Below are positions 1 through 64,000 of a stretch of 64,000 nt of DNA, one piece after another. The stretch lies in contig NZ_CP049362.1 in assembly GCF_019343455.1 (NCBI RefSeq), forward strand, positions 2,542,001-2,606,000, read 5' to 3'. Numbering within the stretch: the stretch's first letter is position 1; every line of letters starts with the position of its first letter. A model generated the notes under the pieces. It searched no databases. It saw only the letters and a list, made by a program, of their open reading frames with translations, and was not told the DNA's origin. Position numbers and translations under genes: made by a program. This stretch comes from Alcaligenes ammonioxydans. Lineage in GTDB: Bacteria > Pseudomonadota > Gammaproteobacteria > Burkholderiales > Burkholderiaceae_B.

Positions 1-558
1 CTTGCCACCGGCTTTGGTACGCAACTGGCCGCCGCTGAACTCGACCTTGATCTCATCGCCTTGATGCTTGATAGCTTCAAAGTGAACATTGGAGTCCACC
101 GCGCCGTCAAAGCCCACCAGACTGTCGGCCCACAAGGGAGTCTTGTCGCCCGTCAGCTTGAACCAGCCTTCCGTATCTTTGGTCTTGACCAGGGTGCTGT
201 GCGACAAGGCCGCAACAGGGGTGAAGTTGCCCATTGCCAAGGCGGACATGGGCAGCGGACCGTGGCTGATCTTGTCGTCGAAGGTCAACTCCAAGGGTTG
301 CTCTTGTGCGTCGGCTGGCGTGAGTGTGAGGGTGTAACGAGCGGTAGAGGAAAACACGCCACGCTGGTAGTCGACTACATTCATGACGACCGTCTCGTTC
401 ATTCCCATTTGCTGCATTTGCTCGGCAGCCAGGGTGTTGAACTGGGCCACTTTCTCGCCCACGAGCGCTTCTGTTTTCTTGCCGGTGTACCAAGTCGAAC
501 CGCCATATGCGGCCGCTAGCACGACAACCAGTGTGACCAGCCCTGTACTTTTCTTCAT
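1..558 (-). CDS. DUF945 (YdgA-like) family protein, N-terminal part, truncated by window edge
   Basis: The reverse strand is open from an ATG at 558 to the window edge, giving 186 residues with no stop. The start MKKSTGLVTLVVVLAAAYGG is a short basic stretch plus one hydrophobic segment (signal anchor). It is followed by the pattern of DUF945/YdgA proteins: an alternating hydrophilic beta-rich region with YQRGVFSSTARYTL near residue 65 and PLPMSALAMGNF near 105. A GGGAA sequence lies just upstream of the ATG. DUF945 proteins are periplasmic or inner-membrane-anchored and of uncertain role. The C-terminal half lies outside the window, so only the family is assigned. Confidence 0.7.
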   Translation of the reverse strand, partial: MKKSTGLVTLVVVLAAAYGGSTWYTGKKTEALVGEKVAQFNTLAAEQMQQMGMNETVVMNVVDYQRGVFSSTARYTLTLTPADAQEQPLELTFDDKISHGPLPMSALAMGNFTPVAALSHSTLVKTKDTEGWFKLTGDKTPLWADSLVGFDGAVDSNVHFEAIKHQGDEIKVEFSGGQLRTKAGGK

Positions 559-636
559 GACTTCCCTTTTGTAGACCTACAGTCCCAACTTCAAATAGCC
601 GACATAATACCGAAACTAAGTTTGACTGATGGTAGT

Positions 637-1512
637 TTATTCCCCGTAATTGTAACTATTCACCTGCGTAATGCGAGCGACATCTTCCTTACCCAGTCCC
701 ATCCGGTGGGCGTTGCGGTACGTTTGTTGGGCAGCATGGGCCACCGGCATGCTCGTATGACTGACACTGGCCAACTGCGCCACCGTGTTCAAATCCTTCA
801 GCATGGTGTCCACCGATGCCTTGACCTGCGTGTCCGGACGGGTCATGCGGGGCACGAACAATTGCAGCAAAACCGAATCGGCCCAGCCGCCCCCCAGCGC
901 CTCGCTGATTCGGGAAGCGTCCACGCCATTGTCATTGGCCAGGCTCAACGCCTCGGCAATCGCCGTCAAAGTTGTGGCCACAATGGTCTGATTGCATAAT
1001 TTTGTTACCTGACCAGCGCCCACCGCGCCCATCAGGGTCACGCGCTGTGAATAAGCGGCCAGCACAGGACGAACCCGCTCCAATGCCGCTGCCTGTCCTC
1101 CGACCATAATGGCCAGCGTACCTTGTTCGGCGCCACCGACACCGCCTGACACGGGGGCGTCCAGCCAGTGCGCGCCACAACGTTGCTGCAACTGGGCTGC
1201 CATGTCACGGCTTGCCTGCGGTGAAATCGAGGAATGGTCCACTACGATGCGCAACGCGCCCTGGACGCTGGCCAGCCCCTGTTCACCCAGAACGGTATCG
1301 TATACCGCCTGCGCATCAAAAACGCACAGAAACACGGCCTCACATTGCTCGGCCATCTGTGCCGGCGTATCGCAACAAATGGCACCAGCCTCTACCAAGG
1401 GGAGCACCTTGTCCCGGGAACGATTCCAAACCCGAACCTGATAACCCGCCTGTAACAGACGCCTCACCATAGGCTGGCCCATCCGGCCCAGCCCACAAAA
1501 ACCAATCATCAT
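637..1512 (-). CDS. NAD(P)-dependent beta-hydroxyacid dehydrogenase (3-hydroxyisobutyrate dehydrogenase / tartronate semialdehyde reductase family)
   Basis: The 291-residue length fits the GarR/MmsB/GLYR family. The N-terminus carries the Rossmann glycine motif GLGRMG (residues 7-12). The substrate-binding signature DAPVSGGVGGAEQGT sits near residue 138, and the catalytic Lys region GAGQVTKLCNQ near 185. The family oxidises or reduces short beta-hydroxyacids such as 3-hydroxyisobutyrate or tartronate semialdehyde in the cytoplasm. The exact substrate cannot be told from sequence: mmsA is in this window but 53 kb away. The gene is separated from upstream maiA by a terminator, so it probably has its own promoter. 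Two adjacent ATG codons occur at the start; AAAGGAC lies upstream of the first. Confidence 0.85.
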   Translation of the reverse strand: MMIGFCGLGRMGQPMVRRLLQAGYQVRVWNRSRDKVLPLVEAGAICCDTPAQMAEQCEAVFLCVFDAQAVYDTVLGEQGLASVQGALRIVVDHSSISPQASRDMAAQLQQRCGAHWLDAPVSGGVGGAEQGTLAIMVGGQAAALERVRPVLAAYSQRVTLMGAVGAGQVTKLCNQTIVATTLTAIAEALSLANDNGVDASRISEALGGGWADSVLLQLFVPRMTRPDTQVKASVDTMLKDLNTVAQLASVSHTSMPVAHAAQQTYRNAHRMGLGKEDVARITQVNSYNYGE

Positions 1513-1559
1513 GTTTCGTCCTTTACGCCCTCCTGCCAGGAAGCTCCCAGCAAGAAGTC

Positions 1560-1584
1560 AAGAAAAACCCGCCTGACAGGCGGG
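1560..1584 (-). terminator. Rho-independent terminator downstream of maiA
   Basis: CCCGCC/GGCGGG stem with a 5-nt loop (1568-1584), followed on the minus strand by five T (1563-1567). A second perfect hairpin, CCGGTCGG/CCGACCGG with a 3-nt loop, lies at 1591-1609 just upstream of it. Confidence 0.85.
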
Positions 1585-1629
1585 TAACGTCCGGTCGGCC
1601 CCCGACCGGATCACCGTCACACCGCGCGT

Positions 1630-2277
1630 TCAAGCAGCATCGGGTTGACGGTCGGGAGCTGCTTCCTGAAAGGCAGACAGTTCCAGGCATTTCTCTTCTA
1701 CGGCCAACAAGCGGGGGAAGGCGGTCAGATCGATGTCAAAGCGACGGGCATTAAACATTTGCGGAATCAGACAAATCTCGGCGATGCTGGGGAGATCACC
1801 AAAAATGAAGGCCTGACCCTTTTTGCCATGCCGCAGCACCAGGGCCTCCAGCCCTTCCAGGCCAACGCTGACCCAGTGGCGATACCACTGGTTGCGCGCA
1901 TCCTCCTGAACATGTAAATCATTTTTCAGGTACTGCAATACGCGCAGATTGTTCAGGGGGTGAATATCGCAGGCTACCGTCTGAGCCATGGATCGCGCCC
2001 AGGCCCGATCTGCCGAGGCCTTGGGCAACAAAGGCAGCTCGGGATAACGCTCGTCCAGATACTCCAGAATGGCCAGAGATTGCGTAATGATCAGACCGTC
2101 ATCATCCAGGGCGGGCAACAGTTGAACAGGGTTGACCTGCACATAATCGGGCTGATGCTGCTGTCCCCCATCTTTGAGCAGATGAACCGGCCTGATCTGG
2201 TAATCCAGACCTTTGAGATTCAGACCGATCCGCACCCGGTACGCGGCGGAACTGCGAAAGTAGCTATATAGAATCAT
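1630..2277 (-). CDS. maiA: Maleylacetoacetate isomerase (zeta-class glutathione S-transferase)
   Basis: The 215-residue protein has an N-terminal thioredoxin-like GST domain beginning MILYSYFRSSAAYRVRIG. The SSAAYRVRI block is the zeta-class signature, with the catalytic Ser at about residue 9-10. NPVQLLPALDDDG and ITQSLAILEYLDE (about 48-80) form the glutathione site, and an all-helical C-terminal domain follows. The enzyme isomerises maleylacetoacetate to fumarylacetoacetate in tyrosine/homogentisate breakdown, using glutathione. The fumarylacetoacetase gene that often accompanies it is not adjacent. Transcription ends at the hairpin just downstream. Confidence 0.9.
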   Translation of the reverse strand: MILYSYFRSSAAYRVRIGLNLKGLDYQIRPVHLLKDGGQQHQPDYVQVNPVQLLPALDDDGLIITQSLAILEYLDERYPELPLLPKASADRAWARSMAQTVACDIHPLNNLRVLQYLKNDLHVQEDARNQWYRHWVSVGLEGLEALVLRHGKKGQAFIFGDLPSIAEICLIPQMFNARRFDIDLTAFPRLLAVEEKCLELSAFQEAAPDRQPDAA

Positions 2278-2311
2278 CTTGTCTCCTGTCCACCCTGCAA
2301 AATTCGTTTTT

Positions 2312-3283
2312 TTATTTGTTCAGGCTTTCAATCTTGCGCGACAGCTCTCGGGGCAGCGGGAAGGCAATATTTTCTTCCACCCCATCCAGGGCCCGCACTT
2401 TGCCTACGCCCAATTCCTGCAAGCGCTGAATCACCTGATTGACCAGAACTTCTGGTGCCGATGCGCCCGCTGTCACGCCCACGCGCTTTTTACCCACCAG
2501 CCAGGCCGGATCAATCATCTCCGGCTTATCCAGCAGATAAGCTTCCGCGCCCTTGCGCTCGGCTACCTCACGCAAACGATTGGAGTTCGAGCTATTGGTA
2601 CTGCCGACCACCAGAACCAGATCACACTGCGGCGCCATGATCTTGACCGCATCCTGGCGGTTCTGGGTGGCGTAACAGATATCGCTTTTCTTGGGCTCGA
2701 CAATGGTGGGGAAACGTTCGCGCAAGGCTTGGGCCACGACCGCCGCATCATCCACCGACAAGGTGGTTTGCGTCACAAAGGCCAGTTTGTCGGGGTCGGC
2801 CACATTCAGCTTGGCTACATCTTCCGGCGTCTCGACCAAGTACATCCCTCCGTCGGCTTGACCCAATGTGCCTTCGACCTCGGGATGGCCCACATGACCA
2901 ATCATGATGATCTCGCGACCTTCGGCCCGCATACGGGACACTTCAATATGCACCTTGGTCACCAGCGGGCAGGTGGCATCGAACACTTTCAGGCCACGCC
3001 GCTCGGCCTCGTCACGCACCTGACGCGACACGCCATGCGCTGAAAAGATGACGATCGCACCGGCCGGGGCCTCGTCCAGCTCTTTAATGAAGATGGCCCC
3101 CTTGCTGCGCAGATCTTCCACCACATACCGGTTGTGAACAATTTCGTGGCGCACGTAGATAGGCGCGCCGTGCAACTCCAAAGCACGCTCGACAATATCA
3201 ATCGCACGGTCAACCCCCGCACAGAATCCGCGGGGTTGGGCCAGAACAACCTCAGCGTTCTGAACAGGAGCAACTTGACTCAT
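2312..3283 (-). CDS. ispH: 4-hydroxy-3-methylbut-2-enyl diphosphate reductase
   Basis: At 323 residues this is full length for IspH/LytB. The three cysteines that bind the iron-sulfur cluster are in GFCAGVDRA (near residue 20), [12 protein letters not shown] (near 105) and [11 protein letters not shown] (near 205). The substrate-binding SSNSNRL follows near residue 233. It catalyses the last step of the MEP isoprenoid pathway, reducing HMBPP to IPP and DMAPP in the cytoplasm. Its ATG overlaps the stop codon of the upstream FKBP gene (TAATG), so the two are translationally coupled. The fkpB-ispH pairing is common in proteobacteria. Confidence 0.97.
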
Positions 3284-3759
3284 TACAGAATCCCCAAAAT
3301 ATGAACATCCAGACGCAAGGCCACACCGGCCAAGGGATGGTTGAAATCGAACAAGGCAGTCTTGTCGTCAATTTCCTTGAGCACGCCCGAGTAGCGGCTG
3401 CCATTAGGGGCAGCAAACTCGACCATATCACCGGGCACGAACTCCACGCCTTCAGCGGCGTTGCTGGCCAGCATTTCGCGGGTGATACGCTGCAAAAGGT
3501 CAGGATTACGGGCGCCGTACGCCTCCTCAGGGGCGATGTCGAGCTGAAAACGCTCATCTTCACGGTGCCCCAGCAACTTCTCTTCCATACCGGGGGCCCA
3601 CTGACCGTTGCCCATCTGCAAGGTCGCCGGACGGCCAGTAAAAGTATCCGCAAACACAGAGCCTGCTGCCGGGCCGCTGGCCAGCTCTATACGATAGTGC
3701 AAAGTCAGGTAGGAATCCTGACGGACAATTCCAAGCTCGGAACTAGCAGAGTTACTCAC
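3283..3759 (-). CDS. fkpB: FKBP-type peptidyl-prolyl cis-trans isomerase (SlpA/FkpB-like)
   Basis: The 158-residue protein matches the SlpA/FkpB architecture: an FKBP domain ([14 protein letters not shown] near residue 16, [13 protein letters not shown] near 53) interrupted by an insert-in-flap domain ([15 protein letters not shown] near 76 to FDFNHPLAG near 138), where FNHPLAG is the family hallmark. It is a cytoplasmic prolyl isomerase and chaperone. It is the first gene of a pair with ispH (1-nt overlap) and is divergent from radC across 49 bp, which must hold both promoters. The symbol is inferred from architecture and neighbourhood. Confidence 0.88.
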
Positions 3760-3808
3760 GATCGCTCACTATAGAAAATCATTCAATTACCGCATTTTAG
3801 CGTTTCTT

Positions 3809-4480
3809 ATGGCCACATCCACTTTACGCCGCCAAGGGCCCCGTGAGCGCATGTTGGCGCACGGCCCCACCTGTCTGACGACCGCTGAACTGCTGGGTAT
3901 TGTGCTGCGCACCGGGACACGCGAGCGCAACGCTGTCGAGCTGGGCCAGATGTTGCTGGACCATTTTAACGGACTCAAAGGATTATTATCGGCCGATGCT
4001 TCAGCCCTGCGCCAACTGGATGGAATCGGCCCAGCCAAATGCACGGAACTATTGGTCATCCGCGAGCTGCAACGCCGCTGCGCCCTGGAATCCCTAAACG
4101 GCCTGCCAGTGCTGAACCATGCCGACAAAGTGCGCGAATACTGTCTGGCCCATCTGGGTCATTTGCCAGTGGAACACTGTCTGGCCCTGTTCCTGGACAA
4201 CCAGCTTCGCTTGATCTGTGCGGAAGAGATCGCCCGGGGGACGATAAATCAAGCATCGGTCTACCCTCGGGAAATTGTGCGCTCAGCCCTGCGCCATCAC
4301 AGCTGCGCCTTGATTCTGGCCCACAACCACCCCTCGGGCGCCGCGCACCCCAGCGCCTCCGATATCCGTCTGACCCGCCATATTCGTCAGGCCTTGGCCT
4401 TGGTGGATATCCGCTTGCTGGACCATATTATTGTCACCCCCAGTCAGACCGTCTCCATGGCCGAACGCGGAGATCTGTAG
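3809..4480 (+). CDS. radC: RadC family protein (UPF0758, JAB/MPN domain)
   Basis: The 223-residue protein has a helix-hairpin-helix-like N-terminal part (LDGIGPAKCTELL near residue 70). Its C-terminal MPN+/JAB metalloprotease-like domain contains the HNHPSG...PSASD motif (near 172-185), which has all the metal-binding His/Asp positions. The family was once linked to DNA repair, but its biochemical role is unsettled. The protein starts MATSTLRRQGPRERML, typical of RadC. It is divergent from fkpB/ispH and is followed after about 90 bp by the RpiR-type regulator. Confidence 0.92.
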   Translation: MATSTLRRQGPRERMLAHGPTCLTTAELLGIVLRTGTRERNAVELGQMLLDHFNGLKGLLSADASALRQLDGIGPAKCTELLVIRELQRRCALESLNGLPVLNHADKVREYCLAHLGHLPVEHCLALFLDNQLRLICAEEIARGTINQASVYPREIVRSALRHHSCALILAHNHPSGAAHPSASDIRLTRHIRQALALVDIRLLDHIIVTPSQTVSMAERGDL

Positions 4481-4572
4481 CCTGCTGCCCGACGGCGCAT
4501 ATCAGTTTTTGCCACCGTTTGACACGCTTGCCCGTAAAATCCAGAACACACCAACGCTGAGTACGGAACCTT

Positions 4573-5415
4573 ATGTCTGATACCGCCGTGAAGTCCTTTG
4601 TCGGACGCATACGTGACATTCTTCACGATCTCTCCCCATCTGAACGACGCCTGGCGGAATTTGCCCTGGACTTTCCGGGGGATCTGGCGGGCTACACGGC
4701 CTCCGAACTGGCGTCCCTGGCCCATGTATCCAATGCGACTGTCACCCGCTTCATCCGGCGACTGGGTTATCGCAATTATGAAGCGGCCCGCAAACAAGTC
4801 CGATCTGAAAAAAAAGCGGGTTCTCCTCTGCTGCTGGCAGCCACCGAAACGGAAGCCGAACGATCACTGACGACGCATTTGCAGCAAAGTCAGAACAATC
4901 TGGCCTCCACATACCGACGCCTGCCCGAATCGCTGCTCAAGGAAGTGGCTCAGTCCATTCTGGATGCGCGCAAGGTATGGGTGCTGGGATTTCGCTCCAG
5001 CCAGGCCCTGGCCAGCTACTTTCGCTGGCAATTGCTCCAAATCGTCCCCGAGGCTCAACTGATTCCTGGCCCGGGTGAGACCATGGGCGAACATCTGGCA
5101 GGCATACATGCCGACGACGTGGTGGTCATTTTTGCCCTGCGCCGTCGGGTGCGCAATATGGACCAGCTTATTGAACAGATGGCGCAGCTGAACCCGAATG
5201 TGCTGCACATCACTGACCAGCTCAGCGCAGAGAAAAGCGCCTGTCGCTGGACCCTGCGCTGTGACGTCCAATCGCCCGGTGTGCTGGATAACCATGTGGC
5301 CGTGATCGGCCTTTGCCATTTGATCCTGAGCCAGGTCATGGATCAAGCCGGTCCTGCCGGACGTCGTCATTTAGGCCTGGTAGAGGCTTTCCACGACAGC
5401 TTTCTGGAGCTGTAG
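4573..5415 (+). CDS. MurR/RpiR family transcriptional regulator (HTH_6 + SIS)
   Basis: The 280-residue protein has an N-terminal RpiR helix-turn-helix (about residues 1-77; LSPSERRLAEFAL, then ASLAHVSNATVTRFIRRLGY). A SIS sugar-phosphate-binding-type domain follows (about 120-260; VWVLGFRSSQALASYF, DDVVVIFALRRRV). These regulators usually sense a phosphosugar or related metabolite and control adjacent catabolic genes. Downstream on the same strand are two MFS transporters, a racemase-like gene and kynB, which are plausible targets. A strong terminator follows its stop, so it is a separate transcript from them. The effector is unknown. Confidence 0.9.
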   Translation: MSDTAVKSFVGRIRDILHDLSPSERRLAEFALDFPGDLAGYTASELASLAHVSNATVTRFIRRLGYRNYEAARKQVRSEKKAGSPLLLAATETEAERSLTTHLQQSQNNLASTYRRLPESLLKEVAQSILDARKVWVLGFRSSQALASYFRWQLLQIVPEAQLIPGPGETMGEHLAGIHADDVVVIFALRRRVRNMDQLIEQMAQLNPNVLHITDQLSAEKSACRWTLRCDVQSPGVLDNHVAVIGLCHLILSQVMDQAGPAGRRHLGLVEAFHDSFLEL

Positions 5416-5504
5416 CTTACCGCCCTCGCCTCACAGGCACTTATCCAGCACGCCCACCCAGCCAGGTGTGCCCGCCCCCGGCGATGTCATGGCAGGAATC
5501 GTAT

Positions 5505-5539
5505 AAGGATCATACGCAAATTGCGATGATCCTTTTTTT
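5505..5539 (+). terminator. Rho-independent terminator after the rpiR-type gene
   Basis: Long stem AAGGATCAT (5505-5513) against ATGATCCTT (5526-5534), extended inward by CGCAA/TTGCG with a single bulged A, ending in a run of seven T. Confidence 0.85.
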
Positions 5540-5617
5540 ATTAAAAATCCTTTTATATCAACACCCTGCCCTAGTCTTACGCAAGATATGCAAAAACTTT
5601 CTCGTTTACCCTAGTTT

Positions 5618-5654
5618 TGAAAAGATTTTTTCATTTTCATAATGAGTGAAAAAA
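5618..5654 (+). promoter_or_regulatory. Overlapping inverted repeats upstream of the MFS gene; candidate RpiR-type operator
   Basis: TGAAAAGATTTTTTCA (5618-5633) is a 16-bp palindrome with one mismatch pair. Its right arm TTTTTTCA (5626-5633) is repeated in inverted form as TGAAAAAA (5647-5654). A -10-like CATAAT lies between them (5638-5643). The block is 40 nt upstream of the MFS start codon and downstream of the regulator's terminator, where an operator for the neighbouring RpiR protein would be expected. Assignment to that protein is inference. Confidence 0.45.
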
Positions 5655-5693
5655 TGATGTTGGGCCATACGCGTCCTGAAACGAGGAGAAACC

Positions 5694-7115
5694 ATGTCTA
5701 GCAAGCAGCAAACCTTGCCAGCCGACACCGGGCCGGCACCGGCCAGTTCTACGGCCAGCGATCACCCTACGGTTCAGCAGCAACTGGAAAACTCGCTGGA
5801 AACCATAGGCGTCACCCATTCGCACCGCAAAGTGCTGGCCCTGATTTTGCTGGGCGTGCTCTTTGATGTGCTGGAGCAAAATGCCGTGGGCCTGGTCGGC
5901 CCGCTGCTGCAGGAACACTGGGGGCTGACACCGCGTGACGTCGGCTTTCTGAACACCCTGACCTTCGCCGCTGCTGCCCTGGGGCGCTTGCTCTCGGGCT
6001 ATATCGCCGACCACTATGGTCGACGCGTCATGCTGACCATCAATCTGGCGCTGTTTACGCTGGGAGCCCTGATCTGCGCCCTGGCCCCCAGCTACTGGGT
6101 GTTAGGGCTGGGCCGGGTCATTGTGGGCTTTGGTCTAGGCGGCGAAATCTCGATTGCCGTCACCATGCTGGCCGAGTTCTGCTCCTCGCGCTTTCGCGGA
6201 ACCGCCGTGGGCACCATCAACGTGGCAGGCGGCGGCCTGGGCAATATGCTCGCCCCCGCTTTCGGCCTGCTGGTCTTCACCCTGTTCCCCGGCCCTGAAA
6301 GCTGGCGCTGGGTATTTGGCCTGCTGGTCATGCCCGCTTTTATGGTGCTGTTCTATCGTCGCTACATACCTGAAACGCCGCGTTTTCTGGTGTCGCAAGG
6401 CCGGATCGAAGAGGCCAATCAGGTTTTGAACATTCTGGCTTCGGGCAAGCTGGGCCGCCCTGTTGCCCAGCCCTACCCTTATCTGCACAGCGGTCCGCAA
6501 GGGCAAAAAGTCGAACGTGTGCGCTTGGGCGAGATTTTCCAAGGCCCTCTGGCCATGCGTACACTGGTCACCGGCATCGCCGTGTGCATGACCTACGGGG
6601 CACAACTGACGGTTCTGACGCTGATGCCCACCTTGCTGGTCGAACAAGGCTACTCGCTGGTGAAAAGCTACACCTTTACGATCCTGATGCAATCAGGCAG
6701 TCTGCTGGGTGCCTTGACCGCCTCCTGGCTGGGGTCGCGTCTGCCCCGCAAACGTGTCTTTACCACGGGAGCCTTGCTGGCCTGCGCCAGTGGCCTGGCC
6801 TTCGGATTTCTAAGTACCAATATTTATCTGGTGCTGCTGTTTGGCGCAGCTTTCCAGTTTTGCGTCCTGCTGCTGAACACCACCATCTGGATTTTCGCCC
6901 CCGAGCTTTATCCCACCCGTGTGCGAGCCTTTGGAACCGCATTCATTCTGGCCCTGGGTACCCTGGCGGGCGCTTTCATCCCGACGCTGAGCGGCTGGGT
7001 ACTGGAAGCTCATGGCGTAGCCGGCATGTTCTCCCTGATGGCGGGGATGTACATCACCTTTGCCGCGGTTCTGCAATTGGCACCCGAAACCTTTGGTCGC
7101 CCCCTCGATACCTGA
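5694..7115 (+). CDS. MFS transporter, metabolite:H+ symporter-like (12 TM)
   Basis: The 473-residue protein has an N-terminal cytoplasmic segment of about 45 residues and then about twelve hydrophobic segments. The MFS loop 2-3 signature DHYGRRVML is near residue 105, and PETPRFLVSQGRIEEA follows the sixth helix near 220. The overall layout, including the long first cytoplasmic region, resembles niacin/aromatic-acid (NiaP/AAHS-like) symporters. The substrate is unknown. The start is supported by AGGAG 6 nt upstream. The racemase-like gene follows closely (40 nt), suggesting an operon under the inverted-repeat region upstream. Confidence 0.85.
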   Translation: MSSKQQTLPADTGPAPASSTASDHPTVQQQLENSLETIGVTHSHRKVLALILLGVLFDVLEQNAVGLVGPLLQEHWGLTPRDVGFLNTLTFAAAALGRLLSGYIADHYGRRVMLTINLALFTLGALICALAPSYWVLGLGRVIVGFGLGGEISIAVTMLAEFCSSRFRGTAVGTINVAGGGLGNMLAPAFGLLVFTLFPGPESWRWVFGLLVMPAFMVLFYRRYIPETPRFLVSQGRIEEANQVLNILASGKLGRPVAQPYPYLHSGPQGQKVERVRLGEIFQGPLAMRTLVTGIAVCMTYGAQLTVLTLMPTLLVEQGYSLVKSYTFTILMQSGSLLGALTASWLGSRLPRKRVFTTGALLACASGLAFGFLSTNIYLVLLFGAAFQFCVLLLNTTIWIFAPELYPTRVRAFGTAFILALGTLAGAFIPTLSGWVLEAHGVAGMFSLMAGMYITFAAVLQLAPETFGRPLDT

Positions 7116-7155
7116 TTTCAATTGGATAAGCCGTGTTGCTGCGGCCCTCGTATTT

Positions 7156-7827
7156 ATGTCTCATACCGTACTGCTCATCAATCCCAACACCTCCCGCCCC
7201 ACGACGGACATGATGGTGGCGCTCGCCCAGGCGTGCTTCCAAAGCCTGCAGCGAAGCGATATCCAGGTCCGGGGGCTAAGCGCTCCCCAAGGCCCAGGCA
7301 TGCTGACCACCCAGGAGGAGTTGGAGCAGGCTGCCGCCATGGCGGAACACCCGCTGGTACTGGCTCAGGTCAGGAACGCGGACGGTGTCATCATCGGCGC
7401 TTTTGGTGACCCTGGCCTACAGCCCCTGAGCCAGAGCGTGAGCATACCGGTGATCGGCATAGGACAGGCTGCCATGCAGCAAGCCGTGCAGGCAGGCTCC
7501 CCTTTTGGCATCGCCACCACCACGCCACAGCTGGAGCAATCGATTCTGAATCAGGTCAGACGCTATGGCTGGATCGAACAATTCTCGGGCCTGCGCCTGA
7601 CCCCCACCGCTCCGCTGGATCTGGCCCAGGCGCCGGAGCGTCAGTATCAGGAATTGGCCGACAGCGTCGCGGCATGTATTGAGCTAGACGGCGCGCGGGC
7701 CGTCATCATCGGCGGCGGGCCCCTGGCACAAAGCGCACAGGCGCTGCAAAACAAGCTGGCCGTCCCCGTCATCAACCCCATCGTTGCTGCCTGCGAGCTG
7801 ATGGCCCAGCGCCTGCCCCCCACTTAG
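7156..7827 (+). CDS. Asp/Glu/hydantoin racemase superfamily protein lacking both usual catalytic Cys
   Basis: The start MSHTVLLINPNTSRPTTDMM is the N-terminus typical of the hydantoin/aspartate racemase family (NPNTS motif), so the ATG at 7156 was chosen although no clear ribosome-binding site precedes it; the reading frame is open further upstream. The mature length is 223 residues. At the first catalytic position the protein reads IIGAFGDPG, where canonical enzymes have Cys before the FGDPG or WGDPG. At the second it reads VIIGGGPLAQ, where Cys is usual. It may therefore be a non-canonical or binding-only member. It sits between two MFS transporters (34 nt to the next), consistent with use of an imported amide or amino acid. 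Confidence 0.82.
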   Translation: MSHTVLLINPNTSRPTTDMMVALAQACFQSLQRSDIQVRGLSAPQGPGMLTTQEELEQAAAMAEHPLVLAQVRNADGVIIGAFGDPGLQPLSQSVSIPVIGIGQAAMQQAVQAGSPFGIATTTPQLEQSILNQVRRYGWIEQFSGLRLTPTAPLDLAQAPERQYQELADSVAACIELDGARAVIIGGGPLAQSAQALQNKLAVPVINPIVAACELMAQRLPPT

Positions 7828-7861
7828 CCTTAACACGCGGTACCCACCTCAGGAGACTTCA

Positions 7862-9187
7862 ATGACGAGCAGCACCCTCGTGGACGGCGCGCGCGCCTTG
7901 TCCGCTGATAAACAAGAACTGGACCAGATCTACAAGAAGGTCATGTGGCGGATCTTGCCCTTTATTTTTCTGCTGTGGATGCTGGCCTGGATAGACAGGC
8001 TCAATATTGGTTTTGCCAAACTGCAAATGCAGCCCGAACTCGGGTTCTCCGAAACGGTGTACGGCATAGGCGCGGGGATCTTCTTTCTGGGGTATTTCTT
8101 TTTTGAAGTACCCAGCAACTGGTTGCTGCTGCGCATTGGTGCGCGCAAGACCTTGGCCCGTATCGCCTTTGGCTGGGGGCTGATCTGTGTACTGATGATG
8201 TTTACCAAAACAGCTGCCTACTTTTATGTGATGCGCTTTCTGCTGGGTGCGTTCGAGGCCGGCTTTCAGCCTGGCGTGCTGCTGTTCCTGACGTTCTGGT
8301 TCCCGGCTCATCGGCGAGCCAAAGCCTTCGCGGTCTTCATCTCGGCCTCGGCGGTGGCCTCGGTGGTAGGCGCGCCCCTGGCGGGCCTGATCATGACCCG
8401 CCTGGACGGGGTCAACGACTGGTCTGGCTGGCAATGGTTGTTCCTGCTTGAAGGGCTGCCCACAATTTTTGCTGGCATTCTGGCCGTGATGTTCATCGTC
8501 GACAGCCCCGAAAAAGCCAGTTGGCTCAGTCAACGGGAAAAAGATCTGATCAAGCAAGAACTGGCTCTGGACGCCAAGGCCGCAGGACCACGCGAACACA
8601 GCTTCAAAAAAGCCTTGGGCAACCCCGACCTGTGGACCTTGACCCTGATGTTTTTTGGCATTGTGGCTGCCAACTCCACCTTGGCCTTTTTCGCGCCCAC
8701 CCTGGTTCGCTCACTGGGCCCCAGCGATCCTTTACAGGTTGGCCTGCTGGTCGGACTGGTCTATGTCTTTGGAGCGGTCTTTCAACTGGCGCTGGGCTTT
8801 AGTGCCGACCGTCATCGCGAAGCCCGTCTGCACACCGGCGTCCCTGTCATCATCGGAGCAATCGGTCTGGCGGGGGTAGGACTGTTCCTGGGCAATAACA
8901 CTGCCCTGGCCTTTATCAGCCTGATTATTGCCGTGTCCGGCACCATGGGATGCATTCCTGTTTACTGGCAATTGCCCAACGCGGTCCTGGCGGGCTCGGC
9001 GGCAGCTATCGGGGTGGCCTTCATTAACTCTGTCGCCAATCTGGCCGGCTTTGGCGCGCCCTTTATGTTGGGCGCCCTCAAAGACTCCAGCGGCAGCTTC
9101 CAAAGTGGCTTGTGGATTATCGCGGCTCTGGAGCTGGCTGTGGGCTTATGGATTCTGTCCTTTCGCAAGCGGCAGCATAAAGGCTGA
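7862..9187 (+). CDS. MFS transporter, anion:cation symporter (ACS) family
   Basis: The 441-residue protein has twelve predicted membrane segments. Its N-terminus, WMLAWIDRLNIGFAKLQM followed by IFFLGYFFFEVPSNWLLLRI, is diagnostic of the ACS family (phthalate, tartrate, hexuronate and 4-hydroxyphenylacetate permeases). GARKTLARI follows the second helix, and FWFPAHRRAKAF is at the 4-5 loop. It probably imports a carboxylate in symport with protons; the exact substrate cannot be read. AGGAG 6 nt before the ATG supports the start. A terminator lies immediately downstream, closing the MFS/racemase/MFS unit before kynB. Confidence 0.88.
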   Translation: MTSSTLVDGARALSADKQELDQIYKKVMWRILPFIFLLWMLAWIDRLNIGFAKLQMQPELGFSETVYGIGAGIFFLGYFFFEVPSNWLLLRIGARKTLARIAFGWGLICVLMMFTKTAAYFYVMRFLLGAFEAGFQPGVLLFLTFWFPAHRRAKAFAVFISASAVASVVGAPLAGLIMTRLDGVNDWSGWQWLFLLEGLPTIFAGILAVMFIVDSPEKASWLSQREKDLIKQELALDAKAAGPREHSFKKALGNPDLWTLTLMFFGIVAANSTLAFFAPTLVRSLGPSDPLQVGLLVGLVYVFGAVFQLALGFSADRHREARLHTGVPVIIGAIGLAGVGLFLGNNTALAFISLIIAVSGTMGCIPVYWQLPNAVLAGSAAAIGVAFINSVANLAGFGAPFMLGALKDSSGSFQSGLWIIAALELAVGLWILSFRKRQHKG

Positions 9188-9213
9188 AACAGTGTGCCCG
9201 CCTTGAGCGGGAC

Positions 9214-9258
9214 GCAGCCCGAAACGCAACCGTGACACGGATTTCGGGCTGCTTTTTT
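9214..9258 (+). terminator. Rho-independent terminator after the ACS-family MFS gene
   Basis: GCAGCCCGAAA (9214-9224) pairs perfectly with TTTCGGGCTGC (9242-9252), followed by six T. Confidence 0.9.
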
Positions 9259-9438
9259 ACAGCGCACAATGGTGGCGCCCCGTGCAGTGAGACTGGGTAA
9301 TACGCTGATTTCGATGCCCAATACAGGACCTTGTCACGTTGTCGCCCGGATCAGGCTAGAGCCAAGCGCACCGCCACGCCGATGGGCCGGGAATCCTCTA
9401 CACTGACTCTTACTTCTTTTAGCAGCAGCGAGCACAGC

Positions 9439-10068
9439 ATGCGTACGATCTGGGACATTTCCCCGCCTGTCAGTGATCGATCGCCGGTTTTCCCCGGTGA
9501 CACCGCCTACCAGCAACGCTGGACAGCCACCCTGGACACCCACTGCCCGGTCAATGTGGCGGAAATCCGCTTGTCTACCCATCTGGGGGCGCATGCCGAC
9601 GCCCCCCTGCACTACGACCCTCACGGCCCAAGTGCCGGCCACATGGCGCTGGAGCCATTTCTGGGACCCTGCCGCGTCATCCACGCCCGTCATGGCCGCC
9701 CACTGATCGAGCCAGCCGATCTGCTGCCTCATTTGAGCAATTGCCCGCCGCGCATCCTGGTCAGTACCACCGCCAAGGCCAAGTACGATGCCTGGAGCGA
9801 TCATTTCACAGCCTTCGCCCCTTCAAGTTTGCAATTATTAGCCGACCAGGGCATACAGCTGGTGGGCATCGACACGCCCAGCGTCGATCCGGCCAGCAGC
9901 AAGACACTGGAAAGTCATCAGGTCCTACGTCATCATGCTATGCGCGTGCTCGAAAATCTGGTGTTGGACGAAATTGCTCCGGGCGACTACGAGCTCATCG
10001 CTTTGCCTCTGGCCCTGATTCAGGCAGATGCGAGTCCGGTTCGTGCCATTCTCCGCTCTCTGGACTGA
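9439..10068 (+). CDS. kynB: Kynurenine formamidase (arylformamidase, cyclase family)
   Basis: The chosen start MRTIWDISPPVSDRSPVFPG matches the KynB N-terminus, so the open frame upstream of 9439 is not used. The 209-residue length is typical. The metal-binding signature THLGAHADAPLHY (near residue 50) and GIDTPSVDPASSKTL (near 140) are KynB hallmarks, and the C-terminus YELIALPLALIQADASPVRA matches the family end. It hydrolyses N-formyl-kynurenine to kynurenine in tryptophan catabolism. Kynureninase and tryptophan dioxygenase genes, often linked as kynBUA, are not in the window, so this copy is an orphan, separated from the upstream transporter by a terminator. Confidence 0.88.
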   Translation: MRTIWDISPPVSDRSPVFPGDTAYQQRWTATLDTHCPVNVAEIRLSTHLGAHADAPLHYDPHGPSAGHMALEPFLGPCRVIHARHGRPLIEPADLLPHLSNCPPRILVSTTAKAKYDAWSDHFTAFAPSSLQLLADQGIQLVGIDTPSVDPASSKTLESHQVLRHHAMRVLENLVLDEIAPGDYELIALPLALIQADASPVRAILRSLD

Positions 10069-10517
10069 CAGCAGGACGCGAACTGCCAACCATCCACTGA
10101 CCTTCTCGACTCGACCTGGTCCGCACGATAGGAAGCACCCGCCACCAGCACTAGGCACCCCGTGTTCGAACACATAGAGCTGCCACTTCTCTGCGGCACG
10201 GCCAGGCACGGTTTTGCGTGCTTTCCAGGCAGACACGGGGCGGTTCAATCCACGCCTTGTTGCACTTGTGCCGCGCTTTTGCCGAGTTTTCTTTGAAAAG
10301 CGCCTGCTCAATGCTAAAATTTCAGGCTTTATCGGATACGTGGCAAAAAGTCTTTAGGCATTATTCAATCGGGCGCTTTACAAACCCGGTTAAAAAAACA
10401 GTCCTCTAGCTTTTTAGTGCCGGTATTTACAGGACGAGGACGTGAGCCCTGCTTTACGCCATTTTTTGTAGATACGTGCCTTGCTGGCGGTCCTAACTTG
10501 TCAAAACAGGAATCATC
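10069..10517. other. Intergenic region between kynB and rpmE2
   Basis: 449 bp with no convincing gene. Short open frames on both strands lack recognisable content. A promoter-like pair lies at 10294-10321 and a GC-rich segment with weak short inverted repeats near 10195-10240. No tRNA or known riboswitch pattern was recognised. Confidence 0.5.
10294..10321 (+). promoter_or_regulatory. Candidate sigma70 promoter upstream of rpmE2
   Basis: TTGAAA (10294-10299), a 16-bp spacer, then TAAAAT (10316-10321). If used, it would give a leader of about 190 nt before rpmE2, so a closer promoter is also possible. Confidence 0.4.
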
Positions 10518-10784
10518 ATGAAAGAAGGCATTCACCCAGAATACCGTGACGTGGTGTTTCTGGACCTGCAAACGGGCAACTCCTTTATCACCCGTTCCAC
10601 CGTCCAGACTCGCGAAACCACCGAAAAAGACGGCAAGACCTACCCGCTGTTCAAGTGTGACGTGACGTCCGAGTCGCACCCCTTCTACACGGGCGCTCAA
10701 ACCCGTATCGTGGAAACTGGCCGCGTTGAAAAATTCCGCGCCCGTTTTGCCCGTACGGCTGGTACCGTCAAGAAAGGCGAATAA
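10518..10784 (+). CDS. rpmE2: 50S ribosomal protein L31, type B
   Basis: The 88-residue protein begins [20 protein letters not shown], with SESHPFYTG near residue 52 and a basic C-terminus ([16 protein letters not shown]). It lacks the Cys quartet of zinc-binding L31, so it is the type-B (C-minus) form, which is found as the main copy in many betaproteobacteria and as a zinc-starvation paralogue elsewhere. It is a ribosomal large-subunit protein at the intersubunit bridge. AGGA lies 7 nt upstream of the ATG, and a strong terminator follows 30 nt after the stop, so it is monocistronic. Confidence 0.96.
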
Positions 10785-10815
10785 GCTCTCTTTCTCGGCA
10801 TACCGCGTTCAGCGC

Positions 10816-10843
10816 AAAAAGGCAGCTTTGGCTGCCTTTTTTT
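10816..10843 (+). terminator. Rho-independent terminator after rpmE2
   Basis: GGCAGC/GCTGCC stem with loop TTTG (10821-10836), preceded by five A and followed by seven T. Confidence 0.93.
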
Positions 10844-11072
10844 ATCCGCCGGGCCGCCCCAAGGTCAATAGCCCCCTCGGGGATGAGTCCGGATACACAA
10901 CAGCTCATTGCGAACTGCTGTGTGCCTGGCGAATCCAAGCCGCATTCAGGCCGCGAGGTGGAGCGCAAGCCCAAGGCGCTGCGTGGGGGTCCTTTTTTAC
11001 CGCAAATTTCGCGGCCAAGGCGCCCCCTTTGCATTAAGATAGGGCGAATCAACAGACTGTTTTACCCTAGAC

Positions 11073-12833
11073 GTGTCATCCAGCCTCATACCCACCTCCA
11101 CCCCTGCCCGCCTGACCGCCACCGCTGCCGTCAAACTCCCCCGCCTGGTTCTTCTTGTTGTTGGGACCATCTATATTCTTGCGGGCCTGTTTTTTCGTGA
11201 CCCCTGGAAAGCAGACGATGTCATCGGGCTGGCGACCATGTTGACCGCTTTGTCTGACCCCAGCGGTCAGGCCCTGTTGTTGCCCCAGGTAGGAGATCTG
11301 GCCCATGCCCAGGACGGCCCACTGAGCACCTGGCTGGGTGCCCTGTTCATCACGCTCTTTGCCCCCCTGCTCAAACTCTTCACCTCCGAGCTGAATGCCA
11401 ACATCGTGGCATCCCGCCTGCCCAATCTGCTGTGGTTCGGCATGCTGGCGGCCTCGGTCTGGCACAGTGCATACTGGTTGGCCCGCCGCCCAGAGGCTCA
11501 ACCGCTGCGTCTGCCCTTCGGAGGCGAGCCGTCCTCCACCGCATATGGACGCATGATTGCCGATGCCACCTTGCTGCTGACCGTTGCAACCGTGGGCATC
11601 ATCTGGCGCATGCACGAAACCTCGGAAGTGCCCGCCATCATCGCTTTGCAGGCACTGGCTTTATACAGCCTGGTGCGCATGTTCGACCGCCCGGCATCGG
11701 GAGCGATCATGCTGGGCCTGTCCCTGGGCGCCTGCTTCCTGACCCGTGGCTGGCTGGGAGCCGGCCCCATCATGCTGGCAACCGTTTTGTGCTTTATTCC
11801 CCGGGGCCCCTTGCGCCAGCATAGCCAATGGCTGGCCCTCAGTGCTGTCCTGACGCTGGCAATCATCATGGCATGGTGGATACCCGCCAAACGGGTCAGC
11901 GTGTATTGGACCGAGCAATGGCGTCTTTGGCATCTGGCCGCCTGGGGGTGGGCCGGCTTCAAGGAGCAGTTGAACAACCTGCGCGATCTGCTGTGGTTCC
12001 TCTGGCCGATCTGGCCTTTGGCCTTGCTGGCGCTGTGGCAATGGCGCAGTTGGCTCAAGGCGCCCCACATTTATGTGCCCGCCATCAGCTTTCTGGTCCC
12101 CTTGCTCAGCCTGCTCTTCATGCGCGATGCTTTCGAGCCAGAATATGCCTTGCTGGTGGTTCCCTGCGCCATTCTGGCTGCCTTCTCGCTGCCCACCTTG
12201 CGTCGGGGGGTCATCAACACCCTGGACTGGTTTGCCATCATGTGTTTCTCACTGACGGCAGCCACGGTCTGGCTGGGCTGGATCGCCCAGCAAACGGGCT
12301 GGCCACGGCAGATTTCACACAATATTGCCCGCCAGACCCAGGGATACGACACGTTCATCTCCTGGCCGGTCATGATCATTGCCGTGCTCGGCACGCTTGC
12401 CTGGATTGCGCTGGTGCGCTGGCGCCTGTCAAGCAATCCGCCTGGCTTGCTGCGCGGTACCGTCTTGTCGGCGGGTGGCCTGATTACGACCTGGCTCCTG
12501 CTGGTCACGCTGTGGATGCCTTCGTTAGACTACGTACGTAGTTACCGCGAAGTGTCTGGCGAATTGTCCGCGGCTTTGCGTGAACACAAGCAGCCCTGCG
12601 AATGCCTGCGCTCCTGGGGACTGGGCTCGGGACAACGGGCCTCCTTCCTGGTGTTTGACAACATCAACATCAACTTCGACAATCGCTGCTCCCTGGTACT
12701 GGAACAGTTCTCCTTGCGCGATCTGCAGGACGGCAAGGCCCCTATTCCGGACAATGCCGTCCAGCTCTGGCAAGGCAAACGCGGGCCAGATCGTCACGAA
12801 GCATTTCGTCTGCTGCGCATACAGGCTCACTAA
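11073..12833 (+). CDS. Polytopic glycosyltransferase of the ArnT/PMT (GT39/GT83-like) type
   Basis: A 586-residue membrane protein with about eleven to thirteen hydrophobic segments and a soluble C-terminal tail. RDPWKADDV near residue 47 sits in the first periplasmic loop, where PMT_2/ArnT enzymes keep acidic catalytic residues; TRGWLGAG near 225 and FEPEYALLVVPC near 353 also fit. Such enzymes move a sugar from a polyprenyl-phosphate carrier onto lipid A, protein or another acceptor at the periplasmic face. The start is GTG with no upstream in-frame ATG. It ends 9 nt before the MATE gene, indicating cotranscription. Acceptor and sugar are unknown. Confidence 0.8.
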   Translation: MSSSLIPTSTPARLTATAAVKLPRLVLLVVGTIYILAGLFFRDPWKADDVIGLATMLTALSDPSGQALLLPQVGDLAHAQDGPLSTWLGALFITLFAPLLKLFTSELNANIVASRLPNLLWFGMLAASVWHSAYWLARRPEAQPLRLPFGGEPSSTAYGRMIADATLLLTVATVGIIWRMHETSEVPAIIALQALALYSLVRMFDRPASGAIMLGLSLGACFLTRGWLGAGPIMLATVLCFIPRGPLRQHSQWLALSAVLTLAIIMAWWIPAKRVSVYWTEQWRLWHLAAWGWAGFKEQLNNLRDLLWFLWPIWPLALLALWQWRSWLKAPHIYVPAISFLVPLLSLLFMRDAFEPEYALLVVPCAILAAFSLPTLRRGVINTLDWFAIMCFSLTAATVWLGWIAQQTGWPRQISHNIARQTQGYDTFISWPVMIIAVLGTLAWIALVRWRLSSNPPGLLRGTVLSAGGLITTWLLLVTLWMPSLDYVRSYREVSGELSAALREHKQPCECLRSWGLGSGQRASFLVFDNININFDNRCSLVLEQFSLRDLQDGKAPIPDNAVQLWQGKRGPDRHEAFRLLRIQAH

Positions 12834-12842
12834 GTTTTCATC

Positions 12843-14264
12843 ATGTCCTCCGTGTTTCATCACAACTGGAAGGGTCAGGCAGGCCAGATCCTGCGCCAGG
12901 CCTGGCCCGTGCTGGTCGGCTCCTGGGCAGGTATCGCTTTTGGCGTTCTGGATACGGTGATGGTTGGCCACAGCAGCGCCATAGACCTGCAGGCCATGGG
13001 CCTGGGCGTTTCCATTTACATCACCGTTTTTATCGGTTTAATGGGGGTCATCCACGCCCTGATCCCGATCATTGCCCAGCAATTTGGCGCACGCCGCCTT
13101 ACAGAAGTGGGCCGCTGGTGGGGGCAAGGAGTATGGCTGGCCCTTTTGCTCACCCTGATCGGCACCTTGGGGCTGGCGTTTCCGGATATATGGCTGCGCT
13201 GGTCAGGTGACCTGAGCCCTGAGGTTCATGAGCGGGTCACCTGGTATCTGCGCAGCCTGATACTGGCCTTGCCTGCCGCTCTGGTATTCAGGACAATTTA
13301 CTGCCTGGGGACGGCAACCTCGCATCCCAAGGCGGTCATGTTGATCAACCTGTTCAGCGTGGCCTTCAAGGCTCTATTCAACTGGGTGCTGATTTTTGGC
13401 AAACTGGGTTTGCCGGCAATGGGTGCCGTAGGCTCAGGTCTGGCGACCACGGTCGTGTCCTGGCTGATGCTGGCCGCCGGCCTATGGCTGCTACGTGCCG
13501 ACCGCTATTACCAACCCTTTAGCCTCAAACTGGGCCTGCCCACCTGGGCAGCACAGAAAGAACTGCTGCGCCTGGGTCTGCCCATGGGCGGCTCTTACCT
13601 GATTGAAATCTGCGCCTTCAGCTTCATGGCCTTGCTCGTCGCGCGTGAAGGTGTATTTGCGTCTGGCGCTCACCAGATCATGGCCAATCTGGCCGCCGTC
13701 TGCTTTATGGTGCCTATGGCAGTGGGCGTAGCAGCCGCCTCAGTCAGCGCACAGGCGATTGGCGCGGGACAGTTTCATCGTGCCCGCCATGTGGGCATGT
13801 TAAGCCTGGCCATCGTACTGGCCGGGGTTGCCCTTACCATTACCTTGCTGGTGCTGCTGCGACCCAGCCTGGCCAATGCCTACACCGACGATCCCGATGT
13901 CGCCCTGCTGGCCCTGCTCTTGCTGCAGCTACTGCCTTTCTTCCACTTTTGCGATGCGTTCCAGTGCCTGATCTCCTATCTGCTGCGCGCTTACAAAGTG
14001 GCTTTTGTACCCATGCTGCTGCAGTTTTTCGCCTTGAGCGTGCTGGGGCTGGGTGGAGGCTGGTGGTTTGGTTTTGGCCCAGGCGCCGGAGCATTGGACA
14101 GTATCATTCAATGGCTGGCACCAGGCGCTCCCCTAGGCGCCGCAAGCCTGTGGACCATGGCCAGTCTGGGATTGGGAGCCTCCGCCTTGCTGCTGCTGTT
14201 CTGGTACAGCCACATATTGCGTCTCTACAATCCCGCGCGGCGCAAGACTTGCACCCATCAATAG
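12843..14264 (+). CDS. MATE family efflux transporter
   Basis: The 473-residue protein has twelve predicted membrane helices in two homologous halves. The N-terminal pattern WPVLVGSWAGIAFGVLDTVMVG and the second-half repeat LRLGLPMGGSYLIEICAFSFM are characteristic of NorM/DinF-type MATE transporters (Na+- or H+-driven export of cationic compounds) of the MOP superfamily, which also includes lipid flippases. It lies 9 nt after the ArnT-like glycosyltransferase and probably shares its transcript, ending at the bidirectional terminator at 14413. A role in resistance is the default guess; a link to the glycosyltransferase is speculative. Confidence 0.88.
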   Translation: MSSVFHHNWKGQAGQILRQAWPVLVGSWAGIAFGVLDTVMVGHSSAIDLQAMGLGVSIYITVFIGLMGVIHALIPIIAQQFGARRLTEVGRWWGQGVWLALLLTLIGTLGLAFPDIWLRWSGDLSPEVHERVTWYLRSLILALPAALVFRTIYCLGTATSHPKAVMLINLFSVAFKALFNWVLIFGKLGLPAMGAVGSGLATTVVSWLMLAAGLWLLRADRYYQPFSLKLGLPTWAAQKELLRLGLPMGGSYLIEICAFSFMALLVAREGVFASGAHQIMANLAAVCFMVPMAVGVAAASVSAQAIGAGQFHRARHVGMLSLAIVLAGVALTITLLVLLRPSLANAYTDDPDVALLALLLLQLLPFFHFCDAFQCLISYLLRAYKVAFVPMLLQFFALSVLGLGGGWWFGFGPGAGALDSIIQWLAPGAPLGAASLWTMASLGLGASALLLLFWYSHILRLYNPARRKTCTHQ

Positions 14265-14412
14265 GCAAGAGGCTGCCGCTTAGCGCCTTGAGCTCGCCGC
14301 ACTTATAAAAGGGCGGGTAAAGGCGCTCCTGAGTTGGGAGGAACAGGCACCCCTACCAGTGGGGGCCGACAAACCCATCCGGTACTGCCTGCAGCACGAA
14401 GAACCCAGCAAG

Positions 14413-14442
14413 AAAAGGGCCTGTTAGGAAACAGGCCCTTTT
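14413..14442. terminator. Bidirectional terminator between the MATE gene and the proV-like gene
   Basis: AAAAGGGCCTGTT (14413-14425) pairs perfectly with AACAGGCCCTTTT (14430-14442) around a 4-nt loop. Flanking A and T runs allow use from either side. Confidence 0.92.
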
Positions 14443-14473
14443 CTTGTTTGCTGCGAGCACAACAACACGTTCG

Positions 14474-15736
14474 TCAACGCACTTGGCTGCCCTCAATGGC
14501 CTCCAGAACTGCCGCAGTATCGTCTTTGACGGTGTTGGGTGATGCCTCGACCGCATCAATGAGTGGGCTAACCAGATCCACTACCTTGCTGCGCGAGAGC
14601 AAACCCAGAAACTCGTCGTTCTCACCAGTAACCGCCAAGGGCTCGCTGCTACGCAGCAATTGACCGAGAATCTCATCCAGTCCCATGGTGGCGGGTACCG
14701 AACTCATCTCATCTACGAACGCGGAAATATCCCGCGCACCTTGCTGCACAGCTTCCTGCGCCCGCGAACGCATCAGCACGCCCGCCAAGCGTTTGCCATC
14801 GAGCACCGGTGCATAACGCACGCCGCGCTCGCTCAAACGCTCAAGCGCATGAACCGCCCGGGTACGCATGGTAAAGGTCAGGGTCTTGCTGGAATCGCGC
14901 ACGGCATGGGCGGCATTGAGCACTTTGCTGCGGTTCACGTCCTGCAGGAACGCCTGAACATAATCGCTGGCCGGTGACAGAAGGATGTCCTCGGGAGACC
15001 CTTCCTGAATCAGCTCGCCATCTTTCAGAATGGCTATCCGGTTCCCCAATCGCAGGGCCTCGTCAAGATCATGCGTAATGAACACAATGGTCTTGTTCAA
15101 ACGAGCCTGCAGCTCCAGCAACTGATCCTGCATTTCGCGCCGAATCAAGGGGTCCAAAGCCGAGAAGGCCTCATCCATCAAAAGGATGTCGGCATCGGTT
15201 GCCAGGGCACGAGCCAGACCCACACGCTGCTGCATACCGCCAGACAACTGGTGCGGATACTGCCTTTCAAAGCCCTGCAACCCAACCTGCTCAAGCCAAT
15301 ACGTGGCTTTTTCTTCGCGAGCCGCGCGCCCCATGCCTTGTACCTGCAGGCCATAGGCCGCATTTTCCAGCACGGTGCGATGCGGAAACAGGCCAAAGCG
15401 CTGAAAGACCATGCTGATCTTTTGCTGACGGAACTGCATCAGTGCCTTGCCGTCCAGACTCATCACATCCACATCGTCCACCAGAATTTGCCCGGCAGTT
15501 GGCTCAATCAACCGGTTGAAGTGGCGGATCAAGGTGGACTTACCCGAACCGGACAAGCCCATAATGACGTAAATGCTGCCGTGCTCAATAGACAGGCTGA
15601 TGTCACGCAAGCCCAGGGTATGGCCGCTTTTTGCCAGCAGTTCGTCCTTGCGCACACCATTGCGAGCCTCATCGAGCCAGCGCTCGGGTTGAGAGCCGAA
15701 GATCTTGTAAATATTGCGCACTTCAATCTTGCTCAT
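14474..15736 (-). CDS. proV: Glycine betaine/proline ABC transporter, ATP-binding subunit with CBS domains
   Basis: The 420-residue length matches ProV/OpuAA. Walker A GLSGSGKST is near residue 60, the ABC signature LSGGMQQRVGLARAL near 165 and Walker B ILLMDEAFSALD near 188. Two CBS-type modules fill the C-terminus (about 275-415), the osmosensing region in this family. It energises uptake of compatible solutes from the cytoplasmic face. Its ATG overlaps the end of the permease gene by 4 nt (ATGA), so it is cotranscribed and translationally coupled, and it is the last gene of the unit before the terminator. Confidence 0.93.
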   Translation of the reverse strand: MSKIEVRNIYKIFGSQPERWLDEARNGVRKDELLAKSGHTLGLRDISLSIEHGSIYVIMGLSGSGKSTLIRHFNRLIEPTAGQILVDDVDVMSLDGKALMQFRQQKISMVFQRFGLFPHRTVLENAAYGLQVQGMGRAAREEKATYWLEQVGLQGFERQYPHQLSGGMQQRVGLARALATDADILLMDEAFSALDPLIRREMQDQLLELQARLNKTIVFITHDLDEALRLGNRIAILKDGELIQEGSPEDILLSPASDYVQAFLQDVNRSKVLNAAHAVRDSSKTLTFTMRTRAVHALERLSERGVRYAPVLDGKRLAGVLMRSRAQEAVQQGARDISAFVDEMSSVPATMGLDEILGQLLRSSEPLAVTGENDEFLGLLSRSKVVDLVSPLIDAVEASPNTVKDDTAAVLEAIEGSQVR

Positions 15737-16599
15737 GAGGCCTCCCGAGTCTGAAAGCGACGGCCGAACTCTTGCGTAATCCGGTCAAACAGGATGGCCA
15801 GCAGCACAATACCCAGGCCAGCCATCAGGCCACGGCCCACTTGCAGGCGGTTAATGCCTTGCAGCACTTCGTAGCCCAGCCCCCGCACACCAATCATGGA
15901 GGCGATCACCACCATGGCCAGGGCCATCATGGTTGTCTGGTTGATGCCGGCCATGATGTTGGGCATGGCTAGAGGCAATTGCACGCCATAAAGCTGCTGC
16001 CAACGATTGGAGCCGAAAGAGCGAGAGGCTTCCAGCACTTCGCTGTCGACCAGGCGTATACCCAGATCGGTTAGGCGAATGACGGGAGCAATGGCATAAA
16101 TAATCGTGGCAATCAGTGCGGCGATCTTGCCCAGATTGAACAACATCACCACGGGGATCAAATACACAAAGCTGGGCATGGTTTGCATCACATCCAGCAC
16201 CGGCATCATGATACGACGCAGCCAATTGAAGCTGGCCATCAGCAAACCCAGCGGTATGCCTATCAGCACAGACAGAAAAACGGCCACAATCATGAGCGCC
16301 AGGGTCTGCATGGCCGCATCCCACAGGCCAATCAGGCCGATCACAAACAACATGGCCCCCATGGCCACGGAGAACAGCACACGGCGGCTGGCCAGCCAAC
16401 CGAGCAGAACCACCACCAGCACCACGGCCCACCAAGGGCTGCTGCGCAGGACCGACTCCATGAAAACCAGCATATCCAGCAGGGGCTGGGTCATGGCCCG
16501 CAGGGTACTGGAATAATTGGCCACCAGATCGCCAACGAACTGATCGATGGGCAAACGTAAGGCGCGCGGATCAATCAACTCAGGAAACATAAAAAACAC
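15733..16599 (-). CDS. proW: Glycine betaine/proline ABC transporter permease
   Basis: The 288-residue protein has a long N-terminal segment and about six to seven membrane helices. The EAA-like cytoplasmic loop appears in the region around EVLEASRSFGSNRWQQL (near residue 196), followed by VQLPLAMPNIMAGINQT. This matches ProW/OpuAB permeases. It forms the inner-membrane channel of the osmoprotectant importer. A gap of 155 nt separates it from proX, longer than the 4-nt overlap with proV. That gap is GC-rich with short inverted repeats, which could lower expression of the membrane components relative to the binding protein. Confidence 0.93.
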   Translation of the reverse strand: MFFMFPELIDPRALRLPIDQFVGDLVANYSSTLRAMTQPLLDMLVFMESVLRSSPWWAVVLVVVLLGWLASRRVLFSVAMGAMLFVIGLIGLWDAAMQTLALMIVAVFLSVLIGIPLGLLMASFNWLRRIMMPVLDVMQTMPSFVYLIPVVMLFNLGKIAALIATIIYAIAPVIRLTDLGIRLVDSEVLEASRSFGSNRWQQLYGVQLPLAMPNIMAGINQTTMMALAMVVIASMIGVRGLGYEVLQGINRLQVGRGLMAGLGIVLLAILFDRITQEFGRRFQTREAS

Positions 16600-16754
16600 T
16601 CCGTAAAACTCGTGCTTGCAGCGCGGGCTTGTGGCCCGGCCATAATCCTGCCGACCCAGGACGGGCCAGGCAGAAAAGCGAGGTACGGCTCGGTTCCTGC
16701 ACCCAGACAGGATGCAGCCACCAAGGCCGGCCTCGCCCTACACCATCACGAATA

Positions 16755-17798
16755 CTAAAGAGCGGCTTTTACGCGCTGAGCCACTTCCATAGGCACCCAC
16801 TTGGACCAGGTGTCCTCGTGTTCTTTCAAGAACCAGTGCGCCACATCTTCGGGTTCACCTTCGGTTTTTTCCATGTGCGCCATGGTTTCGTTCATCAGCT
16901 CCAGGGGCATGCTGACATTGGCCAGGAAAGCCGTCAGTTCGGGAGCCTGCTTGGAGAATTCCGTATTCACGGCCGTGAATACCGGGTTTTCGGGGTAGTC
17001 ACTAGGCTCTGGATTGGCACAATTGGGGTCGGTCAGACACCCATGCTTTTTCTCGTCGTAAGCCGGCAGTTCCAGCTTGACCAGATCCATGGAGCCCACC
17101 AGTGGCGTGGGGTACCAGTAGTAGAACACCACGTTTTCCTTGCGCTGATACGCAGAAGTCAGCGCAGCCTTCTGGGTGGCACCGGTACCGGGCGAGAACA
17201 AGGTGTAGGTATCCCCCAACTTCAGGGCATTGAACAAATTGCCACTGACCACTTCACATCCCCAGCCTGCCGGGCAGCCATAAAAACGGCCTTTACCAGG
17301 CTCTTCCGGGTCCTTGAACTCATCCTTGAATTTGGGCAGGTCGGCTGCCGACTTCAGTTCGGGCAGGCGCTCAGCGGTATAGCGTGGGATGAACCAGGCT
17401 TCGCCGCCCATATAGATGTCGCCAATACGTTTTACATTTCCCTTGGCCTCGGCCTGTTTCCAGGGGTCAGCCACACTGTTGAGCCAGATTTCCGAGTTGA
17501 CATCCAGGTCGCCTCGCTCCAGTGCAGCCAAGGCCGGGAGCGTCTCGACCGAGACGACCTCGGTCTTGCAGCCATAACCTTTGTCAGCGATAAAACGCTC
17601 AACTTCAGTCAGGACCAGATTCGATTCCCAATTCATGCCACCAAAGCGGACTGCGCGGTCCAGCTCGCAGGCTGCCGGACTTGCCGCCTGCGCGGCAGAG
17701 GACAGCCCCAGCAGAAGGCTGGTCAGCACAGAGGCTTGAATCAGGGGAAAACGGTGCAAGCGCGACTTGGCACCGGCGTGAGGGAAGTATGAAGACAT
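16755..17798 (-). CDS. proX: Glycine betaine/proline ABC transporter substrate-binding protein
   Basis: The ATG at 17798 was chosen because AGGAGGA lies 5 nt upstream; the frame is open for 18 more codons. The 347-residue product has a signal peptide (hydrophobic core LIQASVLTSLLLGLSS, cleavage after AAQA near residue 38). The mature protein is a periplasmic OpuAC-type receptor: RFGGMNWESN near the N-terminus and a Cys pair in GCPAGWGCE near residue 180. WYPTPLVGS and GCLTDPNC further on suggest a second disulfide. It captures betaine-type osmolytes for the ProWV importer. It is first in the operon. Confidence 0.9.
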   Translation of the reverse strand: MSSYFPHAGAKSRLHRFPLIQASVLTSLLLGLSSAAQAASPAACELDRAVRFGGMNWESNLVLTEVERFIADKGYGCKTEVVSVETLPALAALERGDLDVNSEIWLNSVADPWKQAEAKGNVKRIGDIYMGGEAWFIPRYTAERLPELKSAADLPKFKDEFKDPEEPGKGRFYGCPAGWGCEVVSGNLFNALKLGDTYTLFSPGTGATQKAALTSAYQRKENVVFYYWYPTPLVGSMDLVKLELPAYDEKKHGCLTDPNCANPEPSDYPENPVFTAVNTEFSKQAPELTAFLANVSMPLELMNETMAHMEKTEGEPEDVAHWFLKEHEDTWSKWVPMEVAQRVKAAL

Positions 17799-18292
17799 GA
17801 TGCTCCTCCTTGAGTTACTGTGGACGCGTCCTGCATGATCAGTCGGCGCCAAGGCTAAAGGGGTGTGCGGAAGACGATGCTCTTATCGCCAATACATACC
17901 TACGTAAAGAGCGAGTGCCAGGCACTCACGAAAAACCCGGAACGGTCAGGGGGTCAAGCCCCTTTTTCCTACCGCTCCCTGCCTTGACCGAAACAACACG
18001 GCTGGGCCAGGGTTACACCGCGCGGGGCGATGATTGCTGCGAACAAAACACGCTGTTCGGGCGGTTCTGAATCGAATTGATGAATCTGATAAGGAGGCCA
18101 TTCTACGGCCCTTTGCAATCAAAAACAAATTCTTACCGTATAAAAACCGAAAAAACAGCGAATATGTCAATGGTAAAAACACAACAAAACCCTTGTTTGA
18201 CGTGGTTTTAGCCATTTTATGAATTTTTTTTTGTTACTTATTAATTCAAAATCTCAGGAACGAAGCGCTGCCAGGGTCGTTACGTGCACGAG
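17799..18292. other. Intergenic region between proX and the cfa terminator
   Basis: About 490 bp without a credible gene; an 89-codon minus-strand frame (17946-18215) has no recognisable features. It holds the proX ribosome-binding site, a 15-bp palindrome (17913-17927), a GGGG/CCCC hairpin with five T on the plus strand near 17950-17967, and a markedly A+T-rich stretch at about 18070-18260. That stretch contains TTGACA on the minus strand (18165-18170). It is probably the osmotically controlled proX promoter zone. Confidence 0.45.
17913..17927. promoter_or_regulatory. 15-bp palindrome upstream of proX; candidate operator
   Basis: GAGTGCC-A-GGCACTC is a perfect palindrome with a single central base, about 115 nt upstream of the proX ATG. 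On the minus strand it lies immediately upstream of a weak promoter-like pair (TTTACG, 17-bp spacer, TAAGAG). The cognate regulator is unknown. Confidence 0.35.
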
Positions 18293-18328
18293 AAAAACAA
18301 ATGACAAGGCATCAAACCTTGTCATTTG
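18293..18328 (-). terminator. Rho-independent terminator after cfa
   Basis: CAAATGACAAGG (18298-18309) pairs perfectly with CCTTGTCATTTG (18317-18328). On the minus strand five T follow (18293-18297). Confidence 0.88.
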
Positions 18329-18345
18329 CCATTTAAAACAAGAAG

Positions 18346-19602
18346 TTAGCGCTGGTACATATAATCCCGGCGCCAGGGGTACATCAAGTTCGGCGCGTAA
18401 TCCAGCTCCTGCGCCCTGACAGCGCTTTGTGCCTGAGCCAAAACCTGATGAAGCGCAATCCAGCCGTGCTCAAACCCCATCGCGCAGCCGGCCAAGTACA
18501 CCCGGTAGGCACGCAGGGACTTTTCCCCCTGCTCGGAATTAAGGGTTGCCCTGGCTTTATCCAACTGTTTCTCCAAGGCGTCGCTCCAGGCCCATAAGGT
18601 ACGGGCATAGTGAGGGCGCAAATTCTCAATATCCAGCCCCTCCAAGCCTCCCTCGGCCAAGTGACGCAAGACGTGACTGATATGGGTCAGCTCTCCACCA
18701 GGGAAAATATATTTCTCGATGAAGTCGCCCATTCCCGCTCCCAGCTGGCTATTGTCAACCCCACCGGCGGTAATGCCATGATTGAGAATCAGCCCCCCTG
18801 GCTTTACCAAACGCCGCAGCTTGTCAAAATAGGCGCTGAGCTGAGCGCGGCCCACATGCTCGAACATCCCCACCGACGCCAGTTTGTCATACGGTTTGAG
18901 TTCATCCAGCTCGCGATAATCGAGCAACATCATGCGGGCCCGGCCCGACAGGCCTTTTTGCTCGATCAGCCCGTTCACATAGGCATGCTGGTTACGAGAC
19001 AGGGTGATGCCTGTTACATCCACATCGTAGTTTTCGGCGGCCCACATCAACAATCCACCCCATCCGGCCCCTACATCCAGAAAGCGCTCGCCGGGCTGCA
19101 AACGCAGCTTGCGGCAAATGAGATCCAGCTTTGCTTCCTGAGCCTGCGCCAGTGTCATGTCCGGTTCACGATAATAGGCGCAGGAATAGACCCGGCGAGG
19201 GTCCAGCCACAAGGCATAGAAGTCGTCCGACAAATCATAATGAAACTGAATCTGCCTGGCGTCCTTTTCCTGAGTGTGACGCCACACGGAGGTCAAGTGC
19301 TTGATGATCGAAGTCAGCCAGCCTGCTTGGGCTGCATCAACAGGCGAACCGGGCAAAATATCGGCGGCCAGTTGCATCAGATCCCGCATGGAGCCTTCAA
19401 AATCCATGCGCCCTTCCACATAGGCCTCGCCCAACTGACCCGATTGTCCGGCAGCCAACTGCGCCAGCGTCGCATTGTCCTTGATGCTCAGATGCACTGA
19501 CGCATTGGCATCGCCCACCTGCTCCCCGCTAGGCAGGGTCAGCCGAACCGGAATGCTGAGCTGATCGAGTTTGGCCTGGACCATTGATGAAATTGAACTC
19601 AA
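18346..19602 (-). CDS. cfa: Cyclopropane-fatty-acyl-phospholipid synthase family protein
   Basis: A SAM-dependent methyltransferase with the Cfa layout: an N-terminal lipid-binding region, then the SAM motif FLDVGAGWGGLLMWAAENYDVDVTG with GITLSRNQ, and MFEHVGRAQLSAYFDKL with the catalytic-type EHVG. LILNHGITAGG follows. It methylenates unsaturated acyl chains of membrane phospholipids. TTG at 19602 was chosen as start because AGGAGG lies 5 nt upstream, giving 418 residues; the next ATG (19584) is too far from that site and the upstream ATG (19659) has none. It ends at the terminator at 18293-18328. Confidence 0.88.
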   Translation of the reverse strand: MSSISSMVQAKLDQLSIPVRLTLPSGEQVGDANASVHLSIKDNATLAQLAAGQSGQLGEAYVEGRMDFEGSMRDLMQLAADILPGSPVDAAQAGWLTSIIKHLTSVWRHTQEKDARQIQFHYDLSDDFYALWLDPRRVYSCAYYREPDMTLAQAQEAKLDLICRKLRLQPGERFLDVGAGWGGLLMWAAENYDVDVTGITLSRNQHAYVNGLIEQKGLSGRARMMLLDYRELDELKPYDKLASVGMFEHVGRAQLSAYFDKLRRLVKPGGLILNHGITAGGVDNSQLGAGMGDFIEKYIFPGGELTHISHVLRHLAEGGLEGLDIENLRPHYARTLWAWSDALEKQLDKARATLNSEQGEKSLRAYRVYLAGCAMGFEHGWIALHQVLAQAQSAVRAQELDYAPNLMYPWRRDYMYQR

Positions 19603-19889
19603 CTTCGCCTCCTTGTATGTAAACAAACAAAGATGACGATGTGCCATCTGTGTCGACACACCGCCCGTAAGCCGTCAATCCTGTAGCCTAATACATCTTG
19701 ACCCTAAATCCGTTGCACCAAAGTCACGGACCGTGTACTTCAAACCTAAAGCACTTACGCCGAAATTGATCGTCCCCCATGCTAAACTGCCTGCCTTTGG
19801 CCCTTTGCATCGGCTTGTATTGATGCGCGGCAGACGGTAGTGGGTTCAGGCTCTCGGCCAGGATCTGCCTCACCTTAATACTTGGCCCG

Positions 19890-21083
19890 ATGACACGCAA
19901 CCACTCTCCTGCATTTCCTCCCTGGCTCGTTTTGATGGGGCTGCTCACTGCCCTGGGCCCCCTGGCCATTGATATGTACCTGCCCGCCTTCCCGGCGATG
20001 GCCCAGGGCCTGAATACCTCGGCGGGCATGGTAGAGCGCACGCTGGCCGGTTTTCTGCTGGGCGTGGGCCTGGCGCAACTGGTCTATGGCCCCATGGCAG
20101 ACCGCTTCGGGCGCAAGCGGCCGCTGCTGTTTGGCGTCCTGCTCTTTACATTGGCCTCTTTTTTCTGTGCTCGCGCCAGCACGATTGATGAGCTTACTGT
20201 CTGGCGCATTATCCAGGCCTTTGGGGGCGCGGCCGGTATGGCGATCCCACGCGCGGTCATCCGCGATCGCTTTGAAACCCGGGAAGCCGCCCGCGCCTTG
20301 TCCATGCTAATGCTTATCATGGGAGTGATGCCTATTCTGGCGCCTCTGATCGGCGGCCAGATCCTGCTGTTCAGTGACTGGCGAGGCATTTTCTTCTTCA
20401 TGACCGGCAGTGGCATCTTGCTCTGGCTGCTGACTTTTTTCACCATGAAAGAGTCGCTCGCTCCCGAGCGTGTGCTGCCATTGCAACCTAAATTGATCGC
20501 TCATAATTACAGCGCCTTGCTGCGCGACCGGCCCTTCATGTTTTATTCCCTGGCCGCCGGTTTCAGTTCTGCGGGCATGTTTGCCTATATCGCCGGATCG
20601 CCCCGCGTCTTTATTGATTTATTTTCTGTCGAGCCGCGTCATTTCGGTTTTTATTTTGGCGCCAATGCCGCCTGTCTGATTGTTTTCTCTCAAGTCAGCG
20701 CCCGTTTGCTCAATACGTATAGCCCACCCACTTTGTTGCGCGTGGCACAGGGACTGCAGGTGATCGTTACCCTGCTGGGTGCCATTTTGACCCTGCTAGG
20801 CATGCTGGACCTGACCTGGTTGATGGTGACCTTAATGGGCTTTATGGCTTGTCAGGGTTTTGTAAACCCCAACTCCGCCGCCCTGGCCCTGTCCGAACAG
20901 GGCCATCGCCTGGGAACCGCCTCCGCCCTGATGGGAGCCTTGCAAATGCTGTGTGGCGCCCTGGCCGGTTTTGCAGTCAGCAGTTGGGCATCTTCCGATG
21001 CCTTGCCCCTGACCGCGGTCCTGGCCGGCTGTGGTGTCTTATCGTGGCTGTTTGGCCGCAATGCAGCAAGGAAAGCACGGTAA
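19890..21083 (+). CDS. Bcr/CflA family multidrug efflux MFS transporter
   Basis: The 397-residue protein has twelve membrane segments. The first helix carries ALGPLAIDMYLPAFPAM, the Bcr/CflA and DHA1 signature, followed by GPMADRFGRKRPLL in loop 2-3. The mid-protein DWRGIFFFMTGSGI is another Bcr-type motif. It is a predicted proton-driven drug exporter of the inner membrane (bicyclomycin or chloramphenicol type); the natural substrate is unknown. It is divergent from cfa across about 290 bp. No clear terminator follows, though CCCCAG/CTGGGG at 21130-21143 forms a small palindrome before rpmB. Confidence 0.87.
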   Translation: MTRNHSPAFPPWLVLMGLLTALGPLAIDMYLPAFPAMAQGLNTSAGMVERTLAGFLLGVGLAQLVYGPMADRFGRKRPLLFGVLLFTLASFFCARASTIDELTVWRIIQAFGGAAGMAIPRAVIRDRFETREAARALSMLMLIMGVMPILAPLIGGQILLFSDWRGIFFFMTGSGILLWLLTFFTMKESLAPERVLPLQPKLIAHNYSALLRDRPFMFYSLAAGFSSAGMFAYIAGSPRVFIDLFSVEPRHFGFYFGANAACLIVFSQVSARLLNTYSPPTLLRVAQGLQVIVTLLGAILTLLGMLDLTWLMVTLMGFMACQGFVNPNSAALALSEQGHRLGTASALMGALQMLCGALAGFAVSSWASSDALPLTAVLAGCGVLSWLFGRNAARKAR

Positions 21084-21223
21084 AACTTGATCTAAGTGAT
21101 TTTTCCATATTAGAATAATCTTCTTTGTACCCCAGCACTGGGGTTAACACGATCCTAATTTTACAATCGCCCGCGGCTTTTTTCGTTTAGCGGAGGCTGA
21201 TTTAGATCTCAAGGGGTATGACC

Positions 21224-21460
21224 ATGGCACGCGTATGCCAAGTGACCGGAAAAGGCCCAATGTCGGGCAACAATGTTTCGCACGCCAACAATAAGACCAA
21301 GCGTCGCTTCCTGCCAAACCTGCAGTCCCGTCGTTTCTGGGTTGAAAGTGAAAACCGCTGGGTTCGCCTGCGCGTTTCCGCTAACGCTATCCGCACGATC
21401 GACAAGAACGGTATCGACTCCGTTCTGGCCGAAATGCGCTCCCGCGGCGAAAAGTACTAA
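21224..21460 (+). CDS. rpmB: 50S ribosomal protein L28
   Basis: The 78-residue protein [20 protein letters not shown], with [16 protein letters not shown] and an [16 protein letters not shown] segment, is full-length L28. An ATG two codons upstream is possible, but MARVC is the conserved start of the family. It is a structural protein of the large ribosomal subunit. rpmG follows after 35 nt, the standard rpmB-rpmG operon. AAGGGG lies 7 nt before the start. Confidence 0.97.
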
Positions 21461-21495
21461 GCTGCGCTTCTTAAACATTTAACCAGGAGCTCATC

Positions 21496-21663
21496 ATGGC
21501 AAAAGGTATACGCGAAAAAATCAAACTCGAATCGTCCGCCGGTACGGGTCACTTCTACACCACCACCAAAAACAAGCGCAACATGCCTGAAAAGATGGTG
21601 ATCAAGAAATTTGACCCCGTCGTTCGCAAGCACGTCGAGTACAAAGAAACCAAGCTGCGTTAA
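21496..21663 (+). CDS. rpmG: 50S ribosomal protein L33
   Basis: A 55-residue reading frame begins [20 protein letters not shown] and continues with [20 protein letters not shown] and a VEYKETKLR end. This is complete L33 of the Cys-less form. AGGAG lies 6 nt upstream of the ATG. It is the second gene of the rpmB-rpmG operon, and a strong terminator follows 40 nt after the stop. It is a structural protein of the large ribosomal subunit, near the E-site. Confidence 0.97.
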
Positions 21664-21702
21664 TTCGCGCCCGCTCCTGCAGCGGATTGGTTTTCAAAAA
21701 AG

Positions 21703-21727
21703 CCCCTGCCCTGCAGGGGTTTTTTTT
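21703..21727 (+). terminator. Rho-independent terminator after rpmG
   Basis: CCCCTGC/GCAGGGG stem with a 3-nt loop (21703-21719), preceded by a run of A and followed by eight T. Confidence 0.94.
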
Positions 21728-21824
21728 GCCCTTCACGGGCTGCTGTGGCAGGCCCACCTCCTGTCTGCCATTACGTTCATGCACACTGCCCGCCTTGCAG
21801 CCGTCCACAGCGAGATTTGCCCCG

Positions 21825-21830
21825 TATAAT
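21825..21830 (+). promoter_or_regulatory. -10 element of the leuS promoter
   Basis: A perfect TATAAT is centred 46 nt upstream of the leuS ATG. No good -35 is visible (GTCCAC at 16-bp spacing is weak). The ATG at 21829 overlaps this element, which argues against it as a start codon. Confidence 0.6.
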
Positions 21831-21873
21831 GGCGGATACTCCTTTACTTCTGTCTAAAACGGTATTGCCACTC

Positions 21874-24531
21874 ATGCAGGAACGTTACAACCCCAGCGAG
21901 GTCGAACAACTCGCTCAGCAAAACTGGACCGATCGGGACGCCTATCGTGCCGTCGAGAACGCCACCGCTCCGGATGGCTCGCTCAAACCCAAGTTTTACG
22001 CATGCTCCATGCTGCCCTACCCCAGTGGCAAGCTACACATGGGCCACGTGCGCAACTACACCATCAACGACATGATGGCGCGCCAGCTACGCATGCGCGG
22101 TTTTAACGTTCTCATGCCCATGGGCTGGGATGCTTTTGGCATGCCCGCCGAAAACGCCGCCATCAAGTCACAAGTGCCGCCTGCCAAGTGGACTTACGAC
22201 AATATCGCCTACATGAAAAAGCAGATGCAGGCGATGGGGCTGGCAATCGACTGGTCGCGCGAAATGTGCGCCTGCGATCCTGAATACTACAAATGGAACC
22301 AGTGGCTGTTCCTGAAGATGCTGGAAAAAGGCATTGCCTACCGCAAGACCCAGACGGTGAACTGGGACCCAGTGGACCAAACCGTTCTGGCCAACGAACA
22401 GGTTATTGAAGGCCGTGGCTGGCGCTCCGGTGCGCTGGTTGAAAAGCGTGAAATCCCCGGCTACTACCTGCGCATTACCGATTACGCCGAAGAGCTGCTG
22501 GATACCGTGAAAACCGGCCTGCCCGGATGGCCCGAGCGTGTACGCCTGATGCAGGAGAACTGGATCGGCAAGAGCCAGGGCGTACGCTTTGCGTTCCCTC
22601 ACGACATTCGTGACGAGCAAGGCCAACTGATTCAGGACGGTCGTCTGTACGTGTTCACCACCCGCGTGGACACCATCATGGGCGTTACCTTCTGTGCGGT
22701 TGCTCCTGAGCACCCGCTGGCTGCCCTGGCTGCCCGCAACAATCCCGAGCTGACGGCCTTTATTGAAGAATGCAAGAAAGGCGGCACCACGGAAGCCGAC
22801 ATGGCTACCCGCGAAAAAGAAGGTCTGCCGACCGGCCTGAGCGTCAAGCACCCCTTGACGGGCGCGGACGTTCCTGTCTGGGTCGGTAACTATGTCTTGA
22901 TGAGCTACGGTGACGGTGCCGTGATGGGCGTGCCTGCTCACGACGAGCGCGACTTCGCCTTCGCCCTGAAATACCAATTGCCTATCAATCAGGTCATTGG
23001 GGTAGAAGGCAAGGAATACGACGCCACCCAATGGCAAGACTGGTACGGCGACAAGCAGCAAGGTCAAACCATCAATTCCGGCAAGTACGACGGCCTGACG
23101 CACGTCGCGGCCGTGGATGCCATTGCCGCAGACCTGAACGCCAAGGAACTGGGCGAAAAACAAACCACCTATCGTCTGCGCGACTGGGGCATTTCCCGTC
23201 AGCGTTACTGGGGCACCCCGATCCCGATCATCCACTGCGACGATTGCGGACCGGTTCCTGTTCCAGAAAAAGATCTGCCCGTGGTCTTGCCCGAAGAGCT
23301 GATTCCCGATGGCAGCGGCAACCCGCTGAACAAGCATGACGCCTTCCTGAAGTGCGCTTGCCCTTCTTGTGGCAAACCCGCACGCCGTGAAACAGATACC
23401 ATGGACACCTTTGTGGACTCGTCCTGGTACTTCCTGCGCTACACCACACCCAATCTGAACGATTCCATGACCGATCCACGCACCGATTACTGGATGCCCA
23501 TGGATCAGTACATCGGTGGTATCGAACACGCTGTGCTGCACTTGCTGTACGCCCGCTTCTGGACCAAAGTCATGCGCGACATGGGCCTGGTCAAGATTGA
23601 CGAGCCCTTCACCCGCCTGCTGTGCCAGGGCATGGTGCTGAACCACAGCTACACCCGCCGCACCCCACAAGGGGGTATCGAATACTTCTGGCCTGAAACT
23701 GTCGAAAACGTTTACGACGAAAAAGGCGCGATTATCGGTGCCCGCTTAAAGAGCGATGGTCAGCCCGTGCAGTACAACGGCATTGGCACCATGTCCAAGT
23801 CCAAGAACAACGGCGTGGACCCTCAATCCCTGATCGACACGCTGGGTGCGGACACCGCCCGCCTGTTCATCATGTTCGCCAGCCCGCCAGAACAGACGCT
23901 GGAGTGGTCTGATTCGGGTGTGGATGGCGCCAACCGCTTCCTGCGTCGCCTGTGGGCCTTCTGCTACAACCACGCCGATGCGCTGCGCGCCGGCAACGCC
24001 CAAGCTACCGATTGGAGTGATCTGGACGCCGCTGCCAAGCGCGCACGCCTGGAAATTCACTCGCTGCTCAAGCAAGCCAATTACGATTACGAGCGCATTC
24101 AATACAACACGGTTGTTTCGGCGTGCATGAAAATGCTCAACACGCTGGAACAGACGCAGTGGGAAGACACACCGGCAGCACAACGTGCGCTGGCCGAGAC
24201 CACCTCCATCCTGTTGCGTGTTCTGTACCCGGTTGTCCCCCACATCACCTGGCAGTTGTGGCGTGAGCTGGGTTGGGCTGATACGCTGGGTGATCTGCTC
24301 GATGCAGCCTGGCCCGACGTTGATGAACAGGCCTTGATTGCCGACGAAATTGAACTGATGCTGCAAGTCAACGGCAAGCTGCGCGGCTCACTGGTCGTGC
24401 CTCAGGGAGCAGAAAAAGCCGCCATTGAACAAGCCGCTGCCCAACACGCCGCCGTGCTCAAGTATTTGGAAGGCCGCCCTGCCAAACGCATTATCGTCGT
24501 GCCCGGCAAACTCGTTAACGTCGTAGGTTAA
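21874..24531 (+). CDS. leuS: Leucine-tRNA ligase
   Basis: The 885-residue class I synthetase begins [18 protein letters not shown]. The HIGH-type motif is in [17 protein letters not shown] (near residue 45). The CP1 editing domain follows ([13 protein letters not shown] near 265). The catalytic lysine motif is MSKSKNNG (near 640), and the C-terminal anticodon-binding and LTA-like domain ends at [10 protein letters not shown]. The start was placed at 21874 because the upstream ATG lies inside the promoter -10. It charges tRNA-Leu in the cytoplasm. lptE follows after 2 nt; the leuS-lptE-holA order is conserved in proteobacteria. Confidence 0.98.
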
Positions 24532-24533
24532 TC

Positions 24534-25166
24534 ATGCACTCAGCCCGCCTATTTTCTTCCAGCTCCATGTCTGCTCCTGCACCCAGGTTCTGGGGACTGG
24601 CGGGCCTGATCGTCCTGCTCAGCCTGGTGTTGACCGCCTGCGGTTTCCATCTGAAAGGCGTGTCTCCGCTGCCGTTTGACACGCTATACACGAACATTAC
24701 GGACAACAGCGCTTTTGGCGCGAACCTGCGCCGCACTTTATCGGCCAGCTCGCCGCAGACCCGCTTTGTTGAGCGCCCGCAAGAGGCAGAGGCCCTCTTG
24801 CAACAGCTCTCGCTCAACCGTAATCAACGTGAGATCTCCATCAACGCCAAAGGTCAGGTGGAAGAGTACGAACTGCAGCTGACCTTCGTGTTTGAACTGC
24901 TGGACGCCAAGGGCCGCCCCATCCTGCCTCCCACCACCTTGAACGTGATTCGAGAGGTGCCTTATGACGCTGAAGCGGTTCAGGCCAAAGACAGCGAGAT
25001 CGAGATGATTTTCCGTGACATGGAACAGTCACTGATCAACCGAATCGTGCGCCGCCTGAGCTCTCCCGATGTCGCCAGCGCCTACCACTTCCTGCGCAGT
25101 CAGCCCGAGGCCAGCTCGATGGAAGAGATGGAACTGCTGCCCGCGCGAGAACAGGCGCCGTTGTAA
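24534..25166 (+). CDS. lptE: LPS-assembly lipoprotein LptE
   Basis: The 210-residue protein has a lipoprotein signal: hydrophobic LIVLLSLVLTACGFHLKG with the lipidated Cys at about residue 35 (LTAC lipobox). GFHLKG right after the Cys is the LptE signature. The rest is an alpha/beta fold (QLSLNRNQREISINAKGQV and YELQLTFVFEL). LptE plugs the LptD barrel in the outer membrane and helps insert lipopolysaccharide. It starts 2 nt after leuS and ends 2 nt before holA, so the three are cotranscribed. Confidence 0.93.
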   Translation: MHSARLFSSSSMSAPAPRFWGLAGLIVLLSLVLTACGFHLKGVSPLPFDTLYTNITDNSAFGANLRRTLSASSPQTRFVERPQEAEALLQQLSLNRNQREISINAKGQVEEYELQLTFVFELLDAKGRPILPPTTLNVIREVPYDAEAVQAKDSEIEMIFRDMEQSLINRIVRRLSSPDVASAYHFLRSQPEASSMEEMELLPAREQAPL

Positions 25167-25168
25167 GT

Positions 25169-26230
25169 ATGGGACGCAGGGCCGACCACGACACCTTGCT
25201 GCGCGAACTGGCTACGCCATCCGCCGCTTTCCAACCACTTTATGTGGTGTCTGGCGACGAGCCCCTCTTGCTGGTTGAAGCAGCCGACGCGGTACGCGCC
25301 CGTGCCCGTCAGGATGGTTTTACAGAACGCAGCAGCTTTACGCTGGATGCACGCGCAGACTGGTCCCAGCTATTTGCGGTGGCCCAGAACATCTCCTTGT
25401 TTGGCGATCAAAAGCTGGTGGATATCAACATCCCCAGTGGCAAACCCGGCAAACCGGGGGGCGACGCCCTGCAAAAACTGTGCGAACTGATTAGCGGTGG
25501 CCAGATGGACGGCACCAGCTTTCTGATCCAACTGCCCAGATTGGACAAGGCCACGCGCAACAGCAAATGGTGTCAAGCTCTGGAACAAGCGGCCTACTGG
25601 GTTGAAATTCAGCCCATCAGTCGCCACTCCCTGGCGGGCTGGATTGCCCAGCGCCTCCAGGCTCAGGACCAAAGCCTGGAGCGCAACAGCCTGGAATGGA
25701 TGGCTGACAAGGTTGAGGGCAATCTGTTGGCTGCGCATCAGGAAATCCAGAAACTGGCCCTGATTTACCCACCTGGACAGCTCACCCAGCAAGAACTGGA
25801 GAGCGCGGTACTGAATGTGGCACGATACAGCGTGTTTGATCTGCGCGACGCCATGCTGGCGGGCCATAGCCAACGGGCGCTCACCATACTGGATGGCTTG
25901 CAGGCAGAAGGCGAGGCCTTGCCTCTGGTCTTGTGGGCCGTGGGTGAAGAGGTCCGCACCCTGGCGCGCCTGTCGCAAGCGCGTCAGCAAGGGATGGATT
26001 TATCCAACCTGTTTCGTCAATACCGCATTTTCGGTCCGCGTGAAAAACTGGTACGCCAGGCGCTGGATCGCATCCCGCCCCACAGCTGGCCCGCCTCGGT
26101 TCTGCACGCCCACGATATAGACCGTTTGATTAAAGGCCTGCACCCCAACGGACGTCAGCAAGACCCGTGGGAAGAAATGCGCCGCCTGACCATGCGTATC
26201 GCGGTCGCGACACAAGCGCCCCGTCGCTAA
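25169..26230 (+). CDS. holA: DNA polymerase III subunit delta
   Basis: The 353-residue protein shows the clamp-loader delta layout. The N-terminal AAA-like domain begins FQPLYVVSGDEPLLLVEAAD (near residue 20). NISLFGDQKLVDIN is near 78, the degenerate sensor region LPRLDKATRNSKW near 130, and the C-terminal collar domain contains MADKVEGNLLAAHQEIQKLAL (near 185). It opens the beta clamp as part of the replicative polymerase holoenzyme. It follows lptE with a 2-nt gap, as in many gammaproteobacteria and betaproteobacteria. Confidence 0.95.
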   Translation: MGRRADHDTLLRELATPSAAFQPLYVVSGDEPLLLVEAADAVRARARQDGFTERSSFTLDARADWSQLFAVAQNISLFGDQKLVDINIPSGKPGKPGGDALQKLCELISGGQMDGTSFLIQLPRLDKATRNSKWCQALEQAAYWVEIQPISRHSLAGWIAQRLQAQDQSLERNSLEWMADKVEGNLLAAHQEIQKLALIYPPGQLTQQELESAVLNVARYSVFDLRDAMLAGHSQRALTILDGLQAEGEALPLVLWAVGEEVRTLARLSQARQQGMDLSNLFRQYRIFGPREKLVRQALDRIPPHSWPASVLHAHDIDRLIKGLHPNGRQQDPWEEMRRLTMRIAVATQAPRR

Positions 26231-26298
26231 GCGTCCAATACCCCTTAATGTCTTAATTGTTGCGATAATGCTCTCTTGAACCGGAGAGTTACACGGCT

Positions 26299-27594
26299 AT
26301 GAACGATATCACCCAGTCCTCTGCCGCCACCCAGGTCGGCGATCTGTCCTCCATGATGCAAGATTTGGGCAAGCGTGCCCAGCTTGCTGCACGCCGCATG
26401 CGCGCCGCCACCGGCAAAGCCAAGGCTGACGCCCTGCGCTACATGGCTGACGCCCTGATTGAACAAAAAGCCCAGTTGCAGGCGGCCAACGAGCTGGACC
26501 TGCAAGCGGCACGTGAACGTCAGATTGCCCCGGCCATGATCGAGCGTCTGGCCCTGTCCGACCGTGCCCTGGAGATCATGACCACAGGCCTGCGTCAGAT
26601 TGCCGACATGGACGATCCGGTCGGACAGATCAGCGCCTCGCGTACTCGCCCCAACGGCATGCGCGTCGCCCAGATGCGCGTGCCATTGGGCGTGATCGGC
26701 ATCATTTACGAATCGCGCCCCAACGTGACCATTGACGCCGCCGCCCTGTGCCTGAAATCGGGCAATGCCACGATTTTGCGCGGTGGCAGCGAAGCATTCC
26801 ACTCCAACCAGGCTTTGGCGCAGATTATTTCCAACAGTCTGGAGCGCGCCGGATTGCCCAAAGACGCCGTGCAAGTAGTGCCCACGACCGACCGCGATGC
26901 CGTCGGCCTGCTGGTGACCATGAATGACTACGTGGACGTCATCGTGCCGCGTGGTGGCAAAAGCCTGATCCAACGCCTGAGCGCCGAAGCAACCGTGCCG
27001 CTGATCAAGCATCTGGATGGCAACTGCCACGTCTATGTGGACGAGTTCGCCGATCTGGAAAAAGCCAATCGTATTGTCTTTAATGCCAAAACCTACCGCT
27101 ATGGTATTTGCGGCACGATGGAGACCTTGTTGGTTCACCGCAGCATTGCGCCGGCTTTCCTGCCGGAAATGGCCCGCCAACTACAGGAAAAAGGCGTGGA
27201 ACTACGAGGCTGTGAGCAGACCCGTGCGCTGGTCGCCAATGTCGCTCCCGCTACCGAAGAGGATTGGGAGACCGAGTTTGCCGCGGCCATACTGGCCGTA
27301 CGCATTGTGGACTCCATGGATCAAGCCATGGACCATATCGCTCAGTACAGCTCCGAACACACCGAATCCATTGTGACGGAAAACCTGAGCCAGGCCGAAC
27401 GTTTCCAACGTGAAGTCGATTCCAGCTCTGTCATGGTAAACCTGCCCACCTGTTTTGCCGACGGCTTCGAGTATGGCCTGGGAGCCGAAATCGGCATTTC
27501 CACCAACCGTCTTCATGCCCGTGGTCCAGTCGGCCTGGAAGGGCTGACGACTTATAAATGGGTGTTGCACGGCAACGGCCAGATGCGTGGTTAA
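26299..27594 (+). CDS. proA: Gamma-glutamyl phosphate reductase
   Basis: The 431-residue aldehyde-dehydrogenase-superfamily enzyme carries [20 protein letters not shown] (near residue 120), [15 protein letters not shown] (near 150) and the catalytic Cys in [15 protein letters not shown] (near 272). It reduces gamma-glutamyl phosphate to glutamate semialdehyde in proline synthesis; proB is not adjacent. GGAGA lies 11 nt before the ATG. The 68-nt gap after holA contains a GATAAT sequence, so an internal promoter is possible. Confidence 0.97.
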
Positions 27595-28014
27595 ATGATG
27601 CTTTGGCTAAAGACCTTTCACATCCTGTTTGTGACCTCCTGGTTTGCCGGGCTCTTCTACCTGCCCCGCATTTATGTCAACCTGGCCCAGGAGCACGACC
27701 CCAAAACCCATGAAACGCTGCTGGGCATGGCTCGACGCCTGTATCGCTTCATGGCGCCCCTAGCCGTCCTGACCTTGCTGACGGGCCTGGGGCTGTTTTT
27801 GTATTACGGCATAGGCAAAGGACAGGGATGGATGCACGCCAAGCTGACCCTGGTTCTGGTTCTGTTTGCCTTTCACGGTGTGTGCGGACGCTATCTGCGG
27901 CAGTTCCAGCAAGGACAGCAAAACCGCTCACACGTATTCTTCCGCTGGTTCAATGAAATTCCGGTCATCGTTCTGCTGCTGGTCCTCATCCTGGTGGTTA
28001 TAAAACCCTTCTAA
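27595..28014 (+). CDS. hemJ: CopD/HemJ family membrane protein, probable protoporphyrinogen IX oxidase
   Basis: The 139-residue protein has four predicted membrane helices. The N-terminus WLKTFHILFVTSWFAGLFYLPRIYV matches the HemJ (UPF0093) signature: a His at residue 9 in helix 1, then WFAGLFYLPR. WMHAKLTLVLVLFAFHG (near 82) carries the conserved Lys. HemJ oxidises protoporphyrinogen IX in haem synthesis in bacteria that lack HemG/HemY, and related proteins are simply called CopD-like, so the enzymatic call is a family inference. It starts directly after the proA stop codon and is followed 10 nt later by rlmL. Confidence 0.75.
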   Translation: MMLWLKTFHILFVTSWFAGLFYLPRIYVNLAQEHDPKTHETLLGMARRLYRFMAPLAVLTLLTGLGLFLYYGIGKGQGWMHAKLTLVLVLFAFHGVCGRYLRQFQQGQQNRSHVFFRWFNEIPVIVLLLVLILVVIKPF

Positions 28015-28024
28015 TACCTTATTC

Positions 28025-30319
28025 ATGTCAGACCAATCTGAACGCAAGACACTAAGCCTGAACCCAGGCGCCAAAAAGAAAGCCAGCAACGCGGAACCCC
28101 GCGTGCGTTCGGGTGCACGCGCCCGAGCAGCCAGCCTGCAGCAGGACCGCCAGGGCGGTGCCCAACGAGAGGCCCGTCCCTACGTAGAAAAGCGCGATCA
28201 GGAGCGCCGTGAACGCCCCGCATTTAACCGTGACCGCGACAGCCGCCCACAATCGGGTGAACGTCGTGAGTTCTCCGGCGAGCGCCGTGAACGCCCCGCA
28301 TTTAACCGCGACCGCGACAGCCGCCCACAATCGGGTGAGCGTCGCGAGTTCTCCGGTGAGCGCCGTGAACGCCCCGCATTTAACCGCGACCGCGACAGCC
28401 GCCCACAATCGGGTGAACGTCGCGAGTTCTCCGGTGAGCGCCGTGAACGCCCCGCATTCAACCGTGACCGCGACAGCCGCCCACAATCGGGTGAACGTCG
28501 TGAGTTCTCCGGCGAGCGCCGTGAACGCCCCGCATTTAACCGCGACCGCGACAGCCGCCCACAATCGGGTGAGCGTCGCGAGTTCTCCGGTGAGCGTCGC
28601 GAACGCCCCGCATTTAACCGCGACCGCGACAGCCGCCCACAATCGGGTGAACGTCGTGAGTTCTCCGGCGAGCGCCGTGAACGCCCCGCATTCAACCGCG
28701 ACCGCGACAGCCGCCCACAATCCGGTGAACGTCGTGAGTTCTCCGGTGAGCGCCGTGAACGCCCCGCATTCAACCGCGACCGCGACAGCCGCCCACAATC
28801 CGGTGAGCGTCGCGAGTTCTCCGGTGAGCGTCGCGAACGCCCCGCATTCAACCGTGACCGCGACAGCCGTCCACAATCCGGTGAGCGTCGCGAGTTCTCC
28901 GGTGAACGGCGTGAACGGCCTACCTTCAAAGACAACTCCGAATCCTCAGAGCGCCCTGCGGCTGGCAATATGCCTAGCGGGCTGTTTAGTCCGGCCAGTG
29001 ATTCTGACGCTTTCCCCCAGTATGTCTCCCCTATTCAGCGTGTAGACAGCCCCCAGGCCCCTAAACCCGGCCAACGCCTGCCCGATAGCAATATCGAACA
29101 AAACGAGCGTGTCCAGGTCAAGGCCCTGCAAGGCGAGCGCTACCGGTTGTTTGCACCCTGCCCTCAAGGACTGGAAGAAGCACTGGCTTTGGAGCTGCAG
29201 GCTCTGGGCTATGAAAACGTTCTGGCCGGTCGTGCCGGCTGTCATTTTGATGCAGACTGGATTGGCGTCATGCGCGCTAACCTGTCCTCACGACTGGCGA
29301 CGCGCATTTTGCTGGAAGTCTCGCATGCTCCTGTCACCAACGAGGAAGACATTCTGGCCTTGGCCCGTGTGACGCCGTGGGAGCGCTGGTTTGGCCCCGA
29401 GCACACACTGCGTGTCGATACCTCGGCCGTACGCAGTCCAATGCAAAGCCTGCAATACTGCAATCTTCGCGCCAAAGACGGAATTTGCGACCGACTCAGG
29501 GACCTGGAAGGTGCCCGTCCCTCGATCGACACGGTGCGCCCCGACGCCAAGGTACATTTGTTCCTGGACGAGACCACGGCCACTTTCTATCTGGACACCA
29601 GCGGCGAGTCCTTGTTCAAACGCGGCTGGCGTCATGACAAGGGCGACGCCCCCTTGCGTGAAAACCTGGCAGCCGGTCTGCTGGTCCTGTCAGGATGGGA
29701 CCCAAGCAAACCCTTGATCGACCCCTTCTGCGGTAGCGGCACCATTCTTATCGAAGCCGCCTGGATGGCTCTGGGGGCTCCTCCCGGCATCTGGCGTCCA
29801 TTCCACTTCGAACGCCTGCGCTGCCATGATCAGCGTCTGTGGCGTGACATCAAGGACGAAGCGCGTTCCATGATCGCCCCTCGTCTGGACACCCCGCTGA
29901 TTGGCTACGACATCAACCCCACCGTTCTGGATGCCGCCCGTTCCAACCTGGAGCGCTCGCACCTGACCTTGGAGACGATTCGCTTCGAACAGGGCGATGC
30001 CCTGAAGATTCGCCCCGAAACAGAAGCTGGCTGGATTGTGACCAATCCTCCTTACGGAGAGCGTCTGGACCATCAGGACGAGGACTTCTGGCCCAGCTGG
30101 GCCAGTAACCTCAAGCAGAACTTTGCCAACTGGAGCGTAAACATGATCAGCAGCGACCTGGAGCTGCCACGTCATATGCGCCTCAAACCCAAGCGCCGTT
30201 ACCCCTTGTATAACGGTGCGCTGGATTGCCGCCTGTTCTGTTTTGACATGGTTCCGGCCAGTTATCGCAATAACGATGCAGCCTCGGACGCCAGCGAAGA
30301 CTCGGCCAGCGCTGAATAA
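28025..30319 (+). CDS. rlmL: 23S rRNA (guanine-N2) methyltransferase RlmL-like, with Arg-rich repeat extension
   Basis: The 764-residue protein comes in three parts. Residues 1-59 are a basic low-complexity start. Residues 60-302 are nine and a fraction near-identical 26-residue repeats rich in Arg, Glu, Asp and Ser. From about residue 370 come a THUMP domain (YRLFAPCPQGLEEALALEL) and a class I methyltransferase domain, with SAM motif DPFCGSGTILIEAAW (near 565) and catalytic NPPYGERL (near 674). The enzymatic half matches RlmL, which makes m2G2445 in 23S rRNA. The RlmK half of the E. coli fusion is absent. The extension is probably disordered and RNA-binding. The gene follows hemJ by 10 nt. 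Confidence 0.88.
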   Translation: MSDQSERKTLSLNPGAKKKASNAEPRVRSGARARAASLQQDRQGGAQREARPYVEKRDQERRERPAFNRDRDSRPQSGERREFSGERRERPAFNRDRDSRPQSGERREFSGERRERPAFNRDRDSRPQSGERREFSGERRERPAFNRDRDSRPQSGERREFSGERRERPAFNRDRDSRPQSGERREFSGERRERPAFNRDRDSRPQSGERREFSGERRERPAFNRDRDSRPQSGERREFSGERRERPAFNRDRDSRPQSGERREFSGERRERPAFNRDRDSRPQSGERREFSGERRERPTFKDNSESSERPAAGNMPSGLFSPASDSDAFPQYVSPIQRVDSPQAPKPGQRLPDSNIEQNERVQVKALQGERYRLFAPCPQGLEEALALELQALGYENVLAGRAGCHFDADWIGVMRANLSSRLATRILLEVSHAPVTNEEDILALARVTPWERWFGPEHTLRVDTSAVRSPMQSLQYCNLRAKDGICDRLRDLEGARPSIDTVRPDAKVHLFLDETTATFYLDTSGESLFKRGWRHDKGDAPLRENLAAGLLVLSGWDPSKPLIDPFCGSGTILIEAAWMALGAPPGIWRPFHFERLRCHDQRLWRDIKDEARSMIAPRLDTPLIGYDINPTVLDAARSNLERSHLTLETIRFEQGDALKIRPETEAGWIVTNPPYGERLDHQDEDFWPSWASNLKQNFANWSVNMISSDLELPRHMRLKPKRRYPLYNGALDCRLFCFDMVPASYRNNDAASDASEDSASAE
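28202..28930 (+). repeat. Coding minisatellite: nine 78-bp tandem repeats plus a partial tenth
   Basis: Nine consecutive 78-bp units (28202-28903) and a degenerate partial unit (28904-28930) lie in frame within the rlmL-like gene. Each encodes ERRERPAFNRDRDSRPQSGE followed by RREFSG. Units differ almost only at synonymous sites (CGT/CGC, TTT/TTC, GAA/GAG, TCG/TCC), in a mosaic pattern. Because 78 is a multiple of 3, changes in copy number keep the downstream enzyme in frame. Confidence 0.97.
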
Positions 30320-30345
30320 GCGTCAAGCAGTCTTGTAAAAGGCGA

Positions 30346-30383
30346 CAAGGGCCAGGACCATGCAAATGGCTTGGCCCTTGTTT
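30346..30383 (+). terminator. Probable terminator after rlmL
   Basis: CAAGGGCCA (30346-30354) pairs with TGGCCCTTG (30372-30380) around a 17-nt loop, followed by TTTAT. The large loop and short T run make it a weaker call. Confidence 0.6.
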
Positions 30384-30555
30384 ATGGGGACAAGCCCCCC
30401 ATATCATGGTTACCGCTCACATTTTTAACGCTTCTCTCGACACCAGGCCGTGTTCCAGACCCCAGCACACCTTGCTGGTCAGCCCTGAACGGGCAGCATT
30501 CCGTTAGCAGGCGATATACGCGATAATGGAAGTCTTCCCTGCATCAAGACGCACC

Positions 30556-31074
30556 ATGACACCCTCCTTTACTACCCCAGGCCGCTGGCGACGCTTTGCC
30601 TGCATGATGTATGAATCCATTCTGCTGTTTGGCGTCATTTTTACCACTGGCTATCTGTTCGATACCTTGACCCAAAGCCGTAGCGGCCTGGATCTGCGGC
30701 ATGTGCGTCAGGTCGTTCTGTTCATTGCTCTGGGGGTGTACTTTGTGCTGTGCTGGCGCAAAGTGGGTCAAACCTTGCCCATGAAGACCTGGCATATACG
30801 CCTGGTTGACGAGCACGGCCAGATTCCTGCCCTGCGCACCCTGGTGCTGCGTTATATTCTGCTATGGCCCCTGCCCTTGCTCGGGGCATTGCTGGTTCAG
30901 CTCCTGTCTGGCTACACAGGTTTTGCCTCCACAGACCTGCTTATCGTCTTTACGCCGTTTCTGAACTTTATCTGGACCTGGTTCGACAAAGACCAGCAGT
31001 TCCTGCACGACCGTCTTAGCAAGACTCGTCTGATCAATGCGCGCCCAAGCCGGGTTAGCTCGGCTGCTGCCTGA
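30556..31074 (+). CDS. RDD family membrane protein
   Basis: The product has three to four hydrophobic segments. The RDD-type pattern runs from RWRRFACMMYESILLFGVIF near the start, through LCWRKVGQTLPMKTWHIRLV, to KDQQFLHDRLSKTRLI at the end. RDD proteins are small inner-membrane proteins of unclear function, sometimes linked to ion transport. The start at 30556 (172 residues) leaves about ten residues before the conserved block, as is usual; an ATG ten codons upstream (30526) is also open, and neither has a clear Shine-Dalgarno sequence. hslO follows after 43 nt. Confidence 0.82.
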   Translation: MTPSFTTPGRWRRFACMMYESILLFGVIFTTGYLFDTLTQSRSGLDLRHVRQVVLFIALGVYFVLCWRKVGQTLPMKTWHIRLVDEHGQIPALRTLVLRYILLWPLPLLGALLVQLLSGYTGFASTDLLIVFTPFLNFIWTWFDKDQQFLHDRLSKTRLINARPSRVSSAAA

Positions 31075-31117
31075 TCGGGCAAGCTGCCTCTTCATTTTTT
31101 AGTAGTACAGCAAAGTC

Positions 31118-32029
31118 ATGACTGACATTTTAAAAAAATACCTGTTCGCCGACCAAAGCACACGCGCCCAGATTGTTCATCTTGAGCAAGCCTGGCAAAT
31201 GGGTCTGGAGCATCAGCACTATCCTGCCTGCATCCGCGACCTGCTGGGTGAACTGGTTGCGGCCTCGGTGCTGCTGGCCGGCAATCTCAAGTTCGATGGC
31301 TCCTTGATTCTACAGATTCAAGGCGATGGCCCAATTGCCCTGCTGGTCGTCGAATGCACCTCGGACATGGACATCCGCGCTACCGTGTCCCTGCGCGAAA
31401 ATCATCCTGTCCCCCAAACGGGCACCTTGCAAACCCTGCTGAATCCACAGGGCCAGGGCCGCTTTACCGTCGTGCTGGCGCCACGCCAAAGCAGCAAGGA
31501 CTTCCGCCCTTATCAGGGCGTCGTCCCTCTGGAAGGCGAGACTGTTGCCGAGGTATTGCAAACCTATATGCGTACCTCCGAGCAATTGGATACTCACCTG
31601 TGGCTGGCTGCAGATGAAAACCGATGCGCGGGCCTTTTGTTGCAACGCATCCCGCCACAAGGTGGCCACAGCCTGGCTCAGAACCTGGACACCTGGGAGC
31701 GTGCGCTGGCGCTGGGCTCAACCGTCCAGACGCAGGAACTGCTGCAGCTGGACAGCGATACCCTTATTCACCGTCTGTTCTGGGAAGAAGACCTGCAGGT
31801 CTTTGAACCCCAATCCGTGCGTTGGCACTGCCCCTGTTCCCGTCAACGGGTCAGCAATATGCTGCGCATGCTGGGACAGGCAGAAATCGAACAGATGCTG
31901 GCAGAGCAAGACACGATCAATGTGTCCTGCAATTTTTGCGGCAAGCCCTATCAATACGACGCAATTGATTGCGCCTCTCTGTTTGTCGATAAAGGGGATA
32001 CGCAGCCCGGTGATGACACCCTGCACTAA
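31118..32029 (+). CDS. hslO: Redox-regulated chaperone Hsp33
   Basis: The 303-residue protein has the Hsp33 N-terminal fold (LAGNLKFDGSLILQIQGDG near residue 55). Its C-terminal zinc redox switch has the four cysteines as CPC (near 238) and CNFC (near 270) in CNFCGKPYQYD. Oxidation releases zinc and activates the holdase, protecting unfolded proteins in the cytoplasm. It follows the RDD gene by 43 nt. A long inverted repeat begins 57 nt after its stop and may be its terminator. Confidence 0.96.
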   Translation: MTDILKKYLFADQSTRAQIVHLEQAWQMGLEHQHYPACIRDLLGELVAASVLLAGNLKFDGSLILQIQGDGPIALLVVECTSDMDIRATVSLRENHPVPQTGTLQTLLNPQGQGRFTVVLAPRQSSKDFRPYQGVVPLEGETVAEVLQTYMRTSEQLDTHLWLAADENRCAGLLLQRIPPQGGHSLAQNLDTWERALALGSTVQTQELLQLDSDTLIHRLFWEEDLQVFEPQSVRWHCPCSRQRVSNMLRMLGQAEIEQMLAEQDTINVSCNFCGKPYQYDAIDCASLFVDKGDTQPGDDTLH

Positions 32030-32086
32030 GCCCTGATCCCTACGAAGCACTACGCCGGTACAAGTGCTTCTATCAGGCTCAAGGAC

Positions 32087-32118
32087 AATCAGCCATGATG
32101 GCAACATCATGGCTGATT
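32087..32118 (+). terminator. 14-bp-arm inverted repeat after hslO, overlapping the next start codon
   Basis: AATCAGCCATGATG (32087-32100) and CATCATGGCTGATT (32105-32118) pair perfectly around GCAA, followed by TTTCTTTCTC. The position and pyrimidine tail fit an hslO terminator. However, the ATG at 32109 of the following open frame lies in the right arm, so it could also control translation there. Confidence 0.6.
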
Positions 32119-32936
32119 TCTTTCTCTCATCACATCGCCAATCGGGCCTGGCGGGCTCTCACATTCTGGGAGCCCTTCTAGCCATGATTCTGCTCAGCTG
32201 GCTGGTGCTGGACGTCTTGACGCTGTACTCCTTACGCGTGCGTCTGCAGCACGGCCTGCTACAAGCAGCCCGCCAAGCCAGCGTGCATCATGCCCGGCCT
32301 GAAACCATTGCCGTGGCATTCAGCCAAACACTGGCCGCTGCCAAAGTGCCACTGCACGATCAGTGGCAAATCCAGATTCTGTCTCCCTCAGCACAGGCTT
32401 TTATATTGCATGGCAGACCTTCCAGGCTGCATGGGGGGCGAACCAGCATTACCCAGGGCTGGCAGGCGCAACAAGCGGAACAAAGCAGCCATAGCGGCCC
32501 CAGCATTTACCAGGCCAACACACTACATTTGTATCTACTCTACGCCCATAAGCCCGGGCCCCTTTCCTTGCTTCGTCTGCTACCCAAGCTTGCCCTGAGT
32601 ATGCCTAACCCCGTGGGGTCGACAGCAGTGTGGCTACGCCTGGAAATCAAACACCCCATGCAATCTGATGCCGTACAGTGGAATGATCTGGCTGACGGTC
32701 GAGTCATCTATGCCCAGCAGCTTGAGAACACGCGTGTCTTGCCCGTTTCCCAAACAAGCGGGTTAGCAGAACGGGAGCCCGCGAAAACGCCCTCACCGGA
32801 CGTGAATGCCCGTCTACCGTCATGGGATGGTGCTGCCCCTGGGTCAGACACGGGTTCGCTTTCTCCACAGCCTGCCGCCCCCACTCCAGACTCAGGAGGA
32901 GCTCCAGCCCCGCCCCCAAACCCCGCCTGCTACTAA
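32109..32936 (+). CDS. Hypothetical TadE/pseudopilin-like membrane-anchored protein
   Basis: The 275-residue product begins with about 13 polar residues, then SGLAGSHILGALLAMILLSW and further hydrophobic residues: one membrane segment followed by a helical region (LQHGLLQAARQASVHHAR) as in TadE/TadG-like pilus assembly proteins. The middle is a soluble beta-rich domain. The last 60 residues are Pro/Ser/Ala-rich and end NPACY. No tad or pilus genes are nearby. The start codon lies inside the arm of a strong hairpin and has no Shine-Dalgarno sequence; a GTG at 32064 is an alternative. Homology is weak, so the family is an inference from N-terminal pattern only, and the gene may be poorly expressed. 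Confidence 0.5.
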   Translation: MADFFLSSHRQSGLAGSHILGALLAMILLSWLVLDVLTLYSLRVRLQHGLLQAARQASVHHARPETIAVAFSQTLAAAKVPLHDQWQIQILSPSAQAFILHGRPSRLHGGRTSITQGWQAQQAEQSSHSGPSIYQANTLHLYLLYAHKPGPLSLLRLLPKLALSMPNPVGSTAVWLRLEIKHPMQSDAVQWNDLADGRVIYAQQLENTRVLPVSQTSGLAEREPAKTPSPDVNARLPSWDGAAPGSDTGSLSPQPAAPTPDSGGAPAPPPNPACY

Positions 32937-33068
32937 TCGACGCATCAGCCAGTCTCAACAACGAAGGGCGCCACAAAGCCCGGATCACCGATCCAAACAC
33001 ACAACAGAAGAATCATCAGAAATGAACTGGCTGATCAGCCGTTCTAGCCGCACATTGCGCGCTGCTTG

Positions 33069-33374
33069 TTATCGCGGATTGGCATTCGTGGCCGACGAAC
33101 CACCGGGAGGCACAATCTGCACAAAAATCTCGCCTTCCCGCATCATGCCAAACTCGCTGCGGGCACGCTCTTCGACAGCGTGGGTTCCCGAACGTAAATC
33201 CTGAACCTCGGCCAGCAAAGCGTTGTTGCGCGCCGTCAGGGCTTCATTGGTTTCTTTTTGCGCGACCAGCCTGGTCTGCATTTGCCGTACATCCAGCCAG
33301 CCGCCCTTGCCCCACCATAATGCGTAATGGGTGATCAGGGTCAGACATAGCAGCAGCAGAACAATAAGGCGCAT
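33069..33374 (-). CDS. ftsB: Cell division protein FtsB
   Basis: The chosen ATG at 33374 gives 101 residues: MRLIVLLLLCLTLITHYALW is the single membrane helix, followed by GKGGWLDV, the FtsB signature. A coiled coil follows (about residues 28-65; QTRLVAQKETNEALTARNNA), then the EERARSEFGMMREGEIFVQI motif. FtsB joins FtsL and FtsQ in the periplasmic divisome subcomplex that activates septal peptidoglycan synthesis. It lies downstream of eno on the same strand, 45 nt away with an intercistronic hairpin, as is typical of eno-ftsB operons in proteobacteria. Confidence 0.93.
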   Translation of the reverse strand: MRLIVLLLLCLTLITHYALWWGKGGWLDVRQMQTRLVAQKETNEALTARNNALLAEVQDLRSGTHAVEERARSEFGMMREGEIFVQIVPPGGSSATNANPR

Positions 33375-33384
33375 GGTGATATAA

Positions 33385-33408
33385 GAACCGGGTCTTGCGA
33401 CCCGGTTC
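33385..33408 (-). promoter_or_regulatory. Intercistronic stem-loop between eno and ftsB
   Basis: GAACCGGGTC (33385-33394) and GACCCGGTTC (33399-33408) form a perfect 10-bp stem with a 4-nt loop. No T run follows on the minus strand, so it is not a classical terminator. It could stabilise the eno 3' end or reduce ftsB expression relative to eno. Confidence 0.6.
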
Positions 33409-33419
33409 CTCAAACAGAA

Positions 33420-35059
<1,640 letters not shown>

Positions 35060-35512
35060 TCAAAGTAAATCTTTGTCGCCCGCTTTGAGCAAGGCGCTCT
35101 CCCAGTTGCTCAACAAGGTAATCAGCTGGTTCAAATCCTGATCGGAAAAGTCCTGCAGCATGGCTTCAACCAGGCGCCGCCGCCGGGGCAATGTGGCTTC
35201 CACCAGCTCACGCCCCGCCTGACTAAGGCGCACATTGGTGAGACGATTGTCCTGCTCATCGGTGAACCGTTCGATCAAACCCAGGGTTTCAATGCTTTTG
35301 AGCTGCCGGGTTACCGCGGCTGGATCAATGCGCAACAAGCGTACCAGTTGCTTTTGAGACAGGCAGCCATTTTCTTGATACAAGCCAATCAAAATACGCC
35401 AGCGGGGCAAGGGCATGCCCAATTGCTGGTCAAACGCGGCCATCAAACTGCGATACGTGCGCCCCAATTGTTGCGCCGCTTGAAGTTGCGGGAATTCGTT
35501 CATCATGCTCAA
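35060..35512 (-). CDS. MarR family transcriptional regulator
   Basis: The 150-residue protein has the MarR winged helix: PRWRILIGLYQENGCLSQKQ, then LVRLLRIDPAAVTRQLKSIE (recognition helix, about residues 55-80), then the wing around RFTDEQDNRLTNVRLSQAG (about 85-103). Flanking helices mediate dimerisation. It overlaps the end of the upstream DHA2-family MFS gene by 4 nt and is therefore the second gene of that operon, an arrangement typical of ligand-responsive repressors of their own efflux pump. A dyad at the operon promoter (37081-37109) is its likely binding site. Confidence 0.92.
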   Translation of the reverse strand: MSMMNEFPQLQAAQQLGRTYRSLMAAFDQQLGMPLPRWRILIGLYQENGCLSQKQLVRLLRIDPAAVTRQLKSIETLGLIERFTDEQDNRLTNVRLSQAGRELVEATLPRRRRLVEAMLQDFSDQDLNQLITLLSNWESALLKAGDKDLL

Positions 35513-37077
35513 GACTGTTCTTGACGAGTAAATCGTATCGGTGGCACCTTACGTACCCAATAGAAACACCAGACGATCAGCAGCAAGGTCACCGCCATGC
35601 CCATATTGACGGCATGTGCCAGGGCATCGCGGGCCAAGCCCAGATACATCTGCCCCTGCTCCCCCGCCTGCTCCAGAAACTGCGTCTGTTCACTGACACT
35701 CATCAGTACCTGCGGGTCTTGCAAAGCATGAGCCACTGTTTCGGGCAAGGCGACCAACTGAGTGCGAATGGCCTCGCCGTACTGGTAATTGATCAGCGTT
35801 CCGATCACAGCGGTTCCCAACATGCCGCCCACCATGCGCATGGACTGTAGCATGGCCGTCGTTATCCCCAACATGGAGCGCTCGACAATTTCCTGCGCAA
35901 ACACCGTCAGATTGGGCATGATGCAGCCCACTCCCGTACCGGCAAGCGTGGCATACAGCACGAAATGCCAATGCGGGTCGGTTTTCCTGTTAAACACCAT
36001 ACCCAGACACGCGATGGTGAGCAGTACCAGCCCCAGATACAACATCATGGCAGGGCGCCGCAAACGAGTAATTGTGCGGCCATTGATAATACTGCCTACC
36101 GTAATGAACACGACCAGCGGGGTAATCAAGAGGCCCGCAGTTTGCGGCCGCAACCCGTACCCGCCCTGCAACAATAAGGGGGCATAAAACAAAAGCCCGA
36201 ACAAGATAAAGCCTAGGCCAGCCGATAACACCAGCAGAGACAATTGGGCGGGGCTACTAAACAACACCAAGGGCAGCAAAGGCTCAGCTACTCGACGCTC
36301 CCAGGCGACCAACAGCGAAAATGCGACCAGACTACATAGTCCCAGCAACACCATCAGGTAACTGCCCCCATAGAGCGGCAGCAATTCCACCAGCAACTGA
36401 ATGCACGCCAAGCCGATCATCAGCAACACAGCCCCGAGCCAATCCAGACGGACCTTGTCCTGACGAAAATGCCGAATCTGCGGCAGGTAGCGATAAACGA
36501 AATACAGACTGAGCAAACCCACCGGTAAATTCACATAGAACACCGAGCGCCATCCATAGTATTGGGTCAGCACCCCGCCCAGAAACGGCCCAATGCCATT
36601 GGCAATACCAAACGAGGCGCTTAGCATGACCTGCCAACGCAAGCGCACCCGTGGGTCAGGAAACAGGTCCGGAACGCAGGCAAAGGCAGTGCCAACCAAC
36701 ATACCACCGGCCACGCCCTGCAACCCTCGGGCCAGCACCAGTTGCATCATGCTTTGCGCCATACCACAAAGCACAGAGGCCAGCGTAAACAGCACGATGG
36801 ACACCAGCACAAACCGGCGGCGTCCATAAAAATCCCCCAGGCGCCCGAAAATCGGCACGGTGATCACGGACGTGAGCAAGTAGGCGGTCGCAACCCAGGC
36901 GTACAGCTCAAAGCCATGCAGCTCCGAGACAATAGTAGGCAAAGCCGTGCCCACGACGGTCTGATCAATGGCGACCAACATCACCACAAAGCACAGCCCC
37001 ATCATCGCCAGAATGGATTCGGTGACCGACAAGACACGACCTGGGTTTTTTTGTTCTGTTTCCGATACCTTTGCCAT
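35509..37077 (-). CDS. DHA2 family (EmrB/QacA) multidrug efflux MFS transporter, 14 TM
   Basis: The ATG at 37077 gives 522 residues. Features: VAIDQTVVGTALPTIVSEL in helix 1 (the DHA2 motif, with the membrane Asp), GRLGDFYGRRRFVLVSI in loop 2-3, ARGLQGVAGGMLVGTAFAC in helix 4, GPFLGGVLTQYYGWRSVFYVNLP in helix 5, and in total about 14 hydrophobic segments. It is predicted to export drugs or other toxic compounds across the inner membrane. No membrane-fusion partner (EmrA) is adjacent. It is first in an operon with marR. No Shine-Dalgarno sequence is seen, as the predicted start point lies close to the ATG. Confidence 0.88.
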   Translation of the reverse strand: MAKVSETEQKNPGRVLSVTESILAMMGLCFVVMLVAIDQTVVGTALPTIVSELHGFELYAWVATAYLLTSVITVPIFGRLGDFYGRRRFVLVSIVLFTLASVLCGMAQSMMQLVLARGLQGVAGGMLVGTAFACVPDLFPDPRVRLRWQVMLSASFGIANGIGPFLGGVLTQYYGWRSVFYVNLPVGLLSLYFVYRYLPQIRHFRQDKVRLDWLGAVLLMIGLACIQLLVELLPLYGGSYLMVLLGLCSLVAFSLLVAWERRVAEPLLPLVLFSSPAQLSLLVLSAGLGFILFGLLFYAPLLLQGGYGLRPQTAGLLITPLVVFITVGSIINGRTITRLRRPAMMLYLGLVLLTIACLGMVFNRKTDPHWHFVLYATLAGTGVGCIMPNLTVFAQEIVERSMLGITTAMLQSMRMVGGMLGTAVIGTLINYQYGEAIRTQLVALPETVAHALQDPQVLMSVSEQTQFLEQAGEQGQMYLGLARDALAHAVNMGMAVTLLLIVWCFYWVRKVPPIRFTRQEQS

Positions 37078-37080
37078 TTT

Positions 37081-37109
37081 ATTGACCAAACAATAATTGC
37101 CTAGTCAAT
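37081..37109. promoter_or_regulatory. 29-bp dyad at the start of the MFS-marR operon; candidate MarR operator
   Basis: Left arm ATTGACCAAACAAT and right arm ATTGCCTAGTCAAT flank one central A; 11 of 14 positions are symmetric. It begins 4 nt before the MFS ATG and lies immediately downstream of the -10 element, covering the expected transcription start, which is a blocking position for a repressor. Confidence 0.7.
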
Positions 37110-37110
37110 G

Positions 37111-37139
37111 ATTTTACGGGACAGTTAAAAACCTGACAA
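37111..37139 (-). promoter_or_regulatory. Sigma70 promoter of the MFS-marR operon
   Basis: On the minus strand TTGTCA (37139-37134), a 17-bp spacer and TAAAAT (37116-37111). The predicted start falls inside the adjacent dyad. Confidence 0.65.
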
Positions 37140-37236
37140 GCGAGCGCTGAATCTCAGTCGACCCAATCCAACTGGTTCACAATAACGATCTGGAAGAAAA
37201 CCGACTCACCGCAGAATCTGCTTACAGGAAAAGTGC

Positions 37237-37962
37237 ATGGACATCATGATTGTGGGCGCCAGTATGGGCCTGGGGCGCGCCTTGATGGATGGTCTGGCGC
37301 AAGACGGACATTCGATGCACGGCGTAGCCAGACGAGCTCCTGCTGCGGCAAGCAGCGCTTTACCCCCGGACGCCTTTTCCAAGCAGCATTGGATCAGCGC
37401 CGATCTCTCCCACGCCGACGCCGCGCCAGCGCTGGCCGCCGCCTGCCCCGATGCACTGGACGTACTGATCTATAACCTGGGTATCTGGGAAGACACGGCG
37501 TTCACCGAGCAATATGATTTCCTGTCGCAATCCGACCAGGCACTGCGTCGCCTGGTCGATGTCAACCTGACGGGTGCCTTATTGACCCTGCGCCACTTGC
37601 TGCCCTATCTGCTGCGCAGTAGCCAGCCTCGTTTGATTCTGACGGGCTCAACGTCGGGGCTGCGCCAAAGTGGTCGTCCCGAAGTAGCGTTCGGGGCCAC
37701 AAAATTTGCCTTGAATGGCTTGGCAGACAGCCTGCGCGAAGGCTACCGCGATCAAGGGTTGGCGGTCACCTGCCTGCAACTGGGATACCTGAACACCACG
37801 GATGGACTGGACGTCCCCCTCCAGGCGGCAGCTCAACGAGACTTGGGTGAGACTATTCCCGTGCATGACGTGCTCACAATCGTGCGCAGCCTGCTGCAAT
37901 TGTCCCCCGCCAGCTTTGTACGCGAACTGACGCTGCCCGCCCTGCGTGATTCCCGCTTTTAA
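37237..37962 (+). CDS. Short-chain dehydrogenase/reductase family protein with Phe in place of catalytic Tyr
   Basis: The 241-residue protein has the SDR Rossmann motif GASMGLGRA (residues 7-15), the structural YNLG (equivalent to NNAG) near residue 79, the Asn of VNLTG near 110 and the catalytic-type Ser in LTGSTSGL near 136. At the YxxxK position it reads FGATK (about 149-153): the Lys is kept but the Tyr is Phe (codon TTC). It may be a weakened or altered enzyme, or use another residue. It is transcribed divergently from the MFS-marR operon across 160 bp. Substrate unknown. Confidence 0.85.
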   Translation: MDIMIVGASMGLGRALMDGLAQDGHSMHGVARRAPAAASSALPPDAFSKQHWISADLSHADAAPALAAACPDALDVLIYNLGIWEDTAFTEQYDFLSQSDQALRRLVDVNLTGALLTLRHLLPYLLRSSQPRLILTGSTSGLRQSGRPEVAFGATKFALNGLADSLREGYRDQGLAVTCLQLGYLNTTDGLDVPLQAAAQRDLGETIPVHDVLTIVRSLLQLSPASFVRELTLPALRDSRF

Positions 37963-38151
37963 GCTCCCGGCTTGATCTGTCTACGCTTCATAAGCCGCCC
38001 CCCATCGCCTCAGGGCAAGTTCAAGGCTCTCTCCCCGATCACAAAGATCTGTCCTTTGCTGGCTCCTACCTTGCCCCGCCCCCCTTTACACCCCAGAGCC
38101 AGGCAGCACCAACAGCCTCGCTCAGGCCTGGCAGGCGCTAAGTGCTCATCC

Positions 38152-38185
38152 AAAAAAAAAGAGAGTGTTTCCACACTCTCTTTTT
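38152..38185. terminator. Bidirectional terminator between the SDR gene and the DUF1330 gene
   Basis: GAGAGTGT/ACACTCTC stem with loop TTCC (38161-38180), preceded by nine A and followed by five T. Confidence 0.92.
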
Positions 38186-38215
38186 CACGCGTTCCAGCAG
38201 AACATAAGCTGCTTT

Positions 38216-38500
38216 TTACAGCCCTTGCACCACGTACATGGTCATTTTGGCAGCACCTTCACGGGCTTTGCGGGCGCGACGGTATTCCTCGGAATCATGG
38301 AACGCCTGGGCCTGTTCCAGAGTATCAAACTCCATCACCACAGTACGCACAGGCGCATTCCCTTCCAGGGCAATCGTTTCACCACCCCGCACCAGAACTT
38401 TCACGTTGTGGGTTTTCATGGCAATGCTGGAAAATTCCTGGTATTGCTTGTACTGCTCGGGGTTGCTGACTTCAACATTAGCAATCAAATATGCGGACAT
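38216..38500 (-). CDS. DUF1330 domain protein
   Basis: The ATG at 38500 gives 94 residues, with GGAGA upstream. The sequence MSAYLIANVEVSNPEQYKQY, then LVRGGETIALEG, VVMEFDTLEQAQAFHDSEEY and ARKAREGAAKMTMYVVQG is a typical DUF1330 protein, a ferredoxin-like (dimeric alpha-beta barrel) fold of unknown function. It lies 18 nt after the kdsA stop codon on the same strand, so it shares the kdsA transcript and ends at the terminator at 38152-38185. A role in the Kdo or CTP pathways is not implied. Confidence 0.88.
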   Translation of the reverse strand: MSAYLIANVEVSNPEQYKQYQEFSSIAMKTHNVKVLVRGGETIALEGNAPVRTVVMEFDTLEQAQAFHDSEEYRRARKAREGAAKMTMYVVQGL

Positions 38501-38518
38501 AGTGTCTCCCAACTACCT

Positions 38519-39370
38519 TTAATAGCCGTGCTGCAAGGCACCGCTGTTTTTAACAATCGAATCAATCTGTTGCAGTGTCCGCAACAAGTCTGCCATCTGT
38601 GATAACGGAACAGCATTCGGGCCATCGGACAGGGCCTTGTCGGGATTAGGGTGGGTTTCCATGAAAACGCCCGACACCCCGGCAGCCACCGCAGCACGTG
38701 CCAATACCGGAACAAATTCGCGCTGACCACCCGACGAGGTCCCCTGCCCGCCCGGCAATTGCACCGAGTGAGTGGCATCAAATACGACAGGGCACTCGGT
38801 GGCACGCATAATCGCCAAGGAGCGCATGTCCGATACCAGATTGTTATAGCCAAACGAGGCGCCACGTTCACAGACCATGATGGTGGAGCCATCTCCGCCC
38901 ATTTCCAGTGCAGCCGCACGCGCCTTTTCCACTACCTGCACCATATCCTGAGGGGCCAGGAACTGGCCTTTCTTGATGTTGACGGGTTTCAGCGTCGCGG
39001 CGCAGGCTTGGATAAAGTCCGTCTGACGACACAAAAATGCCGGTGTTTGCAGCACATCCACCACGGCGGCCACATCGTCGACCTGATCTTTATCGTGCAC
39101 ATCCGTCAGGACAGGCACCTTGTAGTGGGAACGCACATCGGCCAGAATCTGCAAGCCTTCCGCCATGCCGGGGCCGCGATAGGACTTGCCTGAACTGCGG
39201 TTGGCTTTGTCAAACGAGCTCTTGTAGATAAAGGGAATACCCAGAGCCGCGGTGATCTCAACCAATTGCCCCGCTGTGTCGAACGCCATCTGGCGCGACT
39301 CAATAACACAAGGGCCAGCGATCAGGAAAAAGGGCCGATCCAGGCCGACGTCGTAACCGCATAAATCCAT
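38519..39370 (-). CDS. kdsA: 3-deoxy-8-phosphooctulonate (Kdo-8-P) synthase
   Basis: Translation from ATG 39370 gives 283 residues, beginning [20 protein letters not shown]; the open frame extends upstream but that part is not KdsA. Motifs: [15 protein letters not shown] (near 19), [19 protein letters not shown] (near 50), TDVHDKDQ (near 88), [10 protein letters not shown] (near 130) and [19 protein letters not shown] (near 198). It condenses PEP and arabinose-5-phosphate to Kdo-8-phosphate for lipopolysaccharide. pyrG lies 255 bp upstream behind a terminator, so kdsA has its own promoter here. Confidence 0.97.
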
Positions 39371-39582
39371 AATAGACCTCGTTTCAGTATTGCTGCATTC
39401 TCCCACATTCCTGAAAGCCTGGACACCGCAGCGCAGCAGGACTGTCAGCCCAATCGTTTGGAGATTTCGATCAGTTTCTAATCCGGGTCGCACCCGTGGA
39501 CGGCGCAAAGCCGCCCTGTTGCGCCGGCATGCTGAGCCGGCCCGGCCTACCAACCGCCCGTTTCGTCCTCTCATACGGAATG

Positions 39583-39604
39583 AAAAAGCCCGCATAACGC
39601 GGGC
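39583..39604 (-). terminator. Rho-independent terminator after pyrG
   Basis: On the minus strand GCCCGC/GCGGGC with a 5-nt loop (39588-39604), followed by five T (39583-39587), 22 nt after the pyrG stop. Confidence 0.88.
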
Positions 39605-39625
39605 CTTTTCAATCATAACAAACGA

Positions 39626-41324
<1,699 letters not shown>

Positions 41325-41420
41325 ACGGCAAGCGCCCATGCTTGGCGACCAGGCGAGTGGCTTTTCACAGCGGAAATACCACTAGCCTGTGCAACTATTG
41401 ACAAGCGCAGACGATGACGA

Positions 41421-43205
41421 TCAGATCGCCTGCGTTCTTTGTTCGAGCCACTGGCGTGCCTCACCCTGCACACGCGGCAAGAGACGTTCACGCACCTGCT
41501 GATGATATTCATTGAGCCAGTTACGCTCGGCAGCCGTCAGGAGTGCAGCATCTATACAACGCGTATCAATGGGGCACAAGGTCAGGGTTTCAAAACGCAG
41601 AAACTGGCCATACTCCGTGCGCATGGCAGGCACTGCCGCCACCAGGTTCTCAATACGAATGCCCCACTGGCCGGGGCGGTACAGGCCCGGCTCGTTAGAG
41701 GTAATCATGCCAGCGCGCATGGCCGAATGCGGCCCGATGCGACCACGCCAGGAAATGGACTGCGGGCCTTCATGCACATTCATGAAGTATCCCACGCCGT
41801 GACCGGTGCCATGACCAAAGTCCAGGCCCTGCTCCCACAAAGGCTGACGGGCCAGCACATCAATTTGCTGACCGGCAATGCCTTCGGGAAACACCAGCAT
41901 GGATAAAGACACCATGCCTTTTAGAACCAGCGTGAAGTCCCGAATCTGCTCTGCTGAGACAGTCCCTACCGGCACAACACGAGTAATGTCGGTGGTACCA
42001 CCCAGATACTGCCCACCCGAGTCGATCAACAACAAGCCATTTCCATCAATGCGGGCATGGGACTGCTGGGTAGCCTGATAGTGCGGCATGGCACCGTTGG
42101 CGTTAAAAGCCGCAATCGTGCCAAAACTGGGGCTGACAAACCCTTCCTGGCGGGCTCGGGCGGCACAGAGATGCGCATCCACATCCAGCTCGTTCACCTC
42201 ACTTTGTTGCTCAAACCAAGCAAAGAACTCACACAGGGCAGCCCCATCTTTTTCCATGGTCTGGCGCACCTGAGCCAGTTCAGCATCGGTCTTGCAGGAC
42301 TTGAGCAATTGAGCCGGGTTGATATATTCGATCACGTGCAAATGCGCCGCCAATTGGGCGGCCCAGGCCGTGGTTCGAGCCATATCCAGCAATAGGGGCA
42401 TGGATGCCGGCAAGGCGCGCAAGAAGGAGGACAGCTCGGTGTAGTTTTGAACCTGCACACCATCTGCCGCCAACGCTTCCTGTAGGCCTGCCGTCAGCTT
42501 GTTGCTATCCACAAAAAGAAAAGCCTGGTCCGGGCCGATCAGCAAGTACGACAGGAATACCGGGTTATAGGACACATCGCTGCCGCGCAAATTCAAAGTC
42601 CAGGCAATATCGTCCAGCGCACTGAGCAAGTGCCAATGGGCGCCCTGCTCCTGCATGGCAGCCCGGGTGCGAGTCAGATTTTCCTGGCGAGTGCGACACG
42701 CAAAAGGCGGCTGATGCTCTACCACCTGCCCACACGGCGCGGCGGGCCGGTCAGTCCAGATCGGGCTGAGCAGATCGGCTTGCAGCACCCACTCGAACTC
42801 CTGCGCTTGAGTGGTTTTCTGCCAGGCAAGAAGGCTTTGAGCCGATACCGACTGACTGTCCAGGGCTACTCGCGAACGGGCAGGCAAATGATCGGCCAGC
42901 CAGTTGGCTGGCTCAGGCACGCCCGCTTCCCCTGCACGCTGCAGCTCGATGCCACTGCCGTGCAGCTCCTTGGCGGCCTGCTCCCAGTAACGGCTGTCGG
43001 TCCATAAACCGGCCCAGTCGGCTGTCACGACCAGCAAGCCGGCCGAACCAACAAAACCACTGAGCCACTGACGGCTTTTCCACCGATCGGGCAGGTATTC
43101 AGACAAATGGGGATCAGATGTCGGCCAGATGCTTGCCTGTACGGACTGAAATTGCATTTGTTCGCGCAGCGCCTGCAGGCGTGCGACCACGGGGGTAAGG
43201 GCCAT
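41421..43205 (-). CDS. Xaa-Pro aminopeptidase (M24B, long form)
   Basis: Start ATG 43205 with AGGAAG 5 nt upstream gives 594 residues, the length of the three-domain aminopeptidase P type (two creatinase-like N-terminal domains, then the pita-bread catalytic domain). Metal ligands are visible: LLIDSGGQYLGGTTDITR (two Asp, near 400), GHGTGHGVGYFMNVHEGP (His, near 475), TSNEPGLY (Glu, near 515) and ENLV (Glu). It removes N-terminal residues preceding proline in the cytoplasm. It is probably monocistronic, lying 168 nt upstream of the pyrG -10 element and downstream of the scoAB terminator. Confidence 0.92.
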   Translation of the reverse strand: MALTPVVARLQALREQMQFQSVQASIWPTSDPHLSEYLPDRWKSRQWLSGFVGSAGLLVVTADWAGLWTDSRYWEQAAKELHGSGIELQRAGEAGVPEPANWLADHLPARSRVALDSQSVSAQSLLAWQKTTQAQEFEWVLQADLLSPIWTDRPAAPCGQVVEHQPPFACRTRQENLTRTRAAMQEQGAHWHLLSALDDIAWTLNLRGSDVSYNPVFLSYLLIGPDQAFLFVDSNKLTAGLQEALAADGVQVQNYTELSSFLRALPASMPLLLDMARTTAWAAQLAAHLHVIEYINPAQLLKSCKTDAELAQVRQTMEKDGAALCEFFAWFEQQSEVNELDVDAHLCAARARQEGFVSPSFGTIAAFNANGAMPHYQATQQSHARIDGNGLLLIDSGGQYLGGTTDITRVVPVGTVSAEQIRDFTLVLKGMVSLSMLVFPEGIAGQQIDVLARQPLWEQGLDFGHGTGHGVGYFMNVHEGPQSISWRGRIGPHSAMRAGMITSNEPGLYRPGQWGIRIENLVAAVPAMRTEYGQFLRFETLTLCPIDTRCIDAALLTAAERNWLNEYHQQVRERLLPRVQGEARQWLEQRTQAI

Positions 43206-43250
43206 ACCAACTTCCTTTACATAAACAGCGTTCACGCACCGAACGAGCAT

Positions 43251-43278
43251 AAAAAAAGCTTCGACTCGCGCCGAAGCT
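43251..43278 (-). terminator. Rho-independent terminator after scoB
   Basis: On the minus strand AGCTTCG/CGAAGCT with an 8-nt loop (43257-43278), followed by seven T. Confidence 0.9.
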
Positions 43279-43298
43279 TTTCTAGCCAGAGTGAGCGC

Positions 43299-43952
43299 TC
43301 AGGCCAAAGCGCTGACGTCCAGCGGGACGCCTGTCTTGGACTGAATGTACTCAAGGCTGACTTCTGGTGCCAACTCAAGCAACTTTAAACCATTTTCCGT
43401 CACTTCCATCACTCCCAGATCAGTAATGATGAGGTCGACCACCCCAACACCGGTCAGGGGCAAGGTGCAGGCGGGCAAAATCTTCAGATCTTCGGTGCCA
43501 TCTTTTTTAGTGGCCACGTGTTCCATCAGAACCACCACACGGCCCACTCCGGCTACCAGGTCCATGGCGCCGCCCATACCCTTGATCATTTTTCCAGGGA
43601 TCATCCAGTTAGCCAGATCGCCTTTTTCCGACACCTGCATCGCGCCCAGAATCGCAATATTGATCTTGCCGCCACGAATCATCGCAAACGAATCTGCCGA
43701 GGAAAAAATGGACGAACCGGGCAGGGTTGTAATGGTTTGTTTGCCGGCGTTGATTAGGTCAGCGTCAATCTTGTCTTCGGTCGGGAATGGGCCAATGCCC
43801 AGCAAACCGTTTTCCGACTGCAACCAGACCTCAATACCTTCAGGCACATGATTGGCAACCAGCGTGGGCAAGCCAATGCCCAGGTTGACGTAAAAGCCGT
43901 CCTGAAGCTCCAGGGCAGCACGGGCCGCCATTTGATCTCTATTCCAAGCCAT
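43299..43952 (-). CDS. scoB: 3-oxoacid CoA-transferase, subunit B
   Basis: The 217-residue protein matches the beta subunit of family I CoA transferases: [17 protein letters not shown] near residue 24 and the catalytic Glu in [14 protein letters not shown] near 46. [18 protein letters not shown] is near 118, and [13 protein letters not shown] follows. Together with ScoA it moves CoA from succinyl-CoA to acetoacetate or a related 3-oxoacid. It is second in the operon, 19 nt after scoA, and is followed by a strong terminator. The substrate (acetoacetate, 3-oxoadipate or other) cannot be fixed from sequence, so the symbol is provisional. Confidence 0.9.
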
Positions 43953-43971
43953 TATTATCTTGCCTCACTCA

Positions 43972-44670
43972 TCAGGAAGAACGAACGGTACGCTGTTCAA
44001 TGCGCTTTTCAGGATGGGCATTGAGCACGATGCGGTGTACATAAATGCCGGGCAAATGCACATCATCCGGGTCCAGGCTGCCGGTCTCGACGATTTCCTC
44101 GACCTCGACAATGGTGATTTTTCCCGCCATTGCCACGTTCGGGTTGAAGTTGCGCGCGGTCTTGCGAAACACCAGGTTGCCGCTGCGGTCCGCCTTGTAG
44201 GCTTTGACCAGCGACACATCAGGTACCAGCGCCTCTTCCATCACGTATTGCTGACCATTGAACTCGCGGATTTCCTTACCCTCTGCCACCACGGTACCCA
44301 CCCCGGTCGCCGTGAAAAAAGCGGGAATCCCCGCCCCGCCGGCACGCAGCTTCTCAGCCAGGGTGCCCTGAGGGGTGAACTCCAGCTCGAGCTCACCGGC
44401 CAAGTATTGGCGCTCGAACTCTTTGTTCTCGCCCACATAGGAGGAAATCATCTTGCGGATCTGACGCGTTTCCAGCAACTGCCCCAGACCAAAGCCATCC
44501 ACCCCGGCATTATTGCTAATGCAGGTCAGATCTTTGACTCCACTATCGCGCAGCGCAGCAATCAGCGCTTCGGGAATTCCGCACAGGCCGAACCCACCTA
44601 CCGCAACTGTCTGTCCGTCGGCAACGACTCCCTGCAACGCCTCCTTGGCGCTTGGATAGACTTTATTCAA
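43972..44670 (-). CDS. scoA: 3-oxoacid CoA-transferase, subunit A
   Basis: TTG at 44670 was chosen: it gives [20 protein letters not shown], the usual ScoA start, and GGAGAG lies 4 nt upstream. The open frame extends 22 codons further but those codons look non-coding. The 232-residue alpha subunit has the CoA-binding [18 protein letters not shown] (near 22), [14 protein letters not shown] (near 55) and [16 protein letters not shown] (near 165). It pairs with ScoB in ketone-body or 3-oxoacid activation. Confidence 0.9.
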
Positions 44671-44792
44671 TTGACTCTCCAATAACTCTTTAATTGGCCT
44701 AAACAGCAAACTTTGTCCAATAATGCCGCGGTGCACCCTACCGGGCTATCAGGCATTCTACGACTTGACTATGCTTTCCGTATACGTAAAGC

Positions 44793-45215
44793 TTAACCCT
44801 GAAAAACTGAATGTATCTGTTCGCGCTCTTTTTCGGTCCACGGTTGTGAACCGCCCTGGGGGTTGATGGACACCAGCACACATCGTCCGCGGGCGTACAT
44901 GACATCGGCTTGATCTGCATCCCCGACAATGACTTCCAACTCAATGCTGCTACCACCGACCTTGATCAGTTTATGCTCGATGCGCACCGTGGCCGGATAC
45001 AGGACCGAGCGCAGGAAGTCCAGACTGGCATGCGCCAGGACCCCGGTACGTGGCGACGGTGGCACCATGCCCAGCTTCATCATCAACTGAACACGGGCTT
45101 CCTCAATGTAGCGAAAATAGACCGTATTATTAACATGATTCATGGCATCCAGATCCCCCCAGCGCACGGCAATATCAAAGGTGGCTCCTGCACCAGAATC
45201 AACGACGTGTGTCAT
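44793..45215 (-). CDS. Acyl-CoA thioesterase (4HBT hotdog family, YbgC/FadM-like)
   Basis: The 140-residue protein is a single hotdog domain. The 4-hydroxybenzoyl-CoA thioesterase-type active-site stretch AVRWGDLDAMNHVNNTVYFR (near residue 17-36) contains the catalytic Asp; IEHKLIKVGGSSIELEVIV follows. It would hydrolyse cytoplasmic acyl-CoA thioesters; chain preference is unknown. It is transcribed in the same direction as scoAB, 122 nt upstream, and is divergent from the ETF-QO gene (181 bp), fitting a local acyl-CoA metabolism neighbourhood. Confidence 0.87.
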   Translation of the reverse strand: MTHVVDSGAGATFDIAVRWGDLDAMNHVNNTVYFRYIEEARVQLMMKLGMVPPSPRTGVLAHASLDFLRSVLYPATVRIEHKLIKVGGSSIELEVIVGDADQADVMYARGRCVLVSINPQGGSQPWTEKEREQIHSVFQG

Positions 45216-45396
45216 TACATGCTCTCCTTGCTGATAGTTACTGATGAACCCAACGCTGCCAATGACCGTTCCTGGCCGCTGAACTCAAAACGGAATTGCT
45301 CAGACTACAATACAATCGACCGTACGCACAGTACACGACCTTCACCCGCCAACAATCAAGAACAAAGCGCTAAGCCGTAATAGGAGATCAGCAGCA

Positions 45397-47043
45397 ATGT
45401 CTGAACGTGAATCGATGGAATACGACGTCATTATCGTCGGTGCTGGCCCTGCAGGCCTGGCCACCGCGATACGTCTGAAACAGCTCGCCCAAGAAAAAGA
45501 ACAAGAGATCAGCGTCTGTGTGCTGGAAAAAGGCGCGGAAGTGGGAGCCCATATTTTGTCAGGCGCCGTCATGGATACGCGTGCCCTGGACGAGCTGCTG
45601 CCCGACTGGAAAGCGCAAGGCGCCCCCATTTCGGTAGAAGTCACCGAGGACAAGTTTCTTTTCCTGACCGAGAAAGGCGCTCGTTCCACTCCCATGTGGT
45701 TGCTGCCTGACTGCTTTAAAAATCACGGTAACTACATCGTTCGCCTGGGCAATGTCGTCCAATGGATGGGAGAACAGGCTGAGGCCCTGGGTGTGGATAT
45801 TTTCCCCGGATTCGCTGCCGCCCATATCCTGTACGACGACAAAGGCGCGGTACGGGGAGTGCTGACAGGTGATATGGGGGTGGCCCGCGATGGGACACAT
45901 ACTCCCCACTATCAACCCGGCATGGAACTACTGGCCTCCTACACCATTTTTGCAGAAGGCTCACGCGGTCATCTTGGCCGTGAACTGACGGAACGATTCA
46001 AACTGAACGAATCCCGCAATGCTCAGAGCTACGGCATCGGCATTAAAGAATTGTGGGAAGTGGACCCGTCCCAGTCCCAGCCTGGTCTGGTTATTCATAC
46101 GGCTGGCTGGCCTCTGGATTCGGACACCTACGGCGGCTCCTTCCTCTATCACCTGGATAACAATCTGGTGATGGTCGGCATGGTCGTGGGCCTGGACTAC
46201 GCCAACCCCTGGCTGTCGCCCTTTGAGGAATTTCAGCGCTACAAGACGCACCCTGCGCTGCGCGCCACCTTTGAAGGCGGCAAGCGGATTGCGTATGGTG
46301 CTCGTTCTCTGACCGCTGGCGGCTTGCTGGCGCTTCCCAAGCTCAGTTTCCCCGGTGGTGTACTGGTCGGTTGCGATGCAGGCTTTCTCAATGCTTCGCG
46401 CATCAAGGGTAGTCATGCCGCGATCAAGTCCGGCTCCCTGGCCGCTGAGGCCGCTTTCGACGCCTTGCAGGCTGGCCGCAAGCAAGACGAACTGTCGCAA
46501 TACGCCGAGAAGTTCAAGCAGTCCTGGTTGCATGAAGAGCTGAACAAGGCTCGCAATTTCAAGCAATGGTTCAAGAAGGGTCGGTCAATCGCCTCCGTGA
46601 TGACCTTTGTGGAACAGGGCCTGCTCAAGGGCAAAATGCCCTGGACACTGCGCAACAACAAGCCTGACCACGCCTGTTTGCAGCCTGCGGCCGAATGCGC
46701 CCGCATCGACTACCCCAAGCCCGATGGCAAGATTACCTTTGATCGCCTCAGCTCCGTGTTTATCTCCAACACTAACCACGAGGAAGATGAACCGGTCCAC
46801 CTGACGCTGAAAGACCCCAGCGTCCCCGTTGCGATCAATCTGGCGCGCTATGGCGGTCCCGAAGCACGCTTTTGTCCAGCGGGCGTTTACGAATTCATCA
46901 AGACTGAAACCGGCGACGACAAGTTGCAAATCAACGCACAGAACTGTGTCCATTGCAAAACCTGTGACATCAAAGATCCGACCCAGAATATTGTGTGGGT
47001 GCCACCGCAAGGCGGCGAAGGTCCGGTCTACAACGGCATGTAA
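45397..47043 (+). CDS. Electron-transfer flavoprotein:ubiquinone oxidoreductase
   Basis: The 548-residue protein has an N-terminal FAD-binding motif VGAGPAGLATAIRLKQL (residues 10-26) and GAEVGAHILSGAV near 47. GCDAGFLNASRIKGSHAAIK near 325 is the ETF-QO signature. The C-terminal 4Fe-4S site has CPAGVYEF near 490 and CVHCKTCDIKDPTQNI near 523. It is a membrane-associated dehydrogenase that passes electrons from ETF (acyl-CoA and other dehydrogenases) to the quinone pool. GGAGA lies upstream of the ATG. It is monocistronic, ending at a strong bidirectional terminator. Confidence 0.96.
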   Translation: MSERESMEYDVIIVGAGPAGLATAIRLKQLAQEKEQEISVCVLEKGAEVGAHILSGAVMDTRALDELLPDWKAQGAPISVEVTEDKFLFLTEKGARSTPMWLLPDCFKNHGNYIVRLGNVVQWMGEQAEALGVDIFPGFAAAHILYDDKGAVRGVLTGDMGVARDGTHTPHYQPGMELLASYTIFAEGSRGHLGRELTERFKLNESRNAQSYGIGIKELWEVDPSQSQPGLVIHTAGWPLDSDTYGGSFLYHLDNNLVMVGMVVGLDYANPWLSPFEEFQRYKTHPALRATFEGGKRIAYGARSLTAGGLLALPKLSFPGGVLVGCDAGFLNASRIKGSHAAIKSGSLAAEAAFDALQAGRKQDELSQYAEKFKQSWLHEELNKARNFKQWFKKGRSIASVMTFVEQGLLKGKMPWTLRNNKPDHACLQPAAECARIDYPKPDGKITFDRLSSVFISNTNHEEDEPVHLTLKDPSVPVAINLARYGGPEARFCPAGVYEFIKTETGDDKLQINAQNCVHCKTCDIKDPTQNIVWVPPQGGEGPVYNGM

Positions 47044-47093
47044 AAACAATCCTGGCCTTGGCGGGAACTCCAAGGCCAGCCGTGTTGATGCTG

Positions 47094-47123
47094 AAAAAAG
47101 CCACCCCAACGGGTGGTTTTTTT
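47094..47123. terminator. Bidirectional terminator between ETF-QO and the EamA gene
   Basis: CCACCC/GGGTGG stem with loop CAAC (47101-47116), six A before and seven T after. A second perfect hairpin, CTGGCCTTG/CAAGGCCAG, lies at 47052-47079. The T run overlaps the EamA stop by 2 nt. Confidence 0.9.
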
Positions 47124-48018
47124 ATGTTCTTTTGGACCTGCGCGAGCGGCTGGGCCAGTTCACCACAAACAGCCCCAATAGAATCAGACCTGTCCCCATC
47201 AATTCCAACAGTGTGGGCAATTCGTCCAGCAACAGCCAGGCCAGCAAGACAGTCAGTGCAGGCACCCCCAGACTGGACATTCCGGCCACAGTCGCGCTGA
47301 CGCGACTGACTACCGCCATCCACAGCAGCCACCCTACCCCGGTTGCGATCACGCCCAGATACAGTACGCCGCTGAACATCTGCCACTCCGTCACTACGGA
47401 ACGCTGGGGAATCAGGAAGCTCAAGGGCAAAACAATCACAATCCCCAGCAGGCACTGCCAGACGGTGGCATTGAGCAGTTCGACTCGATGGCGCTCAAAG
47501 AGCTGCTTGGAAAAAACCGCCCCCAAGGCCCAGCTCACGCCACTCAAGGTTGCAAGAACAGAACCGGGTAGGCCGCCCATTCCTTCCCAAGGTGCGATCA
47601 GGAGCATCAAGCCCAGAGTCGCGGGCACCATCCCCATTACATGACGCATCTGGGGACGCTGTCCCAGCATGGGCCAGGACAACAACAGAATCCAGATTGG
47701 CATGGTGTAGGCCAGAGCCACCATCTTGCCCGCCCCACCCGCCTGCAAGGAAAACTGGCTTAGCAACTGAAAGCCGGTAGTCTGAAAAACAGCCACGCCC
47801 AGACTCAGTTTCCATGGCGTAGGCCGTAAATGCCCTCCTTTAAGACGCAGTACCAGCCATAAAAAGACAAATGCCACGGCATAGCGTGCCGCAATCAGAT
47901 CCACTGGCCCAATGTAGGCGGTCATCGCCTTCATCACAACCCAGCTCATGCCCCAGGTCAGTACCACCAAACCCATCAGCGCCAAAGCGCCTCTGTCTGT
48001 CTGCTGTTCCCCGCTCAA
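47122..48018 (-). CDS. EamA/DMT superfamily transporter
   Basis: The 298-residue protein has ten predicted membrane helices in two EamA repeats. The first begins LALMGLVVLTWGMSWVVMKA, and the second SGVSWALGAVFSKQLFERHR (near 160), with GVPALTVLLAWLLLDELPTL near 254. Such proteins export amino acids or other small metabolites across the inner membrane. It is convergent with the ETF-QO gene and shares its terminator. There is no strong regulatory signature upstream; substrate unknown. Confidence 0.88.
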   Translation of the reverse strand: MSGEQQTDRGALALMGLVVLTWGMSWVVMKAMTAYIGPVDLIAARYAVAFVFLWLVLRLKGGHLRPTPWKLSLGVAVFQTTGFQLLSQFSLQAGGAGKMVALAYTMPIWILLLSWPMLGQRPQMRHVMGMVPATLGLMLLIAPWEGMGGLPGSVLATLSGVSWALGAVFSKQLFERHRVELLNATVWQCLLGIVIVLPLSFLIPQRSVVTEWQMFSGVLYLGVIATGVGWLLWMAVVSRVSATVAGMSSLGVPALTVLLAWLLLDELPTLLELMGTGLILLGLFVVNWPSRSRRSKRT

Positions 48019-48125
48019 GCCTTACCCCTTTTTTGCATTCTTGGACCAATATTTTTGGCCCCAGCATAATGCTAGGCCAATTCCGGACCATTCAGTCTTT
48101 CAAGAGCCACATTGTCCAGGGGAAT

Positions 48126-48158
48126 AAAAAAACCCTGGTTCTGCGAGAAAACCAGGGT
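48126..48158 (-). terminator. Rho-independent terminator after acs
   Basis: ACCCTGGTT (48132-48140) pairs with AACCAGGGT (48150-48158). On the minus strand this is followed by a run of T (48126-48131), 20 nt after the acs stop. Confidence 0.88.
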
Positions 48159-48178
48159 CAAACAGGAACGGGGAAAAA

Positions 48179-50164
48179 TTAATGCGCTTCGGACAACTGA
48201 TCCAAGATGGCAGGATTTTCCAGGGTGGACACATCCTGGGTAATCGGCTCGTTATTAGCGACGAAACGCAGCAAACGACGCATGATCTTGCCCGAGCGTG
48301 TCTTGGGCAGGTTTTCACCAAAACGGATTTCCCGCGGCTTGGCAATAGGACCGATTTCCTTGCCTACCCAATTGCGCAACTCGGCAGCAATCTTGTCTGC
48401 CTCCGCCCCCGCTGGCAGATCGCCATTGAGCACCACAAACGCCACAATCGCTTCACCCGTTGTCGGGTCAGGCTTGCCAACAACCGCTGCTTCTGCCACA
48501 AGAGGGTGGGCAACCAACGCCGACTCCACTTCCATCGTGCCCAAACGGTGCCCGGAGACGTTCAGCACGTCGTCGATTCGACCCATGACCCAGAAGTAGC
48601 CATCGGTGTCACGCTGCGCACCATCACCGGCCAGGTAATAGCCTTTCAACTCAGGGGGGAAGTAACTTTTCACGAAACGGTCCGGATCACCCCAGATCGT
48701 GCGAATCATGTTGGGCCACGGTTTGCGAATGACCAGAAAACCGCCATTGCCACGCTCGGCTTCTTCGCCCACCTCGTCCACAATCGCCACGTCCATGCCG
48801 GGAAACGGCAGGCCGCACGAGCCGGGTTTCAACGGTGTAGCACCAGGGAGCGGCGTGATTACATGGCCACCGGTTTCTGTCTGCCACCAGGTATCCACAA
48901 TCGGACAACGTTCACGACCCACATTCTTAAAATACCACATCCAGGCTTCGGGATTGATGGGCTCCCCTACCGAACCAATGATGCGCAAGGTATCCAGATT
49001 GTATTGTTTGGGATGAATGGCCTCGTCTGCTTCCGCGGCCTTGGTCAAGGAACGAATGGCTGTCGGCGCCGTGTAGAACACGGTCACACCGTGGCGCTCA
49101 ATCATATTCCAGAAGCGGCCTGCATCCGGATAAGTTGGCACGCCTTCAAACACAACCTGAGTAAGCCCGGCGGCCAAGGGGCCATAGGTAATAAAGGTGT
49201 GACCGGTCACCCAGCCAATATCGGCCGTACACCAGAACACATCACTGTCCTTGGCGTCGAATGTCCACTGCACACTGAGGATGGCCCCCAACAAATAACC
49301 TGCGGAAGAATGCTGCACCCCCTTGGGTTTACCGGTAGAGCCAGAGGTATAGAGAACGAACAAAGGGTGCTCGGCATTGACGGAAACCGCCGGGCAGTCC
49401 GCGCTTTGGCCCTTGACGACCTCTTCCCACCACAGGTCACGACCTTCATGCCAGGCAACCGGGCCACCTGTGCGCTTGTAGACGATCACATGACGCACCG
49501 CCTGGCAATCACCTGCACTGAGGGCTTCATCTACCGCGTTTTTCAAGGGAATGGCACGACCGCCACGGCGCTGCTCGTCCGCCGTGATAACCAGCGTAGC
49601 GCCCACGTCCACGGCACGCTCGTGCAGACTTTTGGCGGAAAATCCGCCGAACACCACCGAGTGCGTAATCCCCAAACGAGCACATGCCTGCATGGCCACA
49701 ATGGCTTGTACCGACATGGGCATATAAATCAGGGCGCGTTCGCCCGTTTTGTAACCCAGAGCCTTCAAACCATTGGCAAACTGACAAACCTGCTCATAAA
49801 GCTCGCGAAACGTGACCTTGGTAACTTCGCCGCCATCGGCTTCAAAGATAAGCGCAGTCTTGTGCTCGGTAGGGGTACCCAGATGCTTGTCCAGACAGTT
49901 GGCCGAGACATTCAGTTCACCATCGTGGAACCACTTATAGAACGGAGGCTTGCTATCGTCCAGAACCTGTGTGAAAGGTTTGGTCCAGACCAGGCGATCA
50001 CGGGCCAGATCCGCCCAGTAGCCGGGATAATCCTGCTCGGCCTTCTGGCAAAGCTCCTCGTAGGCCGCCATGCCAGCGATGCGAGCATCGCGTTCCAGAT
50101 TCGGGAACACAGGAAACACCCGGCTTTCCGACAGGACGGATTCAATAGACGTGGGACCGCTCAT
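48179..50164 (-). CDS. acs: Acetyl-coenzyme A synthetase
   Basis: The 661-residue AMP-forming ligase carries the ATP loop [16 protein letters not shown] (near 270), [16 protein letters not shown] (near 420), [20 protein letters not shown] (near 540) and the C-terminal [14 protein letters not shown], whose Lys is the site of regulatory acetylation in the family. It activates acetate to acetyl-CoA. AGGAG lies 7 nt before the ATG. It is monocistronic or the second gene after the UMF1 transporter (96 nt upstream), and a terminator lies just downstream. Confidence 0.98.
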
Positions 50165-50260
50165 AGTTTGGCTCCTTTATTTTCCAGATTTGGTGTTTTT
50201 CTTGGGCCGCGCATGGCTAGCCCAGCTTAATTTTATATAAACGTAACGCGCCTTACTTAC

Positions 50261-51577
50261 TCAATCCTGACAAGCCAGATCGGCCTGATTCTTGGCCAAA
50301 ATGCCTCGTTGAAAATTCAAACGCGACAAGATAAACAGTCCGCTTAAAAAGAACAGACCGGTGCAGGCCAGCGCAAGTCGATGGTTGCCGCCGCTCAGCC
50401 AGGTCACCAGACCGTAGGACAGCGGCCCGCATACCGCTGCCAGCTGGATGGCAAAGGTCCACAAGGCAAAAAATTCGGCCAGCCGGCTCTTGGGCGCCAA
50501 CAAACCCACCATTGCCCTGCCCGCACTCTGACTGCTGCCAATGCACAGCCCCGCCACGGCCGCGGCCGCCCAGAAACCGGCCAGGGAACTCGTGCTAACG
50601 GCAATGGCCACCATAATCAGCCAGGCGCACAGCGTCAGCGCCAGGGCGCGTCGATGACCTACCCGGTCCTGAATATGCCCAAACAGCAAGGCGCCCACTG
50701 CCGCCGCAATATTGACCGTGAAAATCAGGGTCATGGTTTGAGCCATGGTAAAACCCATGGCTTCCGTAGCGTAAACAGCCGAGAGCGTGATGATGACGGC
50801 GATGCCGGCCTGATACGCAGCCCCACAAAGCAACAAGGTGCGAAAATCGGGAAAATGATGATGTATGTCCCGAGCCGATTCCGCCAGACGGGACAGCATG
50901 CCCTGCGGTCTGGCTCCGCTGGGCGCAGTACGTTCATGCAGAAACAGAAAAGATGGCAGGGCGGACAGGGCAAACAAGCCGGCCGTAATCAAGGCGATCC
51001 CCGGCACATAATCCTGAGCGGTCCAACCCTGTGAGGTGGCCCACGTCAGAAAAGCCAAAGAAAGCCCCAGGGCCAACATGCCGCCAAAGTAGCCGAATCC
51101 CCAGCCCCAGCCCGACACGCGACCCAGCGCTTCAGGCCTGGCGATTTCGGGCAGGAAGGCCCCAATGACCGACTCGCCAATACAATAGCAATAGTTGGAC
51201 AGTGCAATGAAAACCAGAGCCCAGACGATGTCACCGGGCCCTGCCCAATACAACATCAGCGTAGCCAGAACACACCCTATCGTGCTGCTGAACAAAAGCC
51301 GTCGCTTGCCCTGACGTGCGTCGGCTTTGGCTCCCAGGCCAGGCATGGTGAACATGATGCTCAGATACGAGATGGACAAGGCCGCTGTCCAGGCCAGCGT
51401 GGCCCAGCTGCGTCCTTGGGCCACGACACCCACAAAGTAGGCGCTATAGACACTGGTCAGGATGACGGTGGTGTAGCCAGAGTTTGCAAAGTCGTACATG
51501 GCCCACGCCCACAACTCGCGCAATCGCACACCATCATTCAGGGCTTTCCCTAGGGTCTGTCCCATAACTCGCATCAT
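50261..51577 (-). CDS. MFS transporter, UMF1 (Atg22-like) family
   Basis: The 438-residue protein has twelve membrane helices. The start region LRELWAWAMYDFANSGYTTV is the hallmark of the UMF1/Atg22-like family, followed by GLGAKADARQGKRRLL in the 2-3 loop and an unusual acidic helix ALSNYCYCIGESVIGAFLPE. Members are thought to export amino acids or other solutes. The ATG at 51577 has AGGAT upstream. It may share a promoter with acs 96 nt downstream. Confidence 0.87.
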   Translation of the reverse strand: MMRVMGQTLGKALNDGVRLRELWAWAMYDFANSGYTTVILTSVYSAYFVGVVAQGRSWATLAWTAALSISYLSIMFTMPGLGAKADARQGKRRLLFSSTIGCVLATLMLYWAGPGDIVWALVFIALSNYCYCIGESVIGAFLPEIARPEALGRVSGWGWGFGYFGGMLALGLSLAFLTWATSQGWTAQDYVPGIALITAGLFALSALPSFLFLHERTAPSGARPQGMLSRLAESARDIHHHFPDFRTLLLCGAAYQAGIAVIITLSAVYATEAMGFTMAQTMTLIFTVNIAAAVGALLFGHIQDRVGHRRALALTLCAWLIMVAIAVSTSSLAGFWAAAAVAGLCIGSSQSAGRAMVGLLAPKSRLAEFFALWTFAIQLAAVCGPLSYGLVTWLSGGNHRLALACTGLFFLSGLFILSRLNFQRGILAKNQADLACQD

Positions 51578-51909
51578 TCAATCCTATAAATACAAAAACG
51601 TCGCCCTACTTCCCGCAACTTGCAGCCAACTTCAAAAAAGAGCACTGGACTCATGCACAGCACCGGAAAATCCCGCTAAGACGCAGTTTGCAACAGTATG
51701 ATTCAATCGCAAAATACCCTCCTACAACGCTTTACGGTGTAATTTTCCTCCGGTACACTGCCTGACAACCTAACGTACAGCACCCTCGGCAAGGTATGTG
51801 CTTTTAGCCATACTTACAGCCCTGATACCCATCAATTGCTGCTAATTTCAGCAAAAATAGGCATCAAGGTTGTGCTGCTGCCCACCAAGTCCTTAAAAAA
51901 GCCCTGGTC
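51578..51909. other. Intergenic region between the divergent UMF1 and NlpC/P60 genes
   Basis: 332 bp with no supported gene. It must hold promoters for both divergent genes. The only structure seen is a small inverted repeat TTGCTG/CAGCAA (51836-51854); no convincing -35/-10 pair was found. Confidence 0.4.
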
Positions 51910-52629
51910 ATGCCGCCACATTACCTGAATCCACACGCACTTTTGCATATTACTTATCGCAGCGCCAAATATCTTTTGCTCGCCGGTGCCCTGGCTCTGA
52001 CAGGATGCGCCACCACGGGTACCCAGCAGTCCAGTCAAAACAGTGATCGTGCAGAACTGGATCACGGTTATTACGCCGATTACGAATTCCAGACCGAGTC
52101 CGATCCGCTGGGCACTTATCTGGCCAATCGAGCCCGTAACGACATCAATATTGCTTACAGCAGCGATCGCCGCCAAGGGCGCGCCGAAAGCCGCAACCAG
52201 CAGAATTCCTCTTCCACGCATGGTCTCGCCAACGCCGCACTCGATTTTCTGGGTGTGAAGTACAGTTTTGGCGGCGATGCTCCCAACACCGGCTTTGATT
52301 GCAGCGGACTGGTCTCCTATGTAGCCGAAAAGTCCCTGGGCCTGAAATTGCCCCGTCAGTCTAAAGACATTGCCAAGGAAGGGATTTCAGTCAATCGCAA
52401 CGAGCTGCGTAAAGGCGACTTGGTCTTTTTCAATACCCGAGGCGCTCGCTTCTCTCATGTTGGAATTTACCTGGGTGACGACAAGTTTGTTCATGCTCCA
52501 CGCACCGGAGCGGTCGTGCGGGTTGAAAACATGCAGGTGAGTTACTGGAAAAAACGCTACAACGGTGCACGCCGCCTGGCTGCTGCCGATACACAGCAAT
52601 CCGAGACGCGGCTGCGCAGCGTTCGATAA
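51910..52629 (+). CDS. NlpC/P60 family lipoprotein, probable murein endopeptidase
   Basis: The 239-residue protein has a lipoprotein signal, YLLLAGALALTGCATTG, with the lipidated Cys near residue 33 (LTGC). A linker of about 70 residues is followed by the NlpC/P60 domain, with catalytic Cys in GFDCSGLVSYV (near 136), His in RFSHVGIYLGDDKF (near 184) and a third His in FVHAPRTGAVV (near 197). Such enzymes cut peptide stems in peptidoglycan and are usually outer-membrane-bound (Spr/MepS-like). It is monocistronic, ending at a strong terminator. Confidence 0.92.
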   Translation: MPPHYLNPHALLHITYRSAKYLLLAGALALTGCATTGTQQSSQNSDRAELDHGYYADYEFQTESDPLGTYLANRARNDINIAYSSDRRQGRAESRNQQNSSSTHGLANAALDFLGVKYSFGGDAPNTGFDCSGLVSYVAEKSLGLKLPRQSKDIAKEGISVNRNELRKGDLVFFNTRGARFSHVGIYLGDDKFVHAPRTGAVVRVENMQVSYWKKRYNGARRLAAADTQQSETRLRSVR

Positions 52630-52660
52630 AACGGCCCTGTCAATCGGCCCTCAGCACAAA

Positions 52661-52691
52661 AAAAGCCACTGTTATCAAACAGTGGCTTTTT
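52661..52691. terminator. Bidirectional terminator between the NlpC/P60 gene and the DUF2325 gene
   Basis: GCCACTG (52665-52671) pairs with CAGTGGC (52680-52686), with A runs before and five T after. Confidence 0.92.
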
Positions 52692-52737
52692 AGTCTTTAC
52701 CGATTCCTTCTTTGCCCCAGTCAGTCATGCGGCCACT

Positions 52738-53085
52738 CTAGTGCCTTTTGGACTTGCCCAGCGGACAAGCCTCACAATAGCCGCACTGAGTCAGCGCCTG
52801 CTTCATACTGCATACCGAGCGTCGGCAGGCGACGACCCGGATACCTGATTTCAAGGCCGCTGCGCGGAACGTTTTCATGACGTTATGCCCCAGAAAATCA
52901 GTCAGAAGAATCAATAGATCGGTTCCCGAGGGCAACTGCAAGGTCTTTTTCTGATGAGCCGGATCACGCCCGCTAATATGGTGTTTGATGGAAATATTGT
53001 GGATCTTGAGCAGATCGGGAATATTGCCCAGACGGTCCGCTCCAACCACGACTGCGCTGACGTATTGAGACACAGAAAACTCCAT
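52738..53085 (-). CDS. DUF2325 domain protein, Fur-controlled
   Basis: The 115-residue protein matches DUF2325: AVVVGADRLGNIPDLLKIHN near residue 11, HHISGRDPAHQKK near 35, TDLLILLTDFLGHNVMKTF near 56 and a C-terminal Cys cluster (VACRRSVCSMKQAL, then CGYCEACPLG). The domain is a small Rossmann-like fold of unknown function, sometimes found next to metal transport genes. Its promoter is overlaid by a near-consensus Fur box, so it is probably induced by iron starvation. It stands alone, with terminators on both sides. Confidence 0.9.
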   Translation of the reverse strand: MEFSVSQYVSAVVVGADRLGNIPDLLKIHNISIKHHISGRDPAHQKKTLQLPSGTDLLILLTDFLGHNVMKTFRAAALKSGIRVVACRRSVCSMKQALTQCGYCEACPLGKSKRH

Positions 53086-53100
53086 TGGCTAAGAAAGTTA

Positions 53101-53133
53101 GATAATGATAATCATTCTTATTATCATAGTCAA
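53101..53133 (-). promoter_or_regulatory. Fur box overlapping the DUF2325 promoter
   Basis: GATAATGATAATCATTCTT (53101-53119) matches the 19-bp Fur consensus at 17 positions, and the GATAAT-like hexamers continue to 53125. On the minus strand TTGACT (53133-53128), a 17-bp spacer and TATCAT (53110-53105) form a good sigma70 promoter. The box covers the spacer and -10, and the ATG is 15 nt further on. Confidence 0.88.
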
Positions 53134-53219
53134 TCGAGTCGATAGCTTGTTTCAATTTTTACTTATAGCCTTTAGCCATACATACTGGCGTAGGCCAACA
53201 CCGCCCTGACGGCCGAGAC

Positions 53220-53249
53220 AAAAGGGCCACCGTGCATTGACGGTGGCCC
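53220..53249 (-). terminator. Rho-independent terminator after cysB
   Basis: GGGCCACCG (53224-53232) pairs with CGGTGGCCC (53241-53249). On the minus strand four T follow, 33 nt after the cysB stop. Confidence 0.82.
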
Positions 53250-53281
53250 TGACCTGAACCCATGCAGCCAGCGCATGAGAC

Positions 53282-54229
53282 TTACTGGCCGCTGGCCTGC
53301 TTCTCGTCCAACGCGCTCAACACCACATCGCGAGTCAATTCCGGGGCCAGCATCTCCAGCAACTCAAAAATATAATCGCGCAAAAATGCCCCCGCCTTTA
53401 CCGCCACCTTGGTATGGTGAGCGCCAAACAAGTGCCCGGCAGGCAAACCCACCAGCCCTTTGTCGCGCCGTGGATCAAACGCAATACCGGCAATAATGCC
53501 AATGCCCAAACCGACATCCACGTAGGTCTTGATCACGTCCGCGTCGATCGCCTCAAGCACAATGTCGGGCGTAATGCCATGCTTGGCAAACGCCTCATCA
53601 ATCGAGCCCCGGCCAGAAAAAGCATGGTCATAAGTGACGATGGGATATTGAGCCAGCGTCTCGATGGACAGTTGCTTGTTGGCGGGCAGGTCTGCCAGAG
53701 GGTGATCCGGTGTGACCACAACCGTGTGTTCCCAGGTGTAGACGGGCAAAGCGACCAGGCCCGGCGTCAGCGCCAGAGTCTCGGTAGCGATGGCCACATC
53801 GGCCTGCTCATGAATGACCATCTGAGCCAATACAGGCGGGCTGCCCTCGGCAAGGGACATATGCACCTTGGGAAAGCGGCGACGGAACTCGGGTATGACC
53901 TTGGGCAGCAAATAACGTGCCTGGGCGTGGGTACATGCGATCACCAATGTCCCTTCGTCCCGGCGGGCGAAGTCATCGCTGACTCGCTTGAGGTTATCGA
54001 TCTCGCGCATGATGCGGTCAATCACCTCGGCGACGGCCTCTCCCGGTCGGGTCAGGCCCTTGATGCGTTTTCCATGACGTTCAAAAATCTTGATGCCCAG
54101 CTCATCTTCAAACTCGATGATCGCCTTGGACACTCCTGGTTGGGAGGTATACAGCGAACGAGCGGCTTCAGTCAGATTGAAGTTACGTCGGATGGTCTCT
54201 CGGACAAAGCGGAATTGTTGAATATTCAT
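53282..54229 (-). CDS. cysB: CysB-like LysR-type transcriptional regulator
   Basis: The 315-residue protein starts MNIQQFRFVRETIRRNFNLT, the CysB/Cbl start. The winged helix LTEAARSLYTSQPGVSKAI (about 19-37) and FERHGKRIKGLTRPG follow. The effector domain has CTHAQARYLLP near 99 (the sulfate/N-acetylserine-binding Thr region), TYDHAFSGRG near 200 and DVGLGIGIIAGIAFDP near 245. CysB activates sulfate assimilation and cysteine genes; none is adjacent here, and cysE is 7 kb away. A perfect 11-bp inverted repeat sits between its -10 and start codon. Confidence 0.9.
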   Translation of the reverse strand: MNIQQFRFVRETIRRNFNLTEAARSLYTSQPGVSKAIIEFEDELGIKIFERHGKRIKGLTRPGEAVAEVIDRIMREIDNLKRVSDDFARRDEGTLVIACTHAQARYLLPKVIPEFRRRFPKVHMSLAEGSPPVLAQMVIHEQADVAIATETLALTPGLVALPVYTWEHTVVVTPDHPLADLPANKQLSIETLAQYPIVTYDHAFSGRGSIDEAFAKHGITPDIVLEAIDADVIKTYVDVGLGIGIIAGIAFDPRRDKGLVGLPAGHLFGAHHTKVAVKAGAFLRDYIFELLEMLAPELTRDVVLSALDEKQASGQ

Positions 54230-54232
54230 ATA

Positions 54233-54260
54233 ATAATAGCCCTAGGTACAGGGCTATTAT
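54233..54260. promoter_or_regulatory. Perfect inverted repeat at the cysB start, overlapping the -10
   Basis: ATAATAGCCCT (54233-54243) and AGGGCTATTAT (54250-54260) flank AGGTAC. A TATAAT for cysB lies on the minus strand at 54261-54256, so transcription should begin near the centre. That favours a DNA operator (autorepression) over an RNA hairpin. Confidence 0.55.
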
Positions 54261-54315
54261 ATGTAATAAGAAACAGCTCGTTTATTGCATTAAGTTATAT
54301 ATTTAGATTCAACCA

Positions 54316-55809
54316 TTACGTCATGCTGATGGTTGTGTTCATGGTATTGGCATGAGCCTGCCAACGGGCAGTCACTGTTTTAGTCTGTGTCCAGAACTGA
54401 ACGGCCTGTTTGCCATTGGGGCCCAAGTCGCCCAGCTTGGACGCGCGCGAACCGGTAAAGCTGAACCAGGCCACGGGCACTGGGATGGGGATATTGATCC
54501 CGATTTGCCCCACATCGATACGGTTTTGAAAGTAACGCGCATGGCCGCCGTCCTGAGTAAAGATGGACACACCATTCCCATTGGGGTTGCGGTTGACGAA
54601 CTGCACCGCCTCTTCCAAGGTGTTGACGCGCACGATACACAGGACAGGACCGAAAATCTCTTCCTGGTAAATACGCATATCGGTCTTGACATCGTTAAAG
54701 ATGGTTGGCCCCACAAAGTTGCCATTCTCGTATCCCGGCACCTTCACACCCCGGCCATCAAGCAGAAGCGAGGCCCCCTCCTGTACGCCGGATTCAATCA
54801 AGGACTCAACTCGCTGACGGGCACGAGGCGACACCAGCGGTCCCAGATCGGCTTGGCGGTCTGTGCCCACATTCACCTTCATGGTTGCCGCGCGCTTGAC
54901 CAGTTCATCAACCCACTCACCGGTTTCTCCCACCATCACGGCAACGGAAATTGCCATGCAACGTTGACCAGCCGCGCCGAAAGCAGCACCCAGGAGCTGG
55001 TTAATGGCGACATCACGATCTGCGTCAGGCATCACGATGCAATGGTTCTTCGCTCCCATCATCGCCTGCGAACGTTTGCCGGCTTCTGTCGCACGACGGT
55101 GAATTTCAGTGCCAACCGCAGTAGACCCAATAAAGGACACGGCCTTGACCTCGGGATGCGTCACCAAGGCATTGGCAATCTCGGCTCCGCCATGAACCAC
55201 ATTGAGCACGCCGGGGGGCAAGCCCGCTTCCAGCGCCAGTTCGGCCAGCATCAGACTGGCGCTAGGGTCCTGCTCGGAGGGTTTGAGCACAAAGGTATTG
55301 CCGCAGGCCACCGCCAGCGGGAACATGAAACAAGGCAGCATGACGGGAAAGTTGAACGCGGTGACACCGGCACACACGCCCAAGGGCTGGATTAGGGTGT
55401 ACACGTCAATACCACCGGCCGCGTTTTCCGCATATTCACCCAACTGCATTGAGGCAATCGAGCAGGCGTACTCAATCACTTCCAGCCCCCGGCCTACTTC
55501 ACCTTCCGCATCGGGCAAGGTCTTGCCGTGTTCACGGGAGATGGCTTCGGCCAGCCTGGCACTGTTTTCACGCACTAGTCGCTGCAAATTAAGCATGACG
55601 CGCATGCGGGCGCCCTGACTGGAATGACGCCAGCTTTCATAGGCTTTGGCCGAACTGGCGATGATTGTTTCCAGTTCGTCCATCGTGGCGTAAGGAACCT
55701 GGGCCACCACTTCCTGGGTGGCAGGATTGAGCACATCGTCCCAGCGGGTGCTCTTGGACTGCACATGTTGTCCATCAATCAGCAAAGGAACACGAACCAC
55801 TTCCGTCAT
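54316..55809 (-). CDS. mmsA: CoA-acylating methylmalonate-semialdehyde dehydrogenase
   Basis: The 497-residue aldehyde dehydrogenase has the MmsA pattern: PLGVCAGVTAFNFPVMLPCF (near residue 148), SFIGSTAVGTEIHRRA (near 230), MGAKNHCIVMPDAD and the catalytic Cys in AFGAAGQRCMAISVAV (near 284). It oxidises methylmalonate (or malonate) semialdehyde to propionyl-CoA (or acetyl-CoA) in valine, thymine or inositol breakdown. Other valine-pathway genes are not adjacent; a LysR gene starts 166 bp away in the opposite direction and is the likely regulator. Confidence 0.95.
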   Translation of the reverse strand: MTEVVRVPLLIDGQHVQSKSTRWDDVLNPATQEVVAQVPYATMDELETIIASSAKAYESWRHSSQGARMRVMLNLQRLVRENSARLAEAISREHGKTLPDAEGEVGRGLEVIEYACSIASMQLGEYAENAAGGIDVYTLIQPLGVCAGVTAFNFPVMLPCFMFPLAVACGNTFVLKPSEQDPSASLMLAELALEAGLPPGVLNVVHGGAEIANALVTHPEVKAVSFIGSTAVGTEIHRRATEAGKRSQAMMGAKNHCIVMPDADRDVAINQLLGAAFGAAGQRCMAISVAVMVGETGEWVDELVKRAATMKVNVGTDRQADLGPLVSPRARQRVESLIESGVQEGASLLLDGRGVKVPGYENGNFVGPTIFNDVKTDMRIYQEEIFGPVLCIVRVNTLEEAVQFVNRNPNGNGVSIFTQDGGHARYFQNRIDVGQIGINIPIPVPVAWFSFTGSRASKLGDLGPNGKQAVQFWTQTKTVTARWQAHANTMNTTISMT

Positions 55810-55975
55810 AACCTGTCTCCAATGAATTGCTCAGGCGGCTAAGCCTTATTTTGTTATCCCCCTTGTATGAGGGTTCTCATTGAGTGTAGAGGCCTCAGAA
55901 CCTGTTTACCATGTTGAAAATTGCACAGGAGCTGGGCATTTATGCACAAGTCTTTTTCAGGGCGGGCTACTCACC

Positions 55976-56869
55976 ATGGACTGGGATAATCTGCGGTATT
56001 TTCTGGAGGTGGCCCGCTGTCAACGAATCAGCGTGGCGGCACAGCGCCTTGGGGTGCAACACAGCACCGTGGCACGCCGCATCCAGGCTCTGGAACAGGA
56101 GCTGGGCTTGCGCCTGTTTCATAAGTCCACGGTCAGCGGCTATAGCCTGACCAGCGAGGGACAAAACCTCCAGCAGAAAATGGAACCGGTGGAAAGCCGT
56201 TTACTGGCCGCGCGCGATGCGATCACGGGCAAGGCAAGGCCGCTGACGGGCAAGCTGCGCCTGGGCTGTACCGAGGCCTTTGGCAGCTACGTACTGACCC
56301 CGCTCTTAAGTGTGTTCCAGGCCCATTATCCTGAACTGACGCTGGAACTGCTACCTGTCCCCCGCCCAATCAGCTTGTCGCGTCGGGACGCTGACCTGGC
56401 CATTGCGCTGGAACGCCCCCAACGCGGGCCTTATTGGTGTACCCGTCTGGCAGACTACAGTTTGCGGCTCTACGCCCATCAAGACTATCTGACCGCGCAC
56501 GCGCCCATCGAGACGGTGCAGGATCTGTCTCAACACCGTTTTATCGCCTACGTGGATGATCTGGTATTCAGCGACAGTCTGCGCTATCTGGAGGAGATAG
56601 TCCGATCGGCTGCCGTGCGTTTTCGCAGCACCAGCGTCATTGCGCAATATCAGGCCACCTTGCAAGGCCAAGGCATTGCAGTGCTGCCCTGTTTTCTGGC
56701 GAAAACCGATCCGCGACTGCGCTGTGTCTTGCCCGATCAGGTCGAACTACGCCGTCGCTTCTGGATGTTCTGCAACGAAGAGCAACGCCAGAATCCCAGC
56801 CTGACGCGATTGTGGCATTTTCTCAAGCAATCCGTGGCGGAGCGGCAAGACCTGCTGGACGGCGCCTGA
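55976..56869 (+). CDS. LysR-type transcriptional regulator, divergent from mmsA
   Basis: The ATG at 55976 gives 297 residues starting MDWDNLRYFLEVARCQRISV, the standard LysR N-terminus; the 32 codons open upstream are unlikely to be used. The winged helix is AAQRLGVQHSTVARRIQALE (about 20-40), and LysR-substrate domain features follow (LRLGCTEAFGSYVLTPLL near 94). Transcribed divergently from mmsA across 166 bp, it is positioned to control it, as is usual for LysR proteins. The effector is unknown. Confidence 0.9.
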   Translation: MDWDNLRYFLEVARCQRISVAAQRLGVQHSTVARRIQALEQELGLRLFHKSTVSGYSLTSEGQNLQQKMEPVESRLLAARDAITGKARPLTGKLRLGCTEAFGSYVLTPLLSVFQAHYPELTLELLPVPRPISLSRRDADLAIALERPQRGPYWCTRLADYSLRLYAHQDYLTAHAPIETVQDLSQHRFIAYVDDLVFSDSLRYLEEIVRSAAVRFRSTSVIAQYQATLQGQGIAVLPCFLAKTDPRLRCVLPDQVELRRRFWMFCNEEQRQNPSLTRLWHFLKQSVAERQDLLDGA

Positions 56870-56940
56870 GCCGGCCACTTTATCCAGCGTAATGGGGAAA
56901 GCCCCAAAAAAGGGGCAGGACGCTGCCGGTATGCTCTCTA

Positions 56941-58050
56941 TCAGCTCGCTGCAGGCGGTTTGGGGGCCTTGATGCGTAACTTACGCCACATCATAAAGAC
57001 CATAATCAACAAGAAGATCGCATGGACCAGCCATAGACCCAGCTCAAAACCCAACTGACCGTTTCGGATCCAGCCTCGCGACAGGTTGATCAGATTCATG
57101 TACAGCAGCCCCACCAGTCCCGCCATCAGAATATTGCCGGAGCGGCCCAGACGCGGATTCACCGCTCCCAGGGGGATGGCCAGCAAGGCCAGATTCAAGG
57201 CAGCCAGGGGCAAGGCCACGCGCCACATGATCTGGGAGCGCGCTTCGTTGTTATCATCCGTCAGCAACATACCCGTCTGGCGGGCCTTGATCTGCTGCTC
57301 TGCACGAGCGCGGATGGTTTCAGCGGTATTGCCCGCATCCCGACTTTCCAGACGCATGCCATAGCTTTCAAAATCCACCATGCGAAACTCTGCCTGCCCC
57401 GGCTTCAAGTCATAACGGTGACCTTCGCTCAAAACCAGAAAACGGTCGCCATTGGGCTGCTCCTCCATCCGAGCGCTTTGCGCCGTCACAATGCTCAACC
57501 ATTGCGGATCGATCACGCGAGCGATGACATTACCCAGTTCGTCCCCTTCTTGCTCCGGCGAATCCGCATAAAACACGCGCGCGCCGTCATCAGACTCGAT
57601 AAATTGTCCGGCGGTCACCTTGCTCAAGTCCGAGCGTTGCTCAAAGCGCTGCCGGTACTCGGCGATCTGACGATACGCCCAGGGCGAGGCCTGCAAGGTC
57701 AACACAGCGATCAGGATCGCTACGGGTACGGCGCACTGAAGCACAGGCGTGATCCAGTTTTTCAGGGACAAACCGCTGGCGAACCAGACCACCATTTCAG
57801 ACTCGCGATAACTGCGCGTCACGGTAGTGAGAACGGCAATAAACAGGGAAACGGCCAAAATGATCGGCAAGGCGGTAATACTGGAAAAGGCGGCCAGACC
57901 CAGCACCACATCCGGGCCAATGGCACCATTGGCGGCTTCGCCCAGCAAACGTACCAGAAGTACACTAAGCCACACAATCAGCAAAGTGGACAGCACCACG
58001 CCGCTGTGACTTAAGATTTCGGATACCGCAGAGCGTTTAAATAGAGACAT
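56941..58050 (-). CDS. lptF: LPS export ABC transporter permease LptF
   Basis: The 369-residue YjgP/YjgQ family protein has an N-terminal bundle of three membrane helices (ILSHSGVVLSTLLIVWLSVL, FSSITALPIILAVSLFIAVL), a periplasmic jellyroll of about 150 residues (TAGQFIESDDGARVFYAD near 147), and three C-terminal helices. With LptG and LptB it extracts lipopolysaccharide from the inner membrane. It is divergent from pepA across 56 bp, the usual arrangement. The partner lptG, normally next, is not found downstream; a LysR gene lies there on the other strand. Confidence 0.93.
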   Translation of the reverse strand: MSLFKRSAVSEILSHSGVVLSTLLIVWLSVLLVRLLGEAANGAIGPDVVLGLAAFSSITALPIILAVSLFIAVLTTVTRSYRESEMVVWFASGLSLKNWITPVLQCAVPVAILIAVLTLQASPWAYRQIAEYRQRFEQRSDLSKVTAGQFIESDDGARVFYADSPEQEGDELGNVIARVIDPQWLSIVTAQSARMEEQPNGDRFLVLSEGHRYDLKPGQAEFRMVDFESYGMRLESRDAGNTAETIRARAEQQIKARQTGMLLTDDNNEARSQIMWRVALPLAALNLALLAIPLGAVNPRLGRSGNILMAGLVGLLYMNLINLSRGWIRNGQLGFELGLWLVHAIFLLIMVFMMWRKLRIKAPKPPAAS

Positions 58051-58106
58051 ATGAGAATTTGCGAGATAATCGCAGGTACGATTTGCGACACACTGAGGAT
58101 AGTTGA

Positions 58107-59600
58107 ATGGAATTTAGCACACAGACATCCGCTTCTTTGCACCAAATTAAGACAGCCGCGCTCGGCGTGGGCGTCTTTACCGAGGGCATTCTAAGCCCCG
58201 CAGCGGAACTTATCGACCGCGCCAGCAACGGAGCGGTGAGCGCTGCCGTGAAAGCCGAGTTTAAAGGCAAGCCCAACACCCATCTGGTGCTGCGCAATCT
58301 GCCCGGTGTGAAGGCCGAACGCGTTATTTTAGTCGGCTTAGGCGCCCAAGAGGAATACAAAGCAGAAACGCATACACAGGCACAGGCTTGTCTGGCCTCT
58401 TACTGCCTGAAAGCGGACCTGAAAGAAGCTGTGTCGGCCTTGGCCAGCATCGACTGCAAAGGCACGACCTTGCGCAGCCGGGCCCAAGATGCCGCCGTGG
58501 CGGTGTGCCGAGCCAGCTACCGCTATACGGCCACACTCAGCAAGCCCGAACCCGCACCCCAACTGAGCCAGTTCCTGCTGTGGACAGCCCGCACCCAAGC
58601 CAGCGAAGCCAAAGCCGGTCTGGAGCAAGGCCAGGCCATTGGTAACGGTGTCAACCTGACGCGTCTGCTGGCAGATCTACCCGGCAATATCTGCACGCCC
58701 ACCTATCTGGGCAAGACAGCCAAGCAACTGGCCAAGGAATTCAAGACACTCAAAGCCGAAGTGCTCGAGCGCAAGCAGATTGAAGCCTTGAAAATGGGCT
58801 CGTTTCTGTCGGTGGCCAAAGGCTCGGATGAACCCCCAGCGTTCATCGTGCTGCGTCACACTCCCACCACCAAGACCAAGCACGAGGACGGCCCTATCGT
58901 TCTGGTGGGTAAAGGTCTGACATTTGACTCGGGCGGTATCTCCATCAAGCCAGCCGGCAATATGGACGAGATGAAGTACGACATGGGCGGTGCTGCCAGC
59001 GTTCTGGGCACCATGCGTGCCATTGCCGAACTCAATATTGATCGCGAAGTAATCGCTGTCGTGGCCTCTTGCGAAAACATGCCCAGCGGTCGCGCCAACA
59101 AGCCGGGCGATGTAGTGACCAGCATGTCGGGCCAGACCATTGAAATCCTGAATACGGATGCCGAAGGTCGCCTTGTCCTGTGCGATGCCCTGACCTACGT
59201 CGAGCGCTTCAAACCGGCCGCCGTGATCGACATGGCTACCCTTACCGGTGCCTGCGTGGTGGCCCTGGGCCACATCAATACAGGTCTGTTCTCGCCGGAC
59301 GACGAACTGGCCGAGGAACTGCTGCAAGCGGGCAAGCAAACGGGCGACACCGCCTGGCGCATGCCGCTGGATGATGCCTACCAGGAGCAATTGCGCTCGA
59401 ACTTTGCAGACATGGCCAATATTGGTGGGCCACCTGCCGGTTCCGTCACCGCCGCCTGCTTCCTGGCGCGCTTTACCAAAGCCTACCGCTGGGCTCACCT
59501 GGACATCGCCGGTACCGCCTGGCGCGGTGGCAAGGACAAGGGCGCCACGGGCCGTCCCGTGCCTTTGCTGGTTCAGTACCTGCTTAATCAGTGTCGCTAA
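58107..59600 (+). CDS. pepA: Leucyl aminopeptidase (M17, cytosol aminopeptidase)
   Basis: The 497-residue protein has an N-terminal macro-like domain and a C-terminal catalytic domain. [20 protein letters not shown] (near 268) holds metal-binding Lys/Asp, [11 protein letters not shown] the next Asp, and [14 protein letters not shown] (near 350) is the family signature. It removes N-terminal residues from peptides with two divalent metals, and in E. coli also binds DNA. GAGGA lies upstream of the ATG. holC follows after 2 nt. Confidence 0.96.
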
Positions 59601-59602
59601 GC

Positions 59603-60025
59603 ATGACTCGCGTCGATTTTGCTTTCGGCGCGCCAGATCGCTTGCGCATGGCCTGCGAGGTCGTGCGCAAGCACTACGAGGCGGGTCGTCAGGTGGTGGT
59701 CTATCTCTCCGACCCCCGTCAACTGGCTCGCTTCGATCGATTGCTGTGGGGTTTTGAATCCACGGCCTTTGTGCCACATGTAGGCGTCGAAGACTCCCTG
59801 GCCGCCCAGACCCCTGTACTGCTGACCAGCACCGCCCCCATAGCCCGCGATGAGCAAAGCTGGCTGTTGAATCTGGATGTGCAGTGCCCACCCGGTTTTG
59901 AGCAGTTTTCACGCGTTCTGGAAATTGTCTCTGAACGGGAAACCGACCGTACCCAGGCCCGCGAACGCTGGCGTGTGTACCAGACACAGGGTTGCCAAGT
60001 GCATGCCCATAAGCTGGGTACTTGA
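59603..60025 (+). CDS. holC: DNA polymerase III subunit chi
   Basis: The 140-residue protein matches HolC: TRVDFAFGAPDRLRMACEVV at the start, VVYLSDPRQLARFDRLLWGF near 38, VPHVGVEDSLAAQTPVLLT near 61 and the C-terminal RWRVYQTQGCQVHAHKLG. Chi joins the clamp loader with psi and binds SSB. The ATG at 59603, 2 nt after pepA, is preferred over the GTG at 59591, which overlaps pepA; the choice is not certain. pepA-holC is a conserved pair. Confidence 0.9.
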   Translation: MTRVDFAFGAPDRLRMACEVVRKHYEAGRQVVVYLSDPRQLARFDRLLWGFESTAFVPHVGVEDSLAAQTPVLLTSTAPIARDEQSWLLNLDVQCPPGFEQFSRVLEIVSERETDRTQARERWRVYQTQGCQVHAHKLGT

Positions 60026-60106
60026 ACAATCAAGAAGCTTCTTGATTATTCAGGTAAATGTCAGTTATTCTTGATTCATGATCTCTCTGCATTCTAAGGA
60101 CTCATC

Positions 60107-60817
60107 ATGAGCGAATTTCGTCAATCAAGCTTGCCCGAGCATAACGGCACCCTGGGCGCCCAGTCGCTGATTGCTCGCAATCGCGTCCTGCGCAACACCT
60201 ATTGGCTACTGGCCCTGTCCATGATTCCCACCGTCTTGGGAGCCTTGCTGGGCCTGTCTTCGGGCATTAACCGGGTCATGGGCGCCAGCCCTGGTCTGAG
60301 TGCCATTGTTTTTCTGGTCGGTGCCTTTGGCCTGATGTTCCTGGTCGAAAAGAACAAGAACAGCTCGCTGGGCGTCGCCCTGCTGATGGCCTTTACCTTC
60401 TTTATGGGCATCATGTTGTCGCGCCTGCTCGGCTTTGTGCTGGGCATGGGTAATGGCGCTCAACTAATCATGCTGGCTTTTGGCGGAACCGCTGCGGTCT
60501 TTGCCACCATGGCAACCGTCGCCAGCACCACCAAGCGTGACTTCAGCGGCATGCAGAAGTTTCTGTTTGTCGGTGCCGTTATCTTGCTGGTAGCCGCCCT
60601 GGCCAACATTTTTCTGCAACTGCCTGCATTGATGCTGACCATCTCCGTAATGGCGATTGGCATTTTTTCAGCCTTTTTGCTGGTGGACTTGCAACGCGTC
60701 ATCAATGGCGGCGAGACCAACTATGTGTCAGCCACCTTGGCCATCTATCTGGATGTCTACAACATCTTCAGCAACCTGCTGATGCTGTTGGGCATATTGG
60801 GTGGTAACCGCGAATAA
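60107..60817 (+). CDS. Bax inhibitor-1/YccA family membrane protein
   Basis: The 236-residue protein has seven predicted membrane helices. Family hallmarks are LRNTYWLLALSMIPTVLGAL near the start and the C-terminal FSAFLLVDLQRVINGGETNY followed by ATLAIYLDVYNIFSNLLMLL, which carries the conserved Asp pair thought to gate a Ca2+/H+-sensitive channel. In E. coli the YccA member modulates FtsH and is linked to Sec jamming. It ends at a strong terminator. Confidence 0.93.
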   Translation: MSEFRQSSLPEHNGTLGAQSLIARNRVLRNTYWLLALSMIPTVLGALLGLSSGINRVMGASPGLSAIVFLVGAFGLMFLVEKNKNSSLGVALLMAFTFFMGIMLSRLLGFVLGMGNGAQLIMLAFGGTAAVFATMATVASTTKRDFSGMQKFLFVGAVILLVAALANIFLQLPALMLTISVMAIGIFSAFLLVDLQRVINGGETNYVSATLAIYLDVYNIFSNLLMLLGILGGNRE

Positions 60818-60839
60818 GATCGCAAACCCGAACACCCCT

Positions 60840-60866
60840 GCCCCCTTTGCGAAGGGGGCTTTTTTT
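60840..60866 (+). terminator. Rho-independent terminator after the BI-1/YccA gene
   Basis: GCCCCCTT/AAGGGGGC stem with loop TGCG (60840-60859), followed by seven T. Confidence 0.94.
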
Positions 60867-61089
60867 ATCCTATCCACCGCACTCGACGCTGAAAGACCCT
60901 TTTCAGGCCTTGCTCATCCAGCCTGAGCACCCCACCCTTCCATCGGCTTGGGGTGTGCCTGCGCGGACTTTTCAAGCGGGCTGTCGCGGCCCTGAATCAC
61001 CCTGATGAATCATCCTGTTTTTCGTGTCCTTGCCCAGACGCGCAGGTATAGTAAACCTTATAGAAAAATTTCCCCTTTGGAGAACACTG

Positions 61090-62019
61090 GTGGCAGTCTT
61101 TGAAACTCAACATATTGTCGATAATCTGCGTGCGGCCCGCGAAGAATGGCGACAGGCGCATCAACGCCTGAACGAGCTTGAGGGACAGGAGTTTCCGTCG
61201 GTACAAGCTCTGATTCAAGTGATCGAGCAGCTCAAAGGAATTTTGTTTCCGATGCGTCTGGGCAGCCCGGAACTACGTCGCGAGTATGAAGACCACTTTG
61301 TAGGACACCACCTGGGACAGGCACTGAACACGCTGCTGCAACAAGCCCGTATCGAGCTGCAACGCGCAGCGCTGCTGCGTGGTGATCAATACGATCGTGA
61401 AACGATTGAAAACCAGGCTCATCAGGCCATCCAGGCCTTTGCCAATAAACTGCCCGACTTGCGCCGCACCCTGGATCTGGACGTGGTGGCAGCCTACCAG
61501 GGAGATCCAGCCGCCCGCAACGTGGATGAAGTGCTTTTGTGCTATCCGGGTCTGCTGGCCATGATCCATCACCGCATCGCCCACGCCCTGACCAATCTGG
61601 GCCTGCCCCTGACGGCGCGCATCATTGCTGAACTGGCTCACAGCCAGACGGGCATTGATATTCATCCAGGTGCGCAAATTGACCATTCGTGCTTCATTGA
61701 CCACGGCACCGGCGTTGTCATTGGCGAGACGGCGATTATCGGCAAGCGGGTGCGTATCTACCAGGCAGTCACACTCGGTGCCAAGCGCTTTAGCAAGGAT
61801 GAAAAAGGTTTGCTGCTCAAAGGCCAGCCTCGTCACCCGATTGTGGAGGACGACGTCGTCATTTACGCCGGCGCCACGATTCTGGGCCGTGTCACATTGG
61901 GGGCAGGCTCGACCATTGGCGGAAATGTCTGGATTACCGAAGACGTACCAGCTGGTTGTTCGGTGACCCAGGCCAACCTGTTGCGCAATCAGCCCGACTG
62001 TCCAGAAAAGCTGCTCTAA
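61090..62019 (+). CDS. cysE: Serine O-acetyltransferase (EpsC/SrpH-type)
   Basis: The start was placed at GTG 61090 (MAVFETQHIVDNLRAAREEW) because GGAG lies 7 nt upstream; the frame is open 22 codons further but without a site. At 309 residues it is the long EpsC-type enzyme, with an N-terminal helical domain and a C-terminal left-handed beta-helix of hexapeptide repeats (SQTGIDIHPGAQIDHSCFID, with active-site His and Asp near 195-210, then GTGVVIGETAIIG). It acetylates L-serine for cysteine synthesis. It is monocistronic, with terminators on both sides. Confidence 0.92.
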   Translation: MAVFETQHIVDNLRAAREEWRQAHQRLNELEGQEFPSVQALIQVIEQLKGILFPMRLGSPELRREYEDHFVGHHLGQALNTLLQQARIELQRAALLRGDQYDRETIENQAHQAIQAFANKLPDLRRTLDLDVVAAYQGDPAARNVDEVLLCYPGLLAMIHHRIAHALTNLGLPLTARIIAELAHSQTGIDIHPGAQIDHSCFIDHGTGVVIGETAIIGKRVRIYQAVTLGAKRFSKDEKGLLLKGQPRHPIVEDDVVIYAGATILGRVTLGAGSTIGGNVWITEDVPAGCSVTQANLLRNQPDCPEKLL

Positions 62020-62092
62020 ACCATCTGAGGCGGTGACACGGAACTGAGGCGGGCTTGCTGCCTCCGGTCTTTATGAAAAGATCACCCTCATA

Positions 62093-62128
62093 AAAAAACG
62101 ACTCCATATCGCTGGAGTCGTTTTTTTT
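62093..62128. terminator. Bidirectional terminator between cysE and rarD
   Basis: CGACTCCA (62099-62106) pairs with TGGAGTCG (62113-62120), six A before and eight T after. Confidence 0.93.
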
Positions 62129-62210
62129 TACTGAGGATTCATTTCCGGCGCAACCCTCACGCCAGCGAGTTGCCCACTATCAGGCTTGGCAGGCGCAGCA
62201 TGCCCAAGCC

Positions 62211-63116
62211 TCATACCTTGGGGGGCGGCACGAGGGGACCTGGACGCCACATGTTGATCAAGCCTTCCAGCGCCATTAAAGAAATCGCAATCCAGATCGG
62301 AATGTAGGTCCACCATTGACTGGCACTCATAGGCTCATTCAGCAGCAAATAGGCCACCCAGAACAACAGGACAGGCTCCACATAGCCCAGTATTCCGAAA
62401 AGGGCCAGGGGCAACTGCCGACTGGCAGACAAGTAGCTGACCAGAGCCACTGAACTGATCAGGCCCAGGACCGGCACCTGCCAGAACAAACGAGGCTCGT
62501 CCGCAAATACGCCCCACATCTGTGTATCTTGCACAAAGAGCAGCCAGCATGCGGGTAGAAACAAAAAGCTCAGATCAAACCACAGCGATGCCAACGAACC
62601 CAGCCGCAGGTGACGGCGCAACATAAAATACGGTGGGTAGCCTATCACCACCACAGCGGTCGCCCATGAGACGCTTCCCACGCGCAACAGCTCATGCAGC
62701 ACCCCCAGGCCGGCCAGAGCAACAGCAATCCACTGCATGCGGCTTAGCCTGTCCTTGTAAATCACCCGCCCCACCAGCACCATCATCAGCGGCAACAGAA
62801 AGTAGCCCAGTGATACGTCCAGTGCCATTTGATGCAAGGGCGCCCATACGAAAATCCAGAGCTGCACGCCCACCAAGGCGGCGGCCAGCAGCAACAGGGC
62901 AAAATAGCGCCAGTTGCCGGGCCAGTGACGCAGTACCCAACGCACCTCTCGCCAACGTCGCGCGCGGGTGATCACCAATGCCAAAGCGGGCAAACCCAAG
63001 ACAATACGCCAGGCAAAAATCTGCTCGCCACTGAGCGGATGCAAGACCGTGGCATAGTAATACAGACAAGCGAACAAGGCTGAGGCCAGAACCGACAGCA
63101 ATACTCCCTGCTTCAT
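62211..63116 (-). CDS. rarD: RarD family EamA/DMT transporter
   Basis: The 301-residue protein has ten membrane helices. The start MKQGVLLSVLASALFACLYY, HPLSGEQIFAWRIVLGLPAL near 25 and the second-half LVSYLSASRQLPLALFGILG (near 226) with YVEPVLLFWVAYLLLNEP are typical of RarD. The role is unproven (originally linked to chloramphenicol sensitivity). Its ATG overlaps the end of the PIN-domain gene by 4 nt, so it is the last gene of a recO-PIN-rarD unit. Confidence 0.9.
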   Translation of the reverse strand: MKQGVLLSVLASALFACLYYYATVLHPLSGEQIFAWRIVLGLPALALVITRARRWREVRWVLRHWPGNWRYFALLLLAAALVGVQLWIFVWAPLHQMALDVSLGYFLLPLMMVLVGRVIYKDRLSRMQWIAVALAGLGVLHELLRVGSVSWATAVVVIGYPPYFMLRRHLRLGSLASLWFDLSFLFLPACWLLFVQDTQMWGVFADEPRLFWQVPVLGLISSVALVSYLSASRQLPLALFGILGYVEPVLLFWVAYLLLNEPMSASQWWTYIPIWIAISLMALEGLINMWRPGPLVPPPKV

Positions 63117-63718
63117 GAATGTGCCTCGTCCATTTTCTGTCGCCGTGCATAAGCCTGGCCTACGCTAAACAAGCGATCACGCTTTAATAAGGTATGGGTA
63201 TCCAACGCCTGGGCTTCGGGTGTCAACATCAAGGCTGGCAAGGCATCGAGCAAACGCTGCATCAGCTCGGGATAAGCGCTCATATACAAACCCAAGAGTT
63301 GGTCCGGCTCCCACAAGCTGATCCCCAGGCGACGCAATTCAGAACGATTGAAGTCTTTTAGATTACGCGTCAGGATACCGACTGCCTGATCGGGGTAGCG
63401 CTGCTGTGCTAGACGAGCACTGGCAATCACATGCCAGTCCTTGGCATCAGAGTAGCGCAGGTTTTTCTTGAACTCGCTGCTGTCGCCCAAATCCGCCTCG
63501 GGATAGCGTTGCTGTAACTGCTCCCATTGCTCTTCGATGGACAATGGCATGACCTTCCAGAGGCGGCCCGCATTGCGACGCCATTCATCCCCGATGACCG
63601 GGCTCCAGACAGGTTTGAACAACTGTTCGTCGGCCAGAGCCAAAAGCAGACGGCGCAACACATTGGAAATCAGTACGCAGGTATCGAGAACCAGCACGGC
63701 AGGAAGAGAGGCGGCCAT
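63113..63718 (-). CDS. PIN domain protein, putative ribonuclease
   Basis: The ATG at 63718 gives 201 residues: MAASLPAVLVLDTCVLISNV, with the first PIN Asp at about residue 11. Further acidic positions are in VIGDEWRRNAGRLW, YSDAKDWHVIASARL (near 110-120) and TRNLKDFNRSELRRLGI, completing the usual PIN metal site. It is longer than a VapC toxin, and no antitoxin-like gene is next to it. It starts one base after the recO stop and overlaps rarD by 4 nt, so it is translated in a chain with both. The RNA target is unknown. Confidence 0.85.
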   Translation of the reverse strand: MAASLPAVLVLDTCVLISNVLRRLLLALADEQLFKPVWSPVIGDEWRRNAGRLWKVMPLSIEEQWEQLQQRYPEADLGDSSEFKKNLRYSDAKDWHVIASARLAQQRYPDQAVGILTRNLKDFNRSELRRLGISLWEPDQLLGLYMSAYPELMQRLLDALPALMLTPEAQALDTHTLLKRDRLFSVGQAYARRQKMDEAHS

Positions 63719-63719
63719 A

Positions 63720-64000
63720 TCAATAGCGTTGCAGCTGCATAAGAACAGAGCGGGTATGCAAGGGGCGGCCCAACAGGCTGTTGAGCCGTTCACGCAAGCG
63801 TATGCGCAATTCAGGCTCCCCAACAGGATCGTCAAAATCAGGCGTGGCCTCATCAAAGCCATAGCCTGTCTCGGTCAGCAGCACCCACTCAAAGCGCCGC
63901 AAGGCTCCCGCCACAGGAGGACGAGGTACCTGGGCCAGATGTACCAGGGCTTCCTCATAGGCATCGTATAAAACAGGATGGGGATCTTCGCGTGGCAACA
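63720..64000 (-). CDS. recO: DNA repair protein RecO, C-terminal part, truncated by window edge
   Basis: The minus strand is open from the window edge to a TGA at 63720. The roughly 93 residues visible, including LRRFEWVLLTETGYGFDEAT and LNSLLGRPLHTRSVLMQLQR, match the C-terminal helical domain of RecO. The Met at 63998 is probably internal, because RecO is normally about 240 residues; the N-terminal OB fold lies outside the window. RecO loads RecA at gaps with RecR. The usual neighbour pdxJ is not downstream; a PIN-domain gene follows after 1 nt. Confidence 0.82.
   Translation of the reverse strand, partial: LPREDPHPVLYDAYEEALVHLAQVPRPPVAGALRRFEWVLLTETGYGFDEATPDFDDPVGEPELRIRLRERLNSLLGRPLHTRSVLMQLQRY

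Follow-up and report, generated by a model that had tools for sequence, protein, structure and literature searches.

A length-variable coding minisatellite in the N-terminal tail of an RlmL-type rRNA methyltransferase of Alcaligenes ammonioxydans

The analyzed window is a 64-kb stretch of DNA (positions 2542001-2606000 of a single chromosome-sized contig of 3.77 Mb) from Alcaligenes ammonioxydans. Its plus strand contains an rlmL-type gene (28025..30319) encoding a protein of 764 amino acids, in which a long N-terminal extension precedes an RlmL core. Three Pfam domains follow one another on the same strand in the order expected of RlmL: the RlmL ferredoxin-like domain PF22020 (29147..29311, residues 375-429), the THUMP domain PF02926 (29336..29596, residues 438-524), and the methyltransferase domain UPF0020 PF01170 (29621..30232, residues 533-736). 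The NPPY motif (30044..30055, plus strand, residues 674-677) is present and is invariant in an alignment of 27 sequences. PDB 3v97 is the best match of the core both by sequence (E 7e-61) and by structure (E 1.4e-36; 32% identity over 387 columns). Both comparisons favor an RlmL identity, in agreement with a preliminary description of this DNA. In E. coli RlmL, the catalytic asparagine lies in NPPY, and its replacement (N309A) is reported to abolish m2G2445 (PMC11194073). N674 would be the counterpart of N309 in the Alcaligenes protein, and m2G2445 in 23S rRNA is its expected product, judging by homology. The closest named relatives of the core come from Alcaligenes faecalis and A. nematophilus (97-98% identity), and an RlmL core was detected in 243 of 250 genomes of the family. 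One further record (P0040), whose RlmL is 96% identical to the core from the window, is labelled Providencia rettgeri by its source and is probably misnamed or contaminated.

The fold of the core is shared with the RlmL half of E. coli RlmKL (YcbY; PDB 3v97 and 3v8v). Unlike the E. coli protein, the Alcaligenes enzyme has no RlmK half and carries an N-terminal extension of 372 residues; the alignment of the 3v97 and 3v8v chains starts at their residue 4 or 5. The model of bifunctional RlmKL, NF008748, gave 334 bits against a cut-off of 466 and was matched only at its positions 3-390 of 704. No match to the PF10672 profile, which we take to represent the RlmK/RlmI type, was found in the genome, while a control search was positive in 9 of 14 genomes. 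Based on the half-matched model and the lack of PF10672 in the genome, the enzyme seems to be of a stand-alone RlmL type that is active without an RlmK partner of this family. Immediately upstream of the gene are an aldehyde-dehydrogenase-family gene, presumably proA, and a UPF0093 gene, presumably hemJ. The gaps are only 0 and 10 bases, and hence the rlmL-type gene probably belongs to one transcript with both neighbors. No sigma-70-like site was found in 26000-30700.

The extension consists of three parts, all encoded on the plus strand. The head (28025..28201, residues 1-59) contains a KTLSL...RSGARAR motif. It is followed by nine 78-bp units (28202..28903, residues 60-293), each encoding the identical 26 amino acids (ERRERPAFNRDRDSRPQSGERREFSG), and by a partial tenth unit (28904..28930, residues 294-302) that diverges after ERRERP. 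A non-repetitive linker of 70 residues, mostly predicted to be disordered (28931..29140, residues 303-372), leads to the core. Tandem Repeats Finder (TRF) places the array at 28202-28917, with period 78, 9.2 copies, 94% matches, and a score of 1236. Together with the partial unit, the array comprises 243 amino acids. The preliminary description had placed nine units and a partial tenth N-terminal to the THUMP and methyltransferase domains, and TRF, translation, and Pfam agree with it. Its term "near-identical" applies to the DNA of the units; as proteins, the nine units are identical. The tail of about 245 residues that it reported matches the array, which is only a part of the extension, the 59-residue head and the linker being the rest. 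Its observation is confirmed and its interpretation supported in part; it missed the N-terminal motif, the unrelated units in other genera, and the repeat tails on other RNA-acting enzymes that are described below. The sole other tandem array found by TRF in the window has a 24-bp unit in two copies (24476-24524, score 61).

In the head, the strict pattern KTL[ST]L...RSGARAR was found in 104 of 114 Met-starting relatives, with or without repeats, about 40 of these proteins being near-identical ones from Alcaligenes. Residues 31-43 form the only helix that AlphaFold modelled in the extension, with modest confidence, and Pfam gave no match for residues 1-310. Neither the head nor the array has a second copy in the genome: the head query retrieved the gene and one match interrupted by stops (E 0.34), and the tail query gave, besides the gene, a weak antisense match at the very same position, also with stops (E 4e-4).

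The nine units vary at nine columns, all of them at codon position 3 and all synonymous. Unit 2 is the same as unit 5, units 1 and 4 are one site apart, and all four combinations of alleles are present in 22 of the 36 pairs of variable sites. This mosaic fits block duplication and exchange among units, and recurrent silent transitions could also contribute; the gene conversion or slippage suggested earlier is compatible with it. Of neutral changes in the 26-amino-acid unit, 24-33% are expected to be silent. Therefore, nine silent columns out of nine would occur by chance with a probability of 2.6e-6 to 5.1e-5, depending on the transition bias assumed.

The same tendency is observed in other strains. 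In nine unit sets from eight genomes, the alleles within arrays comprise 167 synonymous and 45 nonsynonymous ones (9 and 0 in the window). The pooled pN/pS of the arrays is 0.087, ranging from 0 to 0.157 among the sets, which indicates that the amino acid sequence of the repeat is under selection. Thus, codon differences do not alter the protein freely, and the earlier suggestion of synonymous divergence under protein-level selection is confirmed. For the first 380 codons of the core, dN/dS between the window and eight other genomes is 0.017-0.043. Although these measures cannot be compared strictly, the repeat, while far from free to vary, appears to be under weaker constraint than the enzyme core. 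Over six genomes, the mean distance between units is 0.112 within a genome and 0.182 between genomes, and none of 300 label shuffles reproduced this difference. The closeness within genomes is driven largely by one genome (G004), while in three others (G002, G006, and G007) the distances within and between are about the same. Hence, the units show only partial homogenization and not full concerted evolution. Because such repeats provide many comparisons of the same codons inside one gene, they offer a clean measurement of selection on a disordered region.

The number of units differs between strains, as the preliminary description had anticipated. We compared the window with the best 42 relatives from the database; in the 40 proteins retaining both flanks, the array spans 108-451 residues, or 4 to 18 pieces, the window having 10 pieces by the same splitting rule. 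The repeat number is far from identical everywhere, and the changes are in frame. The type of unit depends on the lineage: 26, 27, or 25 residues, and 33 where a 7-residue ERREFSG piece is doubled. Tail lengths are unequal in 56 of 59 pairs of proteins with identical 392-residue cores, with a median difference of 52 residues, that is, two units; this fraction is inflated, as clustering of the database at 90% hides copies of the same length. With head-to-tail units in the range of 10-100 bp and a strain-variable copy number, the array is a real coding minisatellite of variable length, under selection and located in the gene of a housekeeping rRNA enzyme. A separate observation concerns the single-contig genome of A. 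faecalis AU14 (G003; L086/L031, L117), where the rlmL head is absent beside the array and SecD/SecF-like genes, recognized by eye, lie upstream. The UPF0093 neighbor is found there at the contig start (bases 489-905), far from the core. Most probably, the contig was cut or mis-joined inside the array; possibly, this is a real rearrangement.

The composition of the array is distinctive. In the window it has 31% Arg, no Lys, 23% Asp plus Glu, and 7.8 aromatic residues per 100, about one per ~13 residues. The fraction of charged residues (FCR) is 0.54, and the net charge (NCPR) is +0.08 per residue. At most one of 300 shuffles mixed the charges equally finely, as scored by a home-made measure that differs from the published kappa. 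The alternating Arg/Asp/Glu tail of the preliminary description proved inexact in detail, the array being a closely mixed, lysine-free polyampholyte with only a small net charge. Five further Alcaligenes tails, whose units are partly or wholly different, have 27-30% Arg, no Lys, a net charge of +0.07 to +0.08, and 7.3-7.8 aromatics per 100; by the same measure, no more than one of 300 shuffles mixed their charges as finely. Two Alcaligenes-like tails that are more distant (P0044 and P0045) deviate slightly, with net charges of +0.11 and +0.09, 6.9 and 6.2 aromatics per 100, and 1 and 3% Lys, respectively. The extensions of six other relatives are shorter and contain no repeats; their charged fraction is 0.28-0.36, their aromatics number 2.5-5.4 per 100, and the mixing is not significant. 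The net charge of these extensions (+0.08 to +0.15) is the same as that of the array or higher, and thus charge alone does not set the array apart. The 26-residue unit contains no RG or RGG and does not belong to the RGG/GAR type. Disorder prediction, proposed in the preliminary description, gave the expected result: in an AlphaFold model (27 sequences), pLDDT is ~36 across the array and >90 for most of the core, with a whole-model pTM of 0.55. Given its position between the conserved head and the enzyme, the array can serve as a variable-length spacer as well as a putative binding surface.

Long tails are not a general property of the family. The core is shared by 69 more distant relatives, whose extensions have only 74-199 residues; hence, a long tail is not generally needed. 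We surveyed the 700 bases before the core at 52 loci of named records using TRF (score of at least 50) and detected arrays at nine loci, three of them from Alcaligenes, and none at the other 43. The strongest of the non-Alcaligenes arrays in this survey is that of Bordetella genomosp. 1 (locus L063, upstream of position 4001), with a 39-bp unit encoding 13 residues (YRGERSGQGDRGG) in 10.9 copies. A metagenome-assembled genome (MAG) has a four-residue RPDS unit in the same tail. Another genome (G248) has an 11-residue RSDSPRRGDGP unit; in its survey, for which 11 stretches were picked, nine of them for long frames, TRF found arrays in 5 of the 10 stretches scanned. A unit of ~41 residues was seen twice in A. 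endophyticus and was missed by TRF because the available upstream sequence is short. By eye, these units appear unrelated, and so the tail of RlmL seems to have acquired repeats several times. The use of frame length as a stand-in for tail length in the family survey was abandoned, since several long frames are open sequence upstream of the start, an example being L122.

Similar tails are present on other enzymes acting on RNA, a likeness that the preliminary description had foreseen. A search with the tail only, which scored just the 7997 candidates sharing most words (lengths about 420-1337), gave 58 matches, comprising 43 RlmL relatives of the Alcaligenes set and 15 other proteins. By Pfam, all 15 act on RNA: 13 RluB-type pseudouridine synthases, one DEAD-box helicase, and one SpoU-type rRNA methyltransferase, named by its source as acting on 21S rRNA. 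The RluB-type matches are close kin, and therefore the search yields three families and not fifteen independent cases. The RluB-type proteins (P0121, P0123-P0133, and P0135) carry long N-terminal tandem repeats of the ERKPYGEKREF type, and tail lengths are unequal in three of four groups with an identical 290-residue core. Like the array, these tails are N-terminal and rich in ERK/ERR, Phe/Tyr, and Gly, with a net charge of +0.06 in the one measured; unlike the array, they belong to another enzyme family and use Lys and Tyr besides Arg and Phe. The DEAD-box protein P0122 (residues 40-340) has an N-terminal repeat (RSERPAYNRDDRRPSYGD) resembling the Alcaligenes unit, with a net charge of +0.07 and 7.0 aromatics per 100. 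In the genome of the window, the ends of the RluB-like L114 and the DEAD-box L096 (and, weakly, of L097) are basic and of low complexity, and no 26-residue repeats were seen in them by eye. The tail of L114 is long, C-terminal, and rich in Arg and Gly, without evident tandem repeats. In bacterial RNA-binding and RNA-processing proteins, Arg is reported to be enriched in low-complexity regions (PMC6821194), which is consistent with the Alcaligenes array.

By analogy with tails of other RNA enzymes, the likeliest function of the array, which we propose with moderate confidence, is that of a length-tunable tether concentrating RlmL on nascent pre-50S RNA. The layout of the protein, the turnover of its repeats, purifying selection, and a prediction of disorder are established here, and from them we infer contact with RNA, local enrichment, and help in assembly. 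A polyampholyte linker, predicted to be disordered, joins the conserved N-terminal motif to the catalytic core. It grows and shrinks by whole coding units via recombination or slippage, with selection retaining the amino acids of the unit. Most likely, many weak Arg-phosphate and Arg/Phe contacts form between the linker and nascent pre-rRNA, and perhaps with other tails; RlmL would thereby become locally more concentrated on the 50S subunit during its assembly. In E. coli, a catalytically dead RlmL is reported still to stimulate 50S assembly, and unwinding of helix 74 is reported for RlmKL (PMC11194073). The Alcaligenes tail might likewise help assembly and, without an RlmK partner, aid the opening of the helical target. 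The net charge of the array is just slightly positive, and this weighs against the tether, as do the equal or higher net charge of the repeat-free extensions, the short extensions of the 69 distant relatives, the slight deviations of P0044 and P0045, and the lysine blocks of the KKE/D analogue discussed below. As strains share the enzyme core while their arrays, built from one kind of repeat, range from ~100 to 450 residues, the effect of tail length and composition on rRNA modification and ribosome assembly can be tested directly.

Serious rivals of the RNA tether are a constraint on solubility and a docking motif. Purifying selection on the array could stem from solubility or avoidance of harm and not from function. 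In this case, a minisatellite recombining in a dispensable linker would simply be tolerated, and selection would act only against aggregation, toxicity, and loss of frame. The short extensions of the 69 distant relatives agree with this, as do the unrelated units in other genera, which are expected of a permissive site. It is nevertheless rather unlikely: a dispensable linker would be expected to show a higher pN/pS than the arrays do, the five further Alcaligenes tails retain the same composition, degree of charge mixing, and density of aromatics although their units have changed, and at least four units are present in all 40 proteins with both flanks. Alternatively, the 26-mer is a short linear motif for a protein partner, such as a DEAD-box helicase, the RNA degradosome, or a ribosomal protein, and the copy number sets avidity. 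The strict conservation of each unit suits a motif better than a bulk composition, and a docking role was proposed for the amino acid repeats of Sm proteins in archaeal Borg elements (PMC9879509). We consider docking unlikely, because the unit sequence differs between Alcaligenes lineages while the composition is unchanged, and the unit in Bordetella genomosp. 1 is unrelated. The unequal tails on identical cores might suggest instead that the repeat number itself is selected and makes the activity or dosage of RlmL strain-specific, similarly to contingency loci. This is improbable: length is linked to no phenotype or environment, its spread is exaggerated by the database clustering, and the changes seen keep the frame and thus give no sign of on/off switching, although most frame-shifted copies would escape a protein search.

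Two other explanations question the array as a methyltransferase tail. An antisense open frame or a DNA or RNA element, and not the protein tail, could be conserved. Indeed, antisense frames are open across the array in the window, and in the nine unit sets the wobble-on-wobble frame comes close to the sense frame in its number of synonymous alleles (161 and 167 of 212, respectively), the discordant sites (14 vs 8) not discriminating between the two. However, this frame contains stops in seven of the nine arrays, being free of them only in G000 and G001 (full units only), and the other two frames are less synonymous than chance. The stops largely refute antisense coding and identify the sense frame as the selected one, leaving this explanation very improbable. 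Finally, some assemblies are interrupted at the array or beside it: a run of N occurs there in G009, in G005 the core lies near a contig end, and G003 is the arrangement discussed above. The shortest arrays may be collapsed; P0001, with the exact core of the window and only four pieces, is on a 33-kb contig, and its short array may reflect assembly collapse. Breaks of this kind suggest under-assembly and not invention of repeats, and intact in-frame arrays of 9-17 units are present in seven single-contig genomes, including that of the window. An assembly artefact is therefore scarcely credible.

A search of the open-access literature, which is weak evidence of absence, revealed no work on repeat-containing disordered tails of bacterial rRNA-modifying enzymes, nor on a repeat-tailed bacterial RlmL. 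The array belongs to known kinds, being a coding VNTR and a polyampholyte tail of an RNA enzyme. The RNase E C-terminal scaffold of the Caulobacter BR-bodies, as described in the review PMC9312465, is likewise a disordered extension of an RNA enzyme. RNase E differs in being a scaffold for RNA decay, and the multi-site contact with RNA is described there for RNase E; the comparison is by description only. The amino acid tandem repeats (aaTRs) of Borgs, as reported in PMC9879509, are near-perfect in-frame repeats that are disordered and fast-evolving and also occur N-terminally on RNA-binding Sm proteins. The array similarly has a unit length divisible by three, near-perfect amino acid repeats, and predicted disorder. 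The Borg repeats are carried by extrachromosomal elements, whereas the array is in an enzyme gene on a 3.77-Mb chromosome-sized contig and not on a Borg element.

A further parallel is provided by the KKE/D tails of yeast snoRNPs. According to PMC11528048, modification enzymes are brought together at nascent rRNA by these disordered polyampholyte tails, which are needed for efficient modification of rRNA; when they are lost, modification declines. The KKE/D tails and the array are both terminal, disordered, strong polyampholytes with a high charged fraction and a positive net charge on rRNA-modifying enzymes. The KKE/D tails, as described in the same source, are built of lysine doublets in alternating charge blocks, while the array has no Lys, closely mixed charges, and variable tandem units; it would work like a KKE/D tail but is not one. 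A more general possibility, which we offer tentatively, is that unrelated bacterial rRNA-modifying enzymes and RNA helicases repeatedly grew tails by tandem duplication of short units, converging on one recipe of closely mixed Arg/Glu/Asp, a net charge of ~+0.07 per residue, and regularly spaced aromatics. The recipe would be selected, the copy number would drift freely, and bacteria would thus have a counterpart of the polyampholyte tails by which the nucleolus assembles its modification enzymes on nascent rRNA.
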